DNA from: Limnothrix sp. CACIAM 69d
Lineage (GTDB): Bacteria > Cyanobacteriota > Cyanobacteriia > CACIAM-69d
Length of the DNA: 64,000 bases
Direction: 5' to 3'
Assembly: GCA_001913845.2 (NCBI GenBank)
Contig: MKGP02000015.1
Location: 1-64,000, forward strand
Within the stretch, counting starts at the first letter, position 1. Each line of letters opens with the position of its first letter. This document shows, piece by piece, positions 1 through 64,000 of the stretch. Position numbers and translations under genes: made by a program. The notes under the pieces were generated by a model that saw only the letters and a list, made by a program, of their open reading frames with translations, did not search any database and was not told where the DNA came from.

Positions 1-2
1 GA

Positions 3-89
3 GATGAAGGGATGATAGCGAGATACGTTAAGAACCAGGGTAATGAGTATCTGAAATTGCACAGAGATGAGCAGCTTACTCTTTTTTGA
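3..89 (+). CDS. 3' end of a gene cut by the window edge; possible IS200/IS605-type transposase
   Basis: An open frame runs in from the window edge and ends at TGA (87-89). The visible 28 residues end with KLHRDEQLTLF. The tail is followed directly by a GC-rich hairpin (96-120) of the kind found at the ends of IS200/IS605-family elements. That placement and the tail composition suggest the C-terminus of a Y1 (TnpA-like) transposase. Too little is visible to see the catalytic Tyr or the HUH motif, so the family call is an inference and another gene is possible. Confidence 0.4.
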   Translation, partial: DEGMIARYVKNQGNEYLKLHRDEQLTLF

Positions 90-95
90 TTCTGA

Positions 96-120
96 TACCC
101 CGTCCGCTTGCGGCGGGGTA
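96..120. terminator. GC-rich hairpin after the edge gene (terminator or IS end)
   Basis: TACCCCG-T-CCGC, a TT turn, then GCGGCGGGGTA form a near-perfect stem with one bulged T. It lies 6 bases after the stop codon of the edge gene. It has no long T tract, so it may be the subterminal hairpin of an IS200/IS605-like element rather than an ordinary terminator. From here to 349 no further gene is seen. Confidence 0.5.
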
Positions 121-349
121 GTTCATTCAGAGACTGACATTTCGCCACAACCTAGCCCTAATCAGCCATTGATTAATATCCCAAATTTGAAATAGTAATG
201 ACTTACGGAAAGTACCGCGTCAAAAATATAGCTAGCTTGACTAAATTTGCAAATATTTCAGAACCCTGATCAATTTCTAACATTTTCCCCAACGACTGCT
301 GCCTACCTCCTGACACGGTTTAAGCGGGCGATCGTCCCTAAACCCCCAA

Positions 350-412
350 AGAAAAACTCCCCAAGCCCGGAATCCGAGCTGGGGAGGAAAGGCAGAGTCG
401 AAACCCTGCCTT
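350..412 (-). terminator. Two tandem hairpins downstream of the RTX gene
   Basis: CTCCCCA (357-363) pairs with TGGGGAG (380-386). Read on the minus strand, the stem is followed by TTTTTC, a normal intrinsic terminator for the RTX gene that ends at 433. A second perfect stem, AAGGCAG (389-395) with CTGCCTT (406-412), lies between it and the stop codon. Confidence 0.6.
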
Positions 413-432
413 GAGAGTCAATCTGTCAAACC

Positions 433-2589
433 TTAGAAGATTACGATATCGCGACCGTAGGTCAAGTCGGTGACAGGTGCATTGCTCTTGAGCACTTGCG
501 CAAACGGAATCGGTAGCACATTGCTGTTGACATTCGTACCGCTGTTGCTGAAGGCAATACCGGAAACGGGAGTCTGAGGCAGGATAAAGTACTGAACCGT
601 ACCAATCAGAGTACCGCCAGTCAATGCAGCAGCAGCATCTGCGTAGGACGCAACCAATCCATTGGTGCCGCTGGCAGCGTTGACGGTAGCCAACGTACCA
701 AAAGCAGGGATCGGAGTCGAGCTGTAGATAAACTGGCTACCGAATGTACCTGCCGTATTTGTCGTTGCTGTTGCCGCACGACCGTACAAGATACCCGTGT
801 CACGAGCGTAAATCAACAGCTCAGACTTGTTGACAATGTTGGTGACGTTAGTGCCCGACACAGAAGCGACCGAGAGGAACGCACCCGGAGCGTTGGCACT
901 CGGGAAGTTGGTTCCGGAGGTAAACAAGCGTCCTTCCAAACGAATTTGGTCAACACCCGAATCAAAGTCGGTGATGGTGTCGAAGCCGCTTAGGGCGTAG
1001 CCAAAGCCAGTCAGCGGTACAGCGGTGCCGCCAGTGACTTGCTGTGAGCCGAATGTGGGTGTAACGATGGTACCCACGCCACCCGTGGTGCCGTAGCTGG
1101 CAGTCAGGGAAGCACCGTAGGTCGGAGATACGAATGTGCCACCGGCAGCGATTGTACCGGCACCGAAGCTAAAGGTTACTGCCGTACCGCCAGCAGCACC
1201 GCCCGTGAACTGACCGTGGGCAGGGTTCGGGAAGGTGGTGAAGTAACGGACTTCTTGAAGGACGGCCGGAGTTGTACCCGCGCCGATTGTGCCAGTCACG
1301 TTCAACGTGGTGCTGTTGAAGGTGACCGAAGCCACGTCGCTGATCTGAACGCCCTTGAACAGGAATACGTCAGCGCCTGCACCGCCAGTCAGGATATCAG
1401 CGTTGCCCAGACCTTCCAGGGTATCGTTACCAGCGCCACCGGTCAGGGTGTCGCGGTTCGGGGTACCGGTCAGGTACAAGCCAGTGCTGCCAGCAATGAT
1501 CGTGAAGGGAGCCGTGCCCGAGAGGATCGTGTCGCCTTCGCCGGGGTTGAAGCCGGAGATTGCACCACCTGCCAACACGTTGAAGGTGTCGCGACCAGCA
1601 CCACCCACCAGGGTGACGTTCGACCCTTGGGAAACCAGGGAGTCGTCGCCAACACCACCTTGGATCGTGTTCGCGCCAGCACCAACCAGGGTGTCACCCA
1701 AGCTACCGGCGATCAGCACGTTACCCGAACCCGTGATGGTGGGCAGGATTTGCAGGAAGTTCTTGCCACCGCCACCGGAAGCGGTCGAGAAGGCAGCACC
1801 ACCGTCAAAGGTGATCGTATCGTCGCCTTCGCCACCAGCTAGGGTGTTGTTAGCACCGGTGTTGCGGAGGATATCATTGCCCAGGTCGCCGGAGATGAAG
1901 GCACCCGAGCCGCTAGCGGTCAGCACGTCAGCGCCCGAGCCGCCGTATACGGAGTCAGCGGCACCAGCCGTGATCGTATCGTTGCCTTGGTTACCGAACA
2001 GCAGGGTACGGCCACCACCGGTGATCGCATCGTCGCCGTCGCCACCGTAAACCGTGGTTGCACCAGCAACGCCAGAACCGCTCAGAACGATGCTGTCGTT
2101 ACCGCGATCGCCGTACAGCAGACCACCAACGGTCGAGGTCAGGGTATCGTTGCCTTGACCGCCGTAGAGGGTGTCAGCCCGGTTGCCGGCTACCAGTACA
2201 TCGTTGCCTTGGTTGCCAAACAGAGACGAAGGGCCAACGGAGTTAGCAACCAGCGAGTCATCGCCTTCGCCACCGTACACGGTGTCGCCACCACCAGCGG
2301 ACGAACCGCCGATGATGCCGGTAGAGATGGCCTCACCCACGATCGTGTCGTTGCCGCGATCGCCATACAGCAGCGAGCCGCCGCGGCTGCGGATGATGTC
2401 GTTGCCTTGACCACCGTAGATGGTGTCAGCGCCACCTTGGCTGATCAGCGAGTCAGCGCCTGCGTTACCGAAAATTGCATTACGACCGGCGGTACTACTG
2501 ACGAGAGAGTCAGCATCCCCCAGACCGATCAGGGTATCTACGCCAGACCCAATCAAAAAGTTGGGTAGGTTGTTGCCGAACTGAGTCAC
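433..2589 (-). CDS. RTX-type calcium-binding repeat protein (hemolysin-type)
   Basis: The 718-residue protein is dominated in its first 400 residues by glycine/aspartate nonapeptide repeats of the GGxGxDxLx type (for example GGQGNDIIRS, FGNQGNDVLV). These bind Ca2+ and fold as a parallel beta-roll. A second region (about 400-720) holds Gly/Thr-rich sequence and a DFDSGVDQIRL segment like those that close RTX C-termini. There is no N-terminal signal peptide, as expected for type I secretion through the C-terminus. No catalytic domain is seen, so it may be a surface or matrix protein. The start is GTG, with AGAGGAG about 10 bases upstream (plus-strand CTCCTCT near 2599-2605). No type I secretion genes are in the window. 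Confidence 0.85.
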   Translation of the reverse strand: MTQFGNNLPNFLIGSGVDTLIGLGDADSLVSSTAGRNAIFGNAGADSLISQGGADTIYGGQGNDIIRSRGGSLLYGDRGNDTIVGEAISTGIIGGSSAGGGDTVYGGEGDDSLVANSVGPSSLFGNQGNDVLVAGNRADTLYGGQGNDTLTSTVGGLLYGDRGNDSIVLSGSGVAGATTVYGGDGDDAITGGGRTLLFGNQGNDTITAGAADSVYGGSGADVLTASGSGAFISGDLGNDILRNTGANNTLAGGEGDDTITFDGGAAFSTASGGGGKNFLQILPTITGSGNVLIAGSLGDTLVGAGANTIQGGVGDDSLVSQGSNVTLVGGAGRDTFNVLAGGAISGFNPGEGDTILSGTAPFTIIAGSTGLYLTGTPNRDTLTGGAGNDTLEGLGNADILTGGAGADVFLFKGVQISDVASVTFNSTTLNVTGTIGAGTTPAVLQEVRYFTTFPNPAHGQFTGGAAGGTAVTFSFGAGTIAAGGTFVSPTYGASLTASYGTTGGVGTIVTPTFGSQQVTGGTAVPLTGFGYALSGFDTITDFDSGVDQIRLEGRLFTSGTNFPSANAPGAFLSVASVSGTNVTNIVNKSELLIYARDTGILYGRAATATTNTAGTFGSQFIYSSTPIPAFGTLATVNAASGTNGLVASYADAAAALTGGTLIGTVQYFILPQTPVSGIAFSNSGTNVNSNVLPIPFAQVLKSNAPVTDLTYGRDIVIF

Positions 2590-2902
2590 TTATTCCACTC
2601 CTCTGAAATTTGCTGTAGCTGTATGTCTGTGCTTGTACCAAACGATCGACAATTCAGCGTTGCATCCAGTGACAGGCAGCTTATGAGCTTTCTGTTGATC
2701 TGAGACTGCCAAAAAGACTCGTACAGCCAGCGCAAGTTTACCTTAGGTTGACTGATACTGTCTAGCTGAAGCCCTTGACGACTAGGCTCTCCAATGGGTT
2801 CCCCAAGATTCACGAGAAAATTGGGAGAGGCGGTGGAGATTGTGGCTCAGGTTATGGGGCATTGTACAGGGGTGGGATGATTTTGATGAAATTCGGGTCA
2901 GC

Positions 2903-4987
2903 ATGGGCGTTAATCAACGGTTGCTCATTCACGATCGCCCCCGTTTGGTGACCCGCTTGGCCGAGTTGCCTCGGGAGCCGGGGGTTTATTTCATGAAGGA
3001 TGATCGCGATCGCATCCTTTATATAGGCAAGTCCAAAAGTCTCCGATCGCGGGTTCGCTCTTACTTCCGGCCGTTTCAGGGCCAGTCCAATAAGCCGATC
3101 GGGGAGCAACTGCACAGTCCGCGCCTGGAGCTGATGGTGCGGCAGGTGGCGGAGATTGAATTCATCGTTACTGATACGGAATCGGAAGCCCTGGCCTTGG
3201 AGGCCAACCTTATTCGGCAGCATCAACCCCACTTCAACACGCTGCTGAAGGATGACAAGAAATATCCCTATCTCTGCATTACTTGGTCGGAGGACTATCC
3301 TCGGCTGTTCATTACCCGCAAACGCAAGCTGAGCCAACCCGGCGATCGCTACTACGGTCCCTACACCGATGCGCGGGCCTTGCGGGAAACTGTGCGGCTG
3401 GTGAAGCGTTTGTTTCCCTTGCGGCAACGGCCAAAGCCCTTATTTCGAGATCGCCCTTGCTTGAACTACGACATTGGCCGTTGTCCCGGGGTTTGTCAGG
3501 GTTTGATTACATCAGCGGATTACCGCCAAACGGTGCAGAAGGTGGCCATGGTGTTTCAGGGGCGATCGGGCGAGTTGATGGAGCAGCTTCAGCAGCAAAT
3601 GATTGCCGCAGCGGAGGAACTGAATTTTGAGCTGGCGGCTCAGTTGCGCGATCGACTGCGAGGCTTGGAACAGTTGGGGGCCGATCGCAAGGTGGAGCTA
3701 CCCAACGATCGGGTTTCTCGCGATGCGATCGCCTTGGCTACCAGCGATCGCCATGCTTGCATTCAACTATTCCAAATTCGAGCTGGACGACTGGTGGGCC
3801 GGTTGGGCTTTGTGGCGGAAATTCCCCAACCGATGATCGCAAACTCCACAGAATCCGAAGAATCTGAACGCCGATCGCCCGTTATGGTTGAAGCTGCTGC
3901 CGAAGGTACAACCGAAACCGAGTCCGCCATTTCGCCAGTTATGGCCCCAGCCATTGCCCCCGCTGTTTTGGGGCGAATTTTGCAACAGGCCCTCGAAGAG
4001 CACTACAGCACCGTGGAATCCGTTGAAATTCCGGCGGAAATTTTGGTGCAGTACGAATTGCCCGACGGGCCTTGGCTCGCGGACTGGCTGAGTGAGCGCC
4101 GGGGCCGCAAGGTGGCGATCGAGACTCCTCAGCGGCAACTGAAAGCGGACTTGATTGCTCTGGTGGCCCGCAATGCGGACTATGAGCTAGCCCGCACCCA
4201 ACGCAGCAGCGATCGCAACCAAGCCGCCCTTCAGGATTTGGCAGATCTCTTGGACTTGCCCGATCTGCCCCGTTGGATTGAGTGTTACGACATTTCCCAC
4301 ATCCAAGGATCCGATGCGGTGGCCTCGCGGGTGGTGTTTGTGGATGGCTTGCCCGCCAAGCAACATTACCGTCATTACAAAATTCGGAACCCCGAGATTG
4401 GCCCCGGGCACTCCGACGACTTCGCCAGCTTGGCAGAAACCATTCGGCGGCGATTCCGCGATTACCAACCCCGCAGCGCCCCCAATGCGGCTCTGAGCGT
4501 TTTGGGTGGACGTGAGCGCCAAACCCAAGATTGGCCAGATTTGGTCGTAATTGATGGGGGCAAGGGGCAACTGTCGGCGGTGGTTGCCGTATTGCGCGAT
4601 TTGGATTTGCTGGATGAGCTGCGGGTGGTGAGCCTGGCCAAAAAACGCGAGGAAATCTTTTTGCCTGAGGAATCGCAGCCCCTCCGCACAGATCCAGAGC
4701 AGGCCGGTGTGCAGTTGGTGCGCCGTTTACGGGACGAGGCTCACCGATTTGCGGTTAGCTTCCATCGCCAGAAACGCACAGAACGAATGCGGCGATCGCG
4801 CCTTGAAGAGATTCCTGGCTTAGGACACCATCGCCAAAAGCAACTTCTAGCCCACTTCCGCTCGATCGACTACATTCGCGAAGCGACACTGGCCCAATTA
4901 CAGGAAGTCCCTGGCGTTGGCCCCCACCTGGCCCAACAGATCTATGAGTACTTTCATCCGGCCGATTTGGCCAGTAACCTGCCGTAA
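2903..4987 (+). CDS. uvrC: UvrABC excinuclease subunit C
   Basis: UvrC makes the 3' and 5' incisions around DNA lesions in nucleotide excision repair, after UvrA-UvrB recognition. In order the protein has a GIY-YIG nuclease domain (GVYF at 27-30, YIGKSK at 40-45), a UVR coiled-coil segment ([14 protein letters not shown]) that contacts UvrB, an RNase H-like endonuclease half ([27 protein letters not shown]) and two C-terminal helix-hairpin-helix motifs (IPGLG, VPGVG). The open frame continues upstream to 2840, but the conserved family N-terminus fits ATG 2903, giving 694 residues. A Glu/Ser/Ala/Pro-rich insertion (about residues 320-370) precedes the endonuclease half. Confidence 0.96.
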
Positions 4988-5409
4988 TTGCCGCCTTTAG
5001 ACGATTGCCCAATGACGGGCGCAACCTGACTCAGGGGGCCCCGCTGGGGTTAATCAACAGAAAACCGGGTCGATCGCAACGTTTCAGCACCTTGACTCCC
5101 TGAGCCAACAGCCCGCCCGAGGAACAGCGGCTGGAACCATCACCGCCCGATCCAGGTCGTAATCTCCGAACCTTTTCCCAGGCGTGCCGGGCCGCTCTCT
5201 TGACAAAATAGCCTTGGTAACGGGCAACGATCGGGGGTGCGCCCCATTTGGTAGTCCAGTTAGCCCCGTGTAACTTGCGATCGCGATTACCCTATTAGGG
5301 CGATCGCCGCCGCACCTCCACTCTCCTCTAATTAGCAGAATAGACCCGTGGCTCGAAACACGGGGCCGGCCCCGAGCCGGTTGTTAATGCTCGCTCTCTA
5401 GGAAGGTTT
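4988..5409. other. Intergenic region between uvrC and the STAS gene
   Basis: No gene is seen. It contains HIP1 octamers flanking CCCTATTAGGG (about 5279-5308). A CCCGTG/CACGGG stem lies near 5346-5372, just upstream of the STAS gene. A TTGACA at about 5200 has no convincing -10 partner. Confidence 0.4.
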
Positions 5410-5793
5410 ATGGTGCCCATGATGTACAGCCCTCATGTACTCGAACTCCAAGGTCGCTGCGATACCCACAGCAGCGCCGATCTGCGTCAACAATTTGAGC
5501 AACTGGCCCAGGAAGTTAGCGCTACGGAAACTTCTGCCCCGGTTTGGTTGCTGGATTTATCTCAGGTGAGTTCCATCGACAGTTCCGGTCTTTCGGCGTT
5601 CATTGCTGGTTTCAAGCTGGCTCGACAGCAGGGCGGAGCGCTGCTCTTCTGCGCGCCCTCGGATCCGGTGCGGATGGTGTTTGAAATTGCTCAGCTCGAT
5701 CGGGTGTTTCCCATCTACGAATCGCAAGCGGCGGCATTGGCCGCTTGGGAACAACAGACCCTGGAGCCGACTTTTAATCCCTTGGCGGCCTAG
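5410..5793 (+). CDS. STAS-domain protein, anti-sigma factor antagonist type
   Basis: The 127-residue protein is a single STAS domain of the SpoIIAA/RsbV type. The signature DLSQVSSIDSSGLSAF (residues about 49-64) carries the serine that anti-sigma-factor kinases phosphorylate in this family. The unphosphorylated form normally binds the kinase and frees a sigma factor or other partner. The ATG follows a good ribosome site, GGAAGG, at 3 bases spacing. No partner kinase or PP2C phosphatase lies nearby, so its partner is unknown. The acetyltransferase gene follows after 39 bases on the same strand and may be cotranscribed. Confidence 0.85.
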   Translation: MVPMMYSPHVLELQGRCDTHSSADLRQQFEQLAQEVSATETSAPVWLLDLSQVSSIDSSGLSAFIAGFKLARQQGGALLFCAPSDPVRMVFEIAQLDRVFPIYESQAAALAAWEQQTLEPTFNPLAA

Positions 5794-5832
5794 TGGAAAC
5801 CGCTTGGGTTAAAGTCTTGCCTGGTCGATGCC

Positions 5833-6357
5833 ATGGAAGCAGTGTTTAAGGGGTTTCGGATTCAGGATTGGCAACCCCGCGATCGGGCGGCCGCCGCAAC
5901 TGTGATCCGTACTGTGCTGACGGAGTATGGTTTGCCCTGGGAACCAACAGGGGCCGATCAAGATGTTCTGGCCGTGGAGGATTGTTATCTCGCGACCGGA
6001 GGGGAATTTTGGGTGATCTACCAAGGGTCGCAACTCGTAGGCACTGGAGCCTACTACCCGATCGACCGAGGCGATCGCGCGGTTGAGATCCGAAAAATGT
6101 ATCTGCTTCCACTGGCCCGCGGCCAGGGTTTGGGGCGCTGGTTGTTGCAACAACTGGAGCAAGCTGCGGCCAGGCGTGGCTTTCAGACTGCTTGGTTGGA
6201 AACCGCCAGCGTCCTTGCAACGGCCGTGCAATTGTATGAAACCAGCGGCTATCAATTAACCCAAGGAGTTGAAACGCCCCGGTGCGATCGTCTCTACTGC
6301 AAATCGATCGCCTGCGGGTCAATTGCCGCTAATCAACCCATTTCCACAAATTCATAG
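5833..6357 (+). CDS. GNAT-family N-acetyltransferase
   Basis: The 174-residue protein has the GNAT fold: a substrate-binding N-terminal part, then motif A with the acetyl-CoA pyrophosphate loop in MYLLPLARGQGLGRWLL (about residues 92-108), then LYETSGYQ (motif B region). Such enzymes transfer acetyl from acetyl-CoA to an amine on a small molecule or protein. The substrate cannot be told from sequence. It starts 39 bases after the STAS gene stop. The C-terminal 15 residues or so lie beyond the conserved fold. Confidence 0.82.
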   Translation: MEAVFKGFRIQDWQPRDRAAAATVIRTVLTEYGLPWEPTGADQDVLAVEDCYLATGGEFWVIYQGSQLVGTGAYYPIDRGDRAVEIRKMYLLPLARGQGLGRWLLQQLEQAAARRGFQTAWLETASVLATAVQLYETSGYQLTQGVETPRCDRLYCKSIACGSIAANQPISTNS

Positions 6358-6370
6358 ATTAATTTGCAGC

Positions 6371-6518
6371 TTAGGGTCTGTCGTCATTTCGCCCAAAACC
6401 CTAGATCTGCCGTTAGCGGATTGTGTGAGACCAGGGGCTTGAGCATCTTGTTGCGACGATTAGGGCACGGAAGATCAACCGTTTCAGCATCACCTCGAAA
6501 AATGACGACACCCCCTAA
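6371..6518. mobile_element. Non-coding inverted-repeat element, type B copy 1 (MITE-like)
   Basis: The ends match as inverted repeats: the left end reads TTAGGGTCTGTCGTCATTT and the right end read in reverse gives TTAGGGGGTGTCGTCATTT (17 of 19). The 148-bp element has no coding capacity. A degenerate form of the shared core palindrome lies at 6431-6450 (CCAGGGGCTTGAGCATCTTG). Related copies are at 38324-38465 and 52175-52300, and a left half is at 42655-42740. Confidence 0.7.
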
Positions 6519-6573
6519 AGCCGGTGGTATGGTTATCGTTGGCTCCAATAGGCTTGGTTAACTCAGCACAATG

Positions 6574-6655
6574 AACCTGATCGATCTAACCCGATCAATC
6601 AGGTTGGGGATTAATGATTCACGACGGATCAATCACGGATGCTGAATCATGATTC
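6574..6655. promoter_or_regulatory. Inverted repeats upstream of the ChW-repeat gene, possible operator
   Basis: AACCTGAT (6574-6581) pairs with ATCAGGTT (6598-6605). A perfect 12-bp palindrome GAATCATGATTC lies at 6644-6655, and ATGATTCAC occurs twice, around 6614 and 6649. The cluster lies 80-160 bases before the start of the next gene, where a regulator would bind. No known site class was recognised. Confidence 0.3.
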
Positions 6656-6733
6656 ACACCTTGATTGTGAATACCCAAAACCATTGCCCAGGAGTCGATT
6701 CAACTAACTCAATCCCTTCAAACTAAATTTCCT

Positions 6734-7870
6734 ATGCTCGCCCTCGACACCCTGCTGCAAGAGTTGAGCGTCCTCGCCAGTAGCTACAACAGCTTGGGTA
6801 CCCGGCTTTCTCTGGCGGCCGGTGAGTTAACCAATTTGGGTACGCCACCCAGTGCCGGTCTGCTCCAGGAAGCCGCCCGCTATCAACAAACCTTTGAAAC
6901 CCTACGCGATCGCGCGATCGCCCTAGCCAAAGAAGCGGGTTTAGCAGGGGGAGCCATTCCGGCCAACTTGGTTTCTGTGCGGGAACTGGAAGACTTTATT
7001 CGCTCATTGATGCCCATTGGATCGCCGGAAGCGGTTCAACAACAGGCGCTGGCCATGCTCGATCGCCTGCTGTCCATTCGCTACAGCGGCAGCAGCGATG
7101 CCCAAGGGGCCCTCGAAGATTGCCAAACTCAAGCGCGGCAGGTGCGCGGCCTGGTGGCCACCGCTGTGCCTGCGAATTTGCCCCAGGTGGCCATCTCCCT
7201 GGTGAAGGGTAATCATCCCCTTTGCGCCCTCTTGACCCTGTTGGAAGAAGCCGATCGCCTAGATGACGATCGCTGGGTGCAACTGGAAGACACCGTGGCC
7301 CGTTCCTTTGGTCGATCGCTGGCCGTGGCCGCGTCCCGAGGCAAGCTGCAAGTGGGTGGTCAAGTGGCCCCCGCTCCCCGCGAAGCCCCCAGCACCCAAA
7401 CTGTCGCGCCTTTGCAAGCCAGCGATGTGATTTTTGGGGCCACGGCTCCAACGGCCGGCGCGGTGGCATTGGAAGTGATGGTACACATCGGCGGCATTGG
7501 CGATCGCACCTTCAGCGATCGGGAATTTGCTGGAACCATTGGCGAATCTCGCGCCATTGAAGGAATGCAAATTCGCTTTAAGCAACCGATTCCCGGCTTG
7601 GGCATCCGCTACATGGGTCACCTGCAAAGCACGGGTGATACCGCTTGGGTGGGCGAAGGGGAATACGTCGGATCCCGCCTCGAAAGCCGCCGCCTAGAAG
7701 GATTCACGATCGAGCTGACGGGCCCCGAAGCCGATCGCTATCAACTCTTCTACCAAGGACACTTTGCCCGCTATGGCAACTCCAATGTGCTGAGTGGTGG
7801 CGAGTTCTGCGGTCTGCGGGGTGATGGTTTGCAACTGGAAGCGCTGAAGGTGTGGATCGATCGCAAATAA
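6734..7870 (+). CDS. Unknown protein with three C-terminal ChW-like repeats
   Basis: The N-terminal 200 residues are mostly helical with no recognised family. They are followed by an Ala/Pro-rich linker (205-245) and three repeats of about 40 residues: 246-282, 288-327 and 337-375. Each repeat has the ChW (clostridial hydrophobic-W) pattern of a G-containing strand, E-(F/Y)-x-G, then a (L/I)E(A/G)-(M/F/L) strand: SDREFAGTIGESRAIEGM, GEGEYVGSRLESRRLEGF and SGGEFCGLRGDGLQLEAL. The signature Trp survives only in repeat 2 (W305). There is no signal peptide or membrane segment, so it seems to be cytoplasmic. ChW repeats are otherwise known from secreted proteins of Gram-positive bacteria, where they are thought to mediate binding. 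Function unknown. Confidence 0.7.
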   Translation: MLALDTLLQELSVLASSYNSLGTRLSLAAGELTNLGTPPSAGLLQEAARYQQTFETLRDRAIALAKEAGLAGGAIPANLVSVRELEDFIRSLMPIGSPEAVQQQALAMLDRLLSIRYSGSSDAQGALEDCQTQARQVRGLVATAVPANLPQVAISLVKGNHPLCALLTLLEEADRLDDDRWVQLEDTVARSFGRSLAVAASRGKLQVGGQVAPAPREAPSTQTVAPLQASDVIFGATAPTAGAVALEVMVHIGGIGDRTFSDREFAGTIGESRAIEGMQIRFKQPIPGLGIRYMGHLQSTGDTAWVGEGEYVGSRLESRRLEGFTIELTGPEADRYQLFYQGHFARYGNSNVLSGGEFCGLRGDGLQLEALKVWIDRK

Positions 7871-8077
7871 CATCCAGACCGGCACGTTGAGACCCAACCA
7901 TCCCAGCGTCACCGCTCCAGCGACCAACTAGCCCGATCGGGGCCGGTCAATTTGGCCCTGGCCCCGGTCATCCATCGGTGGCGGTGGTTTGCTGGCTGGT
8001 TTCATCCATCCAACCGATCGCCACAGCCCACTAGAGCCAGCCCAGCGCAATCAAGGGCGAGCGCCATCAACCAAACT

Positions 8078-8225
8078 CTAGTAGCGCGGCTGCCTTAATT
8101 CACTGGGTCAGACTATATGACTGTTACCGTCACCTGATCGTTAGGCAGCAAGGGGCTTAAGCCCCTTGTTACCACGACTAGCCCTGCAACTTTGACCTAA
8201 TGCATTATGCCTGTCGCGCTACTAG
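8078..8225. mobile_element. Non-coding inverted-repeat element, type C copy 1 (MITE-like)
   Basis: A perfect 11-bp inverted repeat, CTAGTAGCGCG at 8078-8088 and CGCGCTACTAG at 8215-8225, bounds a 148-bp element. The core 20-bp palindrome CAAGGGGCTTAAGCCCCTTG is at 8149-8168. The termini match those of the 13526-13632 element. The rest of the 7871-8301 gap holds no gene. Confidence 0.75.
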
Positions 8226-8301
8226 CTAGCCCCGAAGACCACGCTAAGAATACTGCCATGGTTTCCAAGATTTAAGCTGCTTTAAATTGCTGAAACTTAA
8301 G

Positions 8302-8374
8302 TGGAGGTTAGCGGACTCGAACCGCTGACATCCTGCTTGCAAAGCAGGCGCTCTACCAACTGAGCTAAACCCCC
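8302..8374 (-). tRNA. tRNA-Ala(UGC)
   Basis: The minus strand folds as a standard 73-base cloverleaf. The acceptor stem is GGGGGTT/AACCTCC and includes the G3-U70 wobble pair that is the alanine identity element. The D-arm is GCTCAGTTGGTAGAGC, the anticodon loop is TTTGCAA with anticodon TGC, the T-arm contains GGTTCGAGTCC, and the discriminator is A73. CCA is not encoded. It lies upstream of nothing cotranscribed on its strand before the ChW gene region. Confidence 0.97.
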
Positions 8375-8462
8375 GCGCCGTGGTTCGGCGAAACCAAGTT
8401 TAGCAAATTTTCCGAGAGATGCAAGCCCCCTGCGCAAAAAAAGTTGCCCCGATGGCGCTGAT

Positions 8463-9365
8463 CTAGGAATTCGCCGCCTCGGCCCGTAATTCTTCGATCA
8501 GTTGCTCCAAGCCTGAAACGTCCGTTTGATAGACCGAATTACAAAAATGGCAGGTGGCCTCTGCGCCGCCGTCCTTGACAATCATGTCCCGCAGTTCATC
8601 TTCGCCCAACGTCTTCAGGGCCCGCAGCACACGCTCATTGGTGCAACCACAGTGGAAGCGCAGCATTTGCACTTCCGGGAAAATTTCCAACCCCATATCC
8701 CCCAACAGATCTTGCAGGATCTCCGGCAAAGACTTGCCGCTCCGCAAGAGTGGGGTGAACCCCTGAAGGGCTTCAATGCGGCTTTCCAACAACGCCAGGG
8801 CCGAATCCTCGATCGAGGCCTGCGGCATAACCTGAATCAGCAATCCCCCGGCTGCCGTCACTCCGTCTGGCTCCACAAACACCCCCAAGGAAAGGGCCGA
8901 AGGCGTTTGTTCAGAATTCGCCAAGTAATGCGTCACATCCTCAGCCACTTCCCCGGAGACAATTTCCGTGGTGCTGGAATAGGGATAGCCATAGCCAAAA
9001 TCACGCACAGCGTAGAGGTAGCCTTTCCCGATCGCCCCGCCCACATCGAGCTTGCCCTTGGCGTTGGGTGGCAACTCCACACTAGGATTACCCACATAGC
9101 CCCGAGCCGTGCCATCGCAGCCCGCATCCGCCATCACAACGCCCAGGGGCCCATCCCCCCGAAAGCGCAAATTAACGCGAGCTTCCGTGCGCTTCATGTT
9201 GGCGGCCAGCAACAGGCCGGCCGTCATGGTGCGACCCAATGCAGCGGTGGCTACGTAGGATAGGTTGTGCCTGGCGCGGGCTTCGTCGGTCAAACGGGTG
9301 GTGATGGCTCCCACCGCGCGGATACCCCCATCGGCGGCAGTGGCTCGGATTAGACGATCGCCCAT
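8463..9365 (-). CDS. hslO: Hsp33 redox-regulated chaperonin
   Basis: Hsp33 is a cytoplasmic holdase switched on by oxidation, when its zinc is lost and the linker unfolds. The 300-residue product has the family N-terminal domain (MGDRLIRATAADGGIRAV onward). It also has the complete C-terminal zinc site, CxC at C239/C241 and CxxC at C272/C275. The open frame extends upstream to 9455, but ATG 9365 matches the conserved family start. It is convergent with the ChW and tRNA region and divergent from the gene at 9461. Confidence 0.96.
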   Translation of the reverse strand: MGDRLIRATAADGGIRAVGAITTRLTDEARARHNLSYVATAALGRTMTAGLLLAANMKRTEARVNLRFRGDGPLGVVMADAGCDGTARGYVGNPSVELPPNAKGKLDVGGAIGKGYLYAVRDFGYGYPYSSTTEIVSGEVAEDVTHYLANSEQTPSALSLGVFVEPDGVTAAGGLLIQVMPQASIEDSALALLESRIEALQGFTPLLRSGKSLPEILQDLLGDMGLEIFPEVQMLRFHCGCTNERVLRALKTLGEDELRDMIVKDGGAEATCHFCNSVYQTDVSGLEQLIEELRAEAANS

Positions 9366-9460
9366 GACAAAACCCTTACATTTCTTAACCTGCGTTATTA
9401 ATTCATTGTATCCATTGGATCTGTCCAAATTACGGCACAACCCCCAGAACCCCAAAGCCT

Positions 9461-9871
9461 ATGTTCGGCACCTTTCAACAAGCCCAGTTGCGCATTGAAC
9501 TCGAAGCCTCCGCAACCCGAATTGGCGATAGCATTCTGCGCCCTAGCGAATGGCCCCATTGGATTGGCCCCCAGCGGTTTTCGGCAAATTTGCCCGATCG
9601 CCTGGTCACCGGCACAACCTACACCAGTTGGTTAGGGCCCCTGGAAATTCAGCACCATGTCCAGTGGGCAAACGATCGGGGTCTCTCGCTCATTCTGGCC
9701 GGGGCGATCGATGGCCATCACGAATGGCATTGGGGCGATGGGTGGCTGCAATCGCGCGTTGAGGGGGTCTCGATGTTGCCCTTGCGGTTAGGCCATGTGA
9801 CCAGCCTGTTGCGCCTGAAGGCCTATCTCAGCCGCCAGAATCCCACCGTGCGATCGGGCATGGCCGCCTGA
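9461..9871 (+). CDS. Small conserved-looking protein, unknown function
   Basis: The 136-residue protein starts MFGTFQQAQLRIELEASA. Its alternating beta pattern and a long C-terminal helical segment (MLPLRLGHVTSLLRLKAYL) resemble START/SRPBCC-fold ligand-binding proteins, but no diagnostic motif is seen. Several Trp and His residues cluster at 66-95. It lies just upstream of a convergent gene (9935-10390) that is a clear SRPBCC protein, so a related fold is plausible. No signal peptide. Confidence 0.6.
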   Translation: MFGTFQQAQLRIELEASATRIGDSILRPSEWPHWIGPQRFSANLPDRLVTGTTYTSWLGPLEIQHHVQWANDRGLSLILAGAIDGHHEWHWGDGWLQSRVEGVSMLPLRLGHVTSLLRLKAYLSRQNPTVRSGMAA

Positions 9872-9934
9872 GTCTCTGCTGAGTGGCCCCCAAACACCAG
9901 TTGCGCCAGCCCCGATCGCCCCTTGAGACGGCTT

Positions 9935-10390
9935 TCAAGTGGGGCCCGTTTGCCGCAAGGACTGTTCGGCATAGACTCGGAAGCGCTCCAAATCTGCCTG
10001 TAGCGTCGATTCCACAATCCGTCCCAAAAACAGCCGATCCATCAACTGCCCAACGATCCCCGGAATGTCGTAGGCGATGCTCATGCGCACGATGCTGCTG
10101 CCCTTGCGATCGTAAAACCGCACGGCTCCCCGGTTGGGCAACCCGTCGATCGATTCCCACTGAATGATTTGGTTATCCACCAGCCGCACAATCCGCGACT
10201 TCCAATCAAACCGGAAATTTCCCGAAGCAAACTGCCAAATGGAAATCTCCGGATCCGCATCGGAAATATGCACCGAATCAATCCATTTCATCCAGCGGGG
10301 CATTTGTTCTAGGTCAGACCAAAGGCTCCACACATGCTCGATCGGAACCGGAACTTCTACTTGAACGCTGTGTTCGAGCCAGTCGGTCAT
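9935..10390 (-). CDS. SRPBCC-family protein (cyclase/dehydrase type)
   Basis: The 151-residue protein opens with the family pattern HSVQVEVPVPIEHVWSLWSDLEQMPRWMKWI. This is the first strand and the two short helices that roof the hydrophobic cavity of START-like folds. It ends with the long helix GQLMDRLFLGRIVESTLQADL. Such proteins bind lipids, polyketides or pigments. Cyanobacterial homologues are common, and the ligand is unknown. It is transcribed toward the gene at 9461. Confidence 0.78.
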   Translation of the reverse strand: MTDWLEHSVQVEVPVPIEHVWSLWSDLEQMPRWMKWIDSVHISDADPEISIWQFASGNFRFDWKSRIVRLVDNQIIQWESIDGLPNRGAVRFYDRKGSSIVRMSIAYDIPGIVGQLMDRLFLGRIVESTLQADLERFRVYAEQSLRQTGPT

Positions 10391-10543
10391 GGGGAATTGG
10401 CGGGCTGTTGCGATCGCCCGGTGAAACGCTCAACCGATGCCTACGATAGCACTCTGGCTCTCGGTCTTGCTGATTTTCCCGGCTAGATTAGAAGGGGCGA
10501 TCGCGCCATTCCTCTAACCCATACTGTTGCTGAACTCCTGACC

Positions 10544-10693
10544 ATGGTTATCGATGGTTTCGTCGCCGCCGGAACCGGAAAACTGACCGAAGCGGCCCTG
10601 CCGAAGCTGCGCACCCTCTGGCAGAAAATCCGTGACCGCCTGGCCCGTTGCCCAACAGCCCGTAGGGTGTGCGGGAGCACGCGATCGCATTAA
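10544..10693 (+). pseudogene. Truncated, inverted copy of the Bell-like effector N-terminus
   Basis: Translation gives MVIDGFVAAGTGKLTEAALP, then KLRTLWQKIRDRLAR. This is nearly identical to residues 14-47 of the small protein encoded at 13646-14020 (MVVDGFIAAGAGKLTEAALP and onward). Upstream in frame (from about 10514) LTHTVAELLT still resembles the partner's LTAAQILE, but its start codon is missing. Similarity stops at residue 35 of this fragment, about 10 bases before a 62-bp repeat begins at 10663. The frame then runs through the repeat to TAA at 10691. The central domain and amyloid motif are lost, so this is a remnant. Confidence 0.75.
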
Positions 10694-10724
10694 CGACCAT
10701 TGCCCGGTCATCTCCCACGCACCG
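10663..10724 (+). repeat. 62-bp imperfect inverted repeat, left copy
   Basis: It begins TAGGGTGTGCGGGAGCACGC and ends CTCCCACGCACCG, so its two arms can pair. The same 62-bp sequence, clearly alignable end to end, occurs in reverse orientation at 14119-14180. The two copies bracket the NLR-like locus. This copy truncates the effector remnant at 10544. Confidence 0.7.
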
Positions 10725-10830
10725 CAACCGCCGCGCGATCGACGACCATCCCCACGAGTTCGTTGGGCCGCGACATTGCAGCAATCGCGTAGGGCATGAA
10801 AGGATCGCTGGGAATCAAGGGCCTGTTGCC

Positions 10831-11085
10831 CTACTCGTAACGGGCGCGAATTTCTTCGAGGGTTTTGCCTTGGCCCGATCGCAGTTGGCGGCGTTGTTCG
10901 GCCACATGGCTCAAGAATTTGGGGTGTCGTAGCAGGCACTCTTCCCACCAGTTGTCGGGGTCGAGTAAGCCAATCAAAAATCCCACGGGTTTTCCCTGAT
11001 CAACAATGGCGATCGGTTGGGTTTTGGCGAGGTCAAGGTATTGCTCAAAGTTGGCGCGGACTTCTGCTAGGGCGATCGCTTTCAT
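10831..11085 (-). CDS. Phd/YefM-family antitoxin, no toxin partner visible
   Basis: The 84-residue product starts MKAIALAEVRANFEQYLDLA. This is the conserved DNA-binding N-terminal half of Phd/YefM antitoxins, with residues 25-45 (PIAIVDQGKPVGFLIGL) forming the following strands. The C-terminal tail, rich in Arg/Gln/Glu, is the part that usually wraps the toxin. ATG 11085 is chosen over the longer frame because the family starts there. It follows the NLR-like gene by 37 bases on the same strand. No RelE/Doc/PIN toxin lies downstream; the next 130 bases hold only the repeat and remnant. It may be an orphan or part of the island. Confidence 0.8.
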   Translation of the reverse strand: MKAIALAEVRANFEQYLDLAKTQPIAIVDQGKPVGFLIGLLDPDNWWEECLLRHPKFLSHVAEQRRQLRSGQGKTLEEIRARYE

Positions 11086-11122
11086 GCCGATTCTCCGTTT
11101 TCCAATAACCAAAAGATGGATT

Positions 11123-13237
11123 TTACGGGCTGTCGAAGAGGCGACGGAGCCAGCGCCGCAAAGCTCGCCACAGTCTTACCCACCAGGGAGATCGGGGCTT
11201 TTCGGTGGGGATGGGTGGGGGTGTTTGCAGGGCTTGGGTGACTCGCTGGTAATTTTGCTCGGCTATTTCGGCGTAGTGATGTTGACCCAGTTGGCGAAAT
11301 AAATCCCGAGCCATTGCAAAGTCTGTTTGGGCTTCTGCTAGGCGATCAAGGATTTCCAGCGCCATGCCACGGTTATTGAGCGAGCTAACTTCTCTTGCTT
11401 GATCGCCAATTTCACAAGCGATCACTAGGGATTGCTTGTAAAAATCGATAGCCCGCTGGAATTGGTTGACGGAAAAGTAGGCATTGCCCAGATTGCCCAG
11501 GGAGGCAGCTTCTCCTTGGAGATCGCCGATTTCTCGTTTGATCAGCAGGGATTGCTCATGCAAGTTGATTGCTTGCTGAAATTGCTCAAGGCAATGATAG
11601 ACATTGCCCAAATTGCCTAGGGCGATGGCTTCTTCTCGTTGATTACCGACCTCTCGGTTGATTTCCCGGCATTGCTCGTGAAAGATAATCGCTTGCTGAA
11701 ATTTCTCCAGGGAACGGTAGACACTGCCTAGATTGCCCAGAGCATTGGCTTCCCCTTGTTTATCGCCGATCTCGTAAGCGATCATCCGGTGCTGCTCGTG
11801 ACAGTCAATTGCCCGCTGGAATTGCCCAAGGGAATTGTAAGCATTGCCCAGACTACCCAAAGAGTTGGCTTCTCTTTTTCGATCGCTGATCTCACGGGAG
11901 ATCGCTAGAGATTGCTCGTGAAAGTCGATTGCCCGCTGGAATTGCCCGAGGCAATAGTAGGCAATGCCTAAACTAGTCAAGGAACTGGCTTCTCTCTGTC
12001 GATCGCCCGTCAGCTTCGCCAGTTCGCCCTCGTGATGCCACTTTTCGATGTAGTTGTCGATATCAGCCTTGGTTTGCCATTTGCCATAGTCCACATACTG
12101 CCGATCGTGATAGGCGATCGCGAAACGATGAGCCTCAATCAGATCGGGCTGTTGGCGCTGCACAAATTGCTGGACGATCGGTTGCCAACGGTAGACAAAT
12201 TGGCGCGGCGCATCGCGATCGGCCAGCGGCAAACCGTCTTGAATCAGGAACGATCGCCCCGCCAACGTCTGCAATAGCTGCGGGTCATCCTCCGTTTCAA
12301 AGGCAAACGCCACCCGCAACGTACAGAGCCGCCCCAACCAATCCCGCAACTCCGGCGACAACCGCTCAAAACTCCACCGCAACACCGTTTCCAGCGTCGC
12401 TTGCGGATCGTCCCGGTGTTGATCCGCGATCGCAAAGAAATCCGCCGGTAGCTTGGACAGGTGCGGATCGTCGCCAAACTGTGCCAACAGAAAGCCCGCC
12501 GCCAACCCCAAAACCAAGGGGTAGCCATGCACCCGCTTTGAAAACGCCTGCAATTCCGCCTCAGCGCCCCGAATTCCCCGCGCCTCCAGGAATCTGGCTC
12601 CCTGCACCGGATCAAAGCCCTCCGTCAGGTCGAGCCGCCGCGCCGCCATCTCCGTGGGTAAATCGCGACTGGTGAACAACACCCAACCCGCCGCCCCCCG
12701 GCCCAACGATCGCCACTGCCGCCAAAAGTCCTGATAGTCTGCGGGCAGTTCCCGCGCCTCCAGCACCGTTTCCAGGTTGTCTAGCACCCACAGACAGGGG
12801 CGTTGCTGCAACGTCACCAACAGCCGCCGCAACAATTCCGACTCCTCCAGCCGTTCCGCCTGCTCTTGGCTGGCCGCGCCAAACTGAACGATCGCCCGCC
12901 GCGCCACTTCCGCAAAGCTCGGCCCCCGCCCCAAATCTGTCCAGAGTTGCCCCGCCCATGCTTGAGACTTCTGGGAGCGATCGAACCATTGAGAAGCCAG
13001 GGTGCTTTTGCCCGCCCCACCAGGCCCCACAATCACCGCCCAGCGATCGCCCGACTCTTGCCGCCACCGATCGAGCTGCGCCAACTCCGCCGTCCGCTCA
13101 ATCTCCCCACGCGATCGCCACGGCCGCAAATCCGACAGCTCGATCGGCTGACCGGTTGGGCTGCCACCAAAAATTGCAGTCTCGATCGACCCAATTTGAT
13201 AGTTGTTGTTGCCGGAGCCGTAATTACTTTGCGTCAT
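11123..13237 (-). CDS. STAND/NLR-like ATPase: N-terminal amyloid motif, NB-ARC, TPR repeats
   Basis: The 704-residue protein has four parts. (1) Residues 1-23 are an Asn/Tyr/Gly/Gln-rich motif with core NYQIGSI that matches the C-terminus of the neighbouring 124-residue protein. (2) An NB-ARC-type ATPase follows, with P-loop GPGGAGKST (71-79), Walker B LWVLDNLE, LFTSRD and the GYPLVLGL motif. (3) Six 40-residue TPR units run from 416 to about 655, very alike in sequence (Lx-LGNAYxSLxQFQxAIxxHEQ). (4) A Trp/Arg-rich tail, residues 685-701 (WWVRLWRALRRWLRRLF). By analogy with NLRs, the TPRs would sense a ligand, the ATPase would oligomerise, and the N-terminal motif would seed an effector. Chosen start ATG 13237 overlaps the DUF2283 stop by 14 bases; an in-frame longer frame to 13288 seems less likely. 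Confidence 0.85.
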   Translation of the reverse strand: MTQSNYGSGNNNYQIGSIETAIFGGSPTGQPIELSDLRPWRSRGEIERTAELAQLDRWRQESGDRWAVIVGPGGAGKSTLASQWFDRSQKSQAWAGQLWTDLGRGPSFAEVARRAIVQFGAASQEQAERLEESELLRRLLVTLQQRPCLWVLDNLETVLEARELPADYQDFWRQWRSLGRGAAGWVLFTSRDLPTEMAARRLDLTEGFDPVQGARFLEARGIRGAEAELQAFSKRVHGYPLVLGLAAGFLLAQFGDDPHLSKLPADFFAIADQHRDDPQATLETVLRWSFERLSPELRDWLGRLCTLRVAFAFETEDDPQLLQTLAGRSFLIQDGLPLADRDAPRQFVYRWQPIVQQFVQRQQPDLIEAHRFAIAYHDRQYVDYGKWQTKADIDNYIEKWHHEGELAKLTGDRQREASSLTSLGIAYYCLGQFQRAIDFHEQSLAISREISDRKREANSLGSLGNAYNSLGQFQRAIDCHEQHRMIAYEIGDKQGEANALGNLGSVYRSLEKFQQAIIFHEQCREINREVGNQREEAIALGNLGNVYHCLEQFQQAINLHEQSLLIKREIGDLQGEAASLGNLGNAYFSVNQFQRAIDFYKQSLVIACEIGDQAREVSSLNNRGMALEILDRLAEAQTDFAMARDLFRQLGQHHYAEIAEQNYQRVTQALQTPPPIPTEKPRSPWWVRLWRALRRWLRRLFDSP

Positions 13238-13430
13238 GGGCGATTGGTTTTTGGCAACATTGGCTGCATCCCTTGCTTTTGGATACATTCAACAACTCGA
13301 TCGAAACAGGCTCACCGCCTTCACCATAGCTAACAATCATTCCGCCGGGTTCTGCGATCGAATCAATTGGGGGCAAATCCCGCAAAATCAAAATCAACAC
13401 ATCAGCTTCAGGGTCATAACGAATCTGCAT
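13224..13430 (-). CDS. DUF2283-family small protein
   Basis: The 68-residue product MQIRYDPEADVLILILRDLP and onward has the DUF2283 pattern: a short strand, Y-D-x-E-x-D-x-L, then G-x-x-V-x-Y/D and I-E-x-x-x. Function is unknown in the family; such genes often lie near toxin-antitoxin and defence genes. The C-terminus here is extended by KSKGCSQCCQKPIAHDAK with three Cys. Its last 14 bases overlap the start of the NLR-like gene, so the two are probably translationally coupled. The frame extends upstream to 13511, but ATG 13430 fits the family. Confidence 0.75.
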   Translation of the reverse strand: MQIRYDPEADVLILILRDLPPIDSIAEPGGMIVSYGEGGEPVSIELLNVSKSKGCSQCCQKPIAHDAK

Positions 13431-13443
13431 AGAAACTTTCCTC

Positions 13444-13529
13444 AGTAGGTTGGGTTGAGCTGTGCGAAACCCAACGCGATCAATGCGAACTTTGTTGGTG
13501 TTGGGTTTCATGCTTCAACCCAACCTACT
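13444..13529. repeat. Long inverted repeat (AGTAGGTTGGGTTGA hairpin)
   Basis: The 15-bp arm AGTAGGTTGGGTTGA at the left end is matched perfectly in reverse at the right end (TCAACCCAACCTACT). Inside, GAAACCCAAC and GTTGGGTTTC also pair, so the 86-bp unit can form a long stem. Palindromes with this GTAGGTTGGGTT core are common between cyanobacterial genes. It lies just upstream of the DUF2283 gene and abuts the next element. Confidence 0.7.
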
Positions 13530-13632
13530 AGCGTGACAGGCTTAATTCGCGGGGTTCTAAAATGCTCAGACTCTTTACCAGTATGAGTTTTGGAATTTGA
13601 CTACCCAGCATTTTAAGGATGTCACGCTACTA
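13526..13632. mobile_element. Non-coding inverted-repeat element, type C copy 2 (MITE-like)
   Basis: Termini TACTAGCGTGACAGGCTTAA and, in reverse at the right end, TAGTAGCGTGACATCCTTAA match at 17 of 20 positions. They also match the ends of the element at 8078-8225. This 107-bp copy lacks the 20-bp core palindrome. It separates the effector-like gene from the DUF2283/NLR pair. Confidence 0.7.
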
Positions 13633-13645
13633 CTGGAATGGTTTT

Positions 13646-14020
13646 CTAGGAGAAATTGGCTTCGTTGATTGAGCCGATTTGATAGTTTTTGTTGTTGCTA
13701 CCGTAGTTGTTTTGGGTCATTTGGGCTTGTTGCTGGATCAGTTGTTGATATTCCTGAGCGATCGCCCGTACTTCCTCAGCAAAGGGCGGATCATTCACCA
13801 ATTCCGCATCGAGAATTGGCAGCACTTGCGGATCGATCGCCCCCGTTGGCGTTTCCGGCAGGGCAGGCAACTCCGGCCGACGGGCCAGGCGATCGCGGAT
13901 TTTTTGCCAGAGGGTGCGTAGCTTCGGCAGGGCCGCTTCGGTTAGCTTTCCGGCTCCGGCGGCGATGAAGCCATCCACAACCATTTCCAGAATTTGGGCG
14001 GCGGTGAGTTCAATCAGCAT
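13646..14020 (-). CDS. Bell-like effector candidate with C-terminal RHIM-like amyloid motif
   Basis: The 124-residue protein has two parts. Residues 1-95 are helical: MLIELTAAQILEMVVDGFIA, a GKLTEAALPKLRTLWQKIRDRL segment, and NDPPFAEEVRAIAQE. This layout resembles the small 'Bell' effector domains reported beside bacterial NLRs. Residues 101-123 (MTQNNYGSNN KNYQIGSI and on) match the first 23 residues of the NLR-like protein at 17 positions, with the RHIM-like YQIG core at 113-116. If the analogy holds, the sensor's motif would template this one and drive the N-terminal domain to membrane damage. Both genes are on the same strand. Domain assignment is by eye. Confidence 0.7.
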   Translation of the reverse strand: MLIELTAAQILEMVVDGFIAAGAGKLTEAALPKLRTLWQKIRDRLARRPELPALPETPTGAIDPQVLPILDAELVNDPPFAEEVRAIAQEYQQLIQQQAQMTQNNYGSNNKNYQIGSINEANFS

Positions 14021-14118
14021 GGATTTGTGAGCAAAGCGATCGACCCTTCCAATCTAACCGGGGAAATCATCTGCCATTGACGCAGAAAAATGATCTCGTG
14101 ATCCCGAGAGGCGCTCGA

Positions 14119-14180
14119 CGGTGCGTGGGAGTACAAAAAAGCCAAATCGTTACCCCGAAAGCGTGCTCCCACACGCCCTA
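14119..14180 (-). repeat. 62-bp imperfect inverted repeat, right copy
   Basis: Read on the minus strand it begins TAGGGCGTGTGGGAGCACGC and ends CTCCCACGCACCG. It is the inverted counterpart of 10663-10724 and has exactly the same length. It lies about 100 bases upstream of the Bell-like gene and just downstream of the stop of the histidine kinase gene. Confidence 0.7.
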
Positions 14181-14195
14181 ATGAATCAAGAACCC

Positions 14196-16661
14196 CTATC
14201 GATCGTTTGAGCGATCGGCGAGGGGCGATCGGGCACGGGTCATCACGCCAGTGGCTTGGCTGTTCATGCGCACGGCGCGAGCGGCGGCTTGGGACAGGGT
14301 GTTCACCTCGTGCAAAAGGCGTTCCGGGTCAAATTTTTCCCCCAGCACCACATCCACTGTCAGGTTGGGATGATCGACCAAAATCGGTGAGGCCTCAGCG
14401 CGATCGCCCAACAGCAGCACTTGCACCCGGGGCGCTTGGCGGCGCAATCCGGCCACCACTTCCCAGCCATCCATGCCCGGCAGCCGCAAACTGACGATCA
14501 CCACCTGGGGTTGCAACACGTCTAGCTGGGAGAGGGCGATCGCCCCATCCGGTGTCCAAACCACTTGATACCCAGCCGCCATCAGCAGCTCACAAACGGC
14601 GATCGCCCGCTCCTCCTGGGCATCAATGAGGATCACCGATCCCGACGGCCGCCAATCCACTGGCTCTTCCGCATTGGGGACGGCGGGTTGCTCGATGCTG
14701 GGGGCTTGGGAGGGAATCCCCACGGTGAAGGTGGATCCCCGATCGGGCAAAGAATCTACCTCAATCCAACCCTTGTGCAGATCCACTAACTGCTTGGTCA
14801 GGGCCAAGCCCAACCCCAAGCCGTCGTAGACCCGCCCGTAGGACGGATCGAACTGGTGAAACATCTCAAAGAGTTGCGGGATCCAATCCTCAGGGATGCC
14901 GATGCCTGTGTCTTCCACCTGCAACATCAACAGATCTTGTTCTCGCCAAACTCGGATGATCGCCTGGCCACCCTCGGGTGTGAACTTGATCGCATTGCCC
15001 AACAAATTGCCCAGAATTTGCCGCACACGATGACAATCGGCCGAAAAGCGATCGTCTTTGGTCAAAATTTGCACTTCCAACAGCAGTTCAACACCGCGCT
15101 CAATGGCATGGGGCCGCTCGCCATTCACCACCGAGTAAACCAGTTGGGTAATTGAAAAATCGCTGACGTTCAATACGGTGCGCCCGGCTTCCACCTGCGA
15201 CATTTCCAGCAAGTCTTCAATTAGCTTCAGCAAATGCTCGCCGCTGTCGTGGATGGTTTGCAAATAGTCGCGCTGTTTTTGATTCAGTTGCCCAAAAGAC
15301 CAGCGCAACAGGGTGGCCGACAGGCCAATCACACAGGTTAAGGGGGTGCGCAGCTCGTGGCTGATGGTGGCTAAAAACTCACTCTTGGCCCGGGCGGCCG
15401 ATTTGGCGGCCAGCAGGGCTTCCTGCAAAACCCGCGTTTGGGTGTTGATCTGCTGACCGAGGGTTTGTTGTTGTTGCTGTAAGGTGGCATCCAGATGGGC
15501 AGCCCGCACGGCCACGGCCAAGCCCTGGGCGATTTGTTGGGCTAGGCTCACCTCTTCGGGAGTCCAAAGCCGGGCCCGATCGCACTGATGGAGCACCAAA
15601 AATCCCCATAACCCCACCGATCCGCGCATGGGAGCCAAAATTGGCACGGCCAGTTGGGCCCGCGCCGCCCGATCGCGCCCCCCATCGTTGACGATCCAAG
15701 TTTCCTGTTCCTGCGATCGCCATTGGGGTTCAAAGTCATCCACAAAGCAGCGATCGGCCCCCTCATAGAGCACCGAACCCACCTGGTCGTCCAAACGCGC
15801 TTCGTAGGTCACGCAATCGCGAGTCATTTGCCAGTTGGGATCATCCCAAGGGGAGGGCAGCCCCGCCGCTTGATCCGCCTGCCGCCAAAGCCGAATGGAC
15901 TGTAACCGTGCCTGAAATTGATAGATCAACGCTCGATCGACCCGCAAGCCTTGGCAGAGGGTTTGCAAGGTGCGGTCAATCACCACGGGCAATTCCTGTT
16001 CCTGAACAATCCCCACCAGCAAATCAATCAAATGGCGATCGCCCTCCAATCGGGTTGGGGAGGGCCGAGGGGCCGGGGCCTGGGTTAACAAAGGAGCCGC
16101 CAGGGTTTGCGTCCAAGTGGCCAGCCACCGCACCAACACCGCCGATTGCAGTGATGCATTGGCCTTATGCCAGCCCTGCGGCACTTTCAACAGCCCCCGT
16201 TCCTTCATCAGCGCCTGAATGGCCCGCCGATCGTCCGTCAGCCGCAGGTGATAGATCCCCGGATGGAGCGTGGTTTGATCTAAACCCTGGCGTAGGGTTT
16301 GGTGAGTGGTGATTGCTGGATCCTCGATCGGCCCGCGGCCATTGGCTTTGTGGCCGCGGCCCCGCCCCCGGCGCATTGATGACTCCGGCGCTTCCGTTGC
16401 CATCCCGGTTGGGTTCTCGCCCTCGCTCGATCGCTCCATGGTCAACAACCAAGCCAGTCCCGGCCCCGTCACCAGGGCAAAAGCGGGCTGTTGTCGCTTC
16501 CCGATCGTCGCGTCCCCTTCTGTGGCGATCGCCCCGGATTCCGGCAAATTGCCTAATTCCTGGAGACAATCCAACGTTGACTGCCAGAGCAGCGATCGCA
16601 CCTGTTGACAGCCCTCCGCAGTCAAGGTCCATTGCAGTGATTGCGCAAACGAGCCACTCAT
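14196..16661 (-). CDS. Soluble hybrid histidine kinase with GAF domain and degenerate receiver
   Basis: The 821-residue protein has no membrane segment. In order: an N-terminal domain of unknown type (1-195), a GAF domain (about 215-390), a short coiled coil, HisKA with H435 in FLATISHELRTPL, and an HATPase_c domain with NLLGNAIKFTPEGG, DTGIGIPEDW and GLGLGLALTKQLV. A C-terminal receiver (about 690-800) follows. In the receiver the phosphoacceptor position reads VSLRLPGMDGWE, with Ser where Asp is expected, so it probably cannot be phosphorylated. GAF domains in cyanobacterial kinases bind bilins, nucleotides or redox ligands; no chromophore Cys was identified. No response regulator is adjacent, so it is an orphan kinase. 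Confidence 0.88.
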   Translation of the reverse strand: MSGSFAQSLQWTLTAEGCQQVRSLLWQSTLDCLQELGNLPESGAIATEGDATIGKRQQPAFALVTGPGLAWLLTMERSSEGENPTGMATEAPESSMRRGRGRGHKANGRGPIEDPAITTHQTLRQGLDQTTLHPGIYHLRLTDDRRAIQALMKERGLLKVPQGWHKANASLQSAVLVRWLATWTQTLAAPLLTQAPAPRPSPTRLEGDRHLIDLLVGIVQEQELPVVIDRTLQTLCQGLRVDRALIYQFQARLQSIRLWRQADQAAGLPSPWDDPNWQMTRDCVTYEARLDDQVGSVLYEGADRCFVDDFEPQWRSQEQETWIVNDGGRDRAARAQLAVPILAPMRGSVGLWGFLVLHQCDRARLWTPEEVSLAQQIAQGLAVAVRAAHLDATLQQQQQTLGQQINTQTRVLQEALLAAKSAARAKSEFLATISHELRTPLTCVIGLSATLLRWSFGQLNQKQRDYLQTIHDSGEHLLKLIEDLLEMSQVEAGRTVLNVSDFSITQLVYSVVNGERPHAIERGVELLLEVQILTKDDRFSADCHRVRQILGNLLGNAIKFTPEGGQAIIRVWREQDLLMLQVEDTGIGIPEDWIPQLFEMFHQFDPSYGRVYDGLGLGLALTKQLVDLHKGWIEVDSLPDRGSTFTVGIPSQAPSIEQPAVPNAEEPVDWRPSGSVILIDAQEERAIAVCELLMAAGYQVVWTPDGAIALSQLDVLQPQVVIVSLRLPGMDGWEVVAGLRRQAPRVQVLLLGDRAEASPILVDHPNLTVDVVLGEKFDPERLLHEVNTLSQAAARAVRMNSQATGVMTRARSPLADRSNDR

Positions 16662-17794
16662 GATCGGTACGCTGGCAGACAGCGTTCTAGGGGATGGCAG
16701 AAACTCCCAAATTCGACGTAGATTTGCGTAAATTTAGGCAGCCTGTAACGGATAAACGATTCAACCTCAATCACCAAATTCAGCCACACCATTCAGATTG
16801 CCATGACGCATTTGACCGTTGTTTGAGGCGTTGATGACTGGGATCATCTCGGCAGTGAAAGCTTAATGGCAGCCAACTGATCCAGAACTTGATTCCGGCA
16901 GATGCGGGGTTAAAGTGAAACAGTGCGCTAACTCGTCCTGACTAGAGGTTTTCTCAATGGGGCTAGGGAATGAGAATTGTTTTGACATCACTCGCCCAAC
17001 CCAAAGCCGCCGAAAAATGCCTTTTTTCCTGATGATCAACACTAAATAGGGTCAAGGGCATTGACAAAAACATCAAAAGAGAGTCGCCAAAAAGATGAGA
17101 AATGCCCTGTAGTCGCCTCTTTGAACAATAGCAACGATCATCAAGCCCAATGGCTGATGGAGCCATCTCAAATCAATGTTCTCTATTTGAGTAATTCTAA
17201 GATAGTCAATTTACGAGGAGATTAATCTAAAAAGTTTCTGGATTCTGATTCTGTAATTGAATCTGGCTCTTCCAAATTCAATCCGGATCACTTAAGGAAT
17301 GAAAAATTCTGAAATCATGACAAAAATCTTGTTCAAGAAATGGGTAGTCAGTGTGACTTTCTTGATGTTTTTCAACTAAATTTCAAGATTATTCTCAAGA
17401 TTTACAAAGTTATTCATGTAGTTTTCAATAGAAGAAAGGCTCAAAACTTTTTGAAATGAAATAAAACATTACAATTAATCATTGCAATCAATAACTGTGA
17501 TCAATTATTCAAGAAAATCTAACTCGGAAGCCCAATTAATCTCAGGTTAACGACATGATAATTGCAGATTTATTTCGTAGCAATGGTGCATCAGGATCAG
17601 TAGATGGCGCATTAATCGCGTATTAATTGCACATCAATTTCAGATTAATTTCAGCTCAACGACGCAGCCCCAACAGGGCGGCAACGTGGCAATGGCGGAG
17701 GGAGTGAGGATGAATTGTAGAGAAATTGTGGAGAAATACGTAATTAATGCGTAATTTAGGATGGCGTTGAGGTCTTTTTGAGTTGGGTTCTTTC
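16662..17794. other. 1.1-kb intergenic region, AT-rich, no gene recognised
   Basis: A short minus-strand open frame (16963-17166, 67 codons) shows no recognisable family and no clear ribosome site. From about 17200 to 17680 the sequence is much richer in A/T than its surroundings, with many ATTAAT/AATTAAT motifs (17530-17660). No RNA fold or terminator stood out. It may hold the promoters of both flanking genes, decayed foreign DNA, or an unrecognised RNA. Confidence 0.4.
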
Positions 17795-18553
17795 ATGGAA
17801 CCAGTGGATTTGTTGTGGCTGGGAGGATTGGCGTTGGGGACAGTGGGCCTCTGTGCCAGTCAGGGCTTGGGGCTGACGCGGGCTTGGGGCCGGGCGATCG
17901 GGCGGGCCCTGTTGCAACTCACGGCGGTGGGCAGTCTGTTGGCCTTGGTTTGGGCGGCTCCGTCTCCGGGCAGCCTGGCGATCGCCCTGGGGGGATTGTG
18001 GGGGCTGGCGGTGGTTTCCGCCCACCAACAGATGGGGCAACGATGGCCCCAACTCTTGCCCTGGCTGGTGGGCGGGCTGTTGGGGGCCGGACTTTTGGCC
18101 AGTGTGCCGGTGGTGCTGTTGGTGCTGCGGCCGGGGCAGTGGTTTGAGCCTCGGGTTTGGGTTCCCGTGGGGGCTGTGGTGTTGGGGGCGGCGGCCCATG
18201 GGGCGGCGATCGCGGGGGAACAGGTGATGATGGCGGCCCGATCGCACCGCAACGATATTGAACAGCGATTGAGTTTGGGGGCCACGACCCAACAAGCGAT
18301 CGCCCCCCATCGCCGTGCTGCTCTGCGATCGGCCCTGGTGCCCACCTTGAACGGTTTCACCAGCGCGGGACTATTCACTTTGCCAGGTCTGGTGAGTGGG
18401 GCCCTGCTGGCGGGCATGGATCCCTTGACGGCCGTGTCGGTGCAGCTATTGGTGATGGTGGCGGCGGCGCTGGCTGTTTCCGTTGGTGCGCTGGTGGTGG
18501 CCTGGGGGGCTGGTCGTTTGTGTTTTGACCCGATCGCCCAACGATTGCGCTAG
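17795..18553 (+). CDS. fetB: FetB-type ABC transporter permease (UPF0014)
   Basis: The 252-residue membrane protein has about seven hydrophobic segments and the UPF0014/FetB signature. This is the cytoplasmic loop IEQRLSLGATTQQAIAPHRR and then RSALVPTLNGFTSAGLFTLP, LVSGALLAGMDPLTAV. In E. coli FetAB is linked to iron export and oxidative-stress resistance. No FetA ATPase gene lies nearby, so its partner must be encoded elsewhere. ATG 17795 is used. A TTG at 17783 in the same frame has GAGG about 10 bases upstream and could be the true start. Base composition is clearly richer in G than that of its upstream gap. Confidence 0.82.
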   Translation: MEPVDLLWLGGLALGTVGLCASQGLGLTRAWGRAIGRALLQLTAVGSLLALVWAAPSPGSLAIALGGLWGLAVVSAHQQMGQRWPQLLPWLVGGLLGAGLLASVPVVLLVLRPGQWFEPRVWVPVGAVVLGAAAHGAAIAGEQVMMAARSHRNDIEQRLSLGATTQQAIAPHRRAALRSALVPTLNGFTSAGLFTLPGLVSGALLAGMDPLTAVSVQLLVMVAAALAVSVGALVVAWGAGRLCFDPIAQRLR

Positions 18554-18652
18554 GGCGATCACGCTCGGCCGATCACGGGCCGAATTGAGCCAACTTGTAC
18601 CAACTTGCCACCGGGGGCGGACGACAAGGGACGGAGTTGCCCCGTGGCTTGG

Positions 18653-21073
18653 TTAACTTTTAGACGCTTCTTCCTCGGTGGCAGAAACTACCGGAGCCGA
18701 AGCCAAATGGGGTGATCGATCGTGACTATGACTCAAGCCCCGCTGAAGCTGGTTAAATCGCAACTTCATCGCCAACTCCTCCTGGGGTTTGGTTTCGCGA
18801 ATCTGCTTTAGAGGCAACAAAATAATAAATTCACTACCTTGATCCGGCTCAGAGATACAACGGAGTTGTCCGCCATGCTGCGTAATAATTTGATGGCTAA
18901 TAAATAATCCTAGTCCAGCACCTTGTCCGACGGGTTTGGTTGTGAAAAAGGGATCGAATAATCGCGACTGAACCTGTTTGTCAATGCCTAAGCCATTGTC
19001 AGCAATGGAAATCAAAACCCAGCGGTTTAAATCCACTTTGGTGCGAATTGTGATGGTGGGTTGTAATGGAGCCTTAGCAGCCTCAAATCCTGAACCATTA
19101 GCATCAAAGGTCTGTAACTTTGATCTCAGTTGCTCCGCAAAGGAAGCCCCTCGATTTCGCCTGTTGTTGTTGGTGTTGTTGGTATTATTGCCAGCGCTAG
19201 CGTTTCCAGAACCCAGGTTGCCGACACCCGCATTTTCCAGACTCGATTGGCTCGTCGGTTGACTGGAATTTCGGGGAGCCCTTGCGGGTAGGCCAGCGGA
19301 GGTTTTCAAGACCGGTGAACGATGGCTTTCTCCATCAATGGGTTCTGAATTGCTCAGGTCAATTTCGCTGCCTGGCTCCGCACCCAAAATGACGGGCGCA
19401 GTGGTTGGGGTGCTCGGGGCTGAGTCTGCCGGTTTGCCGTGAATGCGTTGATAGTGTTTTTTCATGGTCTCATCGAGGGAGTCGATCGAGTTCATGAGTA
19501 AATGCATAAAAACTTGGTTGAGCTGGCGTGCATAACACTCAACAAGAGGCAATTCGCCATAGACTCGCTCGATCGCAATCGCTGGTCGGAATGAGCGTTC
19601 TTCTAAGGCGTGGTCTAAGAGTTCGATCGTGCTGTCAATGCCCGCATGGAGATCCACCGACTTCAAATCCGATTCATCCAATCGCGAAAAATTGCGCAGG
19701 GCATTCACAATCCGATAGATCCGATCGGCTCCACGATCAATGGACTGAATGACCCGATCGCTATCTTCCAAAATGAACACTAAATCCATTTCTCGGCTGC
19801 GATCTAAAATTTCATCGTAGGCAACGGGATAGTATTTTTGATATAGCCGTACTAGGTCGCAAAGATCCTGTTGATATTTTTTGAGGTGTCGCAAATTACC
19901 CTGAATAAAGCTCACGAGATTATTCACTTCATGGGCAATACCCGCCACCATTTTGCCCAAGCTTTCCATCTTGGCGCTGTGGATTAACTGAGCCTGAGAA
20001 GCCCGCAAATCCTGAAGGATTAACTCCAGTTCCATGATGCGAGCGCGATAGGTTTCCCGATCGAGATTTTGAGTGGCCGATTCAATTAAGGCGGCCTCCG
20101 CGCGATCGCGCTCATCCAAGTTTTGCAACGCCTGTTGCAGGGCCTGCCAAGCCAGGCTAATGAATCCCAAACTGAGCAGCACCAAAATGCCGCCAATGCT
20201 CAAGAGTCCATACAAACTATGTTGGTGTAGGGTGCGCGTAATGGTGACTCGGGCGATCGCGCTGGGCTTGCCATATACATCCACTAAGTAGCGATAACCC
20301 ACCAAATTACGCGATGAATCAGTTACCTCGGTGCGCTGATTTCGTCGGATTTGACCCGAAAAATCAAAGGTTCCATAGAGGGGTAAATTGTTGGAATGTC
20401 GGCTGACCTTAATTTCCAAAGCCCCCGGCACCAATTGGCTTAAATCTTGAAGCACGCGAGCATCCAGCCGCTGCCCCATCACAAACCAACCATCCACTTG
20501 ATCCGGCTTTTGCGGATTGGGAATGCTGCAAATGGCAATGCTTAATAAATCATTGTCAATGGCTACCACACCCGCCAACCGCTTTTGGTCTGGGTTTGAT
20601 TGAAATCCTTTCGGCAAGGATTGCAAAAAATACGCCAGGGTTGTGGAGGGTTCATGATAGCGATCGTTGGCGGTGCTGCCGGATTGATTTGAGACTTGGC
20701 GCTCTCGGGCATAGCGAATTTTGCCATCGCGACCCACCACGGCCATGATGGTTAAATCAAAGCTTTGATAATTGGTTGGACTAAAATTATTGCGAATAAA
20801 GTCTTCATTGGGCTGCCCTAGAAACCGATGGGTTGCATCCCAATAGCCATAATCACAGGCCGATGGCAAAAGCTGGGTTGATCGCCGGTAAAGTAACCGA
20901 GTAAAGCGGTTGGTATGTTCTTCGATGGTTCTTTGTTCGAGGCTGGTGATGGTGTTCAGCAGGACACTCGCCACGCCCGTGTAAAGCAACCCTGATACCA
21001 ACAAAATGGTCACCACGAGCTGCCGAAAGCCGCGTCGCACCTGCTCACCTTCAGACGAAGCTGATTTCAGCAC
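18653..21073 (-). CDS. Membrane histidine kinase with CHASE4 sensor domain
   Basis: The 806-residue protein has a first membrane helix (about 18-40), a periplasmic CHASE4-type domain (about 50-280, with the DYGYWDATHRFL signature), a second helix (about 287-309), a coiled coil and HisKA with H381 in GKMVAGIAHEVNNL. Its ATPase domain has an N box, ISIADNGLGIDK and GAGLGLFISHQII. A long low-complexity Asn/Ser-rich linker (about 585-645) interrupts the catalytic region between the N box and the G1 box. It belongs to the same cyanobacterial kinase group as the two genes at 31-36 kb, but has Leu in place of the Pro after HEVNN. No regulator is adjacent. Ligand unknown. Confidence 0.88.
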   Translation of the reverse strand: MLKSASSEGEQVRRGFRQLVVTILLVSGLLYTGVASVLLNTITSLEQRTIEEHTNRFTRLLYRRSTQLLPSACDYGYWDATHRFLGQPNEDFIRNNFSPTNYQSFDLTIMAVVGRDGKIRYARERQVSNQSGSTANDRYHEPSTTLAYFLQSLPKGFQSNPDQKRLAGVVAIDNDLLSIAICSIPNPQKPDQVDGWFVMGQRLDARVLQDLSQLVPGALEIKVSRHSNNLPLYGTFDFSGQIRRNQRTEVTDSSRNLVGYRYLVDVYGKPSAIARVTITRTLHQHSLYGLLSIGGILVLLSLGFISLAWQALQQALQNLDERDRAEAALIESATQNLDRETYRARIMELELILQDLRASQAQLIHSAKMESLGKMVAGIAHEVNNLVSFIQGNLRHLKKYQQDLCDLVRLYQKYYPVAYDEILDRSREMDLVFILEDSDRVIQSIDRGADRIYRIVNALRNFSRLDESDLKSVDLHAGIDSTIELLDHALEERSFRPAIAIERVYGELPLVECYARQLNQVFMHLLMNSIDSLDETMKKHYQRIHGKPADSAPSTPTTAPVILGAEPGSEIDLSNSEPIDGESHRSPVLKTSAGLPARAPRNSSQPTSQSSLENAGVGNLGSGNASAGNNTNNTNNNRRNRGASFAEQLRSKLQTFDANGSGFEAAKAPLQPTITIRTKVDLNRWVLISIADNGLGIDKQVQSRLFDPFFTTKPVGQGAGLGLFISHQIITQHGGQLRCISEPDQGSEFIILLPLKQIRETKPQEELAMKLRFNQLQRGLSHSHDRSPHLASAPVVSATEEEASKS

Positions 21074-21540
21074 AGAACTGCCTCAAGATCCTTTTCCATC
21101 TTTCCTTCAGAGTTATCACAAATAGAGGGGTCGCAACTTCAATTATTGTTAAATTTTTTCCTCTGAGATCCAATTTAGATAATTTTTTTCGGGTTAACTC
21201 GTTTTTGAATTAATGGTAAATATCTTTGGGAGCAAACTGCCAGGTAGATTGGCCAGCCGGGGGGTGGGCATGGGAACGGCCACGACTCAGGCCCAGTGGG
21301 CGGCCAGGGCGAAAAATTAGCCCCGATTCCGGTTGGCCCCCTGCGGTCTCAGAGGTGTGCAGGTTCAGAGAAAATCCGTAGAATTGCCGAAATCTGGGGC
21401 ATTAAAGATTAGCAAAGGTTCATAATTTAACCGTTGCTTTTGCGATCGGGAAGTCTATTTCTTAGCCCTAAAATCCTGCTTCAAGAATGGCACTTTGGCA
21501 CAACACCTCCGTGGCACAGGGTTGCCAAAGATGTGATTTT
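21074..21540. other. Intergenic region between the CHASE4 kinase and cimA
   Basis: Both flanking genes are on the minus strand. The part next to the kinase start (21100-21230) is AT-rich and probably holds its promoter. No gene or convincing terminator was seen. Confidence 0.35.
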
Positions 21541-23217
21541 TTAGACCTCCAAAGGTAGGGGCAGTGGTTGCAAAGTCTGAATGCCGTGAAGAATCAGGCC
21601 ATATTCGATCGCTTCCACAACCGCTTGATAGGAAGCTTCCAAAATGTTGCCGGAGACTCCCACGGTTGTCCAACGCTGCTGGCCGTCGCTGGATTCCACC
21701 AGGACTCTGGTTTTGGCGGATGTGCCCGCGCCGCCATCCAAAATTCGCACCTTGTAATCGGTGAGGTGGAACTGAGCCACCACTGGATAAAACTGCACCA
21801 GCGCTCGCCGCAGGGCCGCATCCATGGCCGCCACGGGGCCGTTACCTTCCGCCACTTCCAGCAGGGTGCGATCGCCCACGGTGACCTTGACGGTGGCCAA
21901 GGATTCCCGATCGCTCGGTTCACCAAAGTCGTAGTGAACGCGGCAATCTTTCAGGACAAAAAAGCTCGATCGCTGGCCGAGGGCCGTTCGCATCAGGAGG
22001 TCAAAACTGGCTTCGGCGGCCTCGAACTGATAGCCCTGGTTTTCCAAGGTTTTGAGGGTTTGTAAAATCTGCCGACAGGCGGGGTCTTGTTTGTCGAGAT
22101 CTAAGCCAAAGGAGCGGGCCTTGGCCAACACATTGCTCAAACCCGATTGATCCGAAATGACGATTCGGCGCTGGTTTCCCACCCGATCGGGCGAGATATG
22201 TTCATAGGTTTGGGGATTGCGTTCCACTGCGCTGACATGGATCCCGCCCTTGTGGGCAAAGGCGGACAGACCCACATAGGGTGCGCGATCGTCCGGAGCC
22301 AAGTTCGCCACTTCACTGACAAAGCGACTGGTGGCCGTCAACTCCGCCAACTGGGCGGCAGGAATGCAGTTCAGCCCCAGTTTCAACTGCAAATTAGGAA
22401 TCAGGGTGCAAAGGTTGGCGTTGCCACAGCGCTCGCCATAGCCATTGATCGTGCCTTGCACCATCCTTGCGCCCCCTTGGACTGCGGCGATCGCGTTGGC
22501 CACCGCCGTGCCGGAATCGTTGTGGGTGTGGATTCCCAATGGGGCCGCGGGCAGCCATTCCCGCACCTCAGCCACAATCCGAGCCACCTCGTGGGGAAGT
22601 GTGCCGCCATTGGTGTCGCAGAGGGCCAACCAAGCGGCCCCGGCCTCGTGGGCTGCTTTGAGGGTGGCGATCGCATAGTCGGGATTCGCCAAATAGCCGT
22701 CAAACCAATGTTCCGCGTCGTAGATCACCTGTCGCCCTTGGCTGATTAAGAAGGCGATCGAGTCGCGGATCATGGCGATGTTTTCATCGAGGGTGGTTTT
22801 GAGGCCCTCGGTCACATGCAAGTCCCAAGATTTCCCAAAAAGGGCCACCCAACGTGTCCCAGCGGCCAAAATCGGCTTCAGGAGCGGATCTTCCTCGGCG
22901 CTCATGCCCGGTCGGCGGGTGGAGCAAAAGGCCACCACCTCGGAAAATTCCAGCGGCTCTTCCTGTAGTTGCCAAAAAAATTGCACATCCTTGGGATTCG
23001 CCCCGGGCCAACCCCCTTCAATGAAAGGAATTCGCAGGCGATCGAGCTTGCGGGCAATCCGTAGCTTGTCCTCAATGGAAAATGAGAGACCTTCCGACTG
23101 GGCCCCATCCCGCAACGTGGTGTCATAGAGCCACAGTTGAGGACTCGCTGGGTGAGAACTGGGCTGGGCGGGGCCGTTGCTGGGTGCAGCATCCGGCGTT
23201 GGGGCGGAGAAAACCAT
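21541..23217 (-). CDS. cimA: (R)-citramalate synthase
   Basis: CimA condenses pyruvate with acetyl-CoA to citramalate, the entry to threonine-independent isoleucine synthesis. The 558-residue protein has the DRE-TIM metallolyase barrel: YDTTLRDGAQSEGLSF (substrate/metal site), metal-binding HTHND in LGIHTHNDSGTAVAN, GTINGYGERCGNANL and AFAHKGGIHVSAV. A C-terminal LeuA regulatory dimer domain (about 415-550) is where isoleucine feedback acts in this family. The length and GYGERCGNANL segment favour CimA over isopropylmalate synthase. The first 26 residues are a Pro/Ser/Ala-rich extension. Confidence 0.93.
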   Translation of the reverse strand: MVFSAPTPDAAPSNGPAQPSSHPASPQLWLYDTTLRDGAQSEGLSFSIEDKLRIARKLDRLRIPFIEGGWPGANPKDVQFFWQLQEEPLEFSEVVAFCSTRRPGMSAEEDPLLKPILAAGTRWVALFGKSWDLHVTEGLKTTLDENIAMIRDSIAFLISQGRQVIYDAEHWFDGYLANPDYAIATLKAAHEAGAAWLALCDTNGGTLPHEVARIVAEVREWLPAAPLGIHTHNDSGTAVANAIAAVQGGARMVQGTINGYGERCGNANLCTLIPNLQLKLGLNCIPAAQLAELTATSRFVSEVANLAPDDRAPYVGLSAFAHKGGIHVSAVERNPQTYEHISPDRVGNQRRIVISDQSGLSNVLAKARSFGLDLDKQDPACRQILQTLKTLENQGYQFEAAEASFDLLMRTALGQRSSFFVLKDCRVHYDFGEPSDRESLATVKVTVGDRTLLEVAEGNGPVAAMDAALRRALVQFYPVVAQFHLTDYKVRILDGGAGTSAKTRVLVESSDGQQRWTTVGVSGNILEASYQAVVEAIEYGLILHGIQTLQPLPLPLEV

Positions 23218-23433
23218 GGTTGCAGTGCCTAAACCGATCGCCTATCAAGGGCCTAGTAAATGGCCGATCAACTGAATCGCCTATTCCCGATCGCTAAGCG
23301 CCCATGAACTCAATAGGAACGATGCGAAGAGGCATGAAATAGCGCCAGTGGTGCTATTATCGCGCCTTTTCTGGGGCATTGCGAGGGAAGTTTTTAGAGG
23401 GTTCTAACCAAGGTTCTAACCCCGGCTTTCATC

Positions 23434-23585
23434 AGGATGTCTGAACAGCCAAAATTGCGATCTCGTAGGCCTCATTGATCAATGCCTGTGGGATTCATTA
23501 GATCGATCACAACAAGGGGCTTAAGCCCCTTGCCCCGACGACTGGTGCTTTGCAAGTGCCCTAAGTTACTGCTCAAAGATTTCTT
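23434..23585. mobile_element. Degenerate inverted-repeat element, type A copy 3, abutting a stop codon
   Basis: The left end AGGATGTCTGAACAGCCAAA is homologous to the type A elements at 51406 and 38114. The intact core palindrome CAAGGGGCTTAAGCCCCTTG lies at 23513-23532. The right end is degenerate (CTCAAAGATTTCTTAG) and reaches the stop codon of the YghO-like gene at 23584. It lies between cimA (starting at 23217) and that gene. Confidence 0.6.
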
Positions 23586-24714
23586 AGGCTAAAGATAGGG
23601 ACTTTTCATAGATGCGATAGGTTTTGTAGATTTTGCCGCCGGCCGCTTCGATCAGGCGGCGCGATCGGGAATTGTCCTCGTAAACCCAACCTAACTCAGA
23701 GGTACGATAGGGTTTGCCCTTTTGCTGACAAGCTCGCAATCCCAGATAAATCAAGGCCAAGGGAACCAATTTGCGTTGATATTCCGGCAAGGAACAAATG
23801 GCAACCACCCGCCCCCGATCGATTTGCCGCCGGTACCAAAGAAACTTCAACGTTCCCCACCAATTCAGCTTGCCTTTCACTTCCTTGAGCGGGATGTTGT
23901 AGTCCGGCAAGCCCATAAAAAATCCCACTGCCTTGCCGTCCACTTCTGCAATTAAAACCACATCGGGATCAACCAATGGTTGGAGCGATCGCGCCTCTTC
24001 TAAAAACTCTTCTTCGGTGCGTGGGGTGGAACTCCAATTTCCTGAAAAGGCCTCAGTGAATAGACGATATAAAATTCTGGCATCTCGCTCAAAGGCTTCA
24101 CCCTTGGTTTCAATGGAGCGGAAGCTCACACCGGATTTGGTGGCAATTTTATAAGCTTTTTCAAATTCCGTGGGCAAGGGGCGATCGAGCGGATATTCAT
24201 AGGCATAAGCATCTTTTGCTTTGCCAAATCCCCCTTGCTCCACCAGTTCAGGATAGTAAGAAGGGTTGTAGGGCATCATCACCATGGGGGGAGAGTCAAA
24301 CCCATCAATCAGCATCAGGCAATTATTGTGAGTTGATAAATCAATGGGGCCGCGAACTTTGGTCATGCCCTGTGCTTTTAACCAAGTTTCGGCAGCCGTA
24401 AACAACCCTTGGGCCACACTGAAATCATTGATGGTTTCAAAATAGCCAAACAGCCCGATCGCTTCTCCTTCCTTTTCCACCAAGCGTTGATTCACTGTGG
24501 CCACAATCCGCCCTACTGGTTCAGGATTCAAAGCCACAAAAGCTTGCAATTGGCCATAGGTGCGGAATGAATTCTCCGGTGACAATTGCCGGGCGATGCT
24601 GCTGCGGAGGGGGGAAACCCAATAGGGATCCTGACGATAGACCCGATCGGGCACATCTAAAAACTGTTCCAAATCAGCCGGCGTATTGACGGGGCGAATT
24701 TCCAAAGCACACAT
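23584..24714 (-). CDS. YghO-like GNAT-fold protein
   Basis: The 376-residue protein fits the two-domain YghO-type family. The first half has VNTPADLEQFLDVPDRVYRQDPYWVSPL and GPIDLSTHNNCLMLIDGFDSPP. The second is a GNAT-like half with VVLIAEVDGKAVGFFMGLPD and ELGWVYEDNSRSRRLIEAAGG. Homologues are widespread but their substrate is unknown. The stop codon directly abuts a type A repeat element, so the end of the gene may have been shaped by that insertion. It is followed upstream by cofG on the same strand with a 42-base gap, so the two are probably one transcript. Confidence 0.8.
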   Translation of the reverse strand: MCALEIRPVNTPADLEQFLDVPDRVYRQDPYWVSPLRSSIARQLSPENSFRTYGQLQAFVALNPEPVGRIVATVNQRLVEKEGEAIGLFGYFETINDFSVAQGLFTAAETWLKAQGMTKVRGPIDLSTHNNCLMLIDGFDSPPMVMMPYNPSYYPELVEQGGFGKAKDAYAYEYPLDRPLPTEFEKAYKIATKSGVSFRSIETKGEAFERDARILYRLFTEAFSGNWSSTPRTEEEFLEEARSLQPLVDPDVVLIAEVDGKAVGFFMGLPDYNIPLKEVKGKLNWWGTLKFLWYRRQIDRGRVVAICSLPEYQRKLVPLALIYLGLRACQQKGKPYRTSELGWVYEDNSRSRRLIEAAGGKIYKTYRIYEKSLSLA

Positions 24715-24756
24715 AGCAGCAAGACCAGACGATGGGAACGGGCGTGAACACCGGAT

Positions 24757-25899
24757 TTAGGGCCGGCTGATTAACTTCTGCATTGTAGGCCCTGGTTTCG
24801 GGTCGAATCGCCCAGGAGAATCTAGCGAATTGGGTGAGGAACCAAGGAAATCGCGCCAGCTTTGCACGAGCGATCGCATTGGATCGCTTAACCAGTCGTC
24901 AAAGGCGGGGTAAATCGGTAACCGGGGGTGCAGTTGCCCGCCCGCTGCGGCCACCCAATCGGTGAGTTGGGCCAGGCTCGGGTGTTCATAGGTGGGGTTC
25001 ACCTCATCGATCGGGCAGATTCCCCCCAGGTCGCTTGCCCCCAGCTCGATCGCCCGTTGCAACAATTCCGCTGTCTTCAACAAATTGGGTGGTACTTGAA
25101 TTGCAATTTCCGGTGGCAACAGTTCCCGGGCGATCGCCACCGTTTCCAGTAGCAGAGCCGCCGAACAGGCCTCGCCTTCCCAAGCTTGATCCAAACCGGG
25201 GCTGTGGGGTTGCACGATCACTTCTTGGATGTGGCCGTACTGGCGATGAATCTGCCCGATTGCCCGCAAGCTGTCCAGGCGATCGGCCTCGGTTTCGCCA
25301 ATCCCAATTAATAAACCCGTGGTGAAGGGAATCTGTAACTCCCCCGCTTGGGCCAGTTGCGCCAACCGTCGGGATGGATCCTTGCTGGGGGCTTGGCGAT
25401 GGACGGTTTGGGCCAGGGCGGAACTCACCTGCTCAATCATTAAGCCCATCGAAACATTCACCGCTTTCAAATAAGCCATTTCTTCACGATCGAGCGGCCC
25501 CACGTTGGCATGGGGCAAAAACCCTTCCAGCAGCGCCAACTGACAGAGGGACTCAATGCGCCGAATCCAGGCCGATCGTCGGGGACTGCGGGGATGCACC
25601 TCCCCACTCAGAATCAGAATCTCGATCGGCCCGGAGTTGGGGGGGCTGGTCGGGGCGATCGGGAATCGCCCTGATTGTGATTTGTAACAATCCCGCAATG
25701 GATTGGTGAGTGATCGAAGCTTAACCGTTGCTTCCGCCAGGCCCAGCCAGCGATCGGCCCCCGGCTCCACCCGAAAATTACAGTACTGACAGCGGTTGAA
25801 ACATTCATAGGTGGGAACCAGCGTGTAGGCAGCGCTGTAGGTTACCAGAGACCCCAAAGGCTGACGGGTACGGCAATCCGCCTCTGTGCGATCGGCCAT
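24757..25899 (-). CDS. cofG: 7,8-didemethyl-8-hydroxy-5-deazariboflavin synthase subunit CofG
   Basis: CofG is one of the two radical SAM halves of FO synthase. With CofH it makes the deazaflavin FO (8-HDF), which cyanobacteria use as the antenna of DNA photolyase. The [4Fe-4S] motif CFNRCQYC (CxxxCxxC) is visible near residue 35. Other family segments are ILILSGEVHPRSPRR, PHANVGPLDREEMAYLK and GGICPIDEVNPTYEHPSL. ATG 25899 is preferred over a TTG 15 bases upstream, because it has GAGG/AAGG just before it. It is divergent from psbA. Confidence 0.92.
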   Translation of the reverse strand: MADRTEADCRTRQPLGSLVTYSAAYTLVPTYECFNRCQYCNFRVEPGADRWLGLAEATVKLRSLTNPLRDCYKSQSGRFPIAPTSPPNSGPIEILILSGEVHPRSPRRSAWIRRIESLCQLALLEGFLPHANVGPLDREEMAYLKAVNVSMGLMIEQVSSALAQTVHRQAPSKDPSRRLAQLAQAGELQIPFTTGLLIGIGETEADRLDSLRAIGQIHRQYGHIQEVIVQPHSPGLDQAWEGEACSAALLLETVAIARELLPPEIAIQVPPNLLKTAELLQRAIELGASDLGGICPIDEVNPTYEHPSLAQLTDWVAAAGGQLHPRLPIYPAFDDWLSDPMRSLVQSWRDFLGSSPNSLDSPGRFDPKPGPTMQKLISRP

Positions 25900-25958
25900 G
25901 GCCCTTGACCTCAAACGTTAAGGAAAATGGAATTTGTGTAAATCATCGTCAAAACCTC

Positions 25959-25992
25959 TTTACAAAACTAAACACAGCGGTTAATCTATATT
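25959..25992 (+). promoter_or_regulatory. psbA promoter region with HLR1-like element
   Basis: TTTACA (25959-25964) is a good -35 element. TAATCT lies 17 bases on, with TATATT overlapping it at 25987-25992. TTTACAAAACTAAACA (25959-25974) resembles the HLR1 direct repeat bound by the regulator RpaB upstream of high-light genes: the first half matches fully and the second (TAAACA) matches 4 of 6. The leader to the psbA ATG would be about 50 bases. Confidence 0.5.
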
Positions 25993-26047
25993 CACGTGGG
26001 AAACAAAACCCGCCAAATCATTCTTCTACAAAGCAATTCATCCAACC

Positions 26048-27130
26048 ATGACTGCAACCCTGCAACAGCGCCAAGGCGCTTCCGTGTGGGATCAGTTCTG
26101 CGAGTGGGTAACCAGCACCAACAACCGCCTGTACGTGGGCTGGTTCGGTGTCCTGATGATCCCCACCCTGCTGGCTGCCACCATCTGCTACGTTATCGCT
26201 TTCATCGGCGCTCCCCCGGTTGACATCGACGGCATCCGCGAACCCGTGGCTGGTTCGTTGCTGTACGGAAACAACATCATCTCTGGTGCTGTGATCCCCT
26301 CGTCGAACGCCATCGGTCTGCACTTCTACCCCATCTGGGAAGCTGCTTCCTTGGATGAGTGGCTGTACAACGGTGGTCCCTACCAACTGGTTGTGTTCCA
26401 CTTCCTGATCGGCGTGTTCTGCTACATGGGCCGTGAGTGGGAACTGAGCTACCGCCTCGGTATGCGTCCTTGGATCTGCGTGGCTTACAGCGCTCCTGTT
26501 GCTGCTGCTACCGCTGTGTTCCTGATCTACCCGATCGGTCAAGGCTCGTTCTCTGACGGTATGCCTTTGGGCATCTCGGGCACCTTCAACTTCATGTTGG
26601 TGTTCCAAGCTGAGCACAACATCCTGATGCACCCCTTCCACATGCTGGGCGTTGCTGGTGTGTTCGGTGGCTCGCTGTTCTCCGCAATGCACGGTTCCTT
26701 GGTGACCAGCTCGCTGGTTAAGGAAACCACCGAAGTTGAGTCGCAAAACTACGGCTACAAGTTCGGTCAAGAGGAAGAAACCTACAACATCGTTGCAGCA
26801 CACGGCTACTTCGGTCGCTTGATCTTCCAATACGCTTCGTTCAACAACAGCCGCTCGCTGCACTTCTTCTTGGGTGCTTGGCCGGTTGTGGGTATCTGGT
26901 TCACCGCCCTGGGCGTGAGCACGATGGCATTCAACCTGAACGGCTTCAACTTCAACCAATCGGTTGTTGACTCGCAAGGTCACGTAATCGGCACCTGGGC
27001 TGATGTGATCAACCGCGCCAACCTGGGTATGGAAGTGATGCACGAGCGTAACGCTCACAACTTCCCGCTGGATCTGGCTGCTGGTGAAGCTGCTCCCGTA
27101 GCTCTGCAAGCTCCCGCAATCAACGGTTAA
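26048..27130 (+). CDS. psbA: Photosystem II reaction centre protein D1, Glu130 form
   Basis: D1 binds P680, pheophytin, the Mn4Ca cluster and QB in the thylakoid membrane. The 360-residue product is full length with five transmembrane helices. Functional residues are all present: Tyr161 (YZ), Asp170, Glu189, His190, His198 (P680 ligand), Ser264 (QB/herbicide site), His332, Glu333, Asp342 and Ala344, followed by a 16-residue extension removed by CtpA. Residue 130 is Glu, the state of high-light D1:2-type copies, rather than Gln. Codon use is highly biased. A strong hairpin terminator follows at 27187. No obvious Shine-Dalgarno sequence precedes the ATG, as is common for psbA. Confidence 0.99.
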
Positions 27131-27186
27131 TTCTGAAGGTTGTGAGTGCCTGCTAGCCTGAGCAAATCAGTCTAAGCGACACAGTG

Positions 27187-27217
27187 GAGGGGGGACGATC
27201 TTGAATCGTCTCCCCTC
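27187..27217 (+). terminator. psbA transcription terminator
   Basis: GAGGGG-G-GACGAT, loop CTTGA, ATCGTC-T-CCCCTC forms a 12-pair stem with one symmetrical mismatch. It is followed by TTGCTATT. It lies 56 bases after the psbA stop. Confidence 0.8.
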
Positions 27218-27368
27218 TTGCTATTGGTGATCCTGAGAAACTCATGCGGGCAGTGATCCGCAGGATCCAGAACGGTTGGAATCGCCCGATAATTGGATTA
27301 TCGGTACTGGTTTTGCGGCGGCTCCCGGGGAATTCGCAGGAATTCAAGATTTGAGGAATTGAAGGTTT

Positions 27369-28664
27369 ATGTTGCTCGATCGCCCAGAAATGCATAGCGA
27401 ATCTGACGTGGCGGTGGTGGAAGCGAAAGCGGCTGCAATTCCCACCTATGACGTAGCGATCGTTGGGGGTGGGATTGTGGGGCTGGTGGTGGCCTGTGGG
27501 TTGCGCCAAACGGGGTTGAAAGTGGCGATCATTGAAGCCCTAACCCAGGCCACGGCAGCAAAACAAGCTCAGGCCTATGCCTTTTCCCTGTCTTCGGCCA
27601 AAATCTTCCAGGGATTGGGCCTGTGGGATCAGGTGCGATCGAGCCTGGAACCCTTCCGCCGGATTCGGCTTTCCGATTGTGATTGGCCCGATGTGGTGGA
27701 ATTCTGGCCCCAGGATGCGGGAATGCAGACGGAGTTGGGCTATGTGGCGGCCCACAATACCCTGCTAGAAGCCTTGCAAGGGGCAGTGAATCGATCGCCC
27801 CATTGCACTTGGATTGGCCCGGCCACGGCCACCGTTTTGGACTATGGGGCCGATTGGGCTGAGTTGGTGATTGCACCCAATGGCGAGGGGGTGACGGTTC
27901 CGTCGCGACTGCGGGCCAAGTTGGTGGTGGCGGCGGACGGGGCCCGATCGCCCTTGCGGGAAGCGGCCGGCATTCCCAGACGCGGTTGGGCCTACTGGCA
28001 ATCTTGTATTGTGGCCGCCGTCAAGGCTGAACAGCATCACCAAAACATTGCCTACGAACGGTTTCAGACTAGCGGTCCCTTCGCCATTTTGCCCTTGGGG
28101 GATGTGTGTCGTTTGGTGTGGACGGCTCCCCACGCGGAAGCCCAGGCGATGTTGGCGTTGGACGACTCAGCATTTTTGCGGGCCCTGAGCCAACGGTTTG
28201 GCCCCCAAATGGGGCAATTGGAATTGGTGGGCGGTCGCTATCTGTTTCCGGTGCGGTTGATGCAGTGCGATCGCTACGTGGGACATCGGTTGGCCCTGGC
28301 GGGGGATGCGGCCCACTGTTGCCATCCGGTGGGGGGACAAGGTTTGAACATGGGCATTCGCGACGCGGCGGCCCTGGTGGATGTGATCGAAGGGGCGATC
28401 GCCCGGGGTGAAGACTTTGGGCAAGTGGCGGTGTTGCGGCGCTACGATCGCTGGCGGCGTTGGGGCAATTGGGTGATCCTGGCGTTCACGGATTTGCTCG
28501 ATCGACTCTTTTCCACCCAACTGTGGCCCGTGGTTTGGGTGCGGCGGCTGGGCTTGGCGGCCCTGAAGCGGGTTCCGCCCCTGAAGTCCCTGGCCCTGAG
28601 GTTGATGACAGGACTGCTAGGAAAGATGCCGAGCTTGGGCCGCCTGGCGAATTCCAACCCTTGA
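27369..28664 (+). CDS. UbiH/COQ6-type FAD-dependent hydroxylase
   Basis: The 431-residue flavoprotein has the N-terminal dinucleotide fold VAIVGGGIVGLVVACGL (about residues 31-47), the mid motif LVVAADGARSPLREAAGI, and the second FAD motif LALAGDAAHCCHPVGGQG followed by LNMGIRDAAAL. These three define the UbiH/UbiF/VisC/COQ6 family of aromatic-ring monooxygenases. Cyanobacteria lack ubiquinone, so the substrate may be a plastoquinone or tocopherol precursor or another aromatic; that is not determined. The first 25 residues are a non-conserved extension, and the start could be internal (ATG at residue 8). Confidence 0.88.
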   Translation: MLLDRPEMHSESDVAVVEAKAAAIPTYDVAIVGGGIVGLVVACGLRQTGLKVAIIEALTQATAAKQAQAYAFSLSSAKIFQGLGLWDQVRSSLEPFRRIRLSDCDWPDVVEFWPQDAGMQTELGYVAAHNTLLEALQGAVNRSPHCTWIGPATATVLDYGADWAELVIAPNGEGVTVPSRLRAKLVVAADGARSPLREAAGIPRRGWAYWQSCIVAAVKAEQHHQNIAYERFQTSGPFAILPLGDVCRLVWTAPHAEAQAMLALDDSAFLRALSQRFGPQMGQLELVGGRYLFPVRLMQCDRYVGHRLALAGDAAHCCHPVGGQGLNMGIRDAAALVDVIEGAIARGEDFGQVAVLRRYDRWRRWGNWVILAFTDLLDRLFSTQLWPVVWVRRLGLAALKRVPPLKSLALRLMTGLLGKMPSLGRLANSNP

Positions 28665-28693
28665 GTGTTGGGCGATCGCCTTGTGTCAATGGG

Positions 28694-28723
28694 CGATCGC
28701 AAATTGGCCGATCGCAAATTGGC
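28694..28723. repeat. Tandem 15-bp duplication carrying CGATCG
   Basis: CGATCGCAAATTGGC occurs twice back to back (28694-28708, 28709-28723). A further GGCGATCGCC lies at 28670-28679. It occupies the short gap between two convergent genes and is probably expansion around HIP1 sites. Confidence 0.6.
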
Positions 28724-28729
28724 AAGCCG

Positions 28730-29467
28730 CTAGCCTAACCAGGCGGCCGGTGCGGGCCGAGCGGTCGATCGGCCGGCGGGCCGCACCTCGTAAAGCTTGC
28801 CCTCATTCAGTTGCAAAACTCGGTGATGGCTGCGCCGCACCCACAGCTCATCATGGGTTGTGACGATCGTGGTTGCTCCCAATTCGTTGAGCCGCTCCAG
28901 GATCGCAATGATCTGTTGGGAGTTGTCGCCGTCGAGGTTGCCGGTGGGTTCATCGGCCAAAATTAAGGGGGGCGTGCTGACAATGGCTCGGGCAATGCTG
29001 GCCCGCTGCTGTTCGCCGCCCGAGAGCTGTTCCGGGAAGTGGTCTGCCTTGGGCAGCAGCCCCACCAACCGCAGGGCGGGCGTGAGACGACGGCGAATTT
29101 CCGCCTGGGGATAGCCCTGGGCTAACAAAACGAAGGCAATATTTTCAGCTACGGTGCGGCGGGGAATGAGTTTGTAATCTTGAAAAACAATGCCAATTTT
29201 GCGCCGCAGGAGCGCCAGTTGATTGCGATTGAGGTCGCTAACCCGTTGCCCATCGATGATCACTTCGCCCCGATCGACCAGTTCTTCGCCATAGAGCAGC
29301 TTTAGCAGGGTAGACTTGCCCGCGCCGGAGGGGCCCGTAATCATCAAAAATTCACCGCGATCGACCCGTAAATTAGCCCCCAACAGGCCGCGCTGACTGC
29401 GGTTATAGATTTTCACCACCTCGCGCAATTGCACGATCGCCGCCGCATTCGACCTCACACCAGCCAT
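28730..29467 (-). CDS. ftsE: FtsE-like ABC ATPase (cell division)
   Basis: The 245-residue ATPase has Walker [10 protein letters not shown], signature LSGGEQQR, Walker [15 protein letters not shown] and switch His in VTTHD. The family-specific [18 protein letters not shown] region matches FtsE. With the membrane protein FtsX, FtsE controls peptidoglycan hydrolases at the division site. No ftsX is next to it, so the pair is split here. It is convergent with the UbiH-type gene and divergent from cruP. Confidence 0.88.
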
Positions 29468-29584
29468 GGCCGTTCTGTCCTTTGTGGAGGGTGGGGGTTG
29501 TCAGGATGCCAAGCTGGGGCCACTGGGCCCGCAACCGCCTGAATCGATCGCCCTGTTCCACCCAATTGTTCGTTCTTGTTCGTT

Positions 29585-31219
29585 ATGAGTTTAACCGCCG
29601 ATCTCCTTTCCACCATCCCCGGCCAACCGTTGGCGGGTTTAGCGCGAGCCGATCGCCTGTGGCAACAACTCCGGGGGCTGGATGATCAGGGGGTTACACC
29701 CCCCATTTCTGTGATTTACGAATCTTCACAGAACCTGGCGGCCGATCCTGCCAACTCGCCGCCAGCCGATGCCCTCACGGTTGATTTGGTGGTGCTGGGG
29801 GGAACTTTGGGGATTGTGATGGCCACGGCCCTGGCCCAGACCGGTTGGCGCGTGGCGTTGATGGAACGGGGACAACTGCAAGGGCGAGATCAGGAATGGA
29901 ATATTTCCCGATCGGAATTGGCCGTTTTGGTCGAACGGGGGCTGTTGACGGCGGCGGAACTGGAGCGGGCGATCGCCTCGGAATTTAACCCCGTGCGGAT
30001 TGCCTTTGCGGGCGGCCAGGAGCGATGGGTGCGGGATGTGCTGAATCTGGGCGTGAGTCCCGCTGTTTTGGTCGCTCAATTGCGGCAGAAATTCTTGGCC
30101 GCCGGGGGCATTCTGCTGGAACAAACCCAGTTTGTTTCCCTGACCGTGCAGCCCGATCGGGTTTGGGTGCGGGGGCGATCGCTCCTGGGCGGCCCCACCG
30201 GAGCCACCGGAGCCGGGGGCAGCGCTGCCTATGGGGATTGGGTCACCGCCAATCAGGCGACGGTCACGATCGGGGCGCGGCTGGTGTTGGATGCCATGGG
30301 GCATCAGTCCCCGATCGTCCAGCAAACCCGCGGCCCCGCCAAACCCGATGGTGTTTGTCTGGTGGTGGGCACTTGCGCCACGGGCTATCCTGCCAACGAC
30401 AGCGCCGATCTGATTGCCACCACCACCGGCATTCAGGATGATCGCCAATATTTTTGGGAAGCGTTCCCCGCCCAAGCGGGCCGCACCACCTATCTGTTTT
30501 GTTATGGGGATGCCCACCCCAGCCGCCCCAGCTTGCACGATTTGTTTGAAGACTACTTCCGGCTATTGCCTGCCTACCAAAACTTGCCTTCCTTGGGGGG
30601 GTTGCAATTTCAGCGGGCCCTATTTGGTTTTTTCCCTGCCTTTCGCCAAAGCCCTTTGCAACCAACGGTCGATCGCCTGCTGTTTATTGGTGATAGCAGC
30701 GGTTTGCAGTCCCCTCTTAGTTTTGGCGGCTTTGGGGCCCTGTTGCGCCACCTCGATCGGCTTTTGGACGGCATCACCAACGCCCTGCAAACCGATCGGC
30801 TCGATCGGGCCCACCTGAGCCTGTTGCTGCCCTATCAACCAAATCTTTCCGTTACCTGGCTATTTCAGCAGGCCATGCGCGTGGCTGTGGGGCAACAGTT
30901 ACCGAGCGATCGAATCAATCGATTGTTGGATGCGGTGTTTGGGGAAATGGCCGCAGCGGGCGATCGGGTACTGCGGCCCTTCCTGCAAGACGTGGTGCAA
31001 TTTCCCGCCCTTTCCATTGCCCTGGCCCGTGTGGCGATCGCCCAGCCGGTCTTGGTGGCTCAGCTCATTCCCCAACTGGGCTTGCCTGCCTTGTTGGATT
31101 GGATGCGGCATTATCTCGCCTTGGGGCTATATCACGCGGGCGATCGTCTGGCCTTGCCCGCTCGCGAACCAGTGCGATCGGCTTGGCACTACGGTTCTGG
31201 AAACGATTGGCATTCCTAA
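29585..31219 (+). CDS. cruP: CruP, lycopene cyclase CruA paralogue
   Basis: The 544-residue flavoprotein has a dinucleotide-binding start (VDLVVLGGTLGIVMATALAQ). It also has the CruP-typical blocks QGRDQEWNISRSELAVLVERG, PDGVCLVVGTCATGY, QYFWEAFPA and LLFIGDSSGLQSPLSFGGFG. These are shared with plant chloroplast CruP more than with CruA. CruP is linked to carotenoid and redox balance, and its cyclase activity is doubtful. The start is ATG 29585, 9 bases inside a longer TTG-starting frame. There is a Gly/Ala/Thr-rich insertion near residues 205-220 (PTGATGAGGS). Confidence 0.87.
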   Translation: MSLTADLLSTIPGQPLAGLARADRLWQQLRGLDDQGVTPPISVIYESSQNLAADPANSPPADALTVDLVVLGGTLGIVMATALAQTGWRVALMERGQLQGRDQEWNISRSELAVLVERGLLTAAELERAIASEFNPVRIAFAGGQERWVRDVLNLGVSPAVLVAQLRQKFLAAGGILLEQTQFVSLTVQPDRVWVRGRSLLGGPTGATGAGGSAAYGDWVTANQATVTIGARLVLDAMGHQSPIVQQTRGPAKPDGVCLVVGTCATGYPANDSADLIATTTGIQDDRQYFWEAFPAQAGRTTYLFCYGDAHPSRPSLHDLFEDYFRLLPAYQNLPSLGGLQFQRALFGFFPAFRQSPLQPTVDRLLFIGDSSGLQSPLSFGGFGALLRHLDRLLDGITNALQTDRLDRAHLSLLLPYQPNLSVTWLFQQAMRVAVGQQLPSDRINRLLDAVFGEMAAAGDRVLRPFLQDVVQFPALSIALARVAIAQPVLVAQLIPQLGLPALLDWMRHYLALGLYHAGDRLALPAREPVRSAWHYGSGNDWHS

Positions 31220-31220
31220 C

Positions 31221-31310
31221 GGCTAGTTAATGCTTGGCTAGTTAATGCTTGGCTAGTTAATGCTTGGCTAGTTAATGCTTGGCTAGTTAATGCTTGGTTA
31301 GTTCATGCTG
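31221..31310. repeat. 15-bp tandem repeat, five exact copies plus one degenerate
   Basis: GGCTAGTTAATGCTT is repeated five times without change (31221-31295), then GGTTAGTTCATGCTG (31296-31310). It begins one base after the cruP stop and fills most of the gap to the convergent kinase gene. There are no spacers, so it is not a CRISPR. Copy number is likely to vary between strains. Confidence 0.95.
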
Positions 31311-31331
31311 AATTGGTGAATTCTCAGGGAC

Positions 31332-33776
31332 TTAACTGGTTGTTGAACCCTCGGTCTCCAGGGATTCTGAACGAGCCACAGGAGCACGACTATCCCCACT
31401 CGTCCCGGAAGAAACCCTCGCGATCGGAATTGGGGGCTGCTTCAGCGGTAGTCGAATCATAAATGTTGTTCCTTGCCCCGGCTGCGAGCAACAGGTTAGG
31501 GAGCCATGGTGTTTTTCCGCAATAATTTGGTAGCTAATCGATAGACCAATTCCTGTGCCTTTGCCAACGGGTTTAGTGGTAAAGAAAGGGTCAAAAATCT
31601 TCGCCTGAATGGCTGGAGGAATTCCAGAGCCATTGTCAGTAATGGCAATTTCTACCGTGTCTGTGTTGATTGGTAAGTTTGATAATTGGGATGAGTCAGA
31701 TTGAACCAGTTTGGTTGTAATTTTCAGCCGATTGGGATTCGCTTCAATCTCCGGAAAGTTCCAACGAGCTGTTCGCTCTTCCAAGGCATCGATCGCATTA
31801 GCCAATAAATTCATTAAAACTTGATTGAGCGGCCCTGGATAACAATCCACCAACGGAAGGTCACCCAACTCAGTTGCAACCTGGATGGCGGGTCGTTGCG
31901 AGTTGGCCTTCAAGCGGTGATTTAAAAGTGCCAAGGTGCTTTCAATTCCTTCGTTAACCTGAAAGGGTTGATGCATCCCTTGATCGGATCGCGAAAAATT
32001 GCGCAACGAAAGAACCAGTTGGCGGATGCGCTCAGTGCCCAAGGTCATGGAACCAAGAATTTTGCCTAGATCTTCCTCAATGAATGCCAGCTCTTCAGTA
32101 TCGAAATCAGCCTCGCCTTCTAAATCAGAAAGATACTGCGATCGCACGTTTTGGGGAATAGCTTGTATGAGCGATTGATATTGATGAATCAGACTAATGA
32201 GGTCTGTGGTGTAGTTTTTAATGTGATCGAGGTTGCCATAAATAAAATTCACAGGATTATTAATTTCGTGGGCAATGCCTGCCAGCATCTGCCCGAGTCC
32301 CGACATTTTTTCGCTCTGAACCAGTTGAATTTGAGCTTGTTGCAACTGATCTAAGGCAGCCGTCCGCTCGGCCACGGTCTGCTGAAGAAATTGATTCGCT
32401 GATTCCAAAGACTGAAAAGACTGTTGAACCTGCTTAGACATTCGCTCAAAGGAGAAGGATAGAAATTCCAACTCATCCATCCTGTGGGGCGATCGACTAG
32501 ACTTTGACTGCTCCAAGTCTTGTACTGCATTTGATTCTAAAGTCAATAATTCCGCACTACCTTGTACTAAGGTTGTGATCTCCAATGAAGAATAGGTCTC
32601 TGACAAATTTCCAGATAAATTTTCAGATAAGTTTCTAGATAAACTTTCATTTGAATCTTTGAGAAAGTGGCGAGAGTCCTTCACGGAAAAATTACTGGAA
32701 AAATCACTAATCAATAGGTCATTGCATTTAGAAACAATGGGCTGTAAGCGACGATTGAGATATTGCACAGCAGCATAAACCACAAAAGCCAACACCAAAG
32801 CGGCAATGGCTGCACCGATCAGAACTGTGCGCCAAATGGGATATTTAACGACCGATTCTGGGACAACGGCAACCGCGATCCAGTTTGTGCTGGGGACTCG
32901 TTGATAGGCTAGGAACTGTCCTTCCATGTAAGCCATGCCCAAGGGACGAGACTGCAAGATCAGCCAAGCTTCGCGAAATAATGCAAAGTCATAGTAATCG
33001 GTGGTGACTTTTGTAAACTTAAAATTGGGCGGTGGAACGAGCAATTTTCCCTCTTGACTAAAAACCGCAAAATACCCTTCGCCACGGGTAACGGTTCTTT
33101 TTAATTTCTGAGCTAGGGCTGATATGTTCACATCAGCGCCTGCAATACCCAATAGCTTGCGGCGGTCATTATAAAAAGGACTATAAAAGGTGGTCATTTT
33201 AATGCCTGACCACTCATAAGGCTCGAGCCAAACATCACCTCGGGCTGCGATCGCGGCTTTCCAGTAATCGCGCGTTGGATAATTATCATCGGTGTAAATT
33301 TCTGAATAACGCACATGCTGGTAAGGCGCAGGGAGGCGGTGACCCACCATGCCCGAGCTGCCTTGATCGACATAAAAGTAGGGATAAAACCAAGGGCGAT
33401 CGCGCACAATTTGGTAGGCATCTTGACCGAAAAAAACCGCCATGGTTAAGTCAGGGCGGCTTTTAAAAAACTCAAAAGTTAATTGTTTATAGGATTCAGC
33501 ATCCTGAATACCGGCTTGTTGATTGGCCCTGACGGCTGAGGCGATCGCCTTAACATAGGCTTGGGAGTTGGTGAGCTGTCCATTGATGACTTGTACCTGA
33601 GCATTCAGGGTGTCTTGGATTTGGTCGATCGACTTACTCTCCAGCGATCGATAAAAAATTCCTGCCATGCTGCCAATGCCCACCAGCGCCCCACCAAGAA
33701 CACTCATAAAAAGGCGCGTGCTGACCGATCGAACCGGCCAAGAAAATCCCAATTGATATCGATAGTCAATAGGCAT
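31332..33776 (-). CDS. Membrane histidine kinase with dCache sensor, paralogue 1
   Basis: The 814-residue protein has helix 1 (about 22-42), a large periplasmic dCache-type domain (45-310; [26 protein letters not shown]), helix 2 (about 316-338), a long Ser/Asn-rich linker with repeated NLSENLSGNLSE (352-430), a coiled coil, and HisKA with H503 in [17 protein letters not shown]. The HATPase_c domain has NLLANAIDALEER, ITDNGSGIPP and GTGIGLSISYQII. dCache domains bind small extracellular ligands such as amino acids. It aligns without gaps over the first 350 residues to the kinase at 34029, so the two arose by duplication. No regulator is adjacent. Confidence 0.92.
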   Translation of the reverse strand: MPIDYRYQLGFSWPVRSVSTRLFMSVLGGALVGIGSMAGIFYRSLESKSIDQIQDTLNAQVQVINGQLTNSQAYVKAIASAVRANQQAGIQDAESYKQLTFEFFKSRPDLTMAVFFGQDAYQIVRDRPWFYPYFYVDQGSSGMVGHRLPAPYQHVRYSEIYTDDNYPTRDYWKAAIAARGDVWLEPYEWSGIKMTTFYSPFYNDRRKLLGIAGADVNISALAQKLKRTVTRGEGYFAVFSQEGKLLVPPPNFKFTKVTTDYYDFALFREAWLILQSRPLGMAYMEGQFLAYQRVPSTNWIAVAVVPESVVKYPIWRTVLIGAAIAALVLAFVVYAAVQYLNRRLQPIVSKCNDLLISDFSSNFSVKDSRHFLKDSNESLSRNLSENLSGNLSETYSSLEITTLVQGSAELLTLESNAVQDLEQSKSSRSPHRMDELEFLSFSFERMSKQVQQSFQSLESANQFLQQTVAERTAALDQLQQAQIQLVQSEKMSGLGQMLAGIAHEINNPVNFIYGNLDHIKNYTTDLISLIHQYQSLIQAIPQNVRSQYLSDLEGEADFDTEELAFIEEDLGKILGSMTLGTERIRQLVLSLRNFSRSDQGMHQPFQVNEGIESTLALLNHRLKANSQRPAIQVATELGDLPLVDCYPGPLNQVLMNLLANAIDALEERTARWNFPEIEANPNRLKITTKLVQSDSSQLSNLPINTDTVEIAITDNGSGIPPAIQAKIFDPFFTTKPVGKGTGIGLSISYQIIAEKHHGSLTCCSQPGQGTTFMIRLPLKQPPIPIARVSSGTSGDSRAPVARSESLETEGSTTS

Positions 33777-34028
33777 AGGACTAGCATTTGCTGTTAAACC
33801 TTACCCCTGTTATATAGCGGTCTTAGGACAGAAAATCATGAGATTTCAACAATAAAACTTTACACTTTCAGCAATATTTCAGAGTTGATCATTCTGCGAA
33901 ATTGCCCAAAAATCCCATGATTCCAAGGATTCAGGAGATGATCTGTTGGGGGATGACGTAAGGAAAATTTGAAAATTTTCAATCACTGAACCGCTTCGAG
34001 AACTCAATTCGGTCAATGGCTAAGGGTG

Positions 34029-36176
34029 TTATTTGATACCAGCAGGCAAATGAATAACAAATTGAGTACCTTGATTGGGCTGGGAGTGACAGAAAATTTT
34101 CCCTTGGTGTCGCTCCGTAATAACTTGATAGCTGATTGACAACCCTAGACCCGTGCCTTTGCCAACGGGTTTGGTCGTGAAAAATGGATCAAAAATCCTT
34201 GCCTGCACGGATTCAGGGATCCCAGGGCCATTATCAGTAATGCTGATTTCAACCACATTTTCATTAGCAATGAACTGGGTGGTAATTTCAATTCGGCTAG
34301 GATTAGCCTCAATTTCCGCCTCGCTCCAGCCGGCGGTTTTTTGCTCCAAGGCATCGATCGCATTAACCAGCAAATTCATAAATACCTGATTTAACGGGCC
34401 TGGATAGCATTCCACAGGTGGTAAATCGCCATATTTTGTGATCACTTCAATGGATGGATGGTCGGCTGTTGCTTTCAAACGATGTTTGAGTAACAGCAAG
34501 GTGCTTTCAATGCCATGGTGCAAATTGGTGACACAATCTTTGGTTTGGTCAGTTCTGGAAAATGTGCGCAGGGATAAAACTAGTTGCCGAATTCGATCGG
34601 TGCCAACGGTCATCGAATCCAGGATTTTAATCAAGTCCGATTGAATAAACGCTAGTTCTTCAAAGTCGATCGAGGCTTGACCGTTGGATTGGCTGGCTTG
34701 ACCGGAATGGATTGCATAAACCTGCGTGGTGGCTTGGAGTAACTCGTGAACATAGTCCCGCACATAATCTAAGTTGCCATGAATAAAATTCACGGGATTA
34801 TTAATTTCATGGGCAATTCCTGCCAAAAGTTGCCCCAACCCTGACATTTTTTCGCTTTGAATCAGTTGCAATTGCGTCTGTTGCAATTGGTTTAGGGCTT
34901 CGCTGCGGTCTTGAACGGTGGCTTGCAGGGTTTGGTTGGTTTCGGCCAAAGATTGCAAGGTTGCCTCCACTTTGGCAGCCATTTGATCAAAGGAATGACA
35001 TAGAAAAGTTAGCTCATCCATGTGCTGTCGATCGCGGTTTGGAACTGTAACAACCTCCTCTGATGTAGTAGTGGTTGCTGGGGTGACCATGGGCATAATT
35101 TGCTTGGTGGCCACCAAGGTATTACATTTTTCTAGAATTGGTTTGAGTTGGCGATTTAGACGACGGACAAAACCCAACACGGCGATCGCTAACAGAATAG
35201 CGGCGATGCTGACGCTGATGATTAAAACGCGCCAAAGGGGCCCCAACACCACATCACTGGGAACAACGGCGATCGCAATCCAGTTAGCGCTGGGGATTCG
35301 CTCATAGGCAATGATTTGATCTTGGTGATAAATAATATCGGAATTTTTGCTCTGCAAGATGGGCCACAGTTCGCGCAAGAGTGGCAAATCTCGATAGCTG
35401 GAATTGGCTTGAAGAGACTTGCGCTTCGGTGGGTAAGCCAGCAATTTACCGGATTTGCTGAGAATGGCAAAATAGCCTTCATTGTTGATGACGGATCGAT
35501 CGACTCGTTTGCTGAGTTCGGTGACGCTGAAGTCGGTTCCTGCTACGCCAACTAGTTGCCCCTGACTATCATAGAAGGGTACTAAATAGCTGGTCATAAC
35601 AATATTTGACCACTCATAGGGTTCTATCCAAATTCCCTTTTGATTACCCACAGGAATTCGCCAGTAATGTCGATCAGGATATTGATCATCTTTATATAGC
35701 TCTGAATAAAGCCAATCAGAGTGGGGAGGGGGCAAGCGCTCACCGATCGGATTGGGCTGACCTTGATCGACATAAAAATATGGATAAAACCACTGACGAT
35801 CGCGCAAAACCTGAAAGGCATTTTGACCAAAGCCTACTCCCAACACTAAGCTGGGACGTTGTTTGAAAAACTCTAAAGTTAATTGCTTATAGAATTCTGG
35901 ATCTTGAACATTTCGATCACGATTGGTCAAAACAGCCGCAGACAAAATTTCAATGTAGCGCTGGGATTCTAATAGTTGCCCTCGGGTAAATTCAACTTGG
36001 GCGTTCAGTTCCGCACGAATTCGCCCCAGAGATTCCCGTTCAATGGAGCGATAGAAAACAATGGCCATGGTTCCCAATGCGACGAGGGCCCCACCCAAAA
36101 CGTAAAGAAAAAGCTGAGTGCTGATGGATCGAACAAGCAGGCGATCGTGTAGTCTTTGAAACCACTTGGCCAGCAT
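34029..36176 (-). CDS. Membrane histidine kinase with dCache sensor, paralogue 2
   Basis: The 715-residue protein has the same layout as its downstream neighbour: helix 1, dCache domain (45-310; [12 protein letters not shown] is here [12 protein letters not shown]), helix 2, linker, HisKA with H456 in [17 protein letters not shown], and HATPase_c with [24 protein letters not shown] and [13 protein letters not shown]. The linker (352-385) is about 45 residues shorter and Thr/Val-rich, not Asn/Ser-rich. The pair is separated by 252 bases, each gene probably having its own promoter. The ligand may differ, since the sensor domains are well diverged. Confidence 0.92.
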
Positions 36177-36669
36177 AGGAATCAGTTGTTTGGAAGAGCA
36201 ATGGGTTTTAAAGAAAAATGCCCTGAAATTGGCCCTAGTGATCGATAGTCATGGCTGCTTCTGAAAATGTCTGAAATATTAACCGCCTTCCATTTTTGCT
36301 AATTCTGAAACAATTAAGTTAAACATGATTAAGATTGACTATTGAATTAACTGAGAACCTGCTTTTACCCTTAACGATCCCAATTATGCGATTTTTTCAG
36401 AAGGCTGACAATCCTGATTTTTATCTTTTATTTTTGGGATTTTAAGCGATCAATGATAATGATGGGCGTTGGGTGATCACAGTGATCGCAGCTCTTGAAG
36501 TTTTACGGATTCCAAGGGCAACCAACCGGATTCCTTTGCTGAATGATTTGAGGAAGCGGATGGGCTGAGGCCCGACCAGAAGCGATCAAGATGAACAGTA
36601 CGATCGCCCCCAAAGGGGTTAAAAGGGGTGAGAATGTATTGTGCAAAACAATTTCCCGTTTCTTTCGCC
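36177..36669. other. Intergenic region between divergent kinase and M16 peptidase genes
   Basis: About 490 bases with no gene. The middle (36280-36450) is AT-rich and should contain the promoters of both divergent genes. No defined binding site was recognised. Confidence 0.35.
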
Positions 36670-37977
36670 ATGACGTTTGCGCCCCCAGTTCAGCACCATG
36701 TTTTTCCCAATGGTTTGACGGCAATTGCGATCGAAAATCCAGCAGCGGATATTGTGGCGGCTCGTATCTTCATTAAGGCCGGGAGCCTATGGGAGGCGCG
36801 ATCGAAAGCAGGACTAGCCAACTTGGTGGCAGCGGTGATGACAAAGGGCACAGAACGCCTGTCATCAATGGAAATTGCGGAACGAGTGGAATCAATTGGG
36901 GCCAGCCTGGGCACGGATGCGAGCACCGATTACTTTCTGGTTAGCCTCAAGAGTGTGTCCCACGATTTTGTGGATTTGCTGTCCTTGGCGGGAGAGTTGT
37001 TGCGATCGCCCGCGTTTCCGGAGTCGGAGGTGGAACTGGAGCGATCGCTGATGTTGCAGGGGATTCGTTCCCAGCGCGAGCAACCGTTTTCCCTGGGGTT
37101 TGATCAACTGCGCCAAGTGCTGTATGGGCCAGAGCATCCCTATGCGTTTTCGCCCTTGGGCACGGAAACCACCACGGGACAACTGACCCCAGCGGATTTG
37201 CAGGAGTTTCATCGCACTTACTTCCAGCCCGATCGGGTGACGATCGCGGTGTCCGGTTGCCTGAGCACCCAGGAAGCTTTGAAGGCGATCGAAGCAGTGT
37301 TTGGCGATTGGCAGGTGAGCGATCAAGTCATTGTGGAGCCACAGTTTCCGCCCTTGCCCAACACCATTGAGCAACGGGCGATCGCCCAGGAAACTCAGCA
37401 GGCGATCGTCATGTTGGGTTATGGGGCCGCATCGGTGTTGGGAACGGACACAACTGCAACCGAGCAACAACATCACCCGGACTATGCGGCGCTGAAGTTG
37501 GCTAGCACCTATTTGGGCAATGGTCTTTCGAGTCGCCTGTTTGTGGAGCTGCGGGAAAAACGTGGCTTGGCCTATGAAGTTTCGGCGCTTTATCCAACCC
37601 GCTTGGGCCCGTCGCACTTTGTGGTTTACATGGGCACTGCCCCTCAGAACGTGCCCGAGGCGATCGCCGGGTTGCAATCGGAGGTGGAACGCTTGATTCA
37701 TCACCCGATCGAGGAAGCAGAGCTAACCGCTGCTAAAAATAAGCTCTTGGGTCAATATGCCCTGGGTAAGCAAACCAACGCCCAGTTGGCTCAACTCTAT
37801 GGTTGGTATGAGGTGTTGGGCTTGGGTCGCGAGTTCGATCGCGCCTTTCAAACCGCGATCGCCCAAGTGAGTGCCCAGGATATTCAAACGGTAGCCGATC
37901 GCTACTTTGCCGCACCGCATATGGTTTTGACGGGGCCCGCTGCCGCCGTGGAGCCGGCCCTGTTGGTGACCCCCTAG
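36670..37977 (+). CDS. M16-family peptidase homologue, zinc site missing
   Basis: The 435-residue protein has the two-lobed M16 fold: HHVFPNGLTAIAIENPAADIVAARIFIKAGSLWE, a helical region, YFQPDRVTIAVSG, and ELREKRGLAYEVSALYPTR (the Arg/Tyr motif of the non-catalytic lobe). The zinc motif HxxEH, which should follow GLA in the first lobe, reads GLANLVAAVMTKGTE, so this chain cannot bind the metal. Such inactive chains normally pair with an active M16 subunit; none is next to it. ATG 36670 is chosen because the family starts just there; a longer frame reaches 36628. Confidence 0.88.
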   Translation: MTFAPPVQHHVFPNGLTAIAIENPAADIVAARIFIKAGSLWEARSKAGLANLVAAVMTKGTERLSSMEIAERVESIGASLGTDASTDYFLVSLKSVSHDFVDLLSLAGELLRSPAFPESEVELERSLMLQGIRSQREQPFSLGFDQLRQVLYGPEHPYAFSPLGTETTTGQLTPADLQEFHRTYFQPDRVTIAVSGCLSTQEALKAIEAVFGDWQVSDQVIVEPQFPPLPNTIEQRAIAQETQQAIVMLGYGAASVLGTDTTATEQQHHPDYAALKLASTYLGNGLSSRLFVELREKRGLAYEVSALYPTRLGPSHFVVYMGTAPQNVPEAIAGLQSEVERLIHHPIEEAELTAAKNKLLGQYALGKQTNAQLAQLYGWYEVLGLGREFDRAFQTAIAQVSAQDIQTVADRYFAAPHMVLTGPAAAVEPALLVTP

Positions 37978-38038
37978 GTGCAGCCAGCGAGCATCAAAAC
38001 AGGCAAAAGCCGAAAAGTCCAAAGAAAATCAGAAAATC

Positions 38039-38068
38039 AAGGGCAAGGAACTTCAGCCCCTTGCCCTT
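38039..38068 (+). terminator. Terminator of the M16 homologue gene
   Basis: AAGGGCAAGG pairs with CCTTGCCCTT around a 10-base loop. It is followed by GCCCTTTTAG on the plus strand. It lies 62 bases after the stop. Confidence 0.7.
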
Positions 38069-38113
38069 GCCCTTTTAGTGGTTTTAGCCGTTGTTGTTTG
38101 AATCGTCGTGGTT

Positions 38114-38241
38114 AGAGGATGTTTAAAAAGTATTCTTTGGCACGGGCAAGCACCAATAGTCGTGGAAGGGGCTTAAGCCCCTTGTCTAAGTCGATCACTG
38201 GGGCGTACGGAGTAGCAATTTTGGCTTTTCAGACATCCTCT
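38114..38241. mobile_element. Non-coding inverted-repeat element, type A copy 2 (MITE-like)
   Basis: The right end TCAGACATCCTCT and left end AGAGGATGTTTAAA are inverted repeats. In reverse it aligns along its whole 128 bp with the element at 51406-51538. The core palindrome is at 38165-38184, with one changed end base (GAAGGGGCTTAAGCCCCTTG). Confidence 0.8.
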
Positions 38242-38323
38242 CAGAGTCGCAGTGGCTAGAGTCGTAGCGGTTTGAGTCGCCCACCAACGGCATCAGCATT
38301 TTGAAAACTCGAGGAGAGTTCCT

Positions 38324-38465
38324 GGGGCGTGTCGTCAAATCGCATGAAACCTTGATTCCATCGTGACGAGATCGTTGGGAGCAAGGGGCTTAAGCCCCTT
38401 GTTACGATGATCGGGGTATGGAAAATCAATCGTTTCAGTTTGCCCCCAGGAAACGACGATAGGCA
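38324..38465. mobile_element. Non-coding inverted-repeat element, type B copy 2 (MITE-like)
   Basis: It starts GGGGCGTGTCGTCAAATCG, matching the left end of the 6371 and 52175 elements. The core CAAGGGGCTTAAGCCCCTTG is at 38382-38401, followed by GGAAAATCAATCGTTTCAG as in the others. The right end is degenerate (AAACGACGATAGG) and runs to the stop codon of sqdB at 38466. Confidence 0.7.
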
Positions 38466-39934
<1,469 letters not shown>

Positions 39935-40678
39935 TCAAAACAAGTCCACTTGCCAATGGCGGAACCCATCCATAATGCCCAAGAGTCCGGGATAGGGACT
40001 GCGGTAGAGGGTGGGCCGATCGCCCAATGCCGCCAGTAGCTTGGGTTCACTGTTGCCCACGGCGATCGCTCGGTAGCCCGCCGCCAGTAGGTTCAAATCA
40101 TTGAGGCTGTCTCCGGCGGTGATGATGCGATCGCCCGGCCAGCGCTCTAGCTTGGCCAATCGTTGCAGGGTAGATCCTTTGGCAACGCCCTTGGGCATCA
40201 CATCCAAATAGCGATCGGCGGACATAATCACATCAAAACCGGCCGCCTGGATCAGGTTCAACGTGGCTTGCCGCAATAATTGCGGGTCATAGTCATAGGA
40301 CACGCGGTAGGCAAATTCCCCGCGCTGCAACGAGAGACCCGGCTCCCCCACCAGCAAGCGCTTCACTCGATCGTTCGCGCAGTTCCAACGACTGGCGATT
40401 TCCGTTTGGATAGTTTCGATCAAGCGGCCCTGACCGTCATAGACCGTTGTGCCCACATCGCCAATCACAAAATCCGGTTGGGGCACTGGGCAATCGCCCG
40501 ACCACAGCGGCTCAATGAGTTCCCAATGGCGACCAGTCACGAAAACCAAAATCAGCCGATCGCGCTGTTGTTCAATCCGTTGATAAAACGCCGTGCGATC
40601 GGCCTGGGAGCCGTGCAGAAAGGTTCCGTCCAAATCCGTTGCCAGCACCCAACGGGGCGCGGTCGTTGCAAAAACCAT
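39935..40678 (-). CDS. HAD-IIB hydrolase, sucrose-phosphate phosphatase-like
   Basis: The 247-residue enzyme has all four HAD motifs: DLDGTF (D15, D17) with nucleophile and acid, VFVTGR, a Lys in PKGVAKGSTLQRL, and ITAGDSLNDLNLL. The cap is of type IIB, as in sucrose-6F-phosphate phosphatase and glucosyl/mannosyl-3-phosphoglycerate phosphatases. The KG(V/A)AKG pattern favours a sugar-phosphate. Which sugar cannot be decided. It lies 90 bases downstream of chlB on the same strand. The organism may use it for osmolyte or sucrose synthesis. Confidence 0.82.
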   Translation of the reverse strand: MVFATTAPRWVLATDLDGTFLHGSQADRTAFYQRIEQQRDRLILVFVTGRHWELIEPLWSGDCPVPQPDFVIGDVGTTVYDGQGRLIETIQTEIASRWNCANDRVKRLLVGEPGLSLQRGEFAYRVSYDYDPQLLRQATLNLIQAAGFDVIMSADRYLDVMPKGVAKGSTLQRLAKLERWPGDRIITAGDSLNDLNLLAAGYRAIAVGNSEPKLLAALGDRPTLYRSPYPGLLGIMDGFRHWQVDLF

Positions 40679-40768
40679 AGGTCACCAGTCCCCCACCGAT
40701 GCGATCAATCCCTGGGCATTGTACCAAGGCGTTTCCTGCTTCCTGGGGGAGATGGGTTGCTGGCTGGG

Positions 40769-42295
40769 CTATGCGCCAACGGCTTCCTTGGCGGCATAGA
40801 GCACTTCAGCGGTAATCTGCGTCAGCCCCCGATCGCGCGCAAATTTTTCCGTGTTGCGCTTCACCTTGCCCCGCACAAAACCCGGCACACGGTTCAACTC
40901 CGTCAGCCCATCGCGACTCCAATTCAGCTCCGAATCCGTGGAAACAGACTTGGTAATCACTTCCTTGGTGTCGTGGCCGCCAAAGATTTCCAGCAAATGA
41001 TCTTCCATACCCAAGGTGAAGGAGTTATACACCAAATCCACCACCTGATTGGCTCCCTCGTAGCCCAAATAGGGTCGATAGCCAACGGGGAAATTCTGAA
41101 TATGAACTGGAGCCGCAATCACACCGCAAGGGATATCTAATCGCTTGCCCACGTGGCGCTCCATTTGCGTGCCAAAGATGGCGGCCGGTTCAATTTCCGC
41201 GATCGCGTTGGCCACCTGGGTATGGTCATCGGTCATTAAAACCCGATCGCAATATTCACTGACCTGATCCCGGAACCAATCGGCATCATACTGACAGTAA
41301 GTGCCCGCCAAAACCACCTGAATTCCCATTTCCCGGGCCAGGATTTTGGTCATGGCCGCCGCGTGGGTGTTGTCACCAAATACCACGGCTTTTTTGCCCG
41401 TCAGATTTTGACAGTCGATCGAACGAGTGAACCAAGCGGCTTGCGAAGCAAATCGGGTTTGTTCATCAATAAACCCTTCATAGTCCACCGGTTCGCCCTG
41501 GCTGTTCAGCACGGATTGAATCGATCGAATGCAGCGGGCCGTTTCCACAATTCCCATCGGCGTGATATCCACAAGCGGCATCTGAAATTCCGTTTGTAAA
41601 TATTGCGCCGTCAGCCCGCCAATTTCGCGGTAAGGAACCAAATTAAACCAAGCCCGAGGCAACTGTTTCAGTTCCTCCACCGAAGCCCCGTCGGGAATCA
41701 CCGCATTCACCGTAATTCCCAAATCTGCCATCAATCGCTTCAGTTCTGTGCAATCGTGGCGATTATGGAATCCCAGCGTGGTCACTCCCAAAATATTCAC
41801 CGAAGGGCGATCGGTTTTTTGGGTTTGCAAATCACCCACTTTGCGGGCTTTTTCAATGTAGAACTTGACGATTTGCTGAAGGGTTTGATCCGCCGCTTGC
41901 AGTTCGTTCACGCGGTAGTGATTCACATCTGCAAAGAGCACATCGCCCTTGGCATCCAACTGGGCCCGCGCCACAAAATTTTGCAAATCCTCTTGCAAAA
42001 TGCTCGAGGTACAAGTGGGAGTCAGCACAATTAAATCCGGTGCTTCTTCCCGATCTTTGCGAACAATATTATCAACAACTTTTTCTTGGGAGCCTTGGGC
42101 CAAAACATTGCGATCGACCACACTGGTAGTGACGGGGGTATAGTCTCGCTCCCGTTCCAACATCGATCGCATCACATTGAAATAATCATCCCCCAGTGGG
42201 GCGTGCATGATGGCATGGACTTTGTTAAAAGAACTGGCGATCCGCAACGTTCCAATGTGGGCCGGCCCGGCATACATCCAATAGGCTAATTTCAT
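40769..42295 (-). CDS. chlB: Light-independent protochlorophyllide reductase subunit B
   Basis: ChlB with ChlN forms the catalytic component of dark-operative protochlorophyllide reductase, which takes electrons from ChlL. The 508-residue protein starts [20 protein letters not shown] and carries Asp36, the unusual ligand of the [4Fe-4S] NB-cluster, in APLGDDYFN. Cys95 in LTPTCTSSI and further nitrogenase-like segments ([34 protein letters not shown]) follow. The C-terminal PCP_red-type region is present (about 445-505). chlL and chlN are not in the window. Confidence 0.98.
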
Positions 42296-42609
42296 CGGCT
42301 GCTCAACTTGGGCCCAATAGCCCGACGCATTGACGTTGAATCAGGTCTAAATTTGCATCTAAATCTAAGCCCAAGTTTGATTCTCGCAGACGAATAATTG
42401 ATCCCCGCTAAACATGAAGCATTGCAACGTAAACAAAAATCTGCAAGTGTTGCGAGACCTAACAACTCTTGCAGACGAATGAATGGCGTTTGCCTTGTTT
42501 GGGATTGGCGTTTCGAGAATTAACCCTGTTTTGGCTTTGTCTTCTTTTGAACAAACTTGAATCAAGGTGAACGAACTTGAACCCAATTGAAGGGTTGGGA
42601 TGAAACTGA
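42296..42609. other. Intergenic region upstream of chlB
   Basis: About 310 bases with no gene, AT-rich near 42330-42480. It should contain the chlB promoter. No site was defined. Confidence 0.3.
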
Positions 42610-42780
42610 AGAGGCTATCTAAAAAGGATTTTTGGGTTTGGGCCCAGCACGCGCAGTCCTGGAGCCTGTCGCCGTTTAGCCCGAAACCCTAGAGCTGCCG
42701 CTAGCAGAAGTCATGGGGGCAAGGGGCTTAAGCCCCTTGTCTTTGTTGATCGAGGAGACTCGCCACGTAGCCCCTCTGCA
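42610..42780. mobile_element. Composite inverted-repeat element with type A and type B parts
   Basis: The left 45 bases (GAGGCTATCTAAAAAGGATT and on) resemble the left end of the type A element at 38114. From 42655, GGAGCCTGTCGCCGTTTAGC followed by AAACCCTAGAGCTGCCG aligns with the left half of type B at 6371. The intact core CAAGGGGCTTAAGCCCCTTG is at 42720-42739. The right end is not clearly matched. It looks like a nested or recombined copy, lying just downstream of rpaA. Confidence 0.55.
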
Positions 42781-42823
42781 AGAATTGGGGTGAAAGGGCC
42801 GAAGCGATCGCCCAACCTGGCGT

Positions 42824-43570
42824 TTAAACCGAAGCTGCGTCGGCCACGGTTTCCACAGCGCGATCGTCCTGGGCCGGCAATTCAAGGCAGTAACCCGCGC
42901 CATAAACGGTTTTGATGTAGCGCGGATGGCGGGGATCGGGTTCTAACTTGGTGCGCAAATGTCGCACGTGAACTCGAATGGTTTCAATGTCATCGTTGGG
43001 ATCGTAACCCCAAACTTCCTTGAGAATTTCGCTGGGGGCCACGGTTTGGCCGTGGCGCTGCAACAGGCAGTGCAACAGCTCAAATTCCAGGTGAGTGAGC
43101 TTAACGGTTTTGTCAAACCAAATGGCTTCAAACCGTTCAGGAACCAGGGTTAAGGGGCCGTAGCTCAGAATTTCGCTATGTTTAGCCGCTTGGGGAATGC
43201 GATCGGTGCGCCGCAATAGGGCCCGCACCCGCGCCAACATTTCTTCTACTTCAAAGGGCTTGGTTAAGTAATCGTCTGCCCCTGCATTGAAGCCTTCAAC
43301 TTTATGTTGCGTTTGCCCCAGCGCCGTCAGCATGAGCACGGGAATATCAGCGGTGCGTTCATCGCGTCGCAGCCGCTGACAGACGGTGAACCCATCAACC
43401 TTGGGCAACATAATGTCCAACAAAATCAAGTCGGGCATGAGTTGGAGCGCTAGGGCTTGGCCCTTGATGCCATCGGTGGTTTGGTTCACGTCATAGCCGG
43501 CCATTTCTAGGTTGACGGATACCAGTTCGGAAATGGCTGGATCGTCGTCAATAACGAGAATGCGCGGCAT
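42824..43570 (-). CDS. rpaA: Response regulator RpaA (circadian output, phycobilisome association)
   Basis: RpaA is the OmpR-family regulator that relays KaiC timing via SasA/CikA to gene expression. The 248-residue protein has a receiver (D52 phosphoacceptor in [15 protein letters not shown] at 8-9, LTKPFE) and a winged-helix domain ([52 protein letters not shown]). The [15 protein letters not shown] linker and ERFEAIWF stretch are nearly as in known RpaA and differ from RpaB. The C-terminal tail after LELP varies. Its position downstream of a HAS-barrel gene and upstream of chlB shows no operon with sasA. Confidence 0.94.
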
Positions 43571-43849
43571 GGCCTTTGGCTCCGAAAAACGTGCGATCGG
43601 GGACAGGCAACCAACTGCGTATCCCTGATCGGATTATAAAGCGGCTGAGAAGAAGGCTGGAAAATCACTATTTTGTTTTAGCAATCGTTCGCAACCGACA
43701 GTAACAGTTTGCAATGTTGCAATGATTCGCAAGCGGGCTGGGGTTAGTCTGGCCGGGGCTAAGCGGGCTGTGGCGTGGCTGCTGCTCGATCGCCCCGCTG
43801 CCGGCTGCACGGGAGATTTAGGGATTGCAAGGATTAGGGATTGCAAGGA

Positions 43850-44581
43850 TTAGGGACTGAGATGAACCTGGCCGAGGATGGCCCGCAGGCGATCGTAATC
43901 ATCCTTGAGCAGAACGCTGAGGGTGCGGCCCGCTTGCACCAACCAGGGCCGATCGCCCTGTCGCAGCCGATAGACCTCCCGCAGGGTGGCGGCAATCAGC
44001 GCATCGGTGGGCGTGCCGCTCATTTGCAACAGAGTCCGCAAAAAGTCCATTTTGGCGGTGAATTCCACCACCTCTTGGCGATCGCACCCATACACGGCTT
44101 GGTGAATTTGGGGTGGACGAGGGGGCAAGTGCTGATAGATCGGGCCGTTGATCAATTTGGCCCCCGCTTGCAGGAGGTTGGCGATCGCCCCTGGGTTCAC
44201 GCCTTCTGTGCCGATCGCGTCGGGATTCAAGGACTCCAGCGGCACAAACCCCACGATTGCCACCCGAAACTCCGTGCGCAACATGGAAAAAATCTGCGGC
44301 TGTTGTTCGCGCAAATCTTCCAAGGACAGCCCCAAGGCCTGGGCCCGGTGTACGGAGTCGATCGGGGCGGTGGTGGCGTGATAAACCACCCCATAGATCT
44401 GATTGCCGGAATCCTCATCGCGCGATCGCACCCAACTGCCAAAGGGCGGCATGGTCGGAAAACTAAGGGTTTCTGGCTCCAAACATTGGGCCAAATATTC
44501 CGTCGTGGCCGTTTCAATCACTTCCGCCAGGTGATGGGACGGGCGATCGCGCTGGGCAAATTGCGGCAGGGGTAAACGCAT
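43850..44581 (-). CDS. HAS-barrel-containing cyanobacterial protein
   Basis: The 243-residue protein starts MRLPLPQFAQRDRPSHHLAE. It contains a beta-rich region (FGSWVRSRDEDSGNQIYGVVYHATTAPIDSVHR) like the HAS-barrel found at the N-termini of HerA and ATP synthases, then Ala/Leu-rich helices. Similar proteins are conserved in cyanobacteria; function is unknown. It lies 64 bases downstream of ndhS on the same strand, so the two may be cotranscribed. Confidence 0.6.
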   Translation of the reverse strand: MRLPLPQFAQRDRPSHHLAEVIETATTEYLAQCLEPETLSFPTMPPFGSWVRSRDEDSGNQIYGVVYHATTAPIDSVHRAQALGLSLEDLREQQPQIFSMLRTEFRVAIVGFVPLESLNPDAIGTEGVNPGAIANLLQAGAKLINGPIYQHLPPRPPQIHQAVYGCDRQEVVEFTAKMDFLRTLLQMSGTPTDALIAATLREVYRLRQGDRPWLVQAGRTLSVLLKDDYDRLRAILGQVHLSP

Positions 44582-44645
44582 GGCCGAACCAAAGCGGGGC
44601 TAAGGGGAGCAAGGGTTAGAGGACGGATGGCCTTGAACCAATGCG

Positions 44646-44840
44646 TTACTTTTTGCCGCGACCAGCCGTGGCATCCACCGTCTCCAGTTCCGAGAACCGG
44701 AAGGTAACCAACTTATCCCAGTTGCCGCCCTCAAACAGCACGGCCACTTTGCCATCGGTCACGCGCTGCACTTGACCTTGAAACTGATAGTAGGTGTCGT
44801 TGGGGTTAATGACACGGACTGCGGAACCGGGCAGGATCAT
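44646..44840 (-). CDS. ndhS: NDH-1 complex subunit S (ferredoxin-binding)
   Basis: NdhS is the small SH3-like subunit of cyanobacterial and chloroplast NDH-1 that docks ferredoxin for cyclic electron flow. The 64-residue product begins [27 protein letters not shown] and holds the family [13 protein letters not shown] segment. ATG 44840 is chosen because the family starts here; the frame extends upstream to 45002 without conserved sequence. The last residues (TAGRGKK) are basic. Confidence 0.9.
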
Positions 44841-45109
44841 AGGATTAGCCTGAACTCGACAGGGACTGGGATTGGCGTTGGGATCGGGGCTTGGGGCCCC
44901 AAGGGCCATCAAGCGATGCCCAGCCCTTACGATAGCGTGCGATCGAGCTGCTTTGATCGCCCAATCCCGCTCGATCGCCCCCAAAATTTTTGATATCCCC
45001 AATCAGGCGAACGGTTTAATTCTGAGCTGATCTAGGGCTGTGCCGATCGATGGATCCAATCAATTGGGTTGATCAAGCACGCGACCTAGGGCAGGGATTC
45101 CCCGCGTCT

Positions 45110-46219
45110 TTAGCTGGCCAGCACCAAGTTATCCCGATGCACCACCGTTTCCGGTGCGTCGTGCCCCAAAATTGCGGCAATTTCGTCCGATCGCTTGCCA
45201 CAGATTTTCTCCAGCGCCTCATGGCTGAAATTCACCAGGCCGCGAGCCACCTCCCGCCCTTCCAGATCACAGAGCTGCACCGCATCTTGGGGTTGAAACT
45301 CCCCTTCCAAGTCCCGAATTCCCGCCGCCAACAGGGATCCGCCCCCCGTGCAGATCGCCCGCACCGCCCCGGAATCGAGATAAAGCTTGCCCGCTGGAAT
45401 CAGGCCATGGGCAATCCACCGCTTGCGGGCGCTGGTGGCCTGAGGTTGGGGCGCAAACTGCGTGCCAATATCCGCCCCCTCCAAGATTTTCAGCAAGTTA
45501 CGGGGTTGGCTGCCGTCCGTAATCACCACTCGAACCCCGGCACTAGTGCCAATTTGGGCGGCGGTGATTTTGGTGGCCATGCCGCCGGTTCCCCACTGGG
45601 AGCCACGGCCGCCAATGTCCAGTTCCAACGCCTCCAAATCGGACATTTGCTCCACCAGGCGAATCGGTTCCGCGTCGGGATTTTGGCGTGGGTCAGCGGA
45701 ATAGAGCCGATCGACATCCGTGAGCAAAAACAGCCACTCCGCTTCCACCAGGCTGGCCACCAAGGCCGAAAGGGTGTCGTTATCGCCAAATTTCAACTCA
45801 TCCACGGCCACCGTGTCGTTTTCATTGACGATCGGGATGGCTCCCATCCGCAGCAGTTCTTGAAAGGTGCTGTAGGCGTTGATGTAGCGACTGCGCTGGG
45901 CCAAGTCCCCCCGAGTCAGCAACACTTGGGCGATCGGCTGGTCAAACTGACTAAACAGATCGTCATAGACCCGCATCAGTCGCCCTTGGCCCACGGCGGC
46001 CACGGCCTGTTTCTGGGCGATCGCCTTGGGCCGCTCCGTCAGCCCCAACCGCGCACAGCCCACCCCCACGGCTCCCGACGACACCAGCACCACGGGATAG
46101 CCCCGATCGCGCAGATCACAAATCACTTCCACCAACGTGGCGATCGTGGACAAGGCCAGCCGGCCGCTGTCCGGTTGGGTCAAGCTAGAGGTGCCAATTT
46201 TCAAGACGATCGGGCGCAT
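45110..46219 (-). CDS. proB: Glutamate 5-kinase
   Basis: ProB phosphorylates glutamate with ATP, the first step of proline synthesis. The 369-residue protein has the amino-acid kinase domain ([76 protein letters not shown]) and a C-terminal PUA domain (about 275-360). ATG 46219 matches the conserved start VLKIGTS; the longer frame to 46321 is not conserved. It lies 269 bases upstream of ndhS. Confidence 0.96.
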
Positions 46220-46506
46220 AACTAACCACCACTTCTGGAAGGGTTGCAAGGGGCAACCAATTATCAAACCAGCGAAGGGCCCCAGCGGCCCAGGCTCTGG
46301 CCCCGGGGCGATCTTGGCCAACGGGGATCAAGCGGTGGATGTATGTGGGTGATTCTGGGCGATCACTTCGTCTTCGTGTGGATCCCTAACCAGAATGCTT
46401 GAGATTGCTGCGAGACCTCCACCCCCCATCCCGGCCTAGATCCTGGGCGAAACGGCTATTTCAATCCCAGTGATCCCAAAAACCATGGGAAACGCAGCGC
46501 AAAAAC

Positions 46507-46538
46507 AAAGTGCCGGGATCCGGAGACCCCAGCACTTT
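46507..46538 (-). terminator. Intergenic hairpin with T-rich flank
   Basis: AAAGTGC pairs with GCACTTT, and GGG with CCC inside. Read on the minus strand, the stem is followed by GTTTTTG. It may end transcripts from the yqeG operon or from the gap. Upstream of it, 46560-46830 is AT-rich with no gene. Confidence 0.5.
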
Positions 46539-46829
46539 GAGTGTTTAAAAAAGTTGGTTTTATGGTTAGGGTCTTTATTGGCTGACCCCATTTGAACTGT
46601 TATTAGAATCGCAGATTTTTGGGATGGCGCTTTATTTCCTTATATTTTTTTTATATTTGTTTCTTCATAAAAGTTAATCAAAAAGGCGAGATTTTGTATT
46701 CTAGCAAGCGATATATCACGGGATCAGTATCTTTTCTTTAAAAAATGTTTCAGCCATGGCGGCAACTTGATAGAGAAATCCCCCTAGGCCAGAAAACTAA
46801 GACGATTTGAATAAAAACTGTATCGGGAT

Positions 46830-46986
46830 TGACAAAAAATTATTAAGCGCCCTATTCCCTAGATTTTCACCATGAATCTGTGCGTTACACCGCAAATTGC
46901 AACGATTAATGATGGCAAAAACCATGACTAATCGCTCCTAAAGTTAGCCCCCAAATCCTCGGATTGGATTCCGAATCTTTGGGGGC
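46830..46986 (+). ncRNA. Candidate small transcript: promoter-like box, 19-codon frame, hairpin
   Basis: TTGACA at about 46830 is followed after 17-18 bases by CTATTC/TATTCC. Downstream an ATG (46872) opens a 19-codon frame (MNLCVTPQIATINDGKNHD) ending at 46931. A 40-base stem-loop (46947-46986, arms GCCCCCAAA and TTTGGGGGC) follows. No ribosome site is seen, and no known RNA family was recognised. The gap otherwise has no gene, so a small regulatory RNA or leader is possible but unproven. Confidence 0.25.
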
Positions 46987-47136
46987 AGTTATCAATGGTG
47001 CTGTGTTGGTTTTTGGGGGCCAAGACTGCTTAATTGTGTGCTCATCTATTCAGGTGGGATCCACCCAGTCGAGATCCATGAGCACCGGTCGTTTTTAACT
47101 CAATCTCAGAATGACTTCGAGTTGACCGTTAATGAC

Positions 47137-47703
47137 TTAGCTGGCGGGGCGATCGGGCGGAGAGGTTGCTGTGGGCAGGGGCGAAGGATCGCGATAGAAC
47201 GACGCGCCAATCAGTTTTGAGAGCCACACTTCGAGGGAGTGAATCGGGTAGCCCCGATGGGCCGACAGGGGATTCACCATCGGTTGCACCAACACGGTGA
47301 ACAGCCCCAGACGGTTACCGGCCAACACATCGGTGAACAGGCGATCGCCCACCATGGCCACCCGTTCCGGCGGCAGTTGCATTTCTTGGAGCGCTTGGCG
47401 CAACTTGCGGCGAGAGGGTTTGGCAGCTCCGGTGAAGTAGGGCAAGTCGAGCGATCGGGCAATGCTGCCAATTCGCGACTCGCTCAGGTTGTTGCTGGCC
47501 AGCCACAGTCGCACATGGGGTCGCACCGCCTGGATCCAAGTCACCAGCTCCGGTGAAACCGCGTCGGTGGTGGTGGGAACCAAGGTGTCATCCACATCCA
47601 GAATCAGGCCCTGCAAACCGTGCTGCACAATCACTTCCGGCGTGAGGGCCAAGATGGAGTCGCCTAGGATTAAGTCGGGCTGAAGCAGGACACCAAACGT
47701 CAC
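47137..47703 (-). CDS. YqeG-family HAD-IIIA phosphatase
   Basis: The 188-residue enzyme has HAD motif I in LILDVDDTLVP, motif II in LASNNL, the Lys of KPSRRKLRQAL and motif III/IV MVGDRLFTDVLAGNRLG. This matches the YqeG family. Substrate is unknown. GTG 47703 is chosen because GAGG lies 7 bases upstream and the family starts with the LLQPDLIL block. The frame continues upstream through a 13-bp tandem repeat (47731-47767) that is unlikely to be coding. It lies 97 bases downstream of mltG. Confidence 0.85.
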   Translation of the reverse strand: MTFGVLLQPDLILGDSILALTPEVIVQHGLQGLILDVDDTLVPTTTDAVSPELVTWIQAVRPHVRLWLASNNLSESRIGSIARSLDLPYFTGAAKPSRRKLRQALQEMQLPPERVAMVGDRLFTDVLAGNRLGLFTVLVQPMVNPLSAHRGYPIHSLEVWLSKLIGASFYRDPSPLPTATSPPDRPAS

Positions 47704-47730
47704 GGGAACCTCACAAACTTGTGGCGATCG

Positions 47731-47767
47731 AACTGAGCAGCGAAACTGAGCAGCGAAACTGAGCAGC
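47731..47767. repeat. 13-bp tandem repeat upstream of the yqeG gene
   Basis: AACTGAGCAGCGA is repeated 2.8 times without change. It lies between mltG and the YqeG start. Confidence 0.85.
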
Positions 47768-47800
47768 AACGTGGAAATCGGGCGATCGGGGCGATCGCGC

Positions 47801-48898
47801 CTAGGGGCTGGGGCTGGCCGCCGGTTGAGGGGTCGATCGAGTCCTGGCGTTGCGCTCGGCCCGAATGCGCTTCACAGCGGCCTCGTGTTCCGCCAAGGTT
47901 TTGCTAAACACATGGGTTCCGTCATACCGTGCCACAAAGAACAGATAGTCTGTTTTGGCCGGAGCCAAGGTGGCTTCTAGGCTGGCTTTGCCCGGGGCCG
48001 CGATCGGCCCCGGCGGTAACCCAGGATTGAGATAGGTATTGTAGGGCGAAGGCTGGCGAATATCCGTGAAAGTCAGAGGACGATCGGGTGTTTGCCGAAT
48101 TTTCAGGGCATATTCCACCGTTGGGTCTGATTCTAGCTTTTGCCCCCGATTCAGCCGATTGCTAAACACCCCCGCAATCACCGATCGCTCCTGGGGAATC
48201 ACCGCCTCCTTCTCCACAATGCTGGAAAGCGTCACCCACCCCAACAAATCCAGCTTGGTTTGGCCGCGATTTTGGTTCCACAGGGGCAAAGCCACCTTCT
48301 CGAAGCGATCGAGCATCGAATCAATCACCGCCTGCGGGGTAATCGTGTCTCCCGGAAACTGGTAAGTATCCGGAAAAAGAAACCCTTCCAAGGACGTAAT
48401 TCGCTGGGGCAGCCAGGGGTAGCGATCGCGCGGAATTTTTTGCGCGAGGGCCAAAAACTCCTCCGCCCGAAACACCCCTTGGGACTGGAAATAGTCGGCC
48501 ATTTGCCGCACCGTCCAGCCCTCCGGAATCGTCAGGCTCTGTTGAATCGTCTTGCCCTGCCAAAGTTGCTGGGCAACGTCCGTCATCGGGGCCGTGGGCA
48601 ATAGTTCATAGGTTCCCGCCTGGAAGCCGCCATTGTCGTCATTCCAAGTCAGCCACCGGGCCCACAGTTCCCAAGCCGCGCTGGAGCGAATAATCCCCAA
48701 CCGTTCCAGATCGCGGCCAATTTGCCGGGCGCTGGTTCCCCGTTCAATTTGCACTTGTACTGCTTTCATGGCGGTGTCGCCCTGGGCCAAGTCCATGGGA
48801 CGGTTGGCCCAGCTCCACCATTGCCATCCTTGCCAAGCACCAACCAAGGCCGCCGTGGGCACGAGGAGAGTAAATATCACGCGACCCAATCGTTGCAT
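47801..48898 (-). CDS. mltG: Endolytic transglycosylase MltG
   Basis: MltG cuts nascent peptidoglycan strands and sets glycan length. The 365-residue protein has one N-terminal membrane helix (about 8-28), a LysM-like segment with RGTSARQIGRDLERLGII, then the YceG fold with catalytic Glu229 in LSSIVEKEA. Typical segments VFSNRLNRGQKLESDPTVEYAL and PYNTYLNPGLPPGPIAAPGKASLEA are present. The C-terminus has an Arg-rich tail. It lies 12 bases downstream of the DUF3727 gene, so they form one transcript with yqeG. Confidence 0.95.
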   Translation of the reverse strand: MQRLGRVIFTLLVPTAALVGAWQGWQWWSWANRPMDLAQGDTAMKAVQVQIERGTSARQIGRDLERLGIIRSSAAWELWARWLTWNDDNGGFQAGTYELLPTAPMTDVAQQLWQGKTIQQSLTIPEGWTVRQMADYFQSQGVFRAEEFLALAQKIPRDRYPWLPQRITSLEGFLFPDTYQFPGDTITPQAVIDSMLDRFEKVALPLWNQNRGQTKLDLLGWVTLSSIVEKEAVIPQERSVIAGVFSNRLNRGQKLESDPTVEYALKIRQTPDRPLTFTDIRQPSPYNTYLNPGLPPGPIAAPGKASLEATLAPAKTDYLFFVARYDGTHVFSKTLAEHEAAVKRIRAERNARTRSTPQPAASPSP

Positions 48899-48910
48899 GG
48901 CTCGATCGAA

Positions 48911-49507
48911 CTACTCCAACCCATTAAATAGTTGTTCCTCGATCGACGGTAGCAAATCTTCGATCTGCTCCAACTCCTCGGGATCCAGTAATTCTGGCTG
49001 TCCCTGTTCATTCATGCGGGCCACAATGAAAAACGGATCCAACGGCGTATAAACCGCATACTCCGTTTCATTATGAAAAAAGCTAGCTAACCACTGGAAC
49101 TCATCCACATCTTCGCCGGAGCCGTTCCCTTCCCAGGGTTCATCGTCTTCCGGTTCTTCGGGTAATTCGCCCTCAACGGTCAGCACGATCGCCGTGCGCT
49201 TCAACTTCAAATTCTCCTCTGCCAACACCGCCTTCGCCGTGTTGAACAGGAGATCAATCTGTTGCTCGTTCTCGATCGGGACGGCTTCCTCGTCCTCGTC
49301 GTCACCCTTCCAGGTCACAATCTCAACCGGGGAATCCACCGGGTGTAAGAGCACATACTCGGAGCCTTCCACCTCGATCGAGTGCTCAACAAAACACTCC
49401 AATGTCCGACCCGTGGCATCGGACAGGGTGATGGTGGGAACGTCCCACGCAGTATCTTCTTGGGTCATGCGCGCGATGGGAATCGAGACCTTAAAAGTAT
49501 CCCCCAT
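48911..49507 (-). CDS. DUF3727/DUF1292-type acidic protein
   Basis: The 198-residue protein is very rich in Asp/Glu, with a beta-rich core: TITLSDATGRTLECFVEHSIEVEGSEYVLLHPVDSPVEI. The C-terminal half has FFHNETEYAVYTPLDPFFIVARM, the block by which DUF3727 was recognised in cyanobacteria. Function is unknown. An internal start at residue 14 (MTQEDTAWDV) is possible. It is the first gene of the mltG-yqeG cluster, suggesting a link to cell-wall growth. Confidence 0.75.
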   Translation of the reverse strand: MGDTFKVSIPIARMTQEDTAWDVPTITLSDATGRTLECFVEHSIEVEGSEYVLLHPVDSPVEIVTWKGDDEDEEAVPIENEQQIDLLFNTAKAVLAEENLKLKRTAIVLTVEGELPEEPEDDEPWEGNGSGEDVDEFQWLASFFHNETEYAVYTPLDPFFIVARMNEQGQPELLDPEELEQIEDLLPSIEEQLFNGLE

Positions 49508-50011
49508 GAGGGCAGCGTTGCCGCAGGGAATAATTAGGATTTTCCCGCCCTGCCCTCAATCACCGGACTGACAGCAGAATGGCCAGGCAACTGGCTCACC
49601 CACAAAAAAGCCCCCTACAGAGGAGGCCCATTGCGGACTAGAGGAGTAAGTTCACCCTCAATACCCATCTTTCACTCAGTGCCTATACCCGATCGAGAAA
49701 CCCATAACAGTGCTGTTCCGAGTGCTGTGAATTGTGCCGAGCACTGGGCCACCAATTGAAGGGAAAAAAAGAAAGGGCGATCGCACCGGTATTCTCAGCC
49801 TCAGGGGCATCATTGAGAATCAAGATGGAATTGATCGTACTTGAAAAACGAATTGGGAAAAAACCGGTTGCAAACTGCTGAACATTCTCTTTTGAAGCGA
49901 TTGTTTCAGTGAACAACCTTCAACCCAACATCTCAATTCAGCGAATCTTTAGAGAACTGCATAAATGGTAGTTGCCTAATCGCTGACTCAGCCATTCAAC
50001 CAACAGAACCA
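49508..50011. other. Intergenic region with no supported gene
   Basis: A minus-strand frame of 77 codons (49683-49916) shows no family and no ribosome site. An ATTCTCA/TGAGAAT stem lies near 49790-49820. The part next to 49508 should hold the promoter of the DUF3727 operon. Confidence 0.35.
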
Positions 50012-50206
50012 TTAACCAATGGCATCTTCTTCAGACAGCATCTCTAGAAGATTGTCGGGATCCACATAATGGCAAACCGCATCATCAACACAAATCAAAG
50101 CCCAACCCGATGCATCAATATCCATTAATTTGTAGGAGGCTTCTTGGACAAAAAAGCCCTTATGATTACGGGTTTCCGGCTTAACAGTAACGTTGTTCGC
50201 AGACAT
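50012..50206 (-). CDS. Small conserved-looking acidic protein, unknown
   Basis: The 64-residue product starts MSANNVTVKPETRNHKGFFV and continues with a beta-rich stretch (SYKLMDIDASGWALICVDDAV) and an acidic tail (LLEMLSEEDAIG). AGGAG lies about 9 bases before ATG 50206, which supports this start over the longer frame to 50296. No family was recognised; two Cys residues are present. It is transcribed alone. Confidence 0.65.
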   Translation of the reverse strand: MSANNVTVKPETRNHKGFFVQEASYKLMDIDASGWALICVDDAVCHYVDPDNLLEMLSEEDAIG

Positions 50207-50461
50207 TTCCCTAACTCCTGAAACGGTGTGACGACGAACTGAACTGGTCGGGTAAAGCAAGTCTAATAACTTGTATCGCAAAATCCTATCATTCAATTTT
50301 TGATTGTCCAGTAAAGTTCTGTGACATCTTGCAACCCCTTGTTAAATGTAAACGCTGTAACCAGGGAGCTGCTGAACCCTGTTTTTTCGAGGGTTTGACC
50401 TGTCAGAGATTTGGCCTTTTGGGGTCACAATCGTTCGAGAAAGTGTAAAGTTTTTTGACAA

Positions 50462-50493
50462 TTAAAAATGGAGCCAGTTTTTACCTGACTCCA
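50462..50493 (-). terminator. Terminator of the TPR gene
   Basis: On the minus strand TGGAGTCAG, loop GTAAAAA, CTGGCTCCA form a nine-pair stem with one G-T pair, followed by TTTTTAAT. It lies 40 bases beyond the stop at 50533. Confidence 0.85.
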
Positions 50494-50532
50494 ATGCCAA
50501 AAAATCAATAAGACGCGATCCCAGCGCGATCC

Positions 50533-51012
50533 CTAACTATCAAAGATCCAAGCTTTGATCCGCTGAAAGCCTTTGCTGTTGGGTTTCTGGGCGATCGCCT
50601 CTTCCAAATTTTTCTGAACTTCTTCTGCCGCGTCTTGGTCAATCAAAACCAACTGGCTGGCGATTTCCACCTGTTCGCGCACCCCTTTTTGGCCGTCTTC
50701 GATCATGGCAACGGCCAGATTTACACGGGCTTGGGCATCCTGGGGATTGAGTTTCACGGCTTTTTTAGCAGCTTTGAAAGCCAATCCCGCCTGGTCAGTC
50801 AGCAGATACAGCCATGCCAAGCAAGTCCAAGGGGGGCTGCTTTTGGGGGCCCGATCGCACACGGACTTGAACAGCGGAATCAGCACAGTGGGATCTTCAC
50901 CGGCTTGATAGCGATCGATGCCTTGCAAGAACAGTTCTTCGGCGGTTAACGTCGCGGAGTCAGTGGTTTCCGCATCCGCAAGTTCTGAAGTGACGACAGG
51001 AGTTTCGGCCAT
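50533..51012 (-). CDS. TPR repeat protein
   Basis: The 159-residue protein has about three TPR units from residue 24 on (EELFLQGIDRYQAG, PPWTCLAWLYLLTDQAGLAFKAAKKAVKLNPQDAQARVNLAVAM). They follow an acidic Thr/Ala/Glu-rich N-terminus. TPRs mediate protein contacts; partner unknown. It carries no signal peptide. It lies downstream of the IscA-type gene on the same strand, separated by repeats. A strong terminator follows. Confidence 0.85.
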   Translation of the reverse strand: MAETPVVTSELADAETTDSATLTAEELFLQGIDRYQAGEDPTVLIPLFKSVCDRAPKSSPPWTCLAWLYLLTDQAGLAFKAAKKAVKLNPQDAQARVNLAVAMIEDGQKGVREQVEIASQLVLIDQDAAEEVQKNLEEAIAQKPNSKGFQRIKAWIFDS

Positions 51013-51330
51013 GGGTCAACCACGAAAAAGAATGAGGGTCAGTCCTGACGAACGATCGCCAACGGGAAGCAACCCGCCAGCACCGATCGCCCAAAGGCTT
51101 GGTCTTTGACCACTGTTGAAGGGTTACGCTGCGCGCACAAAGTCGCGATCGCCCCGAAAACGGAATGGCAGGGATAATTCCGAATCCTAACGATACCAGC
51201 AAACGCGAAACGGCAATCCCGAAGGACTGCCGCCGCTGACAAAGGGGCGATTGATCGTCCCCCCCAATGGGCCCCACCAAACTGATGCAACCCAGTTAAG
51301 GACAGGAGGCCCAGTTCAAATCAACTCAAC

Positions 51331-51382
51331 TCAAGCTAAATCATCAAGCTAAATCATCAAGCTAAATCATCAAGCTAAATCA
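51331..51382. repeat. 13-bp tandem repeat, four exact copies
   Basis: TCAAGCTAAATCA is repeated four times (51331-51382), next to related TCAACTCAAC sequence on both sides. It lies in the gap 5' of the TPR gene. Confidence 0.95.
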
Positions 51383-51405
51383 ACTCACTCAACCAAAACC
51401 CAGTT

Positions 51406-51538
51406 AGAGGATGTCTGAAAAGCCAAAATTGCTACTCTGCACGCCCCAGGGATCGATGTAGACAAGGGGCTTAAGCCCCTTGCTCCCACGACAATTAATG
51501 TTTAGCCCGTACTGAAAGATACTTCTCAGACATCCTCT
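51406..51538. mobile_element. Non-coding inverted-repeat element, type A copy 1 (MITE-like)
   Basis: A perfect 13-bp terminal inverted repeat, AGAGGATGTCTGA (51406-51418) and TCAGACATCCTCT (51526-51538), is flanked by TT on the left and TA on the right, compatible with a TA target. The core CAAGGGGCTTAAGCCCCTTG is at 51463-51482. The element ends 15 bases from the stop codon of the IscA-type gene. Confidence 0.85.
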
Positions 51539-51553
51539 TAGGTTCAAGCCTAA

Positions 51554-51913
51554 CTAGGCCGAAAAAGACTTCCCACAGCCGCAGGTTTGGGTTGCATTTG
51601 GGTTGCGGAATTGGAACCCGCCGCCAATCAAAGCCGTGCTGTAGTCCAGTTCCAAGCCATAGAGATACAGCAGGCTTTTCGGATCACAAATCACCTTGAA
51701 ATCGCCGTAATCAAACACATCGTCATCGGGGCGAATATTCGCTGCCGTCTCAAAGTCCATCGTGTAAGACAAGCCCGAACAACCGCCTCCCCGAACGCCA
51801 ACTCGCAAGCAGAGGTCGCTTTGGCCTTGGCTCTGGCGCAGGTTGAGCAGGTGTTGGCGGGCCGACTCGCTAATTTGAATGCCTTGCTTGGCGGGAATGG
51901 TCGAAGTAGTCAT
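51554..51913 (-). CDS. IscA/SufA-type iron-sulfur carrier
   Basis: A-type carriers hold a [2Fe-2S] cluster or iron and pass it to apoproteins. The 119-residue product has the three conserved Cys: C45 in VRGGGCSGLSYTMDF and C111/C113 in TQTCGCGKSF. ATG 51913 is used; a TTG 9 bases upstream is possible. The other suf genes are not adjacent. Confidence 0.94.
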   Translation of the reverse strand: MTTSTIPAKQGIQISESARQHLLNLRQSQGQSDLCLRVGVRGGGCSGLSYTMDFETAANIRPDDDVFDYGDFKVICDPKSLLYLYGLELDYSTALIGGGFQFRNPNATQTCGCGKSFSA

Positions 51914-52174
51914 AGGATTCAAAGGGCTGGGACTAGCAACTGCCTGGGGATGGCTCCTTGGAGGAATGCCCCAGAGTTTCGCGGAATCTGATGAAATCTA
52001 TTGTATGCAACTCCCCCAGCTAATTTTCAGTAATTCCAGGAGGCTATAGGTTCTGGCCCTGTGACGATCACTTAACGATCATCCTCTTCCTGGATGCTTT
52101 GGGCTGAAACCACGGCAAAATAACCACGGTAAAATCAGCCCACCGCAGGAAATCACAGCACAATCACCCCACCG

Positions 52175-52300
52175 TAGGGTCTGTCGTCAAATCGTCTGAA
52201 ATCCTGATTCCACCGCTAACGGCTCTTGAGGGACAAGGCCCTTAAGCCCCTTGTTGCGACGATCGGGACATGAAAAATCAACCGTTTCTGCCTAATTCCA
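52175..52300. mobile_element. Non-coding inverted-repeat element, type B copy 3 (MITE-like)
   Basis: The left end TAGGGTCTGTCGTCAAATCG matches type B. The core, CAAGGCCCTTAAGCCCCTTG (52234-52253), has one arm altered. TTGCGACGATCGGGACATG and ATCAACCGTTTC follow, as in the 6371 copy. The right terminus is degenerate, so the end is approximate. Confidence 0.65.
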
Positions 52301-52491
52301 AGGCAGCACAACCGCTCCTAAAACCTACCGTATGGTTCAGCCACCGTTTCGCCAGGCTGCCTCGGGTGCTGGGTTTGGCAAGTGCTAGTTGGGAAGAATT
52401 GCGATAATGGAACTGGAAAAGCTGCGTCAGAACGTGAAAATGGAGTGCGCACTGCTCTTTCCAATGCGCTGTGTTGTTGGGGATCTGGGAT

Positions 52492-54444
52492 ATGCAAAGT
52501 TTGCCAAAGGCGACGATCGAACGGCTAAAGCAACTTCCGTTGTTGCGAACCACTTGGCAGGGAGACCTGAGACCGGTTCACAGCCGTGCCCTCAATACCC
52601 GCGCAAACCAGGATGCCCAAAGGCTCTGTGTGCTGTGGATGGATGTTAGTCAACCCTCGTTGCGCTCTTTGGAGCCGGTGACGGAAGAAGCGGGATTTGA
52701 AGCGGTAGTGCGGGTTTTGCTACAGGCCATTGAACAACCCCGAGGACAACAGCCACCGGGACGGCCCCAGCGGTTGGTGGTTTGCAACCGAGAATTGCAA
52801 TTTTTCCTGCGAGGCGCGTTGCAAGGGCTAGACATCAAGGTGGAATACGGCGCGAAGCTGCCTCTGATTGATGATGTGGTGCAATCGCTGGAAGCCTATA
52901 ACCCAGAATTGGAAGTGCGAGATATTTGGGATTCGCCCCACGCCAAACGGCTGGTTCAAGCAATTCGGGCCACCTGGCGATCGGCCCCTTGGATGTTGTT
53001 GGCTGAATATGAAGTGGTGGAAATTAAATTTGAGCTGGATGAGCCACACCAGTTCTATCTATCCACTTTGGGCATGGAGGGGTTGGAGCTGGGATTATTG
53101 CTCTATCGATCGCTGGAATCGTTGGAGAAATTCCGCAAAGACATCATTAGCAGCCCCCATCGATCGGAACCGCACAAAATGGAAGAAATCTTTCTGAATC
53201 AAGATTGTTTCTTCCTCACCTTCAATGATTTAGAAGAGAGCGAAGCACCATCCCCCCAAAGCCCCATTCTTAGCGAATCGGCCTGGCCAGAATTGGGCAG
53301 CATTCATCCCCTGGAAGGAATGCGAGATCATCTATCCGATGATGAATTGATGGTGATGGTCGTCATTCTGGAAGCGCTCAATCAGTTCATCAAGCGCAAT
53401 AACAAAATCCTTTACGATGCTGACGATTTCCCAAGCCTCAAAAACCAATTTCGGATTCTGAATCCCTTAGCGAATCCTAATCCTGGCCAGAAGCGCAAAC
53501 AGGACAACATCGCTGTCACGATTCAAACGCGCCCTGATGTGACCCTGCGATTGCTGGAATCTGTTGCGGATCCGGAATCCCTGGCGGCTCATTTGCTGAT
53601 GCCCGATTTCATGGATGACTTGGATGAGGATGCGGAGGGCATGGCCGCTCTGGCGCAAATCCAAAAATTGTTGTCGCTCGCATCGGGACGGGATGTTCCT
53701 CTGGGACTGGGCAACCCTAACTGGAATCCTGGCGATGTTCCCAGGGCGCTGAAATCGGCATCGTCTCAACAATTGTCATCGGGTTCACGCCACTATTCTC
53801 AAGAAATTGAGATGGATTGGTTGCCGGAGGGAACGCTGGTCAATTTGGAAACCAATTTGCCTCGGGTGACCCATGACATGATTCCGAATGCTTTTCGATC
53901 GCCCTTGGTGGACTATCCCTTTACGCCAAATAGTTCGGCGGATGGCGGTTCGGCGCAGGAAGGCCAGCAGAAAAAAGCTGGTTCCGGAAAGGCTGCTGGA
54001 AAGACTGCTGCTCAGTCGTCGAAGCGATCGCCCCAGAGTTTCCCGCTATTGGCTTTGCAAACCTCTCAGCCCAAGGCCAAGGTGTTGATTGATGAAGTGC
54101 TGAGTCAAGATCGCCCGATCGCGATGGGGTTGATGTCGAGTCATGATCAGTTTGATCAGGCTTACGATTTGTTGGTGCTGTACACGGCGCAAGGTCGTTT
54201 GCTGGGGGTGAATGTTTATTGGCAAGATGACCCGATCGATCGCGCATTGATTGCAGACTGGCACAAACGAACCAAGGCGGCGGGAAATCGCTGCTCGGTG
54301 GCAGTGTTCAAGGGAGCCACGGGCAAGAATCGCGGCATGGTTGATCCATTAGATCTGATGCGGTTGTGGGATATCCATGCGTTGAGCATGGAAGATTTGA
54401 TGCGATCGGCAGTGCAGGCCCAAATTGCCAGGGGGAAGGCCTAG
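52492..54444 (+). CDS. Large cyanobacterial protein, DUF6930-like
   Basis: The 650-residue protein starts [20 protein letters not shown]. It has two domain-like halves: one at about 1-250 ([55 protein letters not shown]) and one at about 540-640 ([41 protein letters not shown]). A Lys/Ala-rich linker lies between. The layout fits the DUF6930 group recalled from cyanobacteria, but that call is by memory of overall pattern. No catalytic motif or membrane segment is evident. ATG 52492 is preferred over an upstream in-frame start at 52471. Confidence 0.6.
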
Positions 54445-54577
54445 GGGCGACGGAAGCGGGCAACTGCGATGTTACAATTCGTTAATATTTTGGGCGATCG
54501 AGCCGGGTGAACCGTTCCAGGAACCCACCGCCCGATCGCCCTTACTCACCCGATGCACAGAAGGATTTGAGGCAGCC

Positions 54578-56029
54578 ATGCGAGTCGCGATCGTGGGAGC
54601 CGGATTAGCCGGATTAGCCACCGCCGTGGATCTAGTCGATGCGGGCCATGAAGTGGAAATTTTTGAGGCCCGTAATTTTGTTGGCGGCAAGGTTGGCAGT
54701 TGGGTTGATGCAGACGGTAACCATGTGGAGATGGGCTTGCACGTCTTCTTTGGCTGCTATGAAAACCTGTTTGGCCTGATGAAAAAGGTGGGAGCCTTTG
54801 AAAATCTGTTGCTGAAGGAGCATACCCACACCTTCGTGAATCGGGGTGGCAATTTGGGCGAGCTGGATTTTCGCTTCCCGATCGGGGCCCCTTTCAACGG
54901 TTTGAAGGCTTTTTTCACCACCTCGCAACTGTCGGTTGCCGACAAGCTGGCTAACTCGATCGCCCTGGGAACCAGCCCGATCGTCCGGGGATTGGTGGAC
55001 TTCAATGGCGCAATGAAAACGATCCGTGAGCTAGATCGGGTCAGCTTTGCCGACTGGTTCCGCAGCCACGGCGGCTCCGATGGCAGCCTGAAGCGGATGT
55101 GGAACCCGATCGCCTATGCCCTTGGCTTCATCGACACCGAAAATATTTCGGCCCGCTGTATGCTCACCATCTTCCAATTCTTCGCCGCCAAAACGGAAGC
55201 TTCGGTGTTGCGGATGCTGGCCGGCTCCCCCGATGAATATCTGCACAAGCCGATCGTGAAATACATCACCGATCGCGGCGGCAAAATTCACCTGCGTCGC
55301 CGGATTCGGGAAGTGCAATACACCGAAAGCAGCAATGGCGAAATCCGCGTCACGGGCCTCGATGTGGCCGATGGGGAAGCCACCGAGCGGATCACCGCCG
55401 ATGCCTACGTGGCCGCCTGCGACATCCCCGGCATTCATCGCCTGTTGCCGGAAGCCTGGCGCAAAATTCCCGAATTCGACAACATCTACAAGCTAGAAGC
55501 CGTGCCCGTGGCCACCGTGCAGTTGCGGTTCGATGGTTGGGTCACGGAAATGCAAGACCCCGCAGCCATGAAGGATTTGGCTAAGGCGCGTGGCCTCGAT
55601 AACCTACTCTATTCCGCCGATGCGGATTTCTCCTGCTTTGCGGACTTGGCCCTAACCAGCCCCAAAGACTACTACCGCGAGGGCCAAGGCTCCCTGCTGC
55701 AATTGGTGTTGACTCCCGGCGACCCGTTCATCAAAAAGTCCAACGAGGAAACGGTGCAGCATGTCCTCAAGCAAGTCCATGACCTGTTCCCCTCGTCGCG
55801 CAGCCTGAATCTGGTGTGGTCGGGGGTGGTGAAGCTGGCCCAATCGCTCTACCGCGAGGGGCCGGGCATGGATCCCTATCGCCCCAACCAAAAGACCTCG
55901 ATCGAGAACTTCTTCTTGGCCGGCAGCTACACCATGCAGGACTACATCGACAGCATGGAGGGCGCAACCCTCTCGGGCAAGCAGGCGGCGAAGGCGCTGT
56001 TAAGCACCCAACTCCCGATCGCGGCCTAG
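54578..56029 (+). CDS. zds: 9,9'-di-cis-zeta-carotene desaturase
   Basis: Zds (CrtQ) introduces double bonds into zeta-carotene on the way to lycopene. The 483-residue enzyme has the FAD fold [31 protein letters not shown], the GGKVGSW loop, [13 protein letters not shown] and the C-terminal [22 protein letters not shown]. The [13 protein letters not shown] and [20 protein letters not shown] blocks separate it from phytoene desaturase. ATG 54578 has GAGG 6 bases upstream; the in-frame extension to 54425 overlaps the previous gene and is not conserved. Confidence 0.95.
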
Positions 56030-56269
56030 CCATCGGCTGTTCATGAGGGGTTCATTCTTGGTCAACCGGGCGATCGAGTCATACCTTTAAGTGCTGATTG
56101 CAGCAGCATGTGGGGTGGTTAATGGCCACCCTCCAGGTTTAACAGTGTTGATCGTGCGGATCATTCAGACCAGTTCTGACCCCTCTTTTCTGCATCTCAA
56201 AATTCCGGTGTCAAAATAAATCAATTGGTTATGTATGAATCAATTGGTTGCAAGCACGGTGATGTTCAC

Positions 56270-56842
56270 ATGCTAGAAACCCTGACCGCCCTGATCGCCC
56301 TGGCAGACTTTTTGGAGTTGCCGGAAACCCAACCAGCGAGTGAATATATCGACGGGCAAATCTTGCAAAAACCCATGCCCAAAGGAAAACATAGCATCAT
56401 CCAAGCTGAACTAGCTGCCGCCATTAATGCCGTAGTTCGTTCCCGCCGTCGGGGGCTGGCATTTACCGAATTGCGTTGCACCTTTGACGGGCGCTCGATC
56501 GTGCCGGATATTGCTGTCTTTTCTTGGGAACGGATTCCCAAAGATGAATCGGATGAAATTGCCGATCGATTTCTGCTGGCTCCCGATTGGGTGGTGGAGA
56601 TTCTGTCTCCTGATCAAAGCCATGCCCAACTATTTAAAAAACTCCGCCATTGCTTTCAGCACGGGACGATCGCTGGTTGGATTATTGATCCTGCAAACAA
56701 AGCCGTGATGATCTATCGGCCGGGTCAAGAAGCACTGTTGTTTGATCTAGAAGAAATGCCCGATTGCCCCTTGCCCATTCCAGAATTTGTCGGAGAGCTA
56801 ACCCTCACCTCAGAAGTTTTATTTAGTTGGCTGGCACTGTGA
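56270..56842 (+). CDS. Uma2-family (DUF820) PD-(D/E)xK nuclease-like protein
   Basis: The 190-residue protein has the restriction-endonuclease-like core: EYIDGQILQKPMPKGKHSIIQ, VPDIAVFSWERIP and DWVVEILSPDQ with the Asp and Glu of the PD-ExK site. Uma2 genes are very numerous in cyanobacterial genomes and their role is not settled. ATG 56270 is used; an in-frame extension to 56225 exists. It stands alone. Confidence 0.85.
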   Translation: MLETLTALIALADFLELPETQPASEYIDGQILQKPMPKGKHSIIQAELAAAINAVVRSRRRGLAFTELRCTFDGRSIVPDIAVFSWERIPKDESDEIADRFLLAPDWVVEILSPDQSHAQLFKKLRHCFQHGTIAGWIIDPANKAVMIYRPGQEALLFDLEEMPDCPLPIPEFVGELTLTSEVLFSWLAL

Positions 56843-56976
56843 AGCTGCGAAGACTGCCAAGAATGTCAAGAATTCAACTTCTTCAACTTCTGCAATTTCT
56901 TGTCCAGCCTTTGCCTAGAACCATTTGCCTAGAACAATTGGTACGCCAGATTTCGGATGCCATGAAGCAACGATTC

Positions 56977-56993
56977 GGTGGGCATTGCCCACC
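56977..56993. repeat. Short palindrome GGTGGGCATTGCCCACC
   Basis: An almost perfect 17-bp palindrome followed by CTACGGG. This GTAGGGTGGGCA-type unit is widespread between cyanobacterial genes. The rest of the 56843-57039 gap holds nothing recognised. Confidence 0.7.
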
Positions 56994-57039
56994 CTACGGG
57001 CTAAGGTTCACCATTAGTGAATTCACCATTAATTAACTA

Positions 57040-57582
57040 TTAATTCACCAGTTTCTGTTGGGCTTGCCGTTGCTTTTTGCGTTCCACCATGGCCGATAAA
57101 TGTCGTCGCAACAAGGCGCTACCTTGCAAATTCTGATTTTCTAAATATAAATCTCCCGCCTTTACCAACCGAGGAACTGCTTCATTGTCATTGAGCAAAT
57201 TAGCCAAAGCCAGACCCCAGTTATGGTAAGCCTCCGGCCAGTTGGGCGCTAATTCCAGGGCCGTTGCAAATCGCTCACCGGCTGCTCGATAGTCCCCTTG
57301 AGTAAACAGCGTTTGTCCCTGATTGAAAGCCGCGATCGCCTTAGGAATTCGATCGCCATTCTCTGTTGGTAAGGGAACCGCCTCCGTGAACAGAATCGAT
57401 CGGCTACCCTGGCCACGATAGGCCCAAATCATAATTCCCAAAGAGCCGCCCAATACCGCGCCGATCACACCAAACCAAAGGGCAAAGTCACCCCACTCTA
57501 AGCCCAGGCGATCGAGCAATTGGGATTCAACCACGGCCATGAATGCTGTCATCACTGCTGTCATTACCCCGATTATGATCAT
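57040..57582 (-). CDS. Membrane-anchored TPR protein
   Basis: The 180-residue protein has one strong hydrophobic segment (about 33-53, FALWFGVIGAVLGGSLGIMIW) and possibly another at the N-terminus. Two or three TPR units follow (IAAFNQGQTLFTQGDYRAAGERFATALELAPNWPEAYHNWGLALANLL). The C-terminus is basic (ERKKQRQAQQKLVN). It is likely a membrane-tethered scaffold; partner unknown. Confidence 0.8.
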   Translation of the reverse strand: MIIIGVMTAVMTAFMAVVESQLLDRLGLEWGDFALWFGVIGAVLGGSLGIMIWAYRGQGSRSILFTEAVPLPTENGDRIPKAIAAFNQGQTLFTQGDYRAAGERFATALELAPNWPEAYHNWGLALANLLNDNEAVPRLVKAGDLYLENQNLQGSALLRRHLSAMVERKKQRQAQQKLVN

Positions 57583-57678
57583 TGATGGATGAATCTGCTG
57601 AATTTGACGAATGAATCTGATTCGTCGGTTGCATAGACCAATTTCTAATCAGTTTAAAACCAATCAGAAACTAATAGA

Positions 57679-57707
57679 GCCAAGGGATAACTCAATCCTC
57701 CCTTGGC
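57679..57707. terminator. Hairpin downstream of the DUF2811 gene
   Basis: GCCAAGGG pairs with CCCTTGGC around a 13-base loop. On the minus strand it is followed by TCTATTAG, a weak T tract. It lies 272 bases past the DUF2811 stop, so the link is tentative. Confidence 0.35.
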
Positions 57708-57978
57708 CCTGCGATATTTAGTGCTAAGTTTCGAGTGCTAGGTTCCAACGGCGTTTTTCACGGCTTAGGGTTAATCAACGGTTGCAACTTAGCCTCTTAA
57801 CTGAAGCATTTTGGCTGAAGCACCCTGACTCAGTACCTCAATTCAACGTCTTGAGCTTGAGTTTCATCTCTGGAGCTTCATTTCTTGAGCTTCAATTTTT
57901 CAATTGAAGGCTGATTGCGATAGTTAATGCCGTTGCCTTCCCGATCGCCCGATCGCAGGCCAAGCCGAGCCAAAACTC

Positions 57979-58179
57979 CTAAGCCGGCTGGCGAAACAGT
58001 GTTGATAGATAAACCCGCGACACACGCCGATCGCTCTCCCCGTTTTGCAACAGAAAAAGCGACAGAGCCGCCGCAAACACCCGGTTCAAATCCCAGTCGG
58101 GATGCACTTCCAAATAATCCTTAAGGGCTTCGTGGAGTTCTTCAGGAATTTCCGCCACGATGCTAACTGTGCCACTCAT
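57979..58179 (-). CDS. DUF2811-family small protein
   Basis: The 66-residue product MSGTVSIVAEIPEELHEALK, then DYLEVHPDWDLNRVFAAALSLFLLQNG, matches the DUF2811 family of cyanobacteria. The ribbon-helix-helix-like layout (strand, then two helices) could point to DNA binding, but function is unknown. ATG 58179 is used; the longer frame to 58242 lacks conservation. It is divergent from trpB. Confidence 0.85.
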   Translation of the reverse strand: MSGTVSIVAEIPEELHEALKDYLEVHPDWDLNRVFAAALSLFLLQNGESDRRVSRVYLSTLFRQPA

Positions 58180-58299
58180 CGGCAAAACCCCAGCCACATT
58201 GGTAAGCGGCAACATTGTGCGCCAGGCTCCCGGCGATGTCAATGCTGCGAAATATTGCGATCCGGCTCAAAAACTCAGAATTTTTCCTGGATAGCACAT

Positions 58300-58478
58300 A
58301 TTTTTACTCATTTAATTTACATAAATTTATTAAAAAGCGCCTTTTATGAGAAGCCGGGCGATCGCCCAAAACAATCCCCAACCGAACGACAAACCGTATC
58401 GTTGGCGACACAGCCTGTGGAAAACTCCGCCTTTTCTGTGGAAAACTTGGGGGTCTTCTGTGGAAAACCTGTGGAAAA
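58300..58478. other. AT-rich stretch with four phased DnaA-box-like sites
   Basis: Four exact copies of TGTGGAAAA (reverse of TTTTCCACA) start at 58416, 58437, 58459 and 58470. The steps are 21, 22 and 11 bases, i.e. whole helical turns. TTTTCCACA is the DnaA box consensus reported for cyanobacterial oriC. About 80 bases away (58300-58337) is TTTTTACTCATTTAATTTAC and adjoining AT-rich DNA, as a duplex-unwinding element would be. No dnaA or dnaN gene is here, so it may instead be a DnaA-titration or regulatory site for trpB. Confidence 0.45.
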
Positions 58479-58578
58479 CTTTCCCCCAAGATAAGAATTT
58501 TCCCTTTGCAAAATGATTTGCATCCTCAGAAATCCTTTCCGGGGGTCTTGGATCGTCAGCCCAGCGCCCAATGCGATA

Positions 58579-59844
58579 ATGGAAGCGTTGAATTCAGCCC
58601 AGCTAGTCGTGACCGTAACCCCGCTCCGTTCCGCCACCTTCAATGCCCAAGTGCCCGATGCCCTCGGCCGGTTTGGCCAGTTCGGCGGCAAATACGTTCC
58701 CGAAACCCTGATGCCCGCCCTGGCTGAGTTGGAGCGGGCCTACGAGCACTATCGGCACGACCCAGACTTTCAGGCGGAACTCCAAGGGTTGTTGCAGGAC
58801 TATGTGGGCCGTCCCAGCCCGCTGTATTTTGCCGAGCGGCTGACACAGCACTACGCCCGCCCCGACGGCAGCGGCCCGCAAATTTACCTGAAGCGCGAAG
58901 ACCTGAACCACACGGGCGCACACAAAATTAACAACGCGATCGCCCAAGCCCTCCTGGCCAAGCGGATGGGCAAACAGCGGATCATCGCCGAGACCGGAGC
59001 CGGCCAGCATGGCGTAGCGACGGCCACCGTTTGCGCCCGCTTTGGCCTCGATTGCGTGATTTATATGGGCATCCATGACATGGAGCGCCAAGCCCTGAAC
59101 GTGTTCCGCATGAAGCTGATGGGTGCAGAAGTGCGACCCGTGGAAGCGGGAACCGGCACGCTGAAGGATGCCACCTCGGAAGCGATTCGCGACTGGGTGA
59201 CCAACGTGGAAACCACCCACTACATCCTCGGTTCCGTGGCTGGCCCCCACCCTTACCCGATGATGGTGCGCGACTTCCACGCCATCATCGGCGAAGAAAC
59301 CCGCCAACAGTGCCAAGCCAAGTGGGGCGGACTGCCAGATATTTTGCTGGCCTGTGTTGGCGGTGGCTCCAATGCCATGGGGCTGTTCCATGAGTTTGTG
59401 ACGGAACCAACCGTGCGGATGATTGGCGTGGAAGCGGCCGGCGAGGGAGCCGAAACCGAAAAGCACGCGGCTACCTTGACCAAGGGTCGGGTGGGTGTGT
59501 TGCATGGGGCCATGAGCTATTTGCTGCAAGATGGTGACGGCCAGGTCATTGAGGCCCACTCGATCAGCGCCGGGTTGGACTATCCCGGCGTGGGGCCGGA
59601 ACACGCCTACTTGAAGGATGCGGGACGTGCGGAGTATTACAGCGTGACGGATCAGGAGGCGTTGGATGCCTTCCAACGGGTGTCGCGTCTGGAGGGAATT
59701 ATTCCGGCACTGGAAACGGCCCACGCCTTTGCCCATCTGGAAAAACTCTGCCCGACCTTGGACGGCAGCCCGAAGATTGTGATTAATTGTTCGGGCCGGG
59801 GCGATAAAGATGTGCAAACGGTAGCCAAGGTGTTGATGCCTTAG
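58579..59844 (+). CDS. trpB: Tryptophan synthase beta subunit
   Basis: TrpB joins indole and serine to tryptophan, using PLP and the TrpA partner. The 421-residue protein has the PLP lysine K116 in [26 protein letters not shown], the phosphate loop [12 protein letters not shown] and [17 protein letters not shown] 58579 gives the usual length; the open frame reaches 58513. The stop TAG lies within TTAGGGCCTGTCGTC, which resembles the left terminus of a type B element. trpA is not adjacent. Confidence 0.97.
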
Positions 59845-59871
59845 GGCCTGTCGTCTGTCATCTGTTCGGTC

Positions 59872-59983
59872 GCCGTAGGGGTTGGGTCTCCCAACCCTGA
59901 CCCGAGCGATCGCCACCAACCTGTCCAGCCCTTGGAATATCAGGGATCGTGGGGGCTGGGCGGGGAGACCCTGCCCCTACGGC
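59872..59983. repeat. Inverted-repeat element GCCGTAGGGG...GGGTCTCCC
   Basis: The left end GCCGTAGGGGTTGGGTCTCCC and the reverse of the right end GCCGTAGGGGCAGGGTCTCCC differ at two positions. The 112-bp unit has no coding capacity and is unrelated in sequence to types A-C. It fills the gap between trpB and the sulfotransferase gene. Confidence 0.75.
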
Positions 59984-60112
59984 TGCTCGGTTGGGAAAGA
60001 TCATTCGGGTTGCGGGAATTGGATGACAAACCCTAGCCCTTGCCGATGGTGGGTCAAATCAGGGGAGCATCGCCACCGCCAAAACTGCACGAGGGCGAGA
60101 GTTGCAACAACC

Positions 60113-60793
60113 ATGAAAATTTTGGGCGCGGGCCTTAGCAAAACGGGCACTTCTTCACTTCATGCGGCTTTGCAGATTCTGGGGTTGTATGGGCTGCATT
60201 TCGATCGCGATCGCCTCAACGAGATCCTCAGCGGCCAAGTCACCCAACCCAATTTCCGCTGCTATGACGATGTGGACGTGGTGACGGATTTGCCCAGCGC
60301 CTATTTTTATCGGGAGTTGGCGGCCGCCTATCCCGACAGCAAAATCATCCTGACCGTGCGCGATGTGGATGCCTGGTGGCGCAGTGTGGAATTTCATATC
60401 AATCACCGCTTTCCGGTGTCGCCCAGTGTGGGGATTCGGGCCCAGCTTGCCCAGCGTTGGCAGCTCGATCGCTGGTTGAGCCATGGGCCTTGGCCAACGG
60501 ATTGGCAAGTGGGCTGGCAAAACTTCTGGCAAGAAAGTGCATCGCAACAGTTTCGCCGCGACCTGCGCAATTGTGTGTATGGCTCGGCGATCGCCACTGA
60601 GTTTCTTTATAAGAAGAAGTATCTGGAGCATAACGATCGGGTGATGGCAGAAATTCCGCCCGATCGACTGCTGGTGATGAATATTCCCGCCGGGGACGGT
60701 TGGGAACAACTCTGCCCTTTTTTAGGGGTGCCAATTCCCGATCAACCCTTTCCCCACGCCTACAAAACCGAGCACCAAGCCTACAAACGTTAA
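60113..60793 (+). CDS. Sulfotransferase-family protein
   Basis: The 226-residue protein starts MKILGAGLSKTGTSSLHAAL, with the 5'-phosphosulfate-binding loop SKTGTSSL. It continues with YPDSKIILTVRDVDAWWRSV, which holds the 3'-phosphate-binding residues. This is the short sulfotransferase family seen in cyanobacteria and plants. It would use PAPS; the acceptor is unknown. ATG 60113 is supported by conservation of the motif right after it. malQ follows 70 bases later. Confidence 0.85.
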   Translation: MKILGAGLSKTGTSSLHAALQILGLYGLHFDRDRLNEILSGQVTQPNFRCYDDVDVVTDLPSAYFYRELAAAYPDSKIILTVRDVDAWWRSVEFHINHRFPVSPSVGIRAQLAQRWQLDRWLSHGPWPTDWQVGWQNFWQESASQQFRRDLRNCVYGSAIATEFLYKKKYLEHNDRVMAEIPPDRLLVMNIPAGDGWEQLCPFLGVPIPDQPFPHAYKTEHQAYKR

Positions 60794-60863
60794 TCAGCAA
60801 AAAGCAAGACTGACCCTGTGTTAGAGTCATTCCGACCCGATCCGGATGGTTTAAACAATTCCC

Positions 60864-62360
60864 ATGGCCAGACTCAGCGGAATCTTGCTGCACCCCACTT
60901 CGCTCCCCAGTCGCTACGGAGTGGGTGATCTGGGTGACCAGGCCATTGCCTTTTGTGATTGGTTGCAAGCGGGGGCCCAACGGGTGTGGCAAATGTTGCC
61001 TCTGGGGCCCGTGGGTGCTGGCAATTCGCCCTATATGAGTTTTTCTGCGATCGCCGGGGAGCCGTTGCTGATCAGCCCCGATCGCCTGGTGGAAGCTGGC
61101 TGGTTGCCCGCCGCCGCCCTCGAACAAGGGCCCGATTTCAATCCCCATCGGGTGGACTTTGCGGCGGTGCGGGCCTACAAAGATCGCCTGTTTGTCCAAG
61201 CCTGGGCCGGGTTCCAAGTTCATGCCACCGCAGAACAACGCACCGCCTTTGAGCAATTTTGCACCGAGCAGGCCGACTGGCTCGAGGATTTTGCCCTGTT
61301 CATGACCCTGAAGGCGGAATTTGGCCAAATTGTTTGGAACCGTTGGGATGTGGGATTTGCCCAGCGAGATCCGGCCGTGTTGGCTGCCGCCCGCCAAACC
61401 CTAAAGGAGCCGATCGCCCTGCAACGGTTTTTGCAGTTCGTCTTCTTTGAACAGTGGCAACAACTGAAGACCGCTGCCAACGAACGGGGCGTGCAACTGG
61501 TGGGCGATGTGCCCATCTATGTCTCCTTCGATAGCGCCGACGTTTGGGCGAATCGCGAGTTGTTTGCCCTGGATCCAGACACCCTGGATCCGGCCCAAAT
61601 GGCCGGCGTACCCCCGGACTATTTCAGCGCCACGGGGCAACTGTGGGGGAACCCGGTTTATGACTGGGAAACCAACGCCCAAACGGGCTATCACTGGTGG
61701 ATCAAGCGGTTCCGCCACCTGTTCACCATGGTGGATTGGGTGCGAATTGACCATTTCCGAGGGTTCGAGTCCTTTTGGGCCGTGCCCCAAGGGGAAGAAA
61801 CCGCCATCAATGGCGACTGGGTTCCCGGGCCGGGAGCGGCATTTTTTGAAGCGGTGCAGGGGGCCTTGGGCAAGCTGCCGGTGATTGCGGAAGATTTGGG
61901 GATTATTACGCCTGAGGTGGAAGCACTGCGCGATCGCTTCCAATTTCCCGGCATGAAGATTCTGCAATTTGCCTTTGACTCCGGCAGCGGTAACCCCTAT
62001 TTGCCCCACAATTACCGCAGTCCCAACTATGTGGTTTATACGGGAACCCACGATAATGACACCACGGTGGGTTGGTTTAATGGTCGATCGCCCGAGGAGC
62101 AACAACGCGTAATCCGCTACGCTGGCTATGCGGGCCCCGATGGCATTCAGTGGGATCTCACCCGGATGGCCATGGCCTCGGTGGCCGATTGGGCGATCGT
62201 CCCGTTGCAAGACTGCTTAGGCTTTGGCAGCGATTGCCGCATGAATGTGCCCGGCCAGGCCGATGGTAATTGGGAGTGGCGCTGTTTAGAGGGATCCTTT
62301 GCCCCTTGGATGGCCGATCGACTCCGGGAGTTGGTGGATTTGTATGGTCGCTGGGGCTAG
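60864..62360 (+). CDS. malQ: 4-alpha-glucanotransferase
   Basis: MalQ (disproportionating enzyme) transfers maltooligosaccharide units between glucans in glycogen metabolism. The 498-residue GH77 protein has WQMLPLGPVGAGNSPY, nucleophile Asp in VRIDHFRGFESFW, acid/base Glu in VIAEDLGIITPEVE and transition-state Asp in YTGTHDNDTTVGWF. It is the normal length of bacterial MalQ and plant DPE1-type enzymes. It may share a transcript with the sulfotransferase gene. A CAGGCC/GGCCTG hairpin follows at 62404-62423. Confidence 0.97.
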   Translation: MARLSGILLHPTSLPSRYGVGDLGDQAIAFCDWLQAGAQRVWQMLPLGPVGAGNSPYMSFSAIAGEPLLISPDRLVEAGWLPAAALEQGPDFNPHRVDFAAVRAYKDRLFVQAWAGFQVHATAEQRTAFEQFCTEQADWLEDFALFMTLKAEFGQIVWNRWDVGFAQRDPAVLAAARQTLKEPIALQRFLQFVFFEQWQQLKTAANERGVQLVGDVPIYVSFDSADVWANRELFALDPDTLDPAQMAGVPPDYFSATGQLWGNPVYDWETNAQTGYHWWIKRFRHLFTMVDWVRIDHFRGFESFWAVPQGEETAINGDWVPGPGAAFFEAVQGALGKLPVIAEDLGIITPEVEALRDRFQFPGMKILQFAFDSGSGNPYLPHNYRSPNYVVYTGTHDNDTTVGWFNGRSPEEQQRVIRYAGYAGPDGIQWDLTRMAMASVADWAIVPLQDCLGFGSDCRMNVPGQADGNWEWRCLEGSFAPWMADRLRELVDLYGRWG

Positions 62361-62501
62361 GGGCAACCTTGCCACGGTCGAGCACCTGATAGTCATCATC
62401 AGCCAGGCCCCAAAACCGGCCTGAGGACACAAAGGATCAGATCTTGGAGAATAACCCCCACCCGATCGACTCGGGTGCATGAAATCAGGCGATCGCCCCG
62501 C

Positions 62502-63218
62502 ATGAGCAGAAACTTTGCCAATCGCCGTCTTGATCTTGCGCGAATCATGCCCGAATCATTCCTTGAAGAATTCGGGCAGAAGGACGCGGGCACAAGACGG
62601 TTTTTGCTCAATGCTCTCACCCTATTTGCCGCCATTTCCCCCGAACAACAACACCAAGCCATCAACGATCTGATTCAGTTTGAAATCATCATCTTGTCCG
62701 ATCGCTCGCGGGAATTTTTGCGACGACGGGTGCAAGGCTTGCTGAAGCGATTTTACTTACAAAAAAATCTGGGCGAAAACGATATTCGTGAATATTACTA
62801 TCGTTATTACATCCTCACGGGCACAATTCCAGAGCGCCTAACGCCCGATTATTTAAATTTTTTGATGAAGTTCATTGTGGGCATTGAACTGATCATCATG
62901 ATTTTCTGCATGAGCTTCATGGAGCAACAGCGCTTCTTTGAACTGCAAGGCAAATATTCCACCCAAGCCCTGTTGTTTTATCACTACATTCGCCCCATCC
63001 GAGATAAGTTGGTGCGCGAGCGGGTGGTGACGCGGGATCCATCCGGCAATCACTACTATCGGCGGCCCACCCTCGATCATTCTGAGGTGATGGATTTTGT
63101 TTTTGATGTGTTCGATCTCGATCGCATTGTCGCCTTGGGCGAATATGCCGAAAAACTAGCCTTTGAGCGGGACTACATCCACAGCGGCCCCGATGAGCTG
63201 GAGTCGGACGGATCCTGA
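62502..63218 (+). CDS. Unknown helical protein with a hydrophobic segment
   Basis: The 238-residue product begins MSRNFANRRLDLARIMPESF. It is mostly helical, with one central hydrophobic segment (FIVGIELIIMIFCMSFM, about residues 125-141) and several Tyr/Arg-rich stretches (ENDIREYYYRYYILTG). No family was recognised. ATG 62502 is chosen over the longer frame to 62475. It lies 141 bases after malQ. Confidence 0.7.
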   Translation: MSRNFANRRLDLARIMPESFLEEFGQKDAGTRRFLLNALTLFAAISPEQQHQAINDLIQFEIIILSDRSREFLRRRVQGLLKRFYLQKNLGENDIREYYYRYYILTGTIPERLTPDYLNFLMKFIVGIELIIMIFCMSFMEQQRFFELQGKYSTQALLFYHYIRPIRDKLVRERVVTRDPSGNHYYRRPTLDHSEVMDFVFDVFDLDRIVALGEYAEKLAFERDYIHSGPDELESDGS

Positions 63219-64000
63219 GCGCCATCCCCCTGGCGATCGGTGGCCGGCCGCTGGCGTAAGCGTTGCCTGAACCTTCCCCAATTGCCCTAATCATCCTGGA
63301 TCGCCCTAATTGTCCTGAGGAACCGGGCCAGCCCTTGGGAACCTGGTGATACTGGTTACGTCCTTGATTGAGGAACCATCGAAAAATAGCCCATAGCCAA
63401 GATTTACTGAAAAGAATCAAGCTCCTGGATTTTAATTCCAGTCGCTGTCAAAGCCTGCTTTTAAAGTCAAGCCAACCACTGAGTTTTGTTTTCAGTAATC
63501 CTTAAAATTAAGAAACTAACTAGATCAATTAGATAAAATCTCTAAGCTTGAACCACCAGAAAACTATTAATAGAAAAAATCGATCCAAAGCTTAATCTCT
63601 CACTCATGGGCATGAGGCTTGGGGGGATTGCGGTTGACGATCCCTGACCGAATGACGGGAGCGATCGGCCATGGATCGCCCATGACTCTCCTCAGTCCTT
63701 CAGGATCAATCCGCCTGGGATGCCTTCCTTTTGACTCGATCGCCCCTTAGGCCCCAACCCCACGCCATTGCTATCCCCAAACAACCCGAGCCGATCGCCC
63801 TGATGGGATTGGGCGGATTGCGCAATCACTCCACCGGAGCGTTGGCCAAAACCCGATCGCCATCCGTCCGATCCTGAAAATCCGGTTCCCAACAGTCGCT
63901 CCCCAGACGAACCAGACAGGGCGATCGTTCCCGATCAGTTTCCAGAAAAATCAAGAATTGCGGGAACTTTTTGAAAACTTTTCAGAACATTTTGTTCCCG
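63219..64000. other. Terminal gap with no supported gene
   Basis: A minus-strand frame of 66 codons (63692-63892) is rich in Gly/Ser and lies in HIP1-dense sequence; no family is recognised. The 63410-63600 part is AT-rich. A gene may continue beyond the window edge. Confidence 0.35.

What the first reader, a model, noticed from the sequence alone, without database searches (positions are those of the whole stretch)
58300..58478. Four helically phased DnaA-box-like sites by an AT-rich stretch
TGTGGAAAA occurs at 58416, 58437, 58459 and 58470 (steps 21, 22 and 11). The reverse, TTTTCCACA, is the cyanobacterial DnaA box. Phased boxes beside an AT-rich stretch are what an origin or a DnaA-titration site would look like, but no dnaA/dnaN is near.
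Basis: partly seen in the sequence, partly recalled or inferred. Interest (0 to 1): 0.7.

Follow-up and report, generated by a model that had tools for sequence, protein, structure and literature searches.

The report
DnaA-box switch upstream of cyanobacterial DUF2811
The four repeats are real DnaA-type binding sites, but not the replication origin: they belong to a control region conserved across the class Cyanobacteriia in front of a small gene of unknown function (DUF2811), and that gene and its sites tend to be lost when a lineage loses the replication initiator DnaA, which points to an unrecognised DnaA-linked control factor.

Summary
The four TGTGGAAAA sites exist exactly as described and are the only exact ones in the window. 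They are not the origin. The genome's oriC-type cluster (11 boxes) lies on another contig beside dnaN.

The array instead belongs to the upstream region of the divergent 66-aa DUF2811 gene (57979-58179, minus). Of 95 DUF2811 genes in 77 cyanobacterial genomes, 80 carry a helically phased chain of boxes upstream on the sense strand, against 0 antisense and 0 in 1900 shuffles. Duplicated DUF2811 genes usually carry their own array. The last box sits typically 182-184 bp from a conserved TTGACA promoter, with an HLR1 (RpaB-type) site between; the "AT-rich stretch" is this HLR1-like site.

Decisive comparison: 18 of 390 genomes lack dnaA. In these DUF2811 is absent (13) or a pseudogene (2). In 12 dnaA+ relatives it is always intact with an array. 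In dnaA-minus G139 the gene and promoter remain but every box is gone, while two same-genus dnaA+ genomes keep 3-4.

Best reading: DnaA binds this array and controls DUF2811, which probably acts in the DnaA pathway, resembling Bacillus sda. Binding, direction of control and DUF2811 function are untested. Pure titration (datA/DBC-like) is the main rival.

The parts
58470..58478 (-). DnaA box, TTTTCCACA on the DUF2811 sense strand (farthest from the gene)
   Evidence: exact match; aligned to the class-wide array
58459..58467 (-). DnaA box, 11 bp from the previous
   Evidence: exact match; class-wide array
58437..58445 (-). DnaA box 4 of the class-wide array, 22 bp from the previous
   Evidence: exact match; one of the two best conserved boxes
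58416..58424 (-). DnaA box 5 of the class-wide array, 21 bp from the previous, nearest the gene
   Evidence: exact match; start is 182 bp from the TTGACA element
58491..58499 (-). AATTCTTAT motif bordering the far end of the array
   Evidence: conserved in the 34-sequence alignment, located; ligand unknown
58373..58381 (+). weak inverted DnaA-like box (TTGGGGATT on the DUF2811 sense strand), about 44 bp from box 5
   Evidence: conserved as cTGgGGATT or TGTGGA at this place in the alignment; located
58316..58333 (+).
   Evidence: matches the HLR1 consensus quoted in PMC11633204 with at most 2 mismatches; 31 of 95 DUF2811 upstreams have such a match against 1.7 expected
58237..58242 (-). promoter -35 element TTGACA of DUF2811
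   Evidence: conserved class-wide
58214..58219 (-). promoter -10-like element CACAAT, 17-bp spacer
   Evidence: TTGACA with a -10-like hexamer in 54 of 95 upstreams against 0.8 expected
57979..58179 (-). DUF2811 (PF10929) gene, 66 aa from ATG at 58179
   Evidence: Pfam E=1e-28; start chosen by conservation

Best explanation
The four boxes are the window's copy of a DnaA-binding array that is a fixed part of the DUF2811 regulatory region across the class Cyanobacteriia. DnaA assembles on 3-5 tandem boxes lying on one face of the helix plus a weak inverted box, about 183 bp upstream of a sigma-70-type promoter, with an HLR1-like (RpaB-type) site midway. I infer that this couples transcription of DUF2811 to the state or amount of DnaA, and through the HLR1-like site to light or redox. 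DUF2811 probably acts in the DnaA pathway, most simply as a small feedback or checkpoint protein on replication, working like Bacillus sda. Shown here: the array, its rigid arrangement, its linkage to DUF2811, and its joint loss with dnaA. Inferred: DnaA occupancy, direction of regulation, and DUF2811 function.
For: Linkage: of 72 box clusters in 26 genomes, 23 lie 5' of DUF2811 (all in one orientation), 22 at dnaN, 16 at guaA, 11 elsewhere; the reversed-pattern control gave 0 in all 78 genomes. Phased chains sit upstream of 80 of 95 DUF2811 genes (70 of 77 genomes), 0 of 95 antisense, 0 of 1900 shuffles. In 80 named genomes (mostly Nostocales) there are 111 exact boxes within 900 bp upstream and 0 downstream. 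Cis-function: paralogous DUF2811 copies usually each have an array; far-side neighbours differ; box 5 to TTGACA is 182-184 bp in 29 of 62 measured cases while TTGACA to the DUF2811 domain varies from 78 to 460 bp. DnaA dependence: in 18 dnaA-lacking genomes DUF2811 is absent in 13, pseudogenised in 2 and intact in 3, against intact in 89 of 90 dnaA+ genomes (Fisher p=1e-14, not corrected for shared ancestry). Within one genus, dnaA-minus G139 keeps DUF2811 and its promoter block but has no box, while dnaA+ G275 and G379 have 4 and 3; dnaA-minus G318 and G358 have one exact box, dnaA+ G294 of the same genus has three phased boxes.
Against: No binding, transcription or phenotype data. The array lies 183 bp from the -35, unusual for direct contact with RNA polymerase, so looping or an indirect effect must be assumed. 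The -10 element is weak and the spacer is often 19 bp. Three dnaA-lacking genomes keep intact DUF2811, so it may have a further role. AlphaFold models of DUF2811 were low-confidence and the one searched matched no solved structure, so its biochemistry is open. The HLR1-like site in this window is degenerate in its second half.
Confidence: 0.75

Rival explanations
1. The array is a DnaA-titrating or DnaA-inactivating locus (like datA or the B. subtilis DnaA-box clusters); its place upstream of DUF2811 is inherited and regulating that gene is not its purpose.
For: Several phased high-similarity boxes as at datA and DBCs (PMC5295017); a second extra-oriC array recurs 3' of guaA, where it cannot be a promoter of that gene; one array stands without DUF2811 in G050 (L237).
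Against: Paralogous DUF2811 genes usually each have an array; rigid spacing to the DUF2811 promoter; DUF2811 itself is lost with dnaA, which a bystander gene would not be.
Confidence: 0.2
2. The site is a replication origin or a secondary origin.
For: Phased DnaA boxes near an AT-rich stretch, and cyanobacteria can fire from several sites (PMC7198777).
Against: The oriC-type cluster with 11 boxes lies next to dnaN on another contig; the AT-rich stretch is an HLR1-like site in a promoter region; the array follows DUF2811 and its paralogues.
Confidence: 0.03
3. The array regulates trpB, which starts just downstream on the + strand.
For: The array lies directly 5' of the trpB reading frame in this genus.
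Against: In other genera the array has quite different genes on that side, while DUF2811 stays; even within the genus the trpB distance grows to about 450 bp in G001.
Confidence: 0.03
4. The repeats are chance, or bind another protein.
For: In this single window, four exact hits are reached in 3 of 100 shuffles of 64 kb if clustering is ignored.
Against: Class-wide recurrence with 0 of 1900 shuffles and disappearance of box pairs in genomes without dnaA.
Confidence: 0.02

Closest known systems
sda promoter of Bacillus subtilis (DnaA-controlled small checkpoint protein)
   Same: A small protein gene whose transcription depends on DnaA (PMC5295017); that sda has DnaA boxes upstream is from my own knowledge.
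   Different: No family relation between DUF2811 and Sda was found; DUF2811 is cyanobacterial and not tied to sporulation; the boxes lie far upstream in a rigid module with an HLR1-like site; DnaA control here is inferred, not measured.
B. subtilis DnaA-box clusters (DBCs) outside oriC
   Same: Clusters of DnaA boxes away from oriC; removal of all six DBCs gives early initiation (PMC5295017).
   Different: The cyanobacterial array is tied to one gene family and its promoter and is copied with it; titration untested.
E. coli datA / DARS1 / DARS2
   Same: Non-origin arrays of DnaA boxes that modulate DnaA; datA has five boxes (PMC5295017).
   Different: datA and DARS2 use IHF or Fis and position relative to oriC matters; here linkage is to a gene and no IHF site was sought.
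Cyanobacterial oriC next to dnaN
   Same: Same TTTTCCACA boxes, similar helical phasing, same genome.
   Different: oriC has 11 boxes in both orientations beside dnaN; this array has four tandem boxes plus one weak inverted box beside DUF2811.
HLR1 / RpaB-controlled promoters
   Same: An HLR1-like direct repeat upstream of a TTGACA promoter (consensus in PMC11633204).
   Different: No case pairing HLR1 with a DnaA-box array was found in the searches made.

Membership tests
Chromosomal origin oriC | DnaA-box cluster next to dnaN or dnaA | tested here: not met
   dnaN on C9 beside an 11-box cluster, dnaA on C35; neither near the array
Chromosomal origin oriC | GC-skew minimum at the site | tested here: inconclusive
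   own genome is a 100-contig draft; coarse samples of two complete relatives uninformative
Chromosomal origin oriC | replication starts here in vivo | not testable with these tools
   needs marker-frequency data
DnaA-controlled gene (sda-type) | phased DnaA boxes upstream of the gene, conserved with it | tested here: met
   80 of 95 genes, 0 of 1900 shuffles
DnaA-controlled gene (sda-type) | boxes depend on the presence of DnaA | tested here: met
   boxes gone or reduced in dnaA-lacking genomes
DnaA-controlled gene (sda-type) | expression changes with DnaA level or activity | not testable with these tools
   no expression data
datA / DARS / DBC titration locus | DnaA-box cluster outside oriC | tested here: met
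datA / DARS | IHF or Fis site within the locus | not tested
   not searched
datA / DARS | changes DnaA-ATP level or initiation timing | not testable with these tools
   needs experiment
HLR1 element | (G/T)TTACA(T/A)(T/A)NN(G/T)TTACA(T/A)(T/A) | tested here: met
   at most 2 mismatches in 31 of 95 upstreams against 1.7 expected, this window among them; binding of RpaB untested

The most novel reading that the evidence does not exclude
DUF2811 is an unrecognised cyanobacterial member of the DnaA control circuit (a regulator or effector of initiation), transcribed under joint control of DnaA and an RpaB-type light/redox signal. In lineages such as Nostoc, where DnaA was reported dispensable for replication in one studied strain, control of DUF2811 would be part of why dnaA is kept.
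Probability: 0.45. Interest if true: 0.85.

Novelty: new variant of a known kind. Interest (0 to 1): 0.75.

Why it matters
How cyanobacteria, with many chromosome copies and light-dependent growth, control replication initiation is poorly known; DnaA binding to oriC falls in the dark in S. elongatus (PMC6478999) and several lineages lost DnaA altogether (PMC7198777). This finding names a specific small gene, near-universal where dnaA is present and mostly lost where it is absent, and a specific control module where DnaA and a light/redox regulator could meet. That makes the question testable in standard laboratory strains.

Tried and rejected
Origin: rejected, since the oriC-type cluster is beside dnaN on another contig. 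trpB regulation: rejected, since the neighbour is genus-specific. Structured RNA in the leader: no Rfam match at gathering threshold, only chance-level hits. DUF2811 as a ribbon-helix-helix protein: the sequence pattern suggests it, but Pfam, PDB sequence search, two AlphaFold runs (pLDDT 72 and 66, all-helical) and one Foldseek search gave no support. GC skew of G029 and G034 sampled at 20 x 20 kb: too coarse and too irregular to use. guaA-linked array as equally universal: rejected, since nine genomes checked have no exact box 3' of guaA. Literature: no paper in the library names DUF2811, one unrelated hit for 'DnaA box cluster' with cyanobacteria, none for DnaA with S. elongatus, oriC and ChIP-seq.

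Full report
OBSERVATION. TGTGGAAAA is present at 58416, 58437, 58459 and 58470 and is the only exact occurrence in 64 kb on either strand. The steps are 21, 22 and 11 bp, so all four lie on about the same face of the helix. The neighbouring AT-rich stretch is real (91% A+T over 58302-58335).

NOT THE ORIGIN. The window is contig C21 of a 4.57 Mb, 100-contig draft. The genome has three clusters of paired exact boxes: C9, with 11 boxes within 240 bp and dnaN about 600 bp downstream; C21, this one; and C53, 3' of guaA. In S. elongatus the mapped oriC lies near dnaN and is bound by DnaA (PMC7198777). dnaA itself is on C35 with no exact box within the 18 kb read (L078).

WHAT THE ARRAY BELONGS TO. 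A DNA search of relatives found the same array in other families. Comparison with DUF2811 positions showed that the array lies 5' of DUF2811. In this window DUF2811 is the short minus-strand gene at 57979-58179 (Pfam E=1e-28). Of 72 distinct clusters in the 26 genomes whose places were listed (the listing was truncated), 23 are 5' of DUF2811, all in the same relative orientation, 22 are 5' of dnaN, 16 are 3' of guaA and 11 lie elsewhere; the reversed-pattern control found none in 78 genomes. In 95 DUF2811 genes of 77 genomes, 80 have a chain of at least two boxes (up to one mismatch, spacing 10-12, 20-23 or 32-33 bp) on the sense strand in 900 bp upstream; antisense 0 of 95; dinucleotide shuffles 0 of 1900. 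Of the 15 without a chain, one upstream was truncated at 280 bp, and in family f14 three genomes keep a single box with an inverted box 46 bp away. In 80 named genomes, mostly Nostocales, there were 111 exact boxes in 900 bp upstream, none further upstream and none in the 2 kb downstream; spacings 11, 21 and 22 dominate.

ANATOMY. The class-wide alignment reads towards DUF2811: AATTCTTAT; box1-11-box2-11-box3-22-box4-21-box5; about 44 bp; weak inverted box; HLR1-like TTTTTGTAAAGNAATGTAAC; an unnamed conserved block; TTGACA; 17-19 bp; CACAAT; DUF2811. A promoter pattern occurs in 54 of 95 upstreams against 0.8 expected, and HLR1 with at most two mismatches in 31 against 1.7. An exact TTGACA lies 100-260 bp after the last box in 62 genes, at 182-184 bp in 29 of them, while its distance to the DUF2811 domain ranges from 78 to 460 bp. 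The window has the same layout, with 182 bp from box 5 to TTGACA.

CIS-FUNCTION. Genes beyond the array differ between lineages, and trpB is only this genus's neighbour. Genomes with two or three DUF2811 genes mostly have arrays at more than one copy (for example G006, G011, G030, G038, G048, G062, G069, G071, G078). This favours control of the gene over a purely positional role. One array stands without DUF2811 (G050, L237).

DEPENDENCE ON DnaA. Published work shows that some free-living cyanobacteria lack dnaA (PMC7198777). Of 390 class genomes, 18 lack a DnaA match. In these DUF2811 is absent in 13, broken by stops in 2 and intact in 3; in 12 dnaA-positive relatives chosen from the same or neighbouring groups it is intact in all, with phased arrays. 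Overall: intact in 89 of 90 dnaA+ and 3 of 18 dnaA-minus genomes, Fisher p=1.4e-14, uncorrected for ancestry. The losses fall in genera or families f31/g131, f33/g79, f33/g82, f33/g152, f34/g135, f36 and f42, and within genera g79 and g135 dnaA-minus species lack DUF2811 while dnaA+ species have it. Box pairs are absent from 16 of 18 dnaA-minus genomes (the exceptions being a short tandem repeat in G258 and one pair in G358) and present in all 12 relatives. In G139 the AATTCTTAT motif and the TTGACA promoter block are intact but every box is gone, while same-genus dnaA+ genomes keep 3-4. This is close to a natural experiment showing that DnaA is what the boxes are kept for.

MECHANISM. Shown: array, arrangement, linkage, joint loss. 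Inferred: DnaA binds here in vivo; binding affects DUF2811 transcription, direction unknown, probably by looping or a wrapped complex given the 183 bp distance; an RpaB-type regulator acts at the HLR1-like site; DUF2811 feeds back on DnaA or replication. The nearest working analogue is sda of B. subtilis, a small protein transcribed under DnaA control (PMC5295017). Titration like datA or the DBCs may coexist.

LIMITS. Genomes from the genome search are unnamed, several result lists were truncated, the co-loss test is not tree-corrected, and no experiment was available. DUF2811 structure prediction failed to give a confident fold. Nostoc-type genomes keep an array with weaker boxes although DnaA was reported dispensable for replication in Nostoc sp. 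PCC 7120, which is compatible with a regulatory role for DnaA there but does not prove it.

Noticed in passing
L061:9670-9720 (own genome C53): A second extra-oriC array of three exact boxes (steps 21, 21) lies 3' of guaA, convergent with a cation-efflux gene; the same place is used in 16 of 26 genomes listed, but nine other guaA loci checked have no exact box there.
   Followed up: partly
L060:8986-9223 (own genome C9): Probable oriC: 11 exact boxes in both orientations about 600 bp 5' of dnaN, not next to dnaA.
   Followed up: partly
L237:1502-1574 (G050): A phased array with inverted box stands downstream of ispE-DUF3082, where other families have DUF2811, but no DUF2811 was found at this place.
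   Followed up: no
L324 and L325 (G371, G298): DUF2811 pseudogenes with stop codons in dnaA-lacking genomes.
   Followed up: partly
window 58214-58242: The DUF2811 promoter spacer is 17 bp in this genus but 19 bp in many other lineages, with a C-rich spacer; it may need an activator.
   Followed up: no
window 58491-58499: AATTCTTAT at the far border of the array is conserved across the class and kept in a dnaA-lacking genome that lost the boxes; its ligand is unknown.
   Followed up: no
L229, L231, L232 (G010, G064, G032): Three-box arrays with steps near 21 at places other than guaA or DUF2811, as if the second array can move.
   Followed up: no
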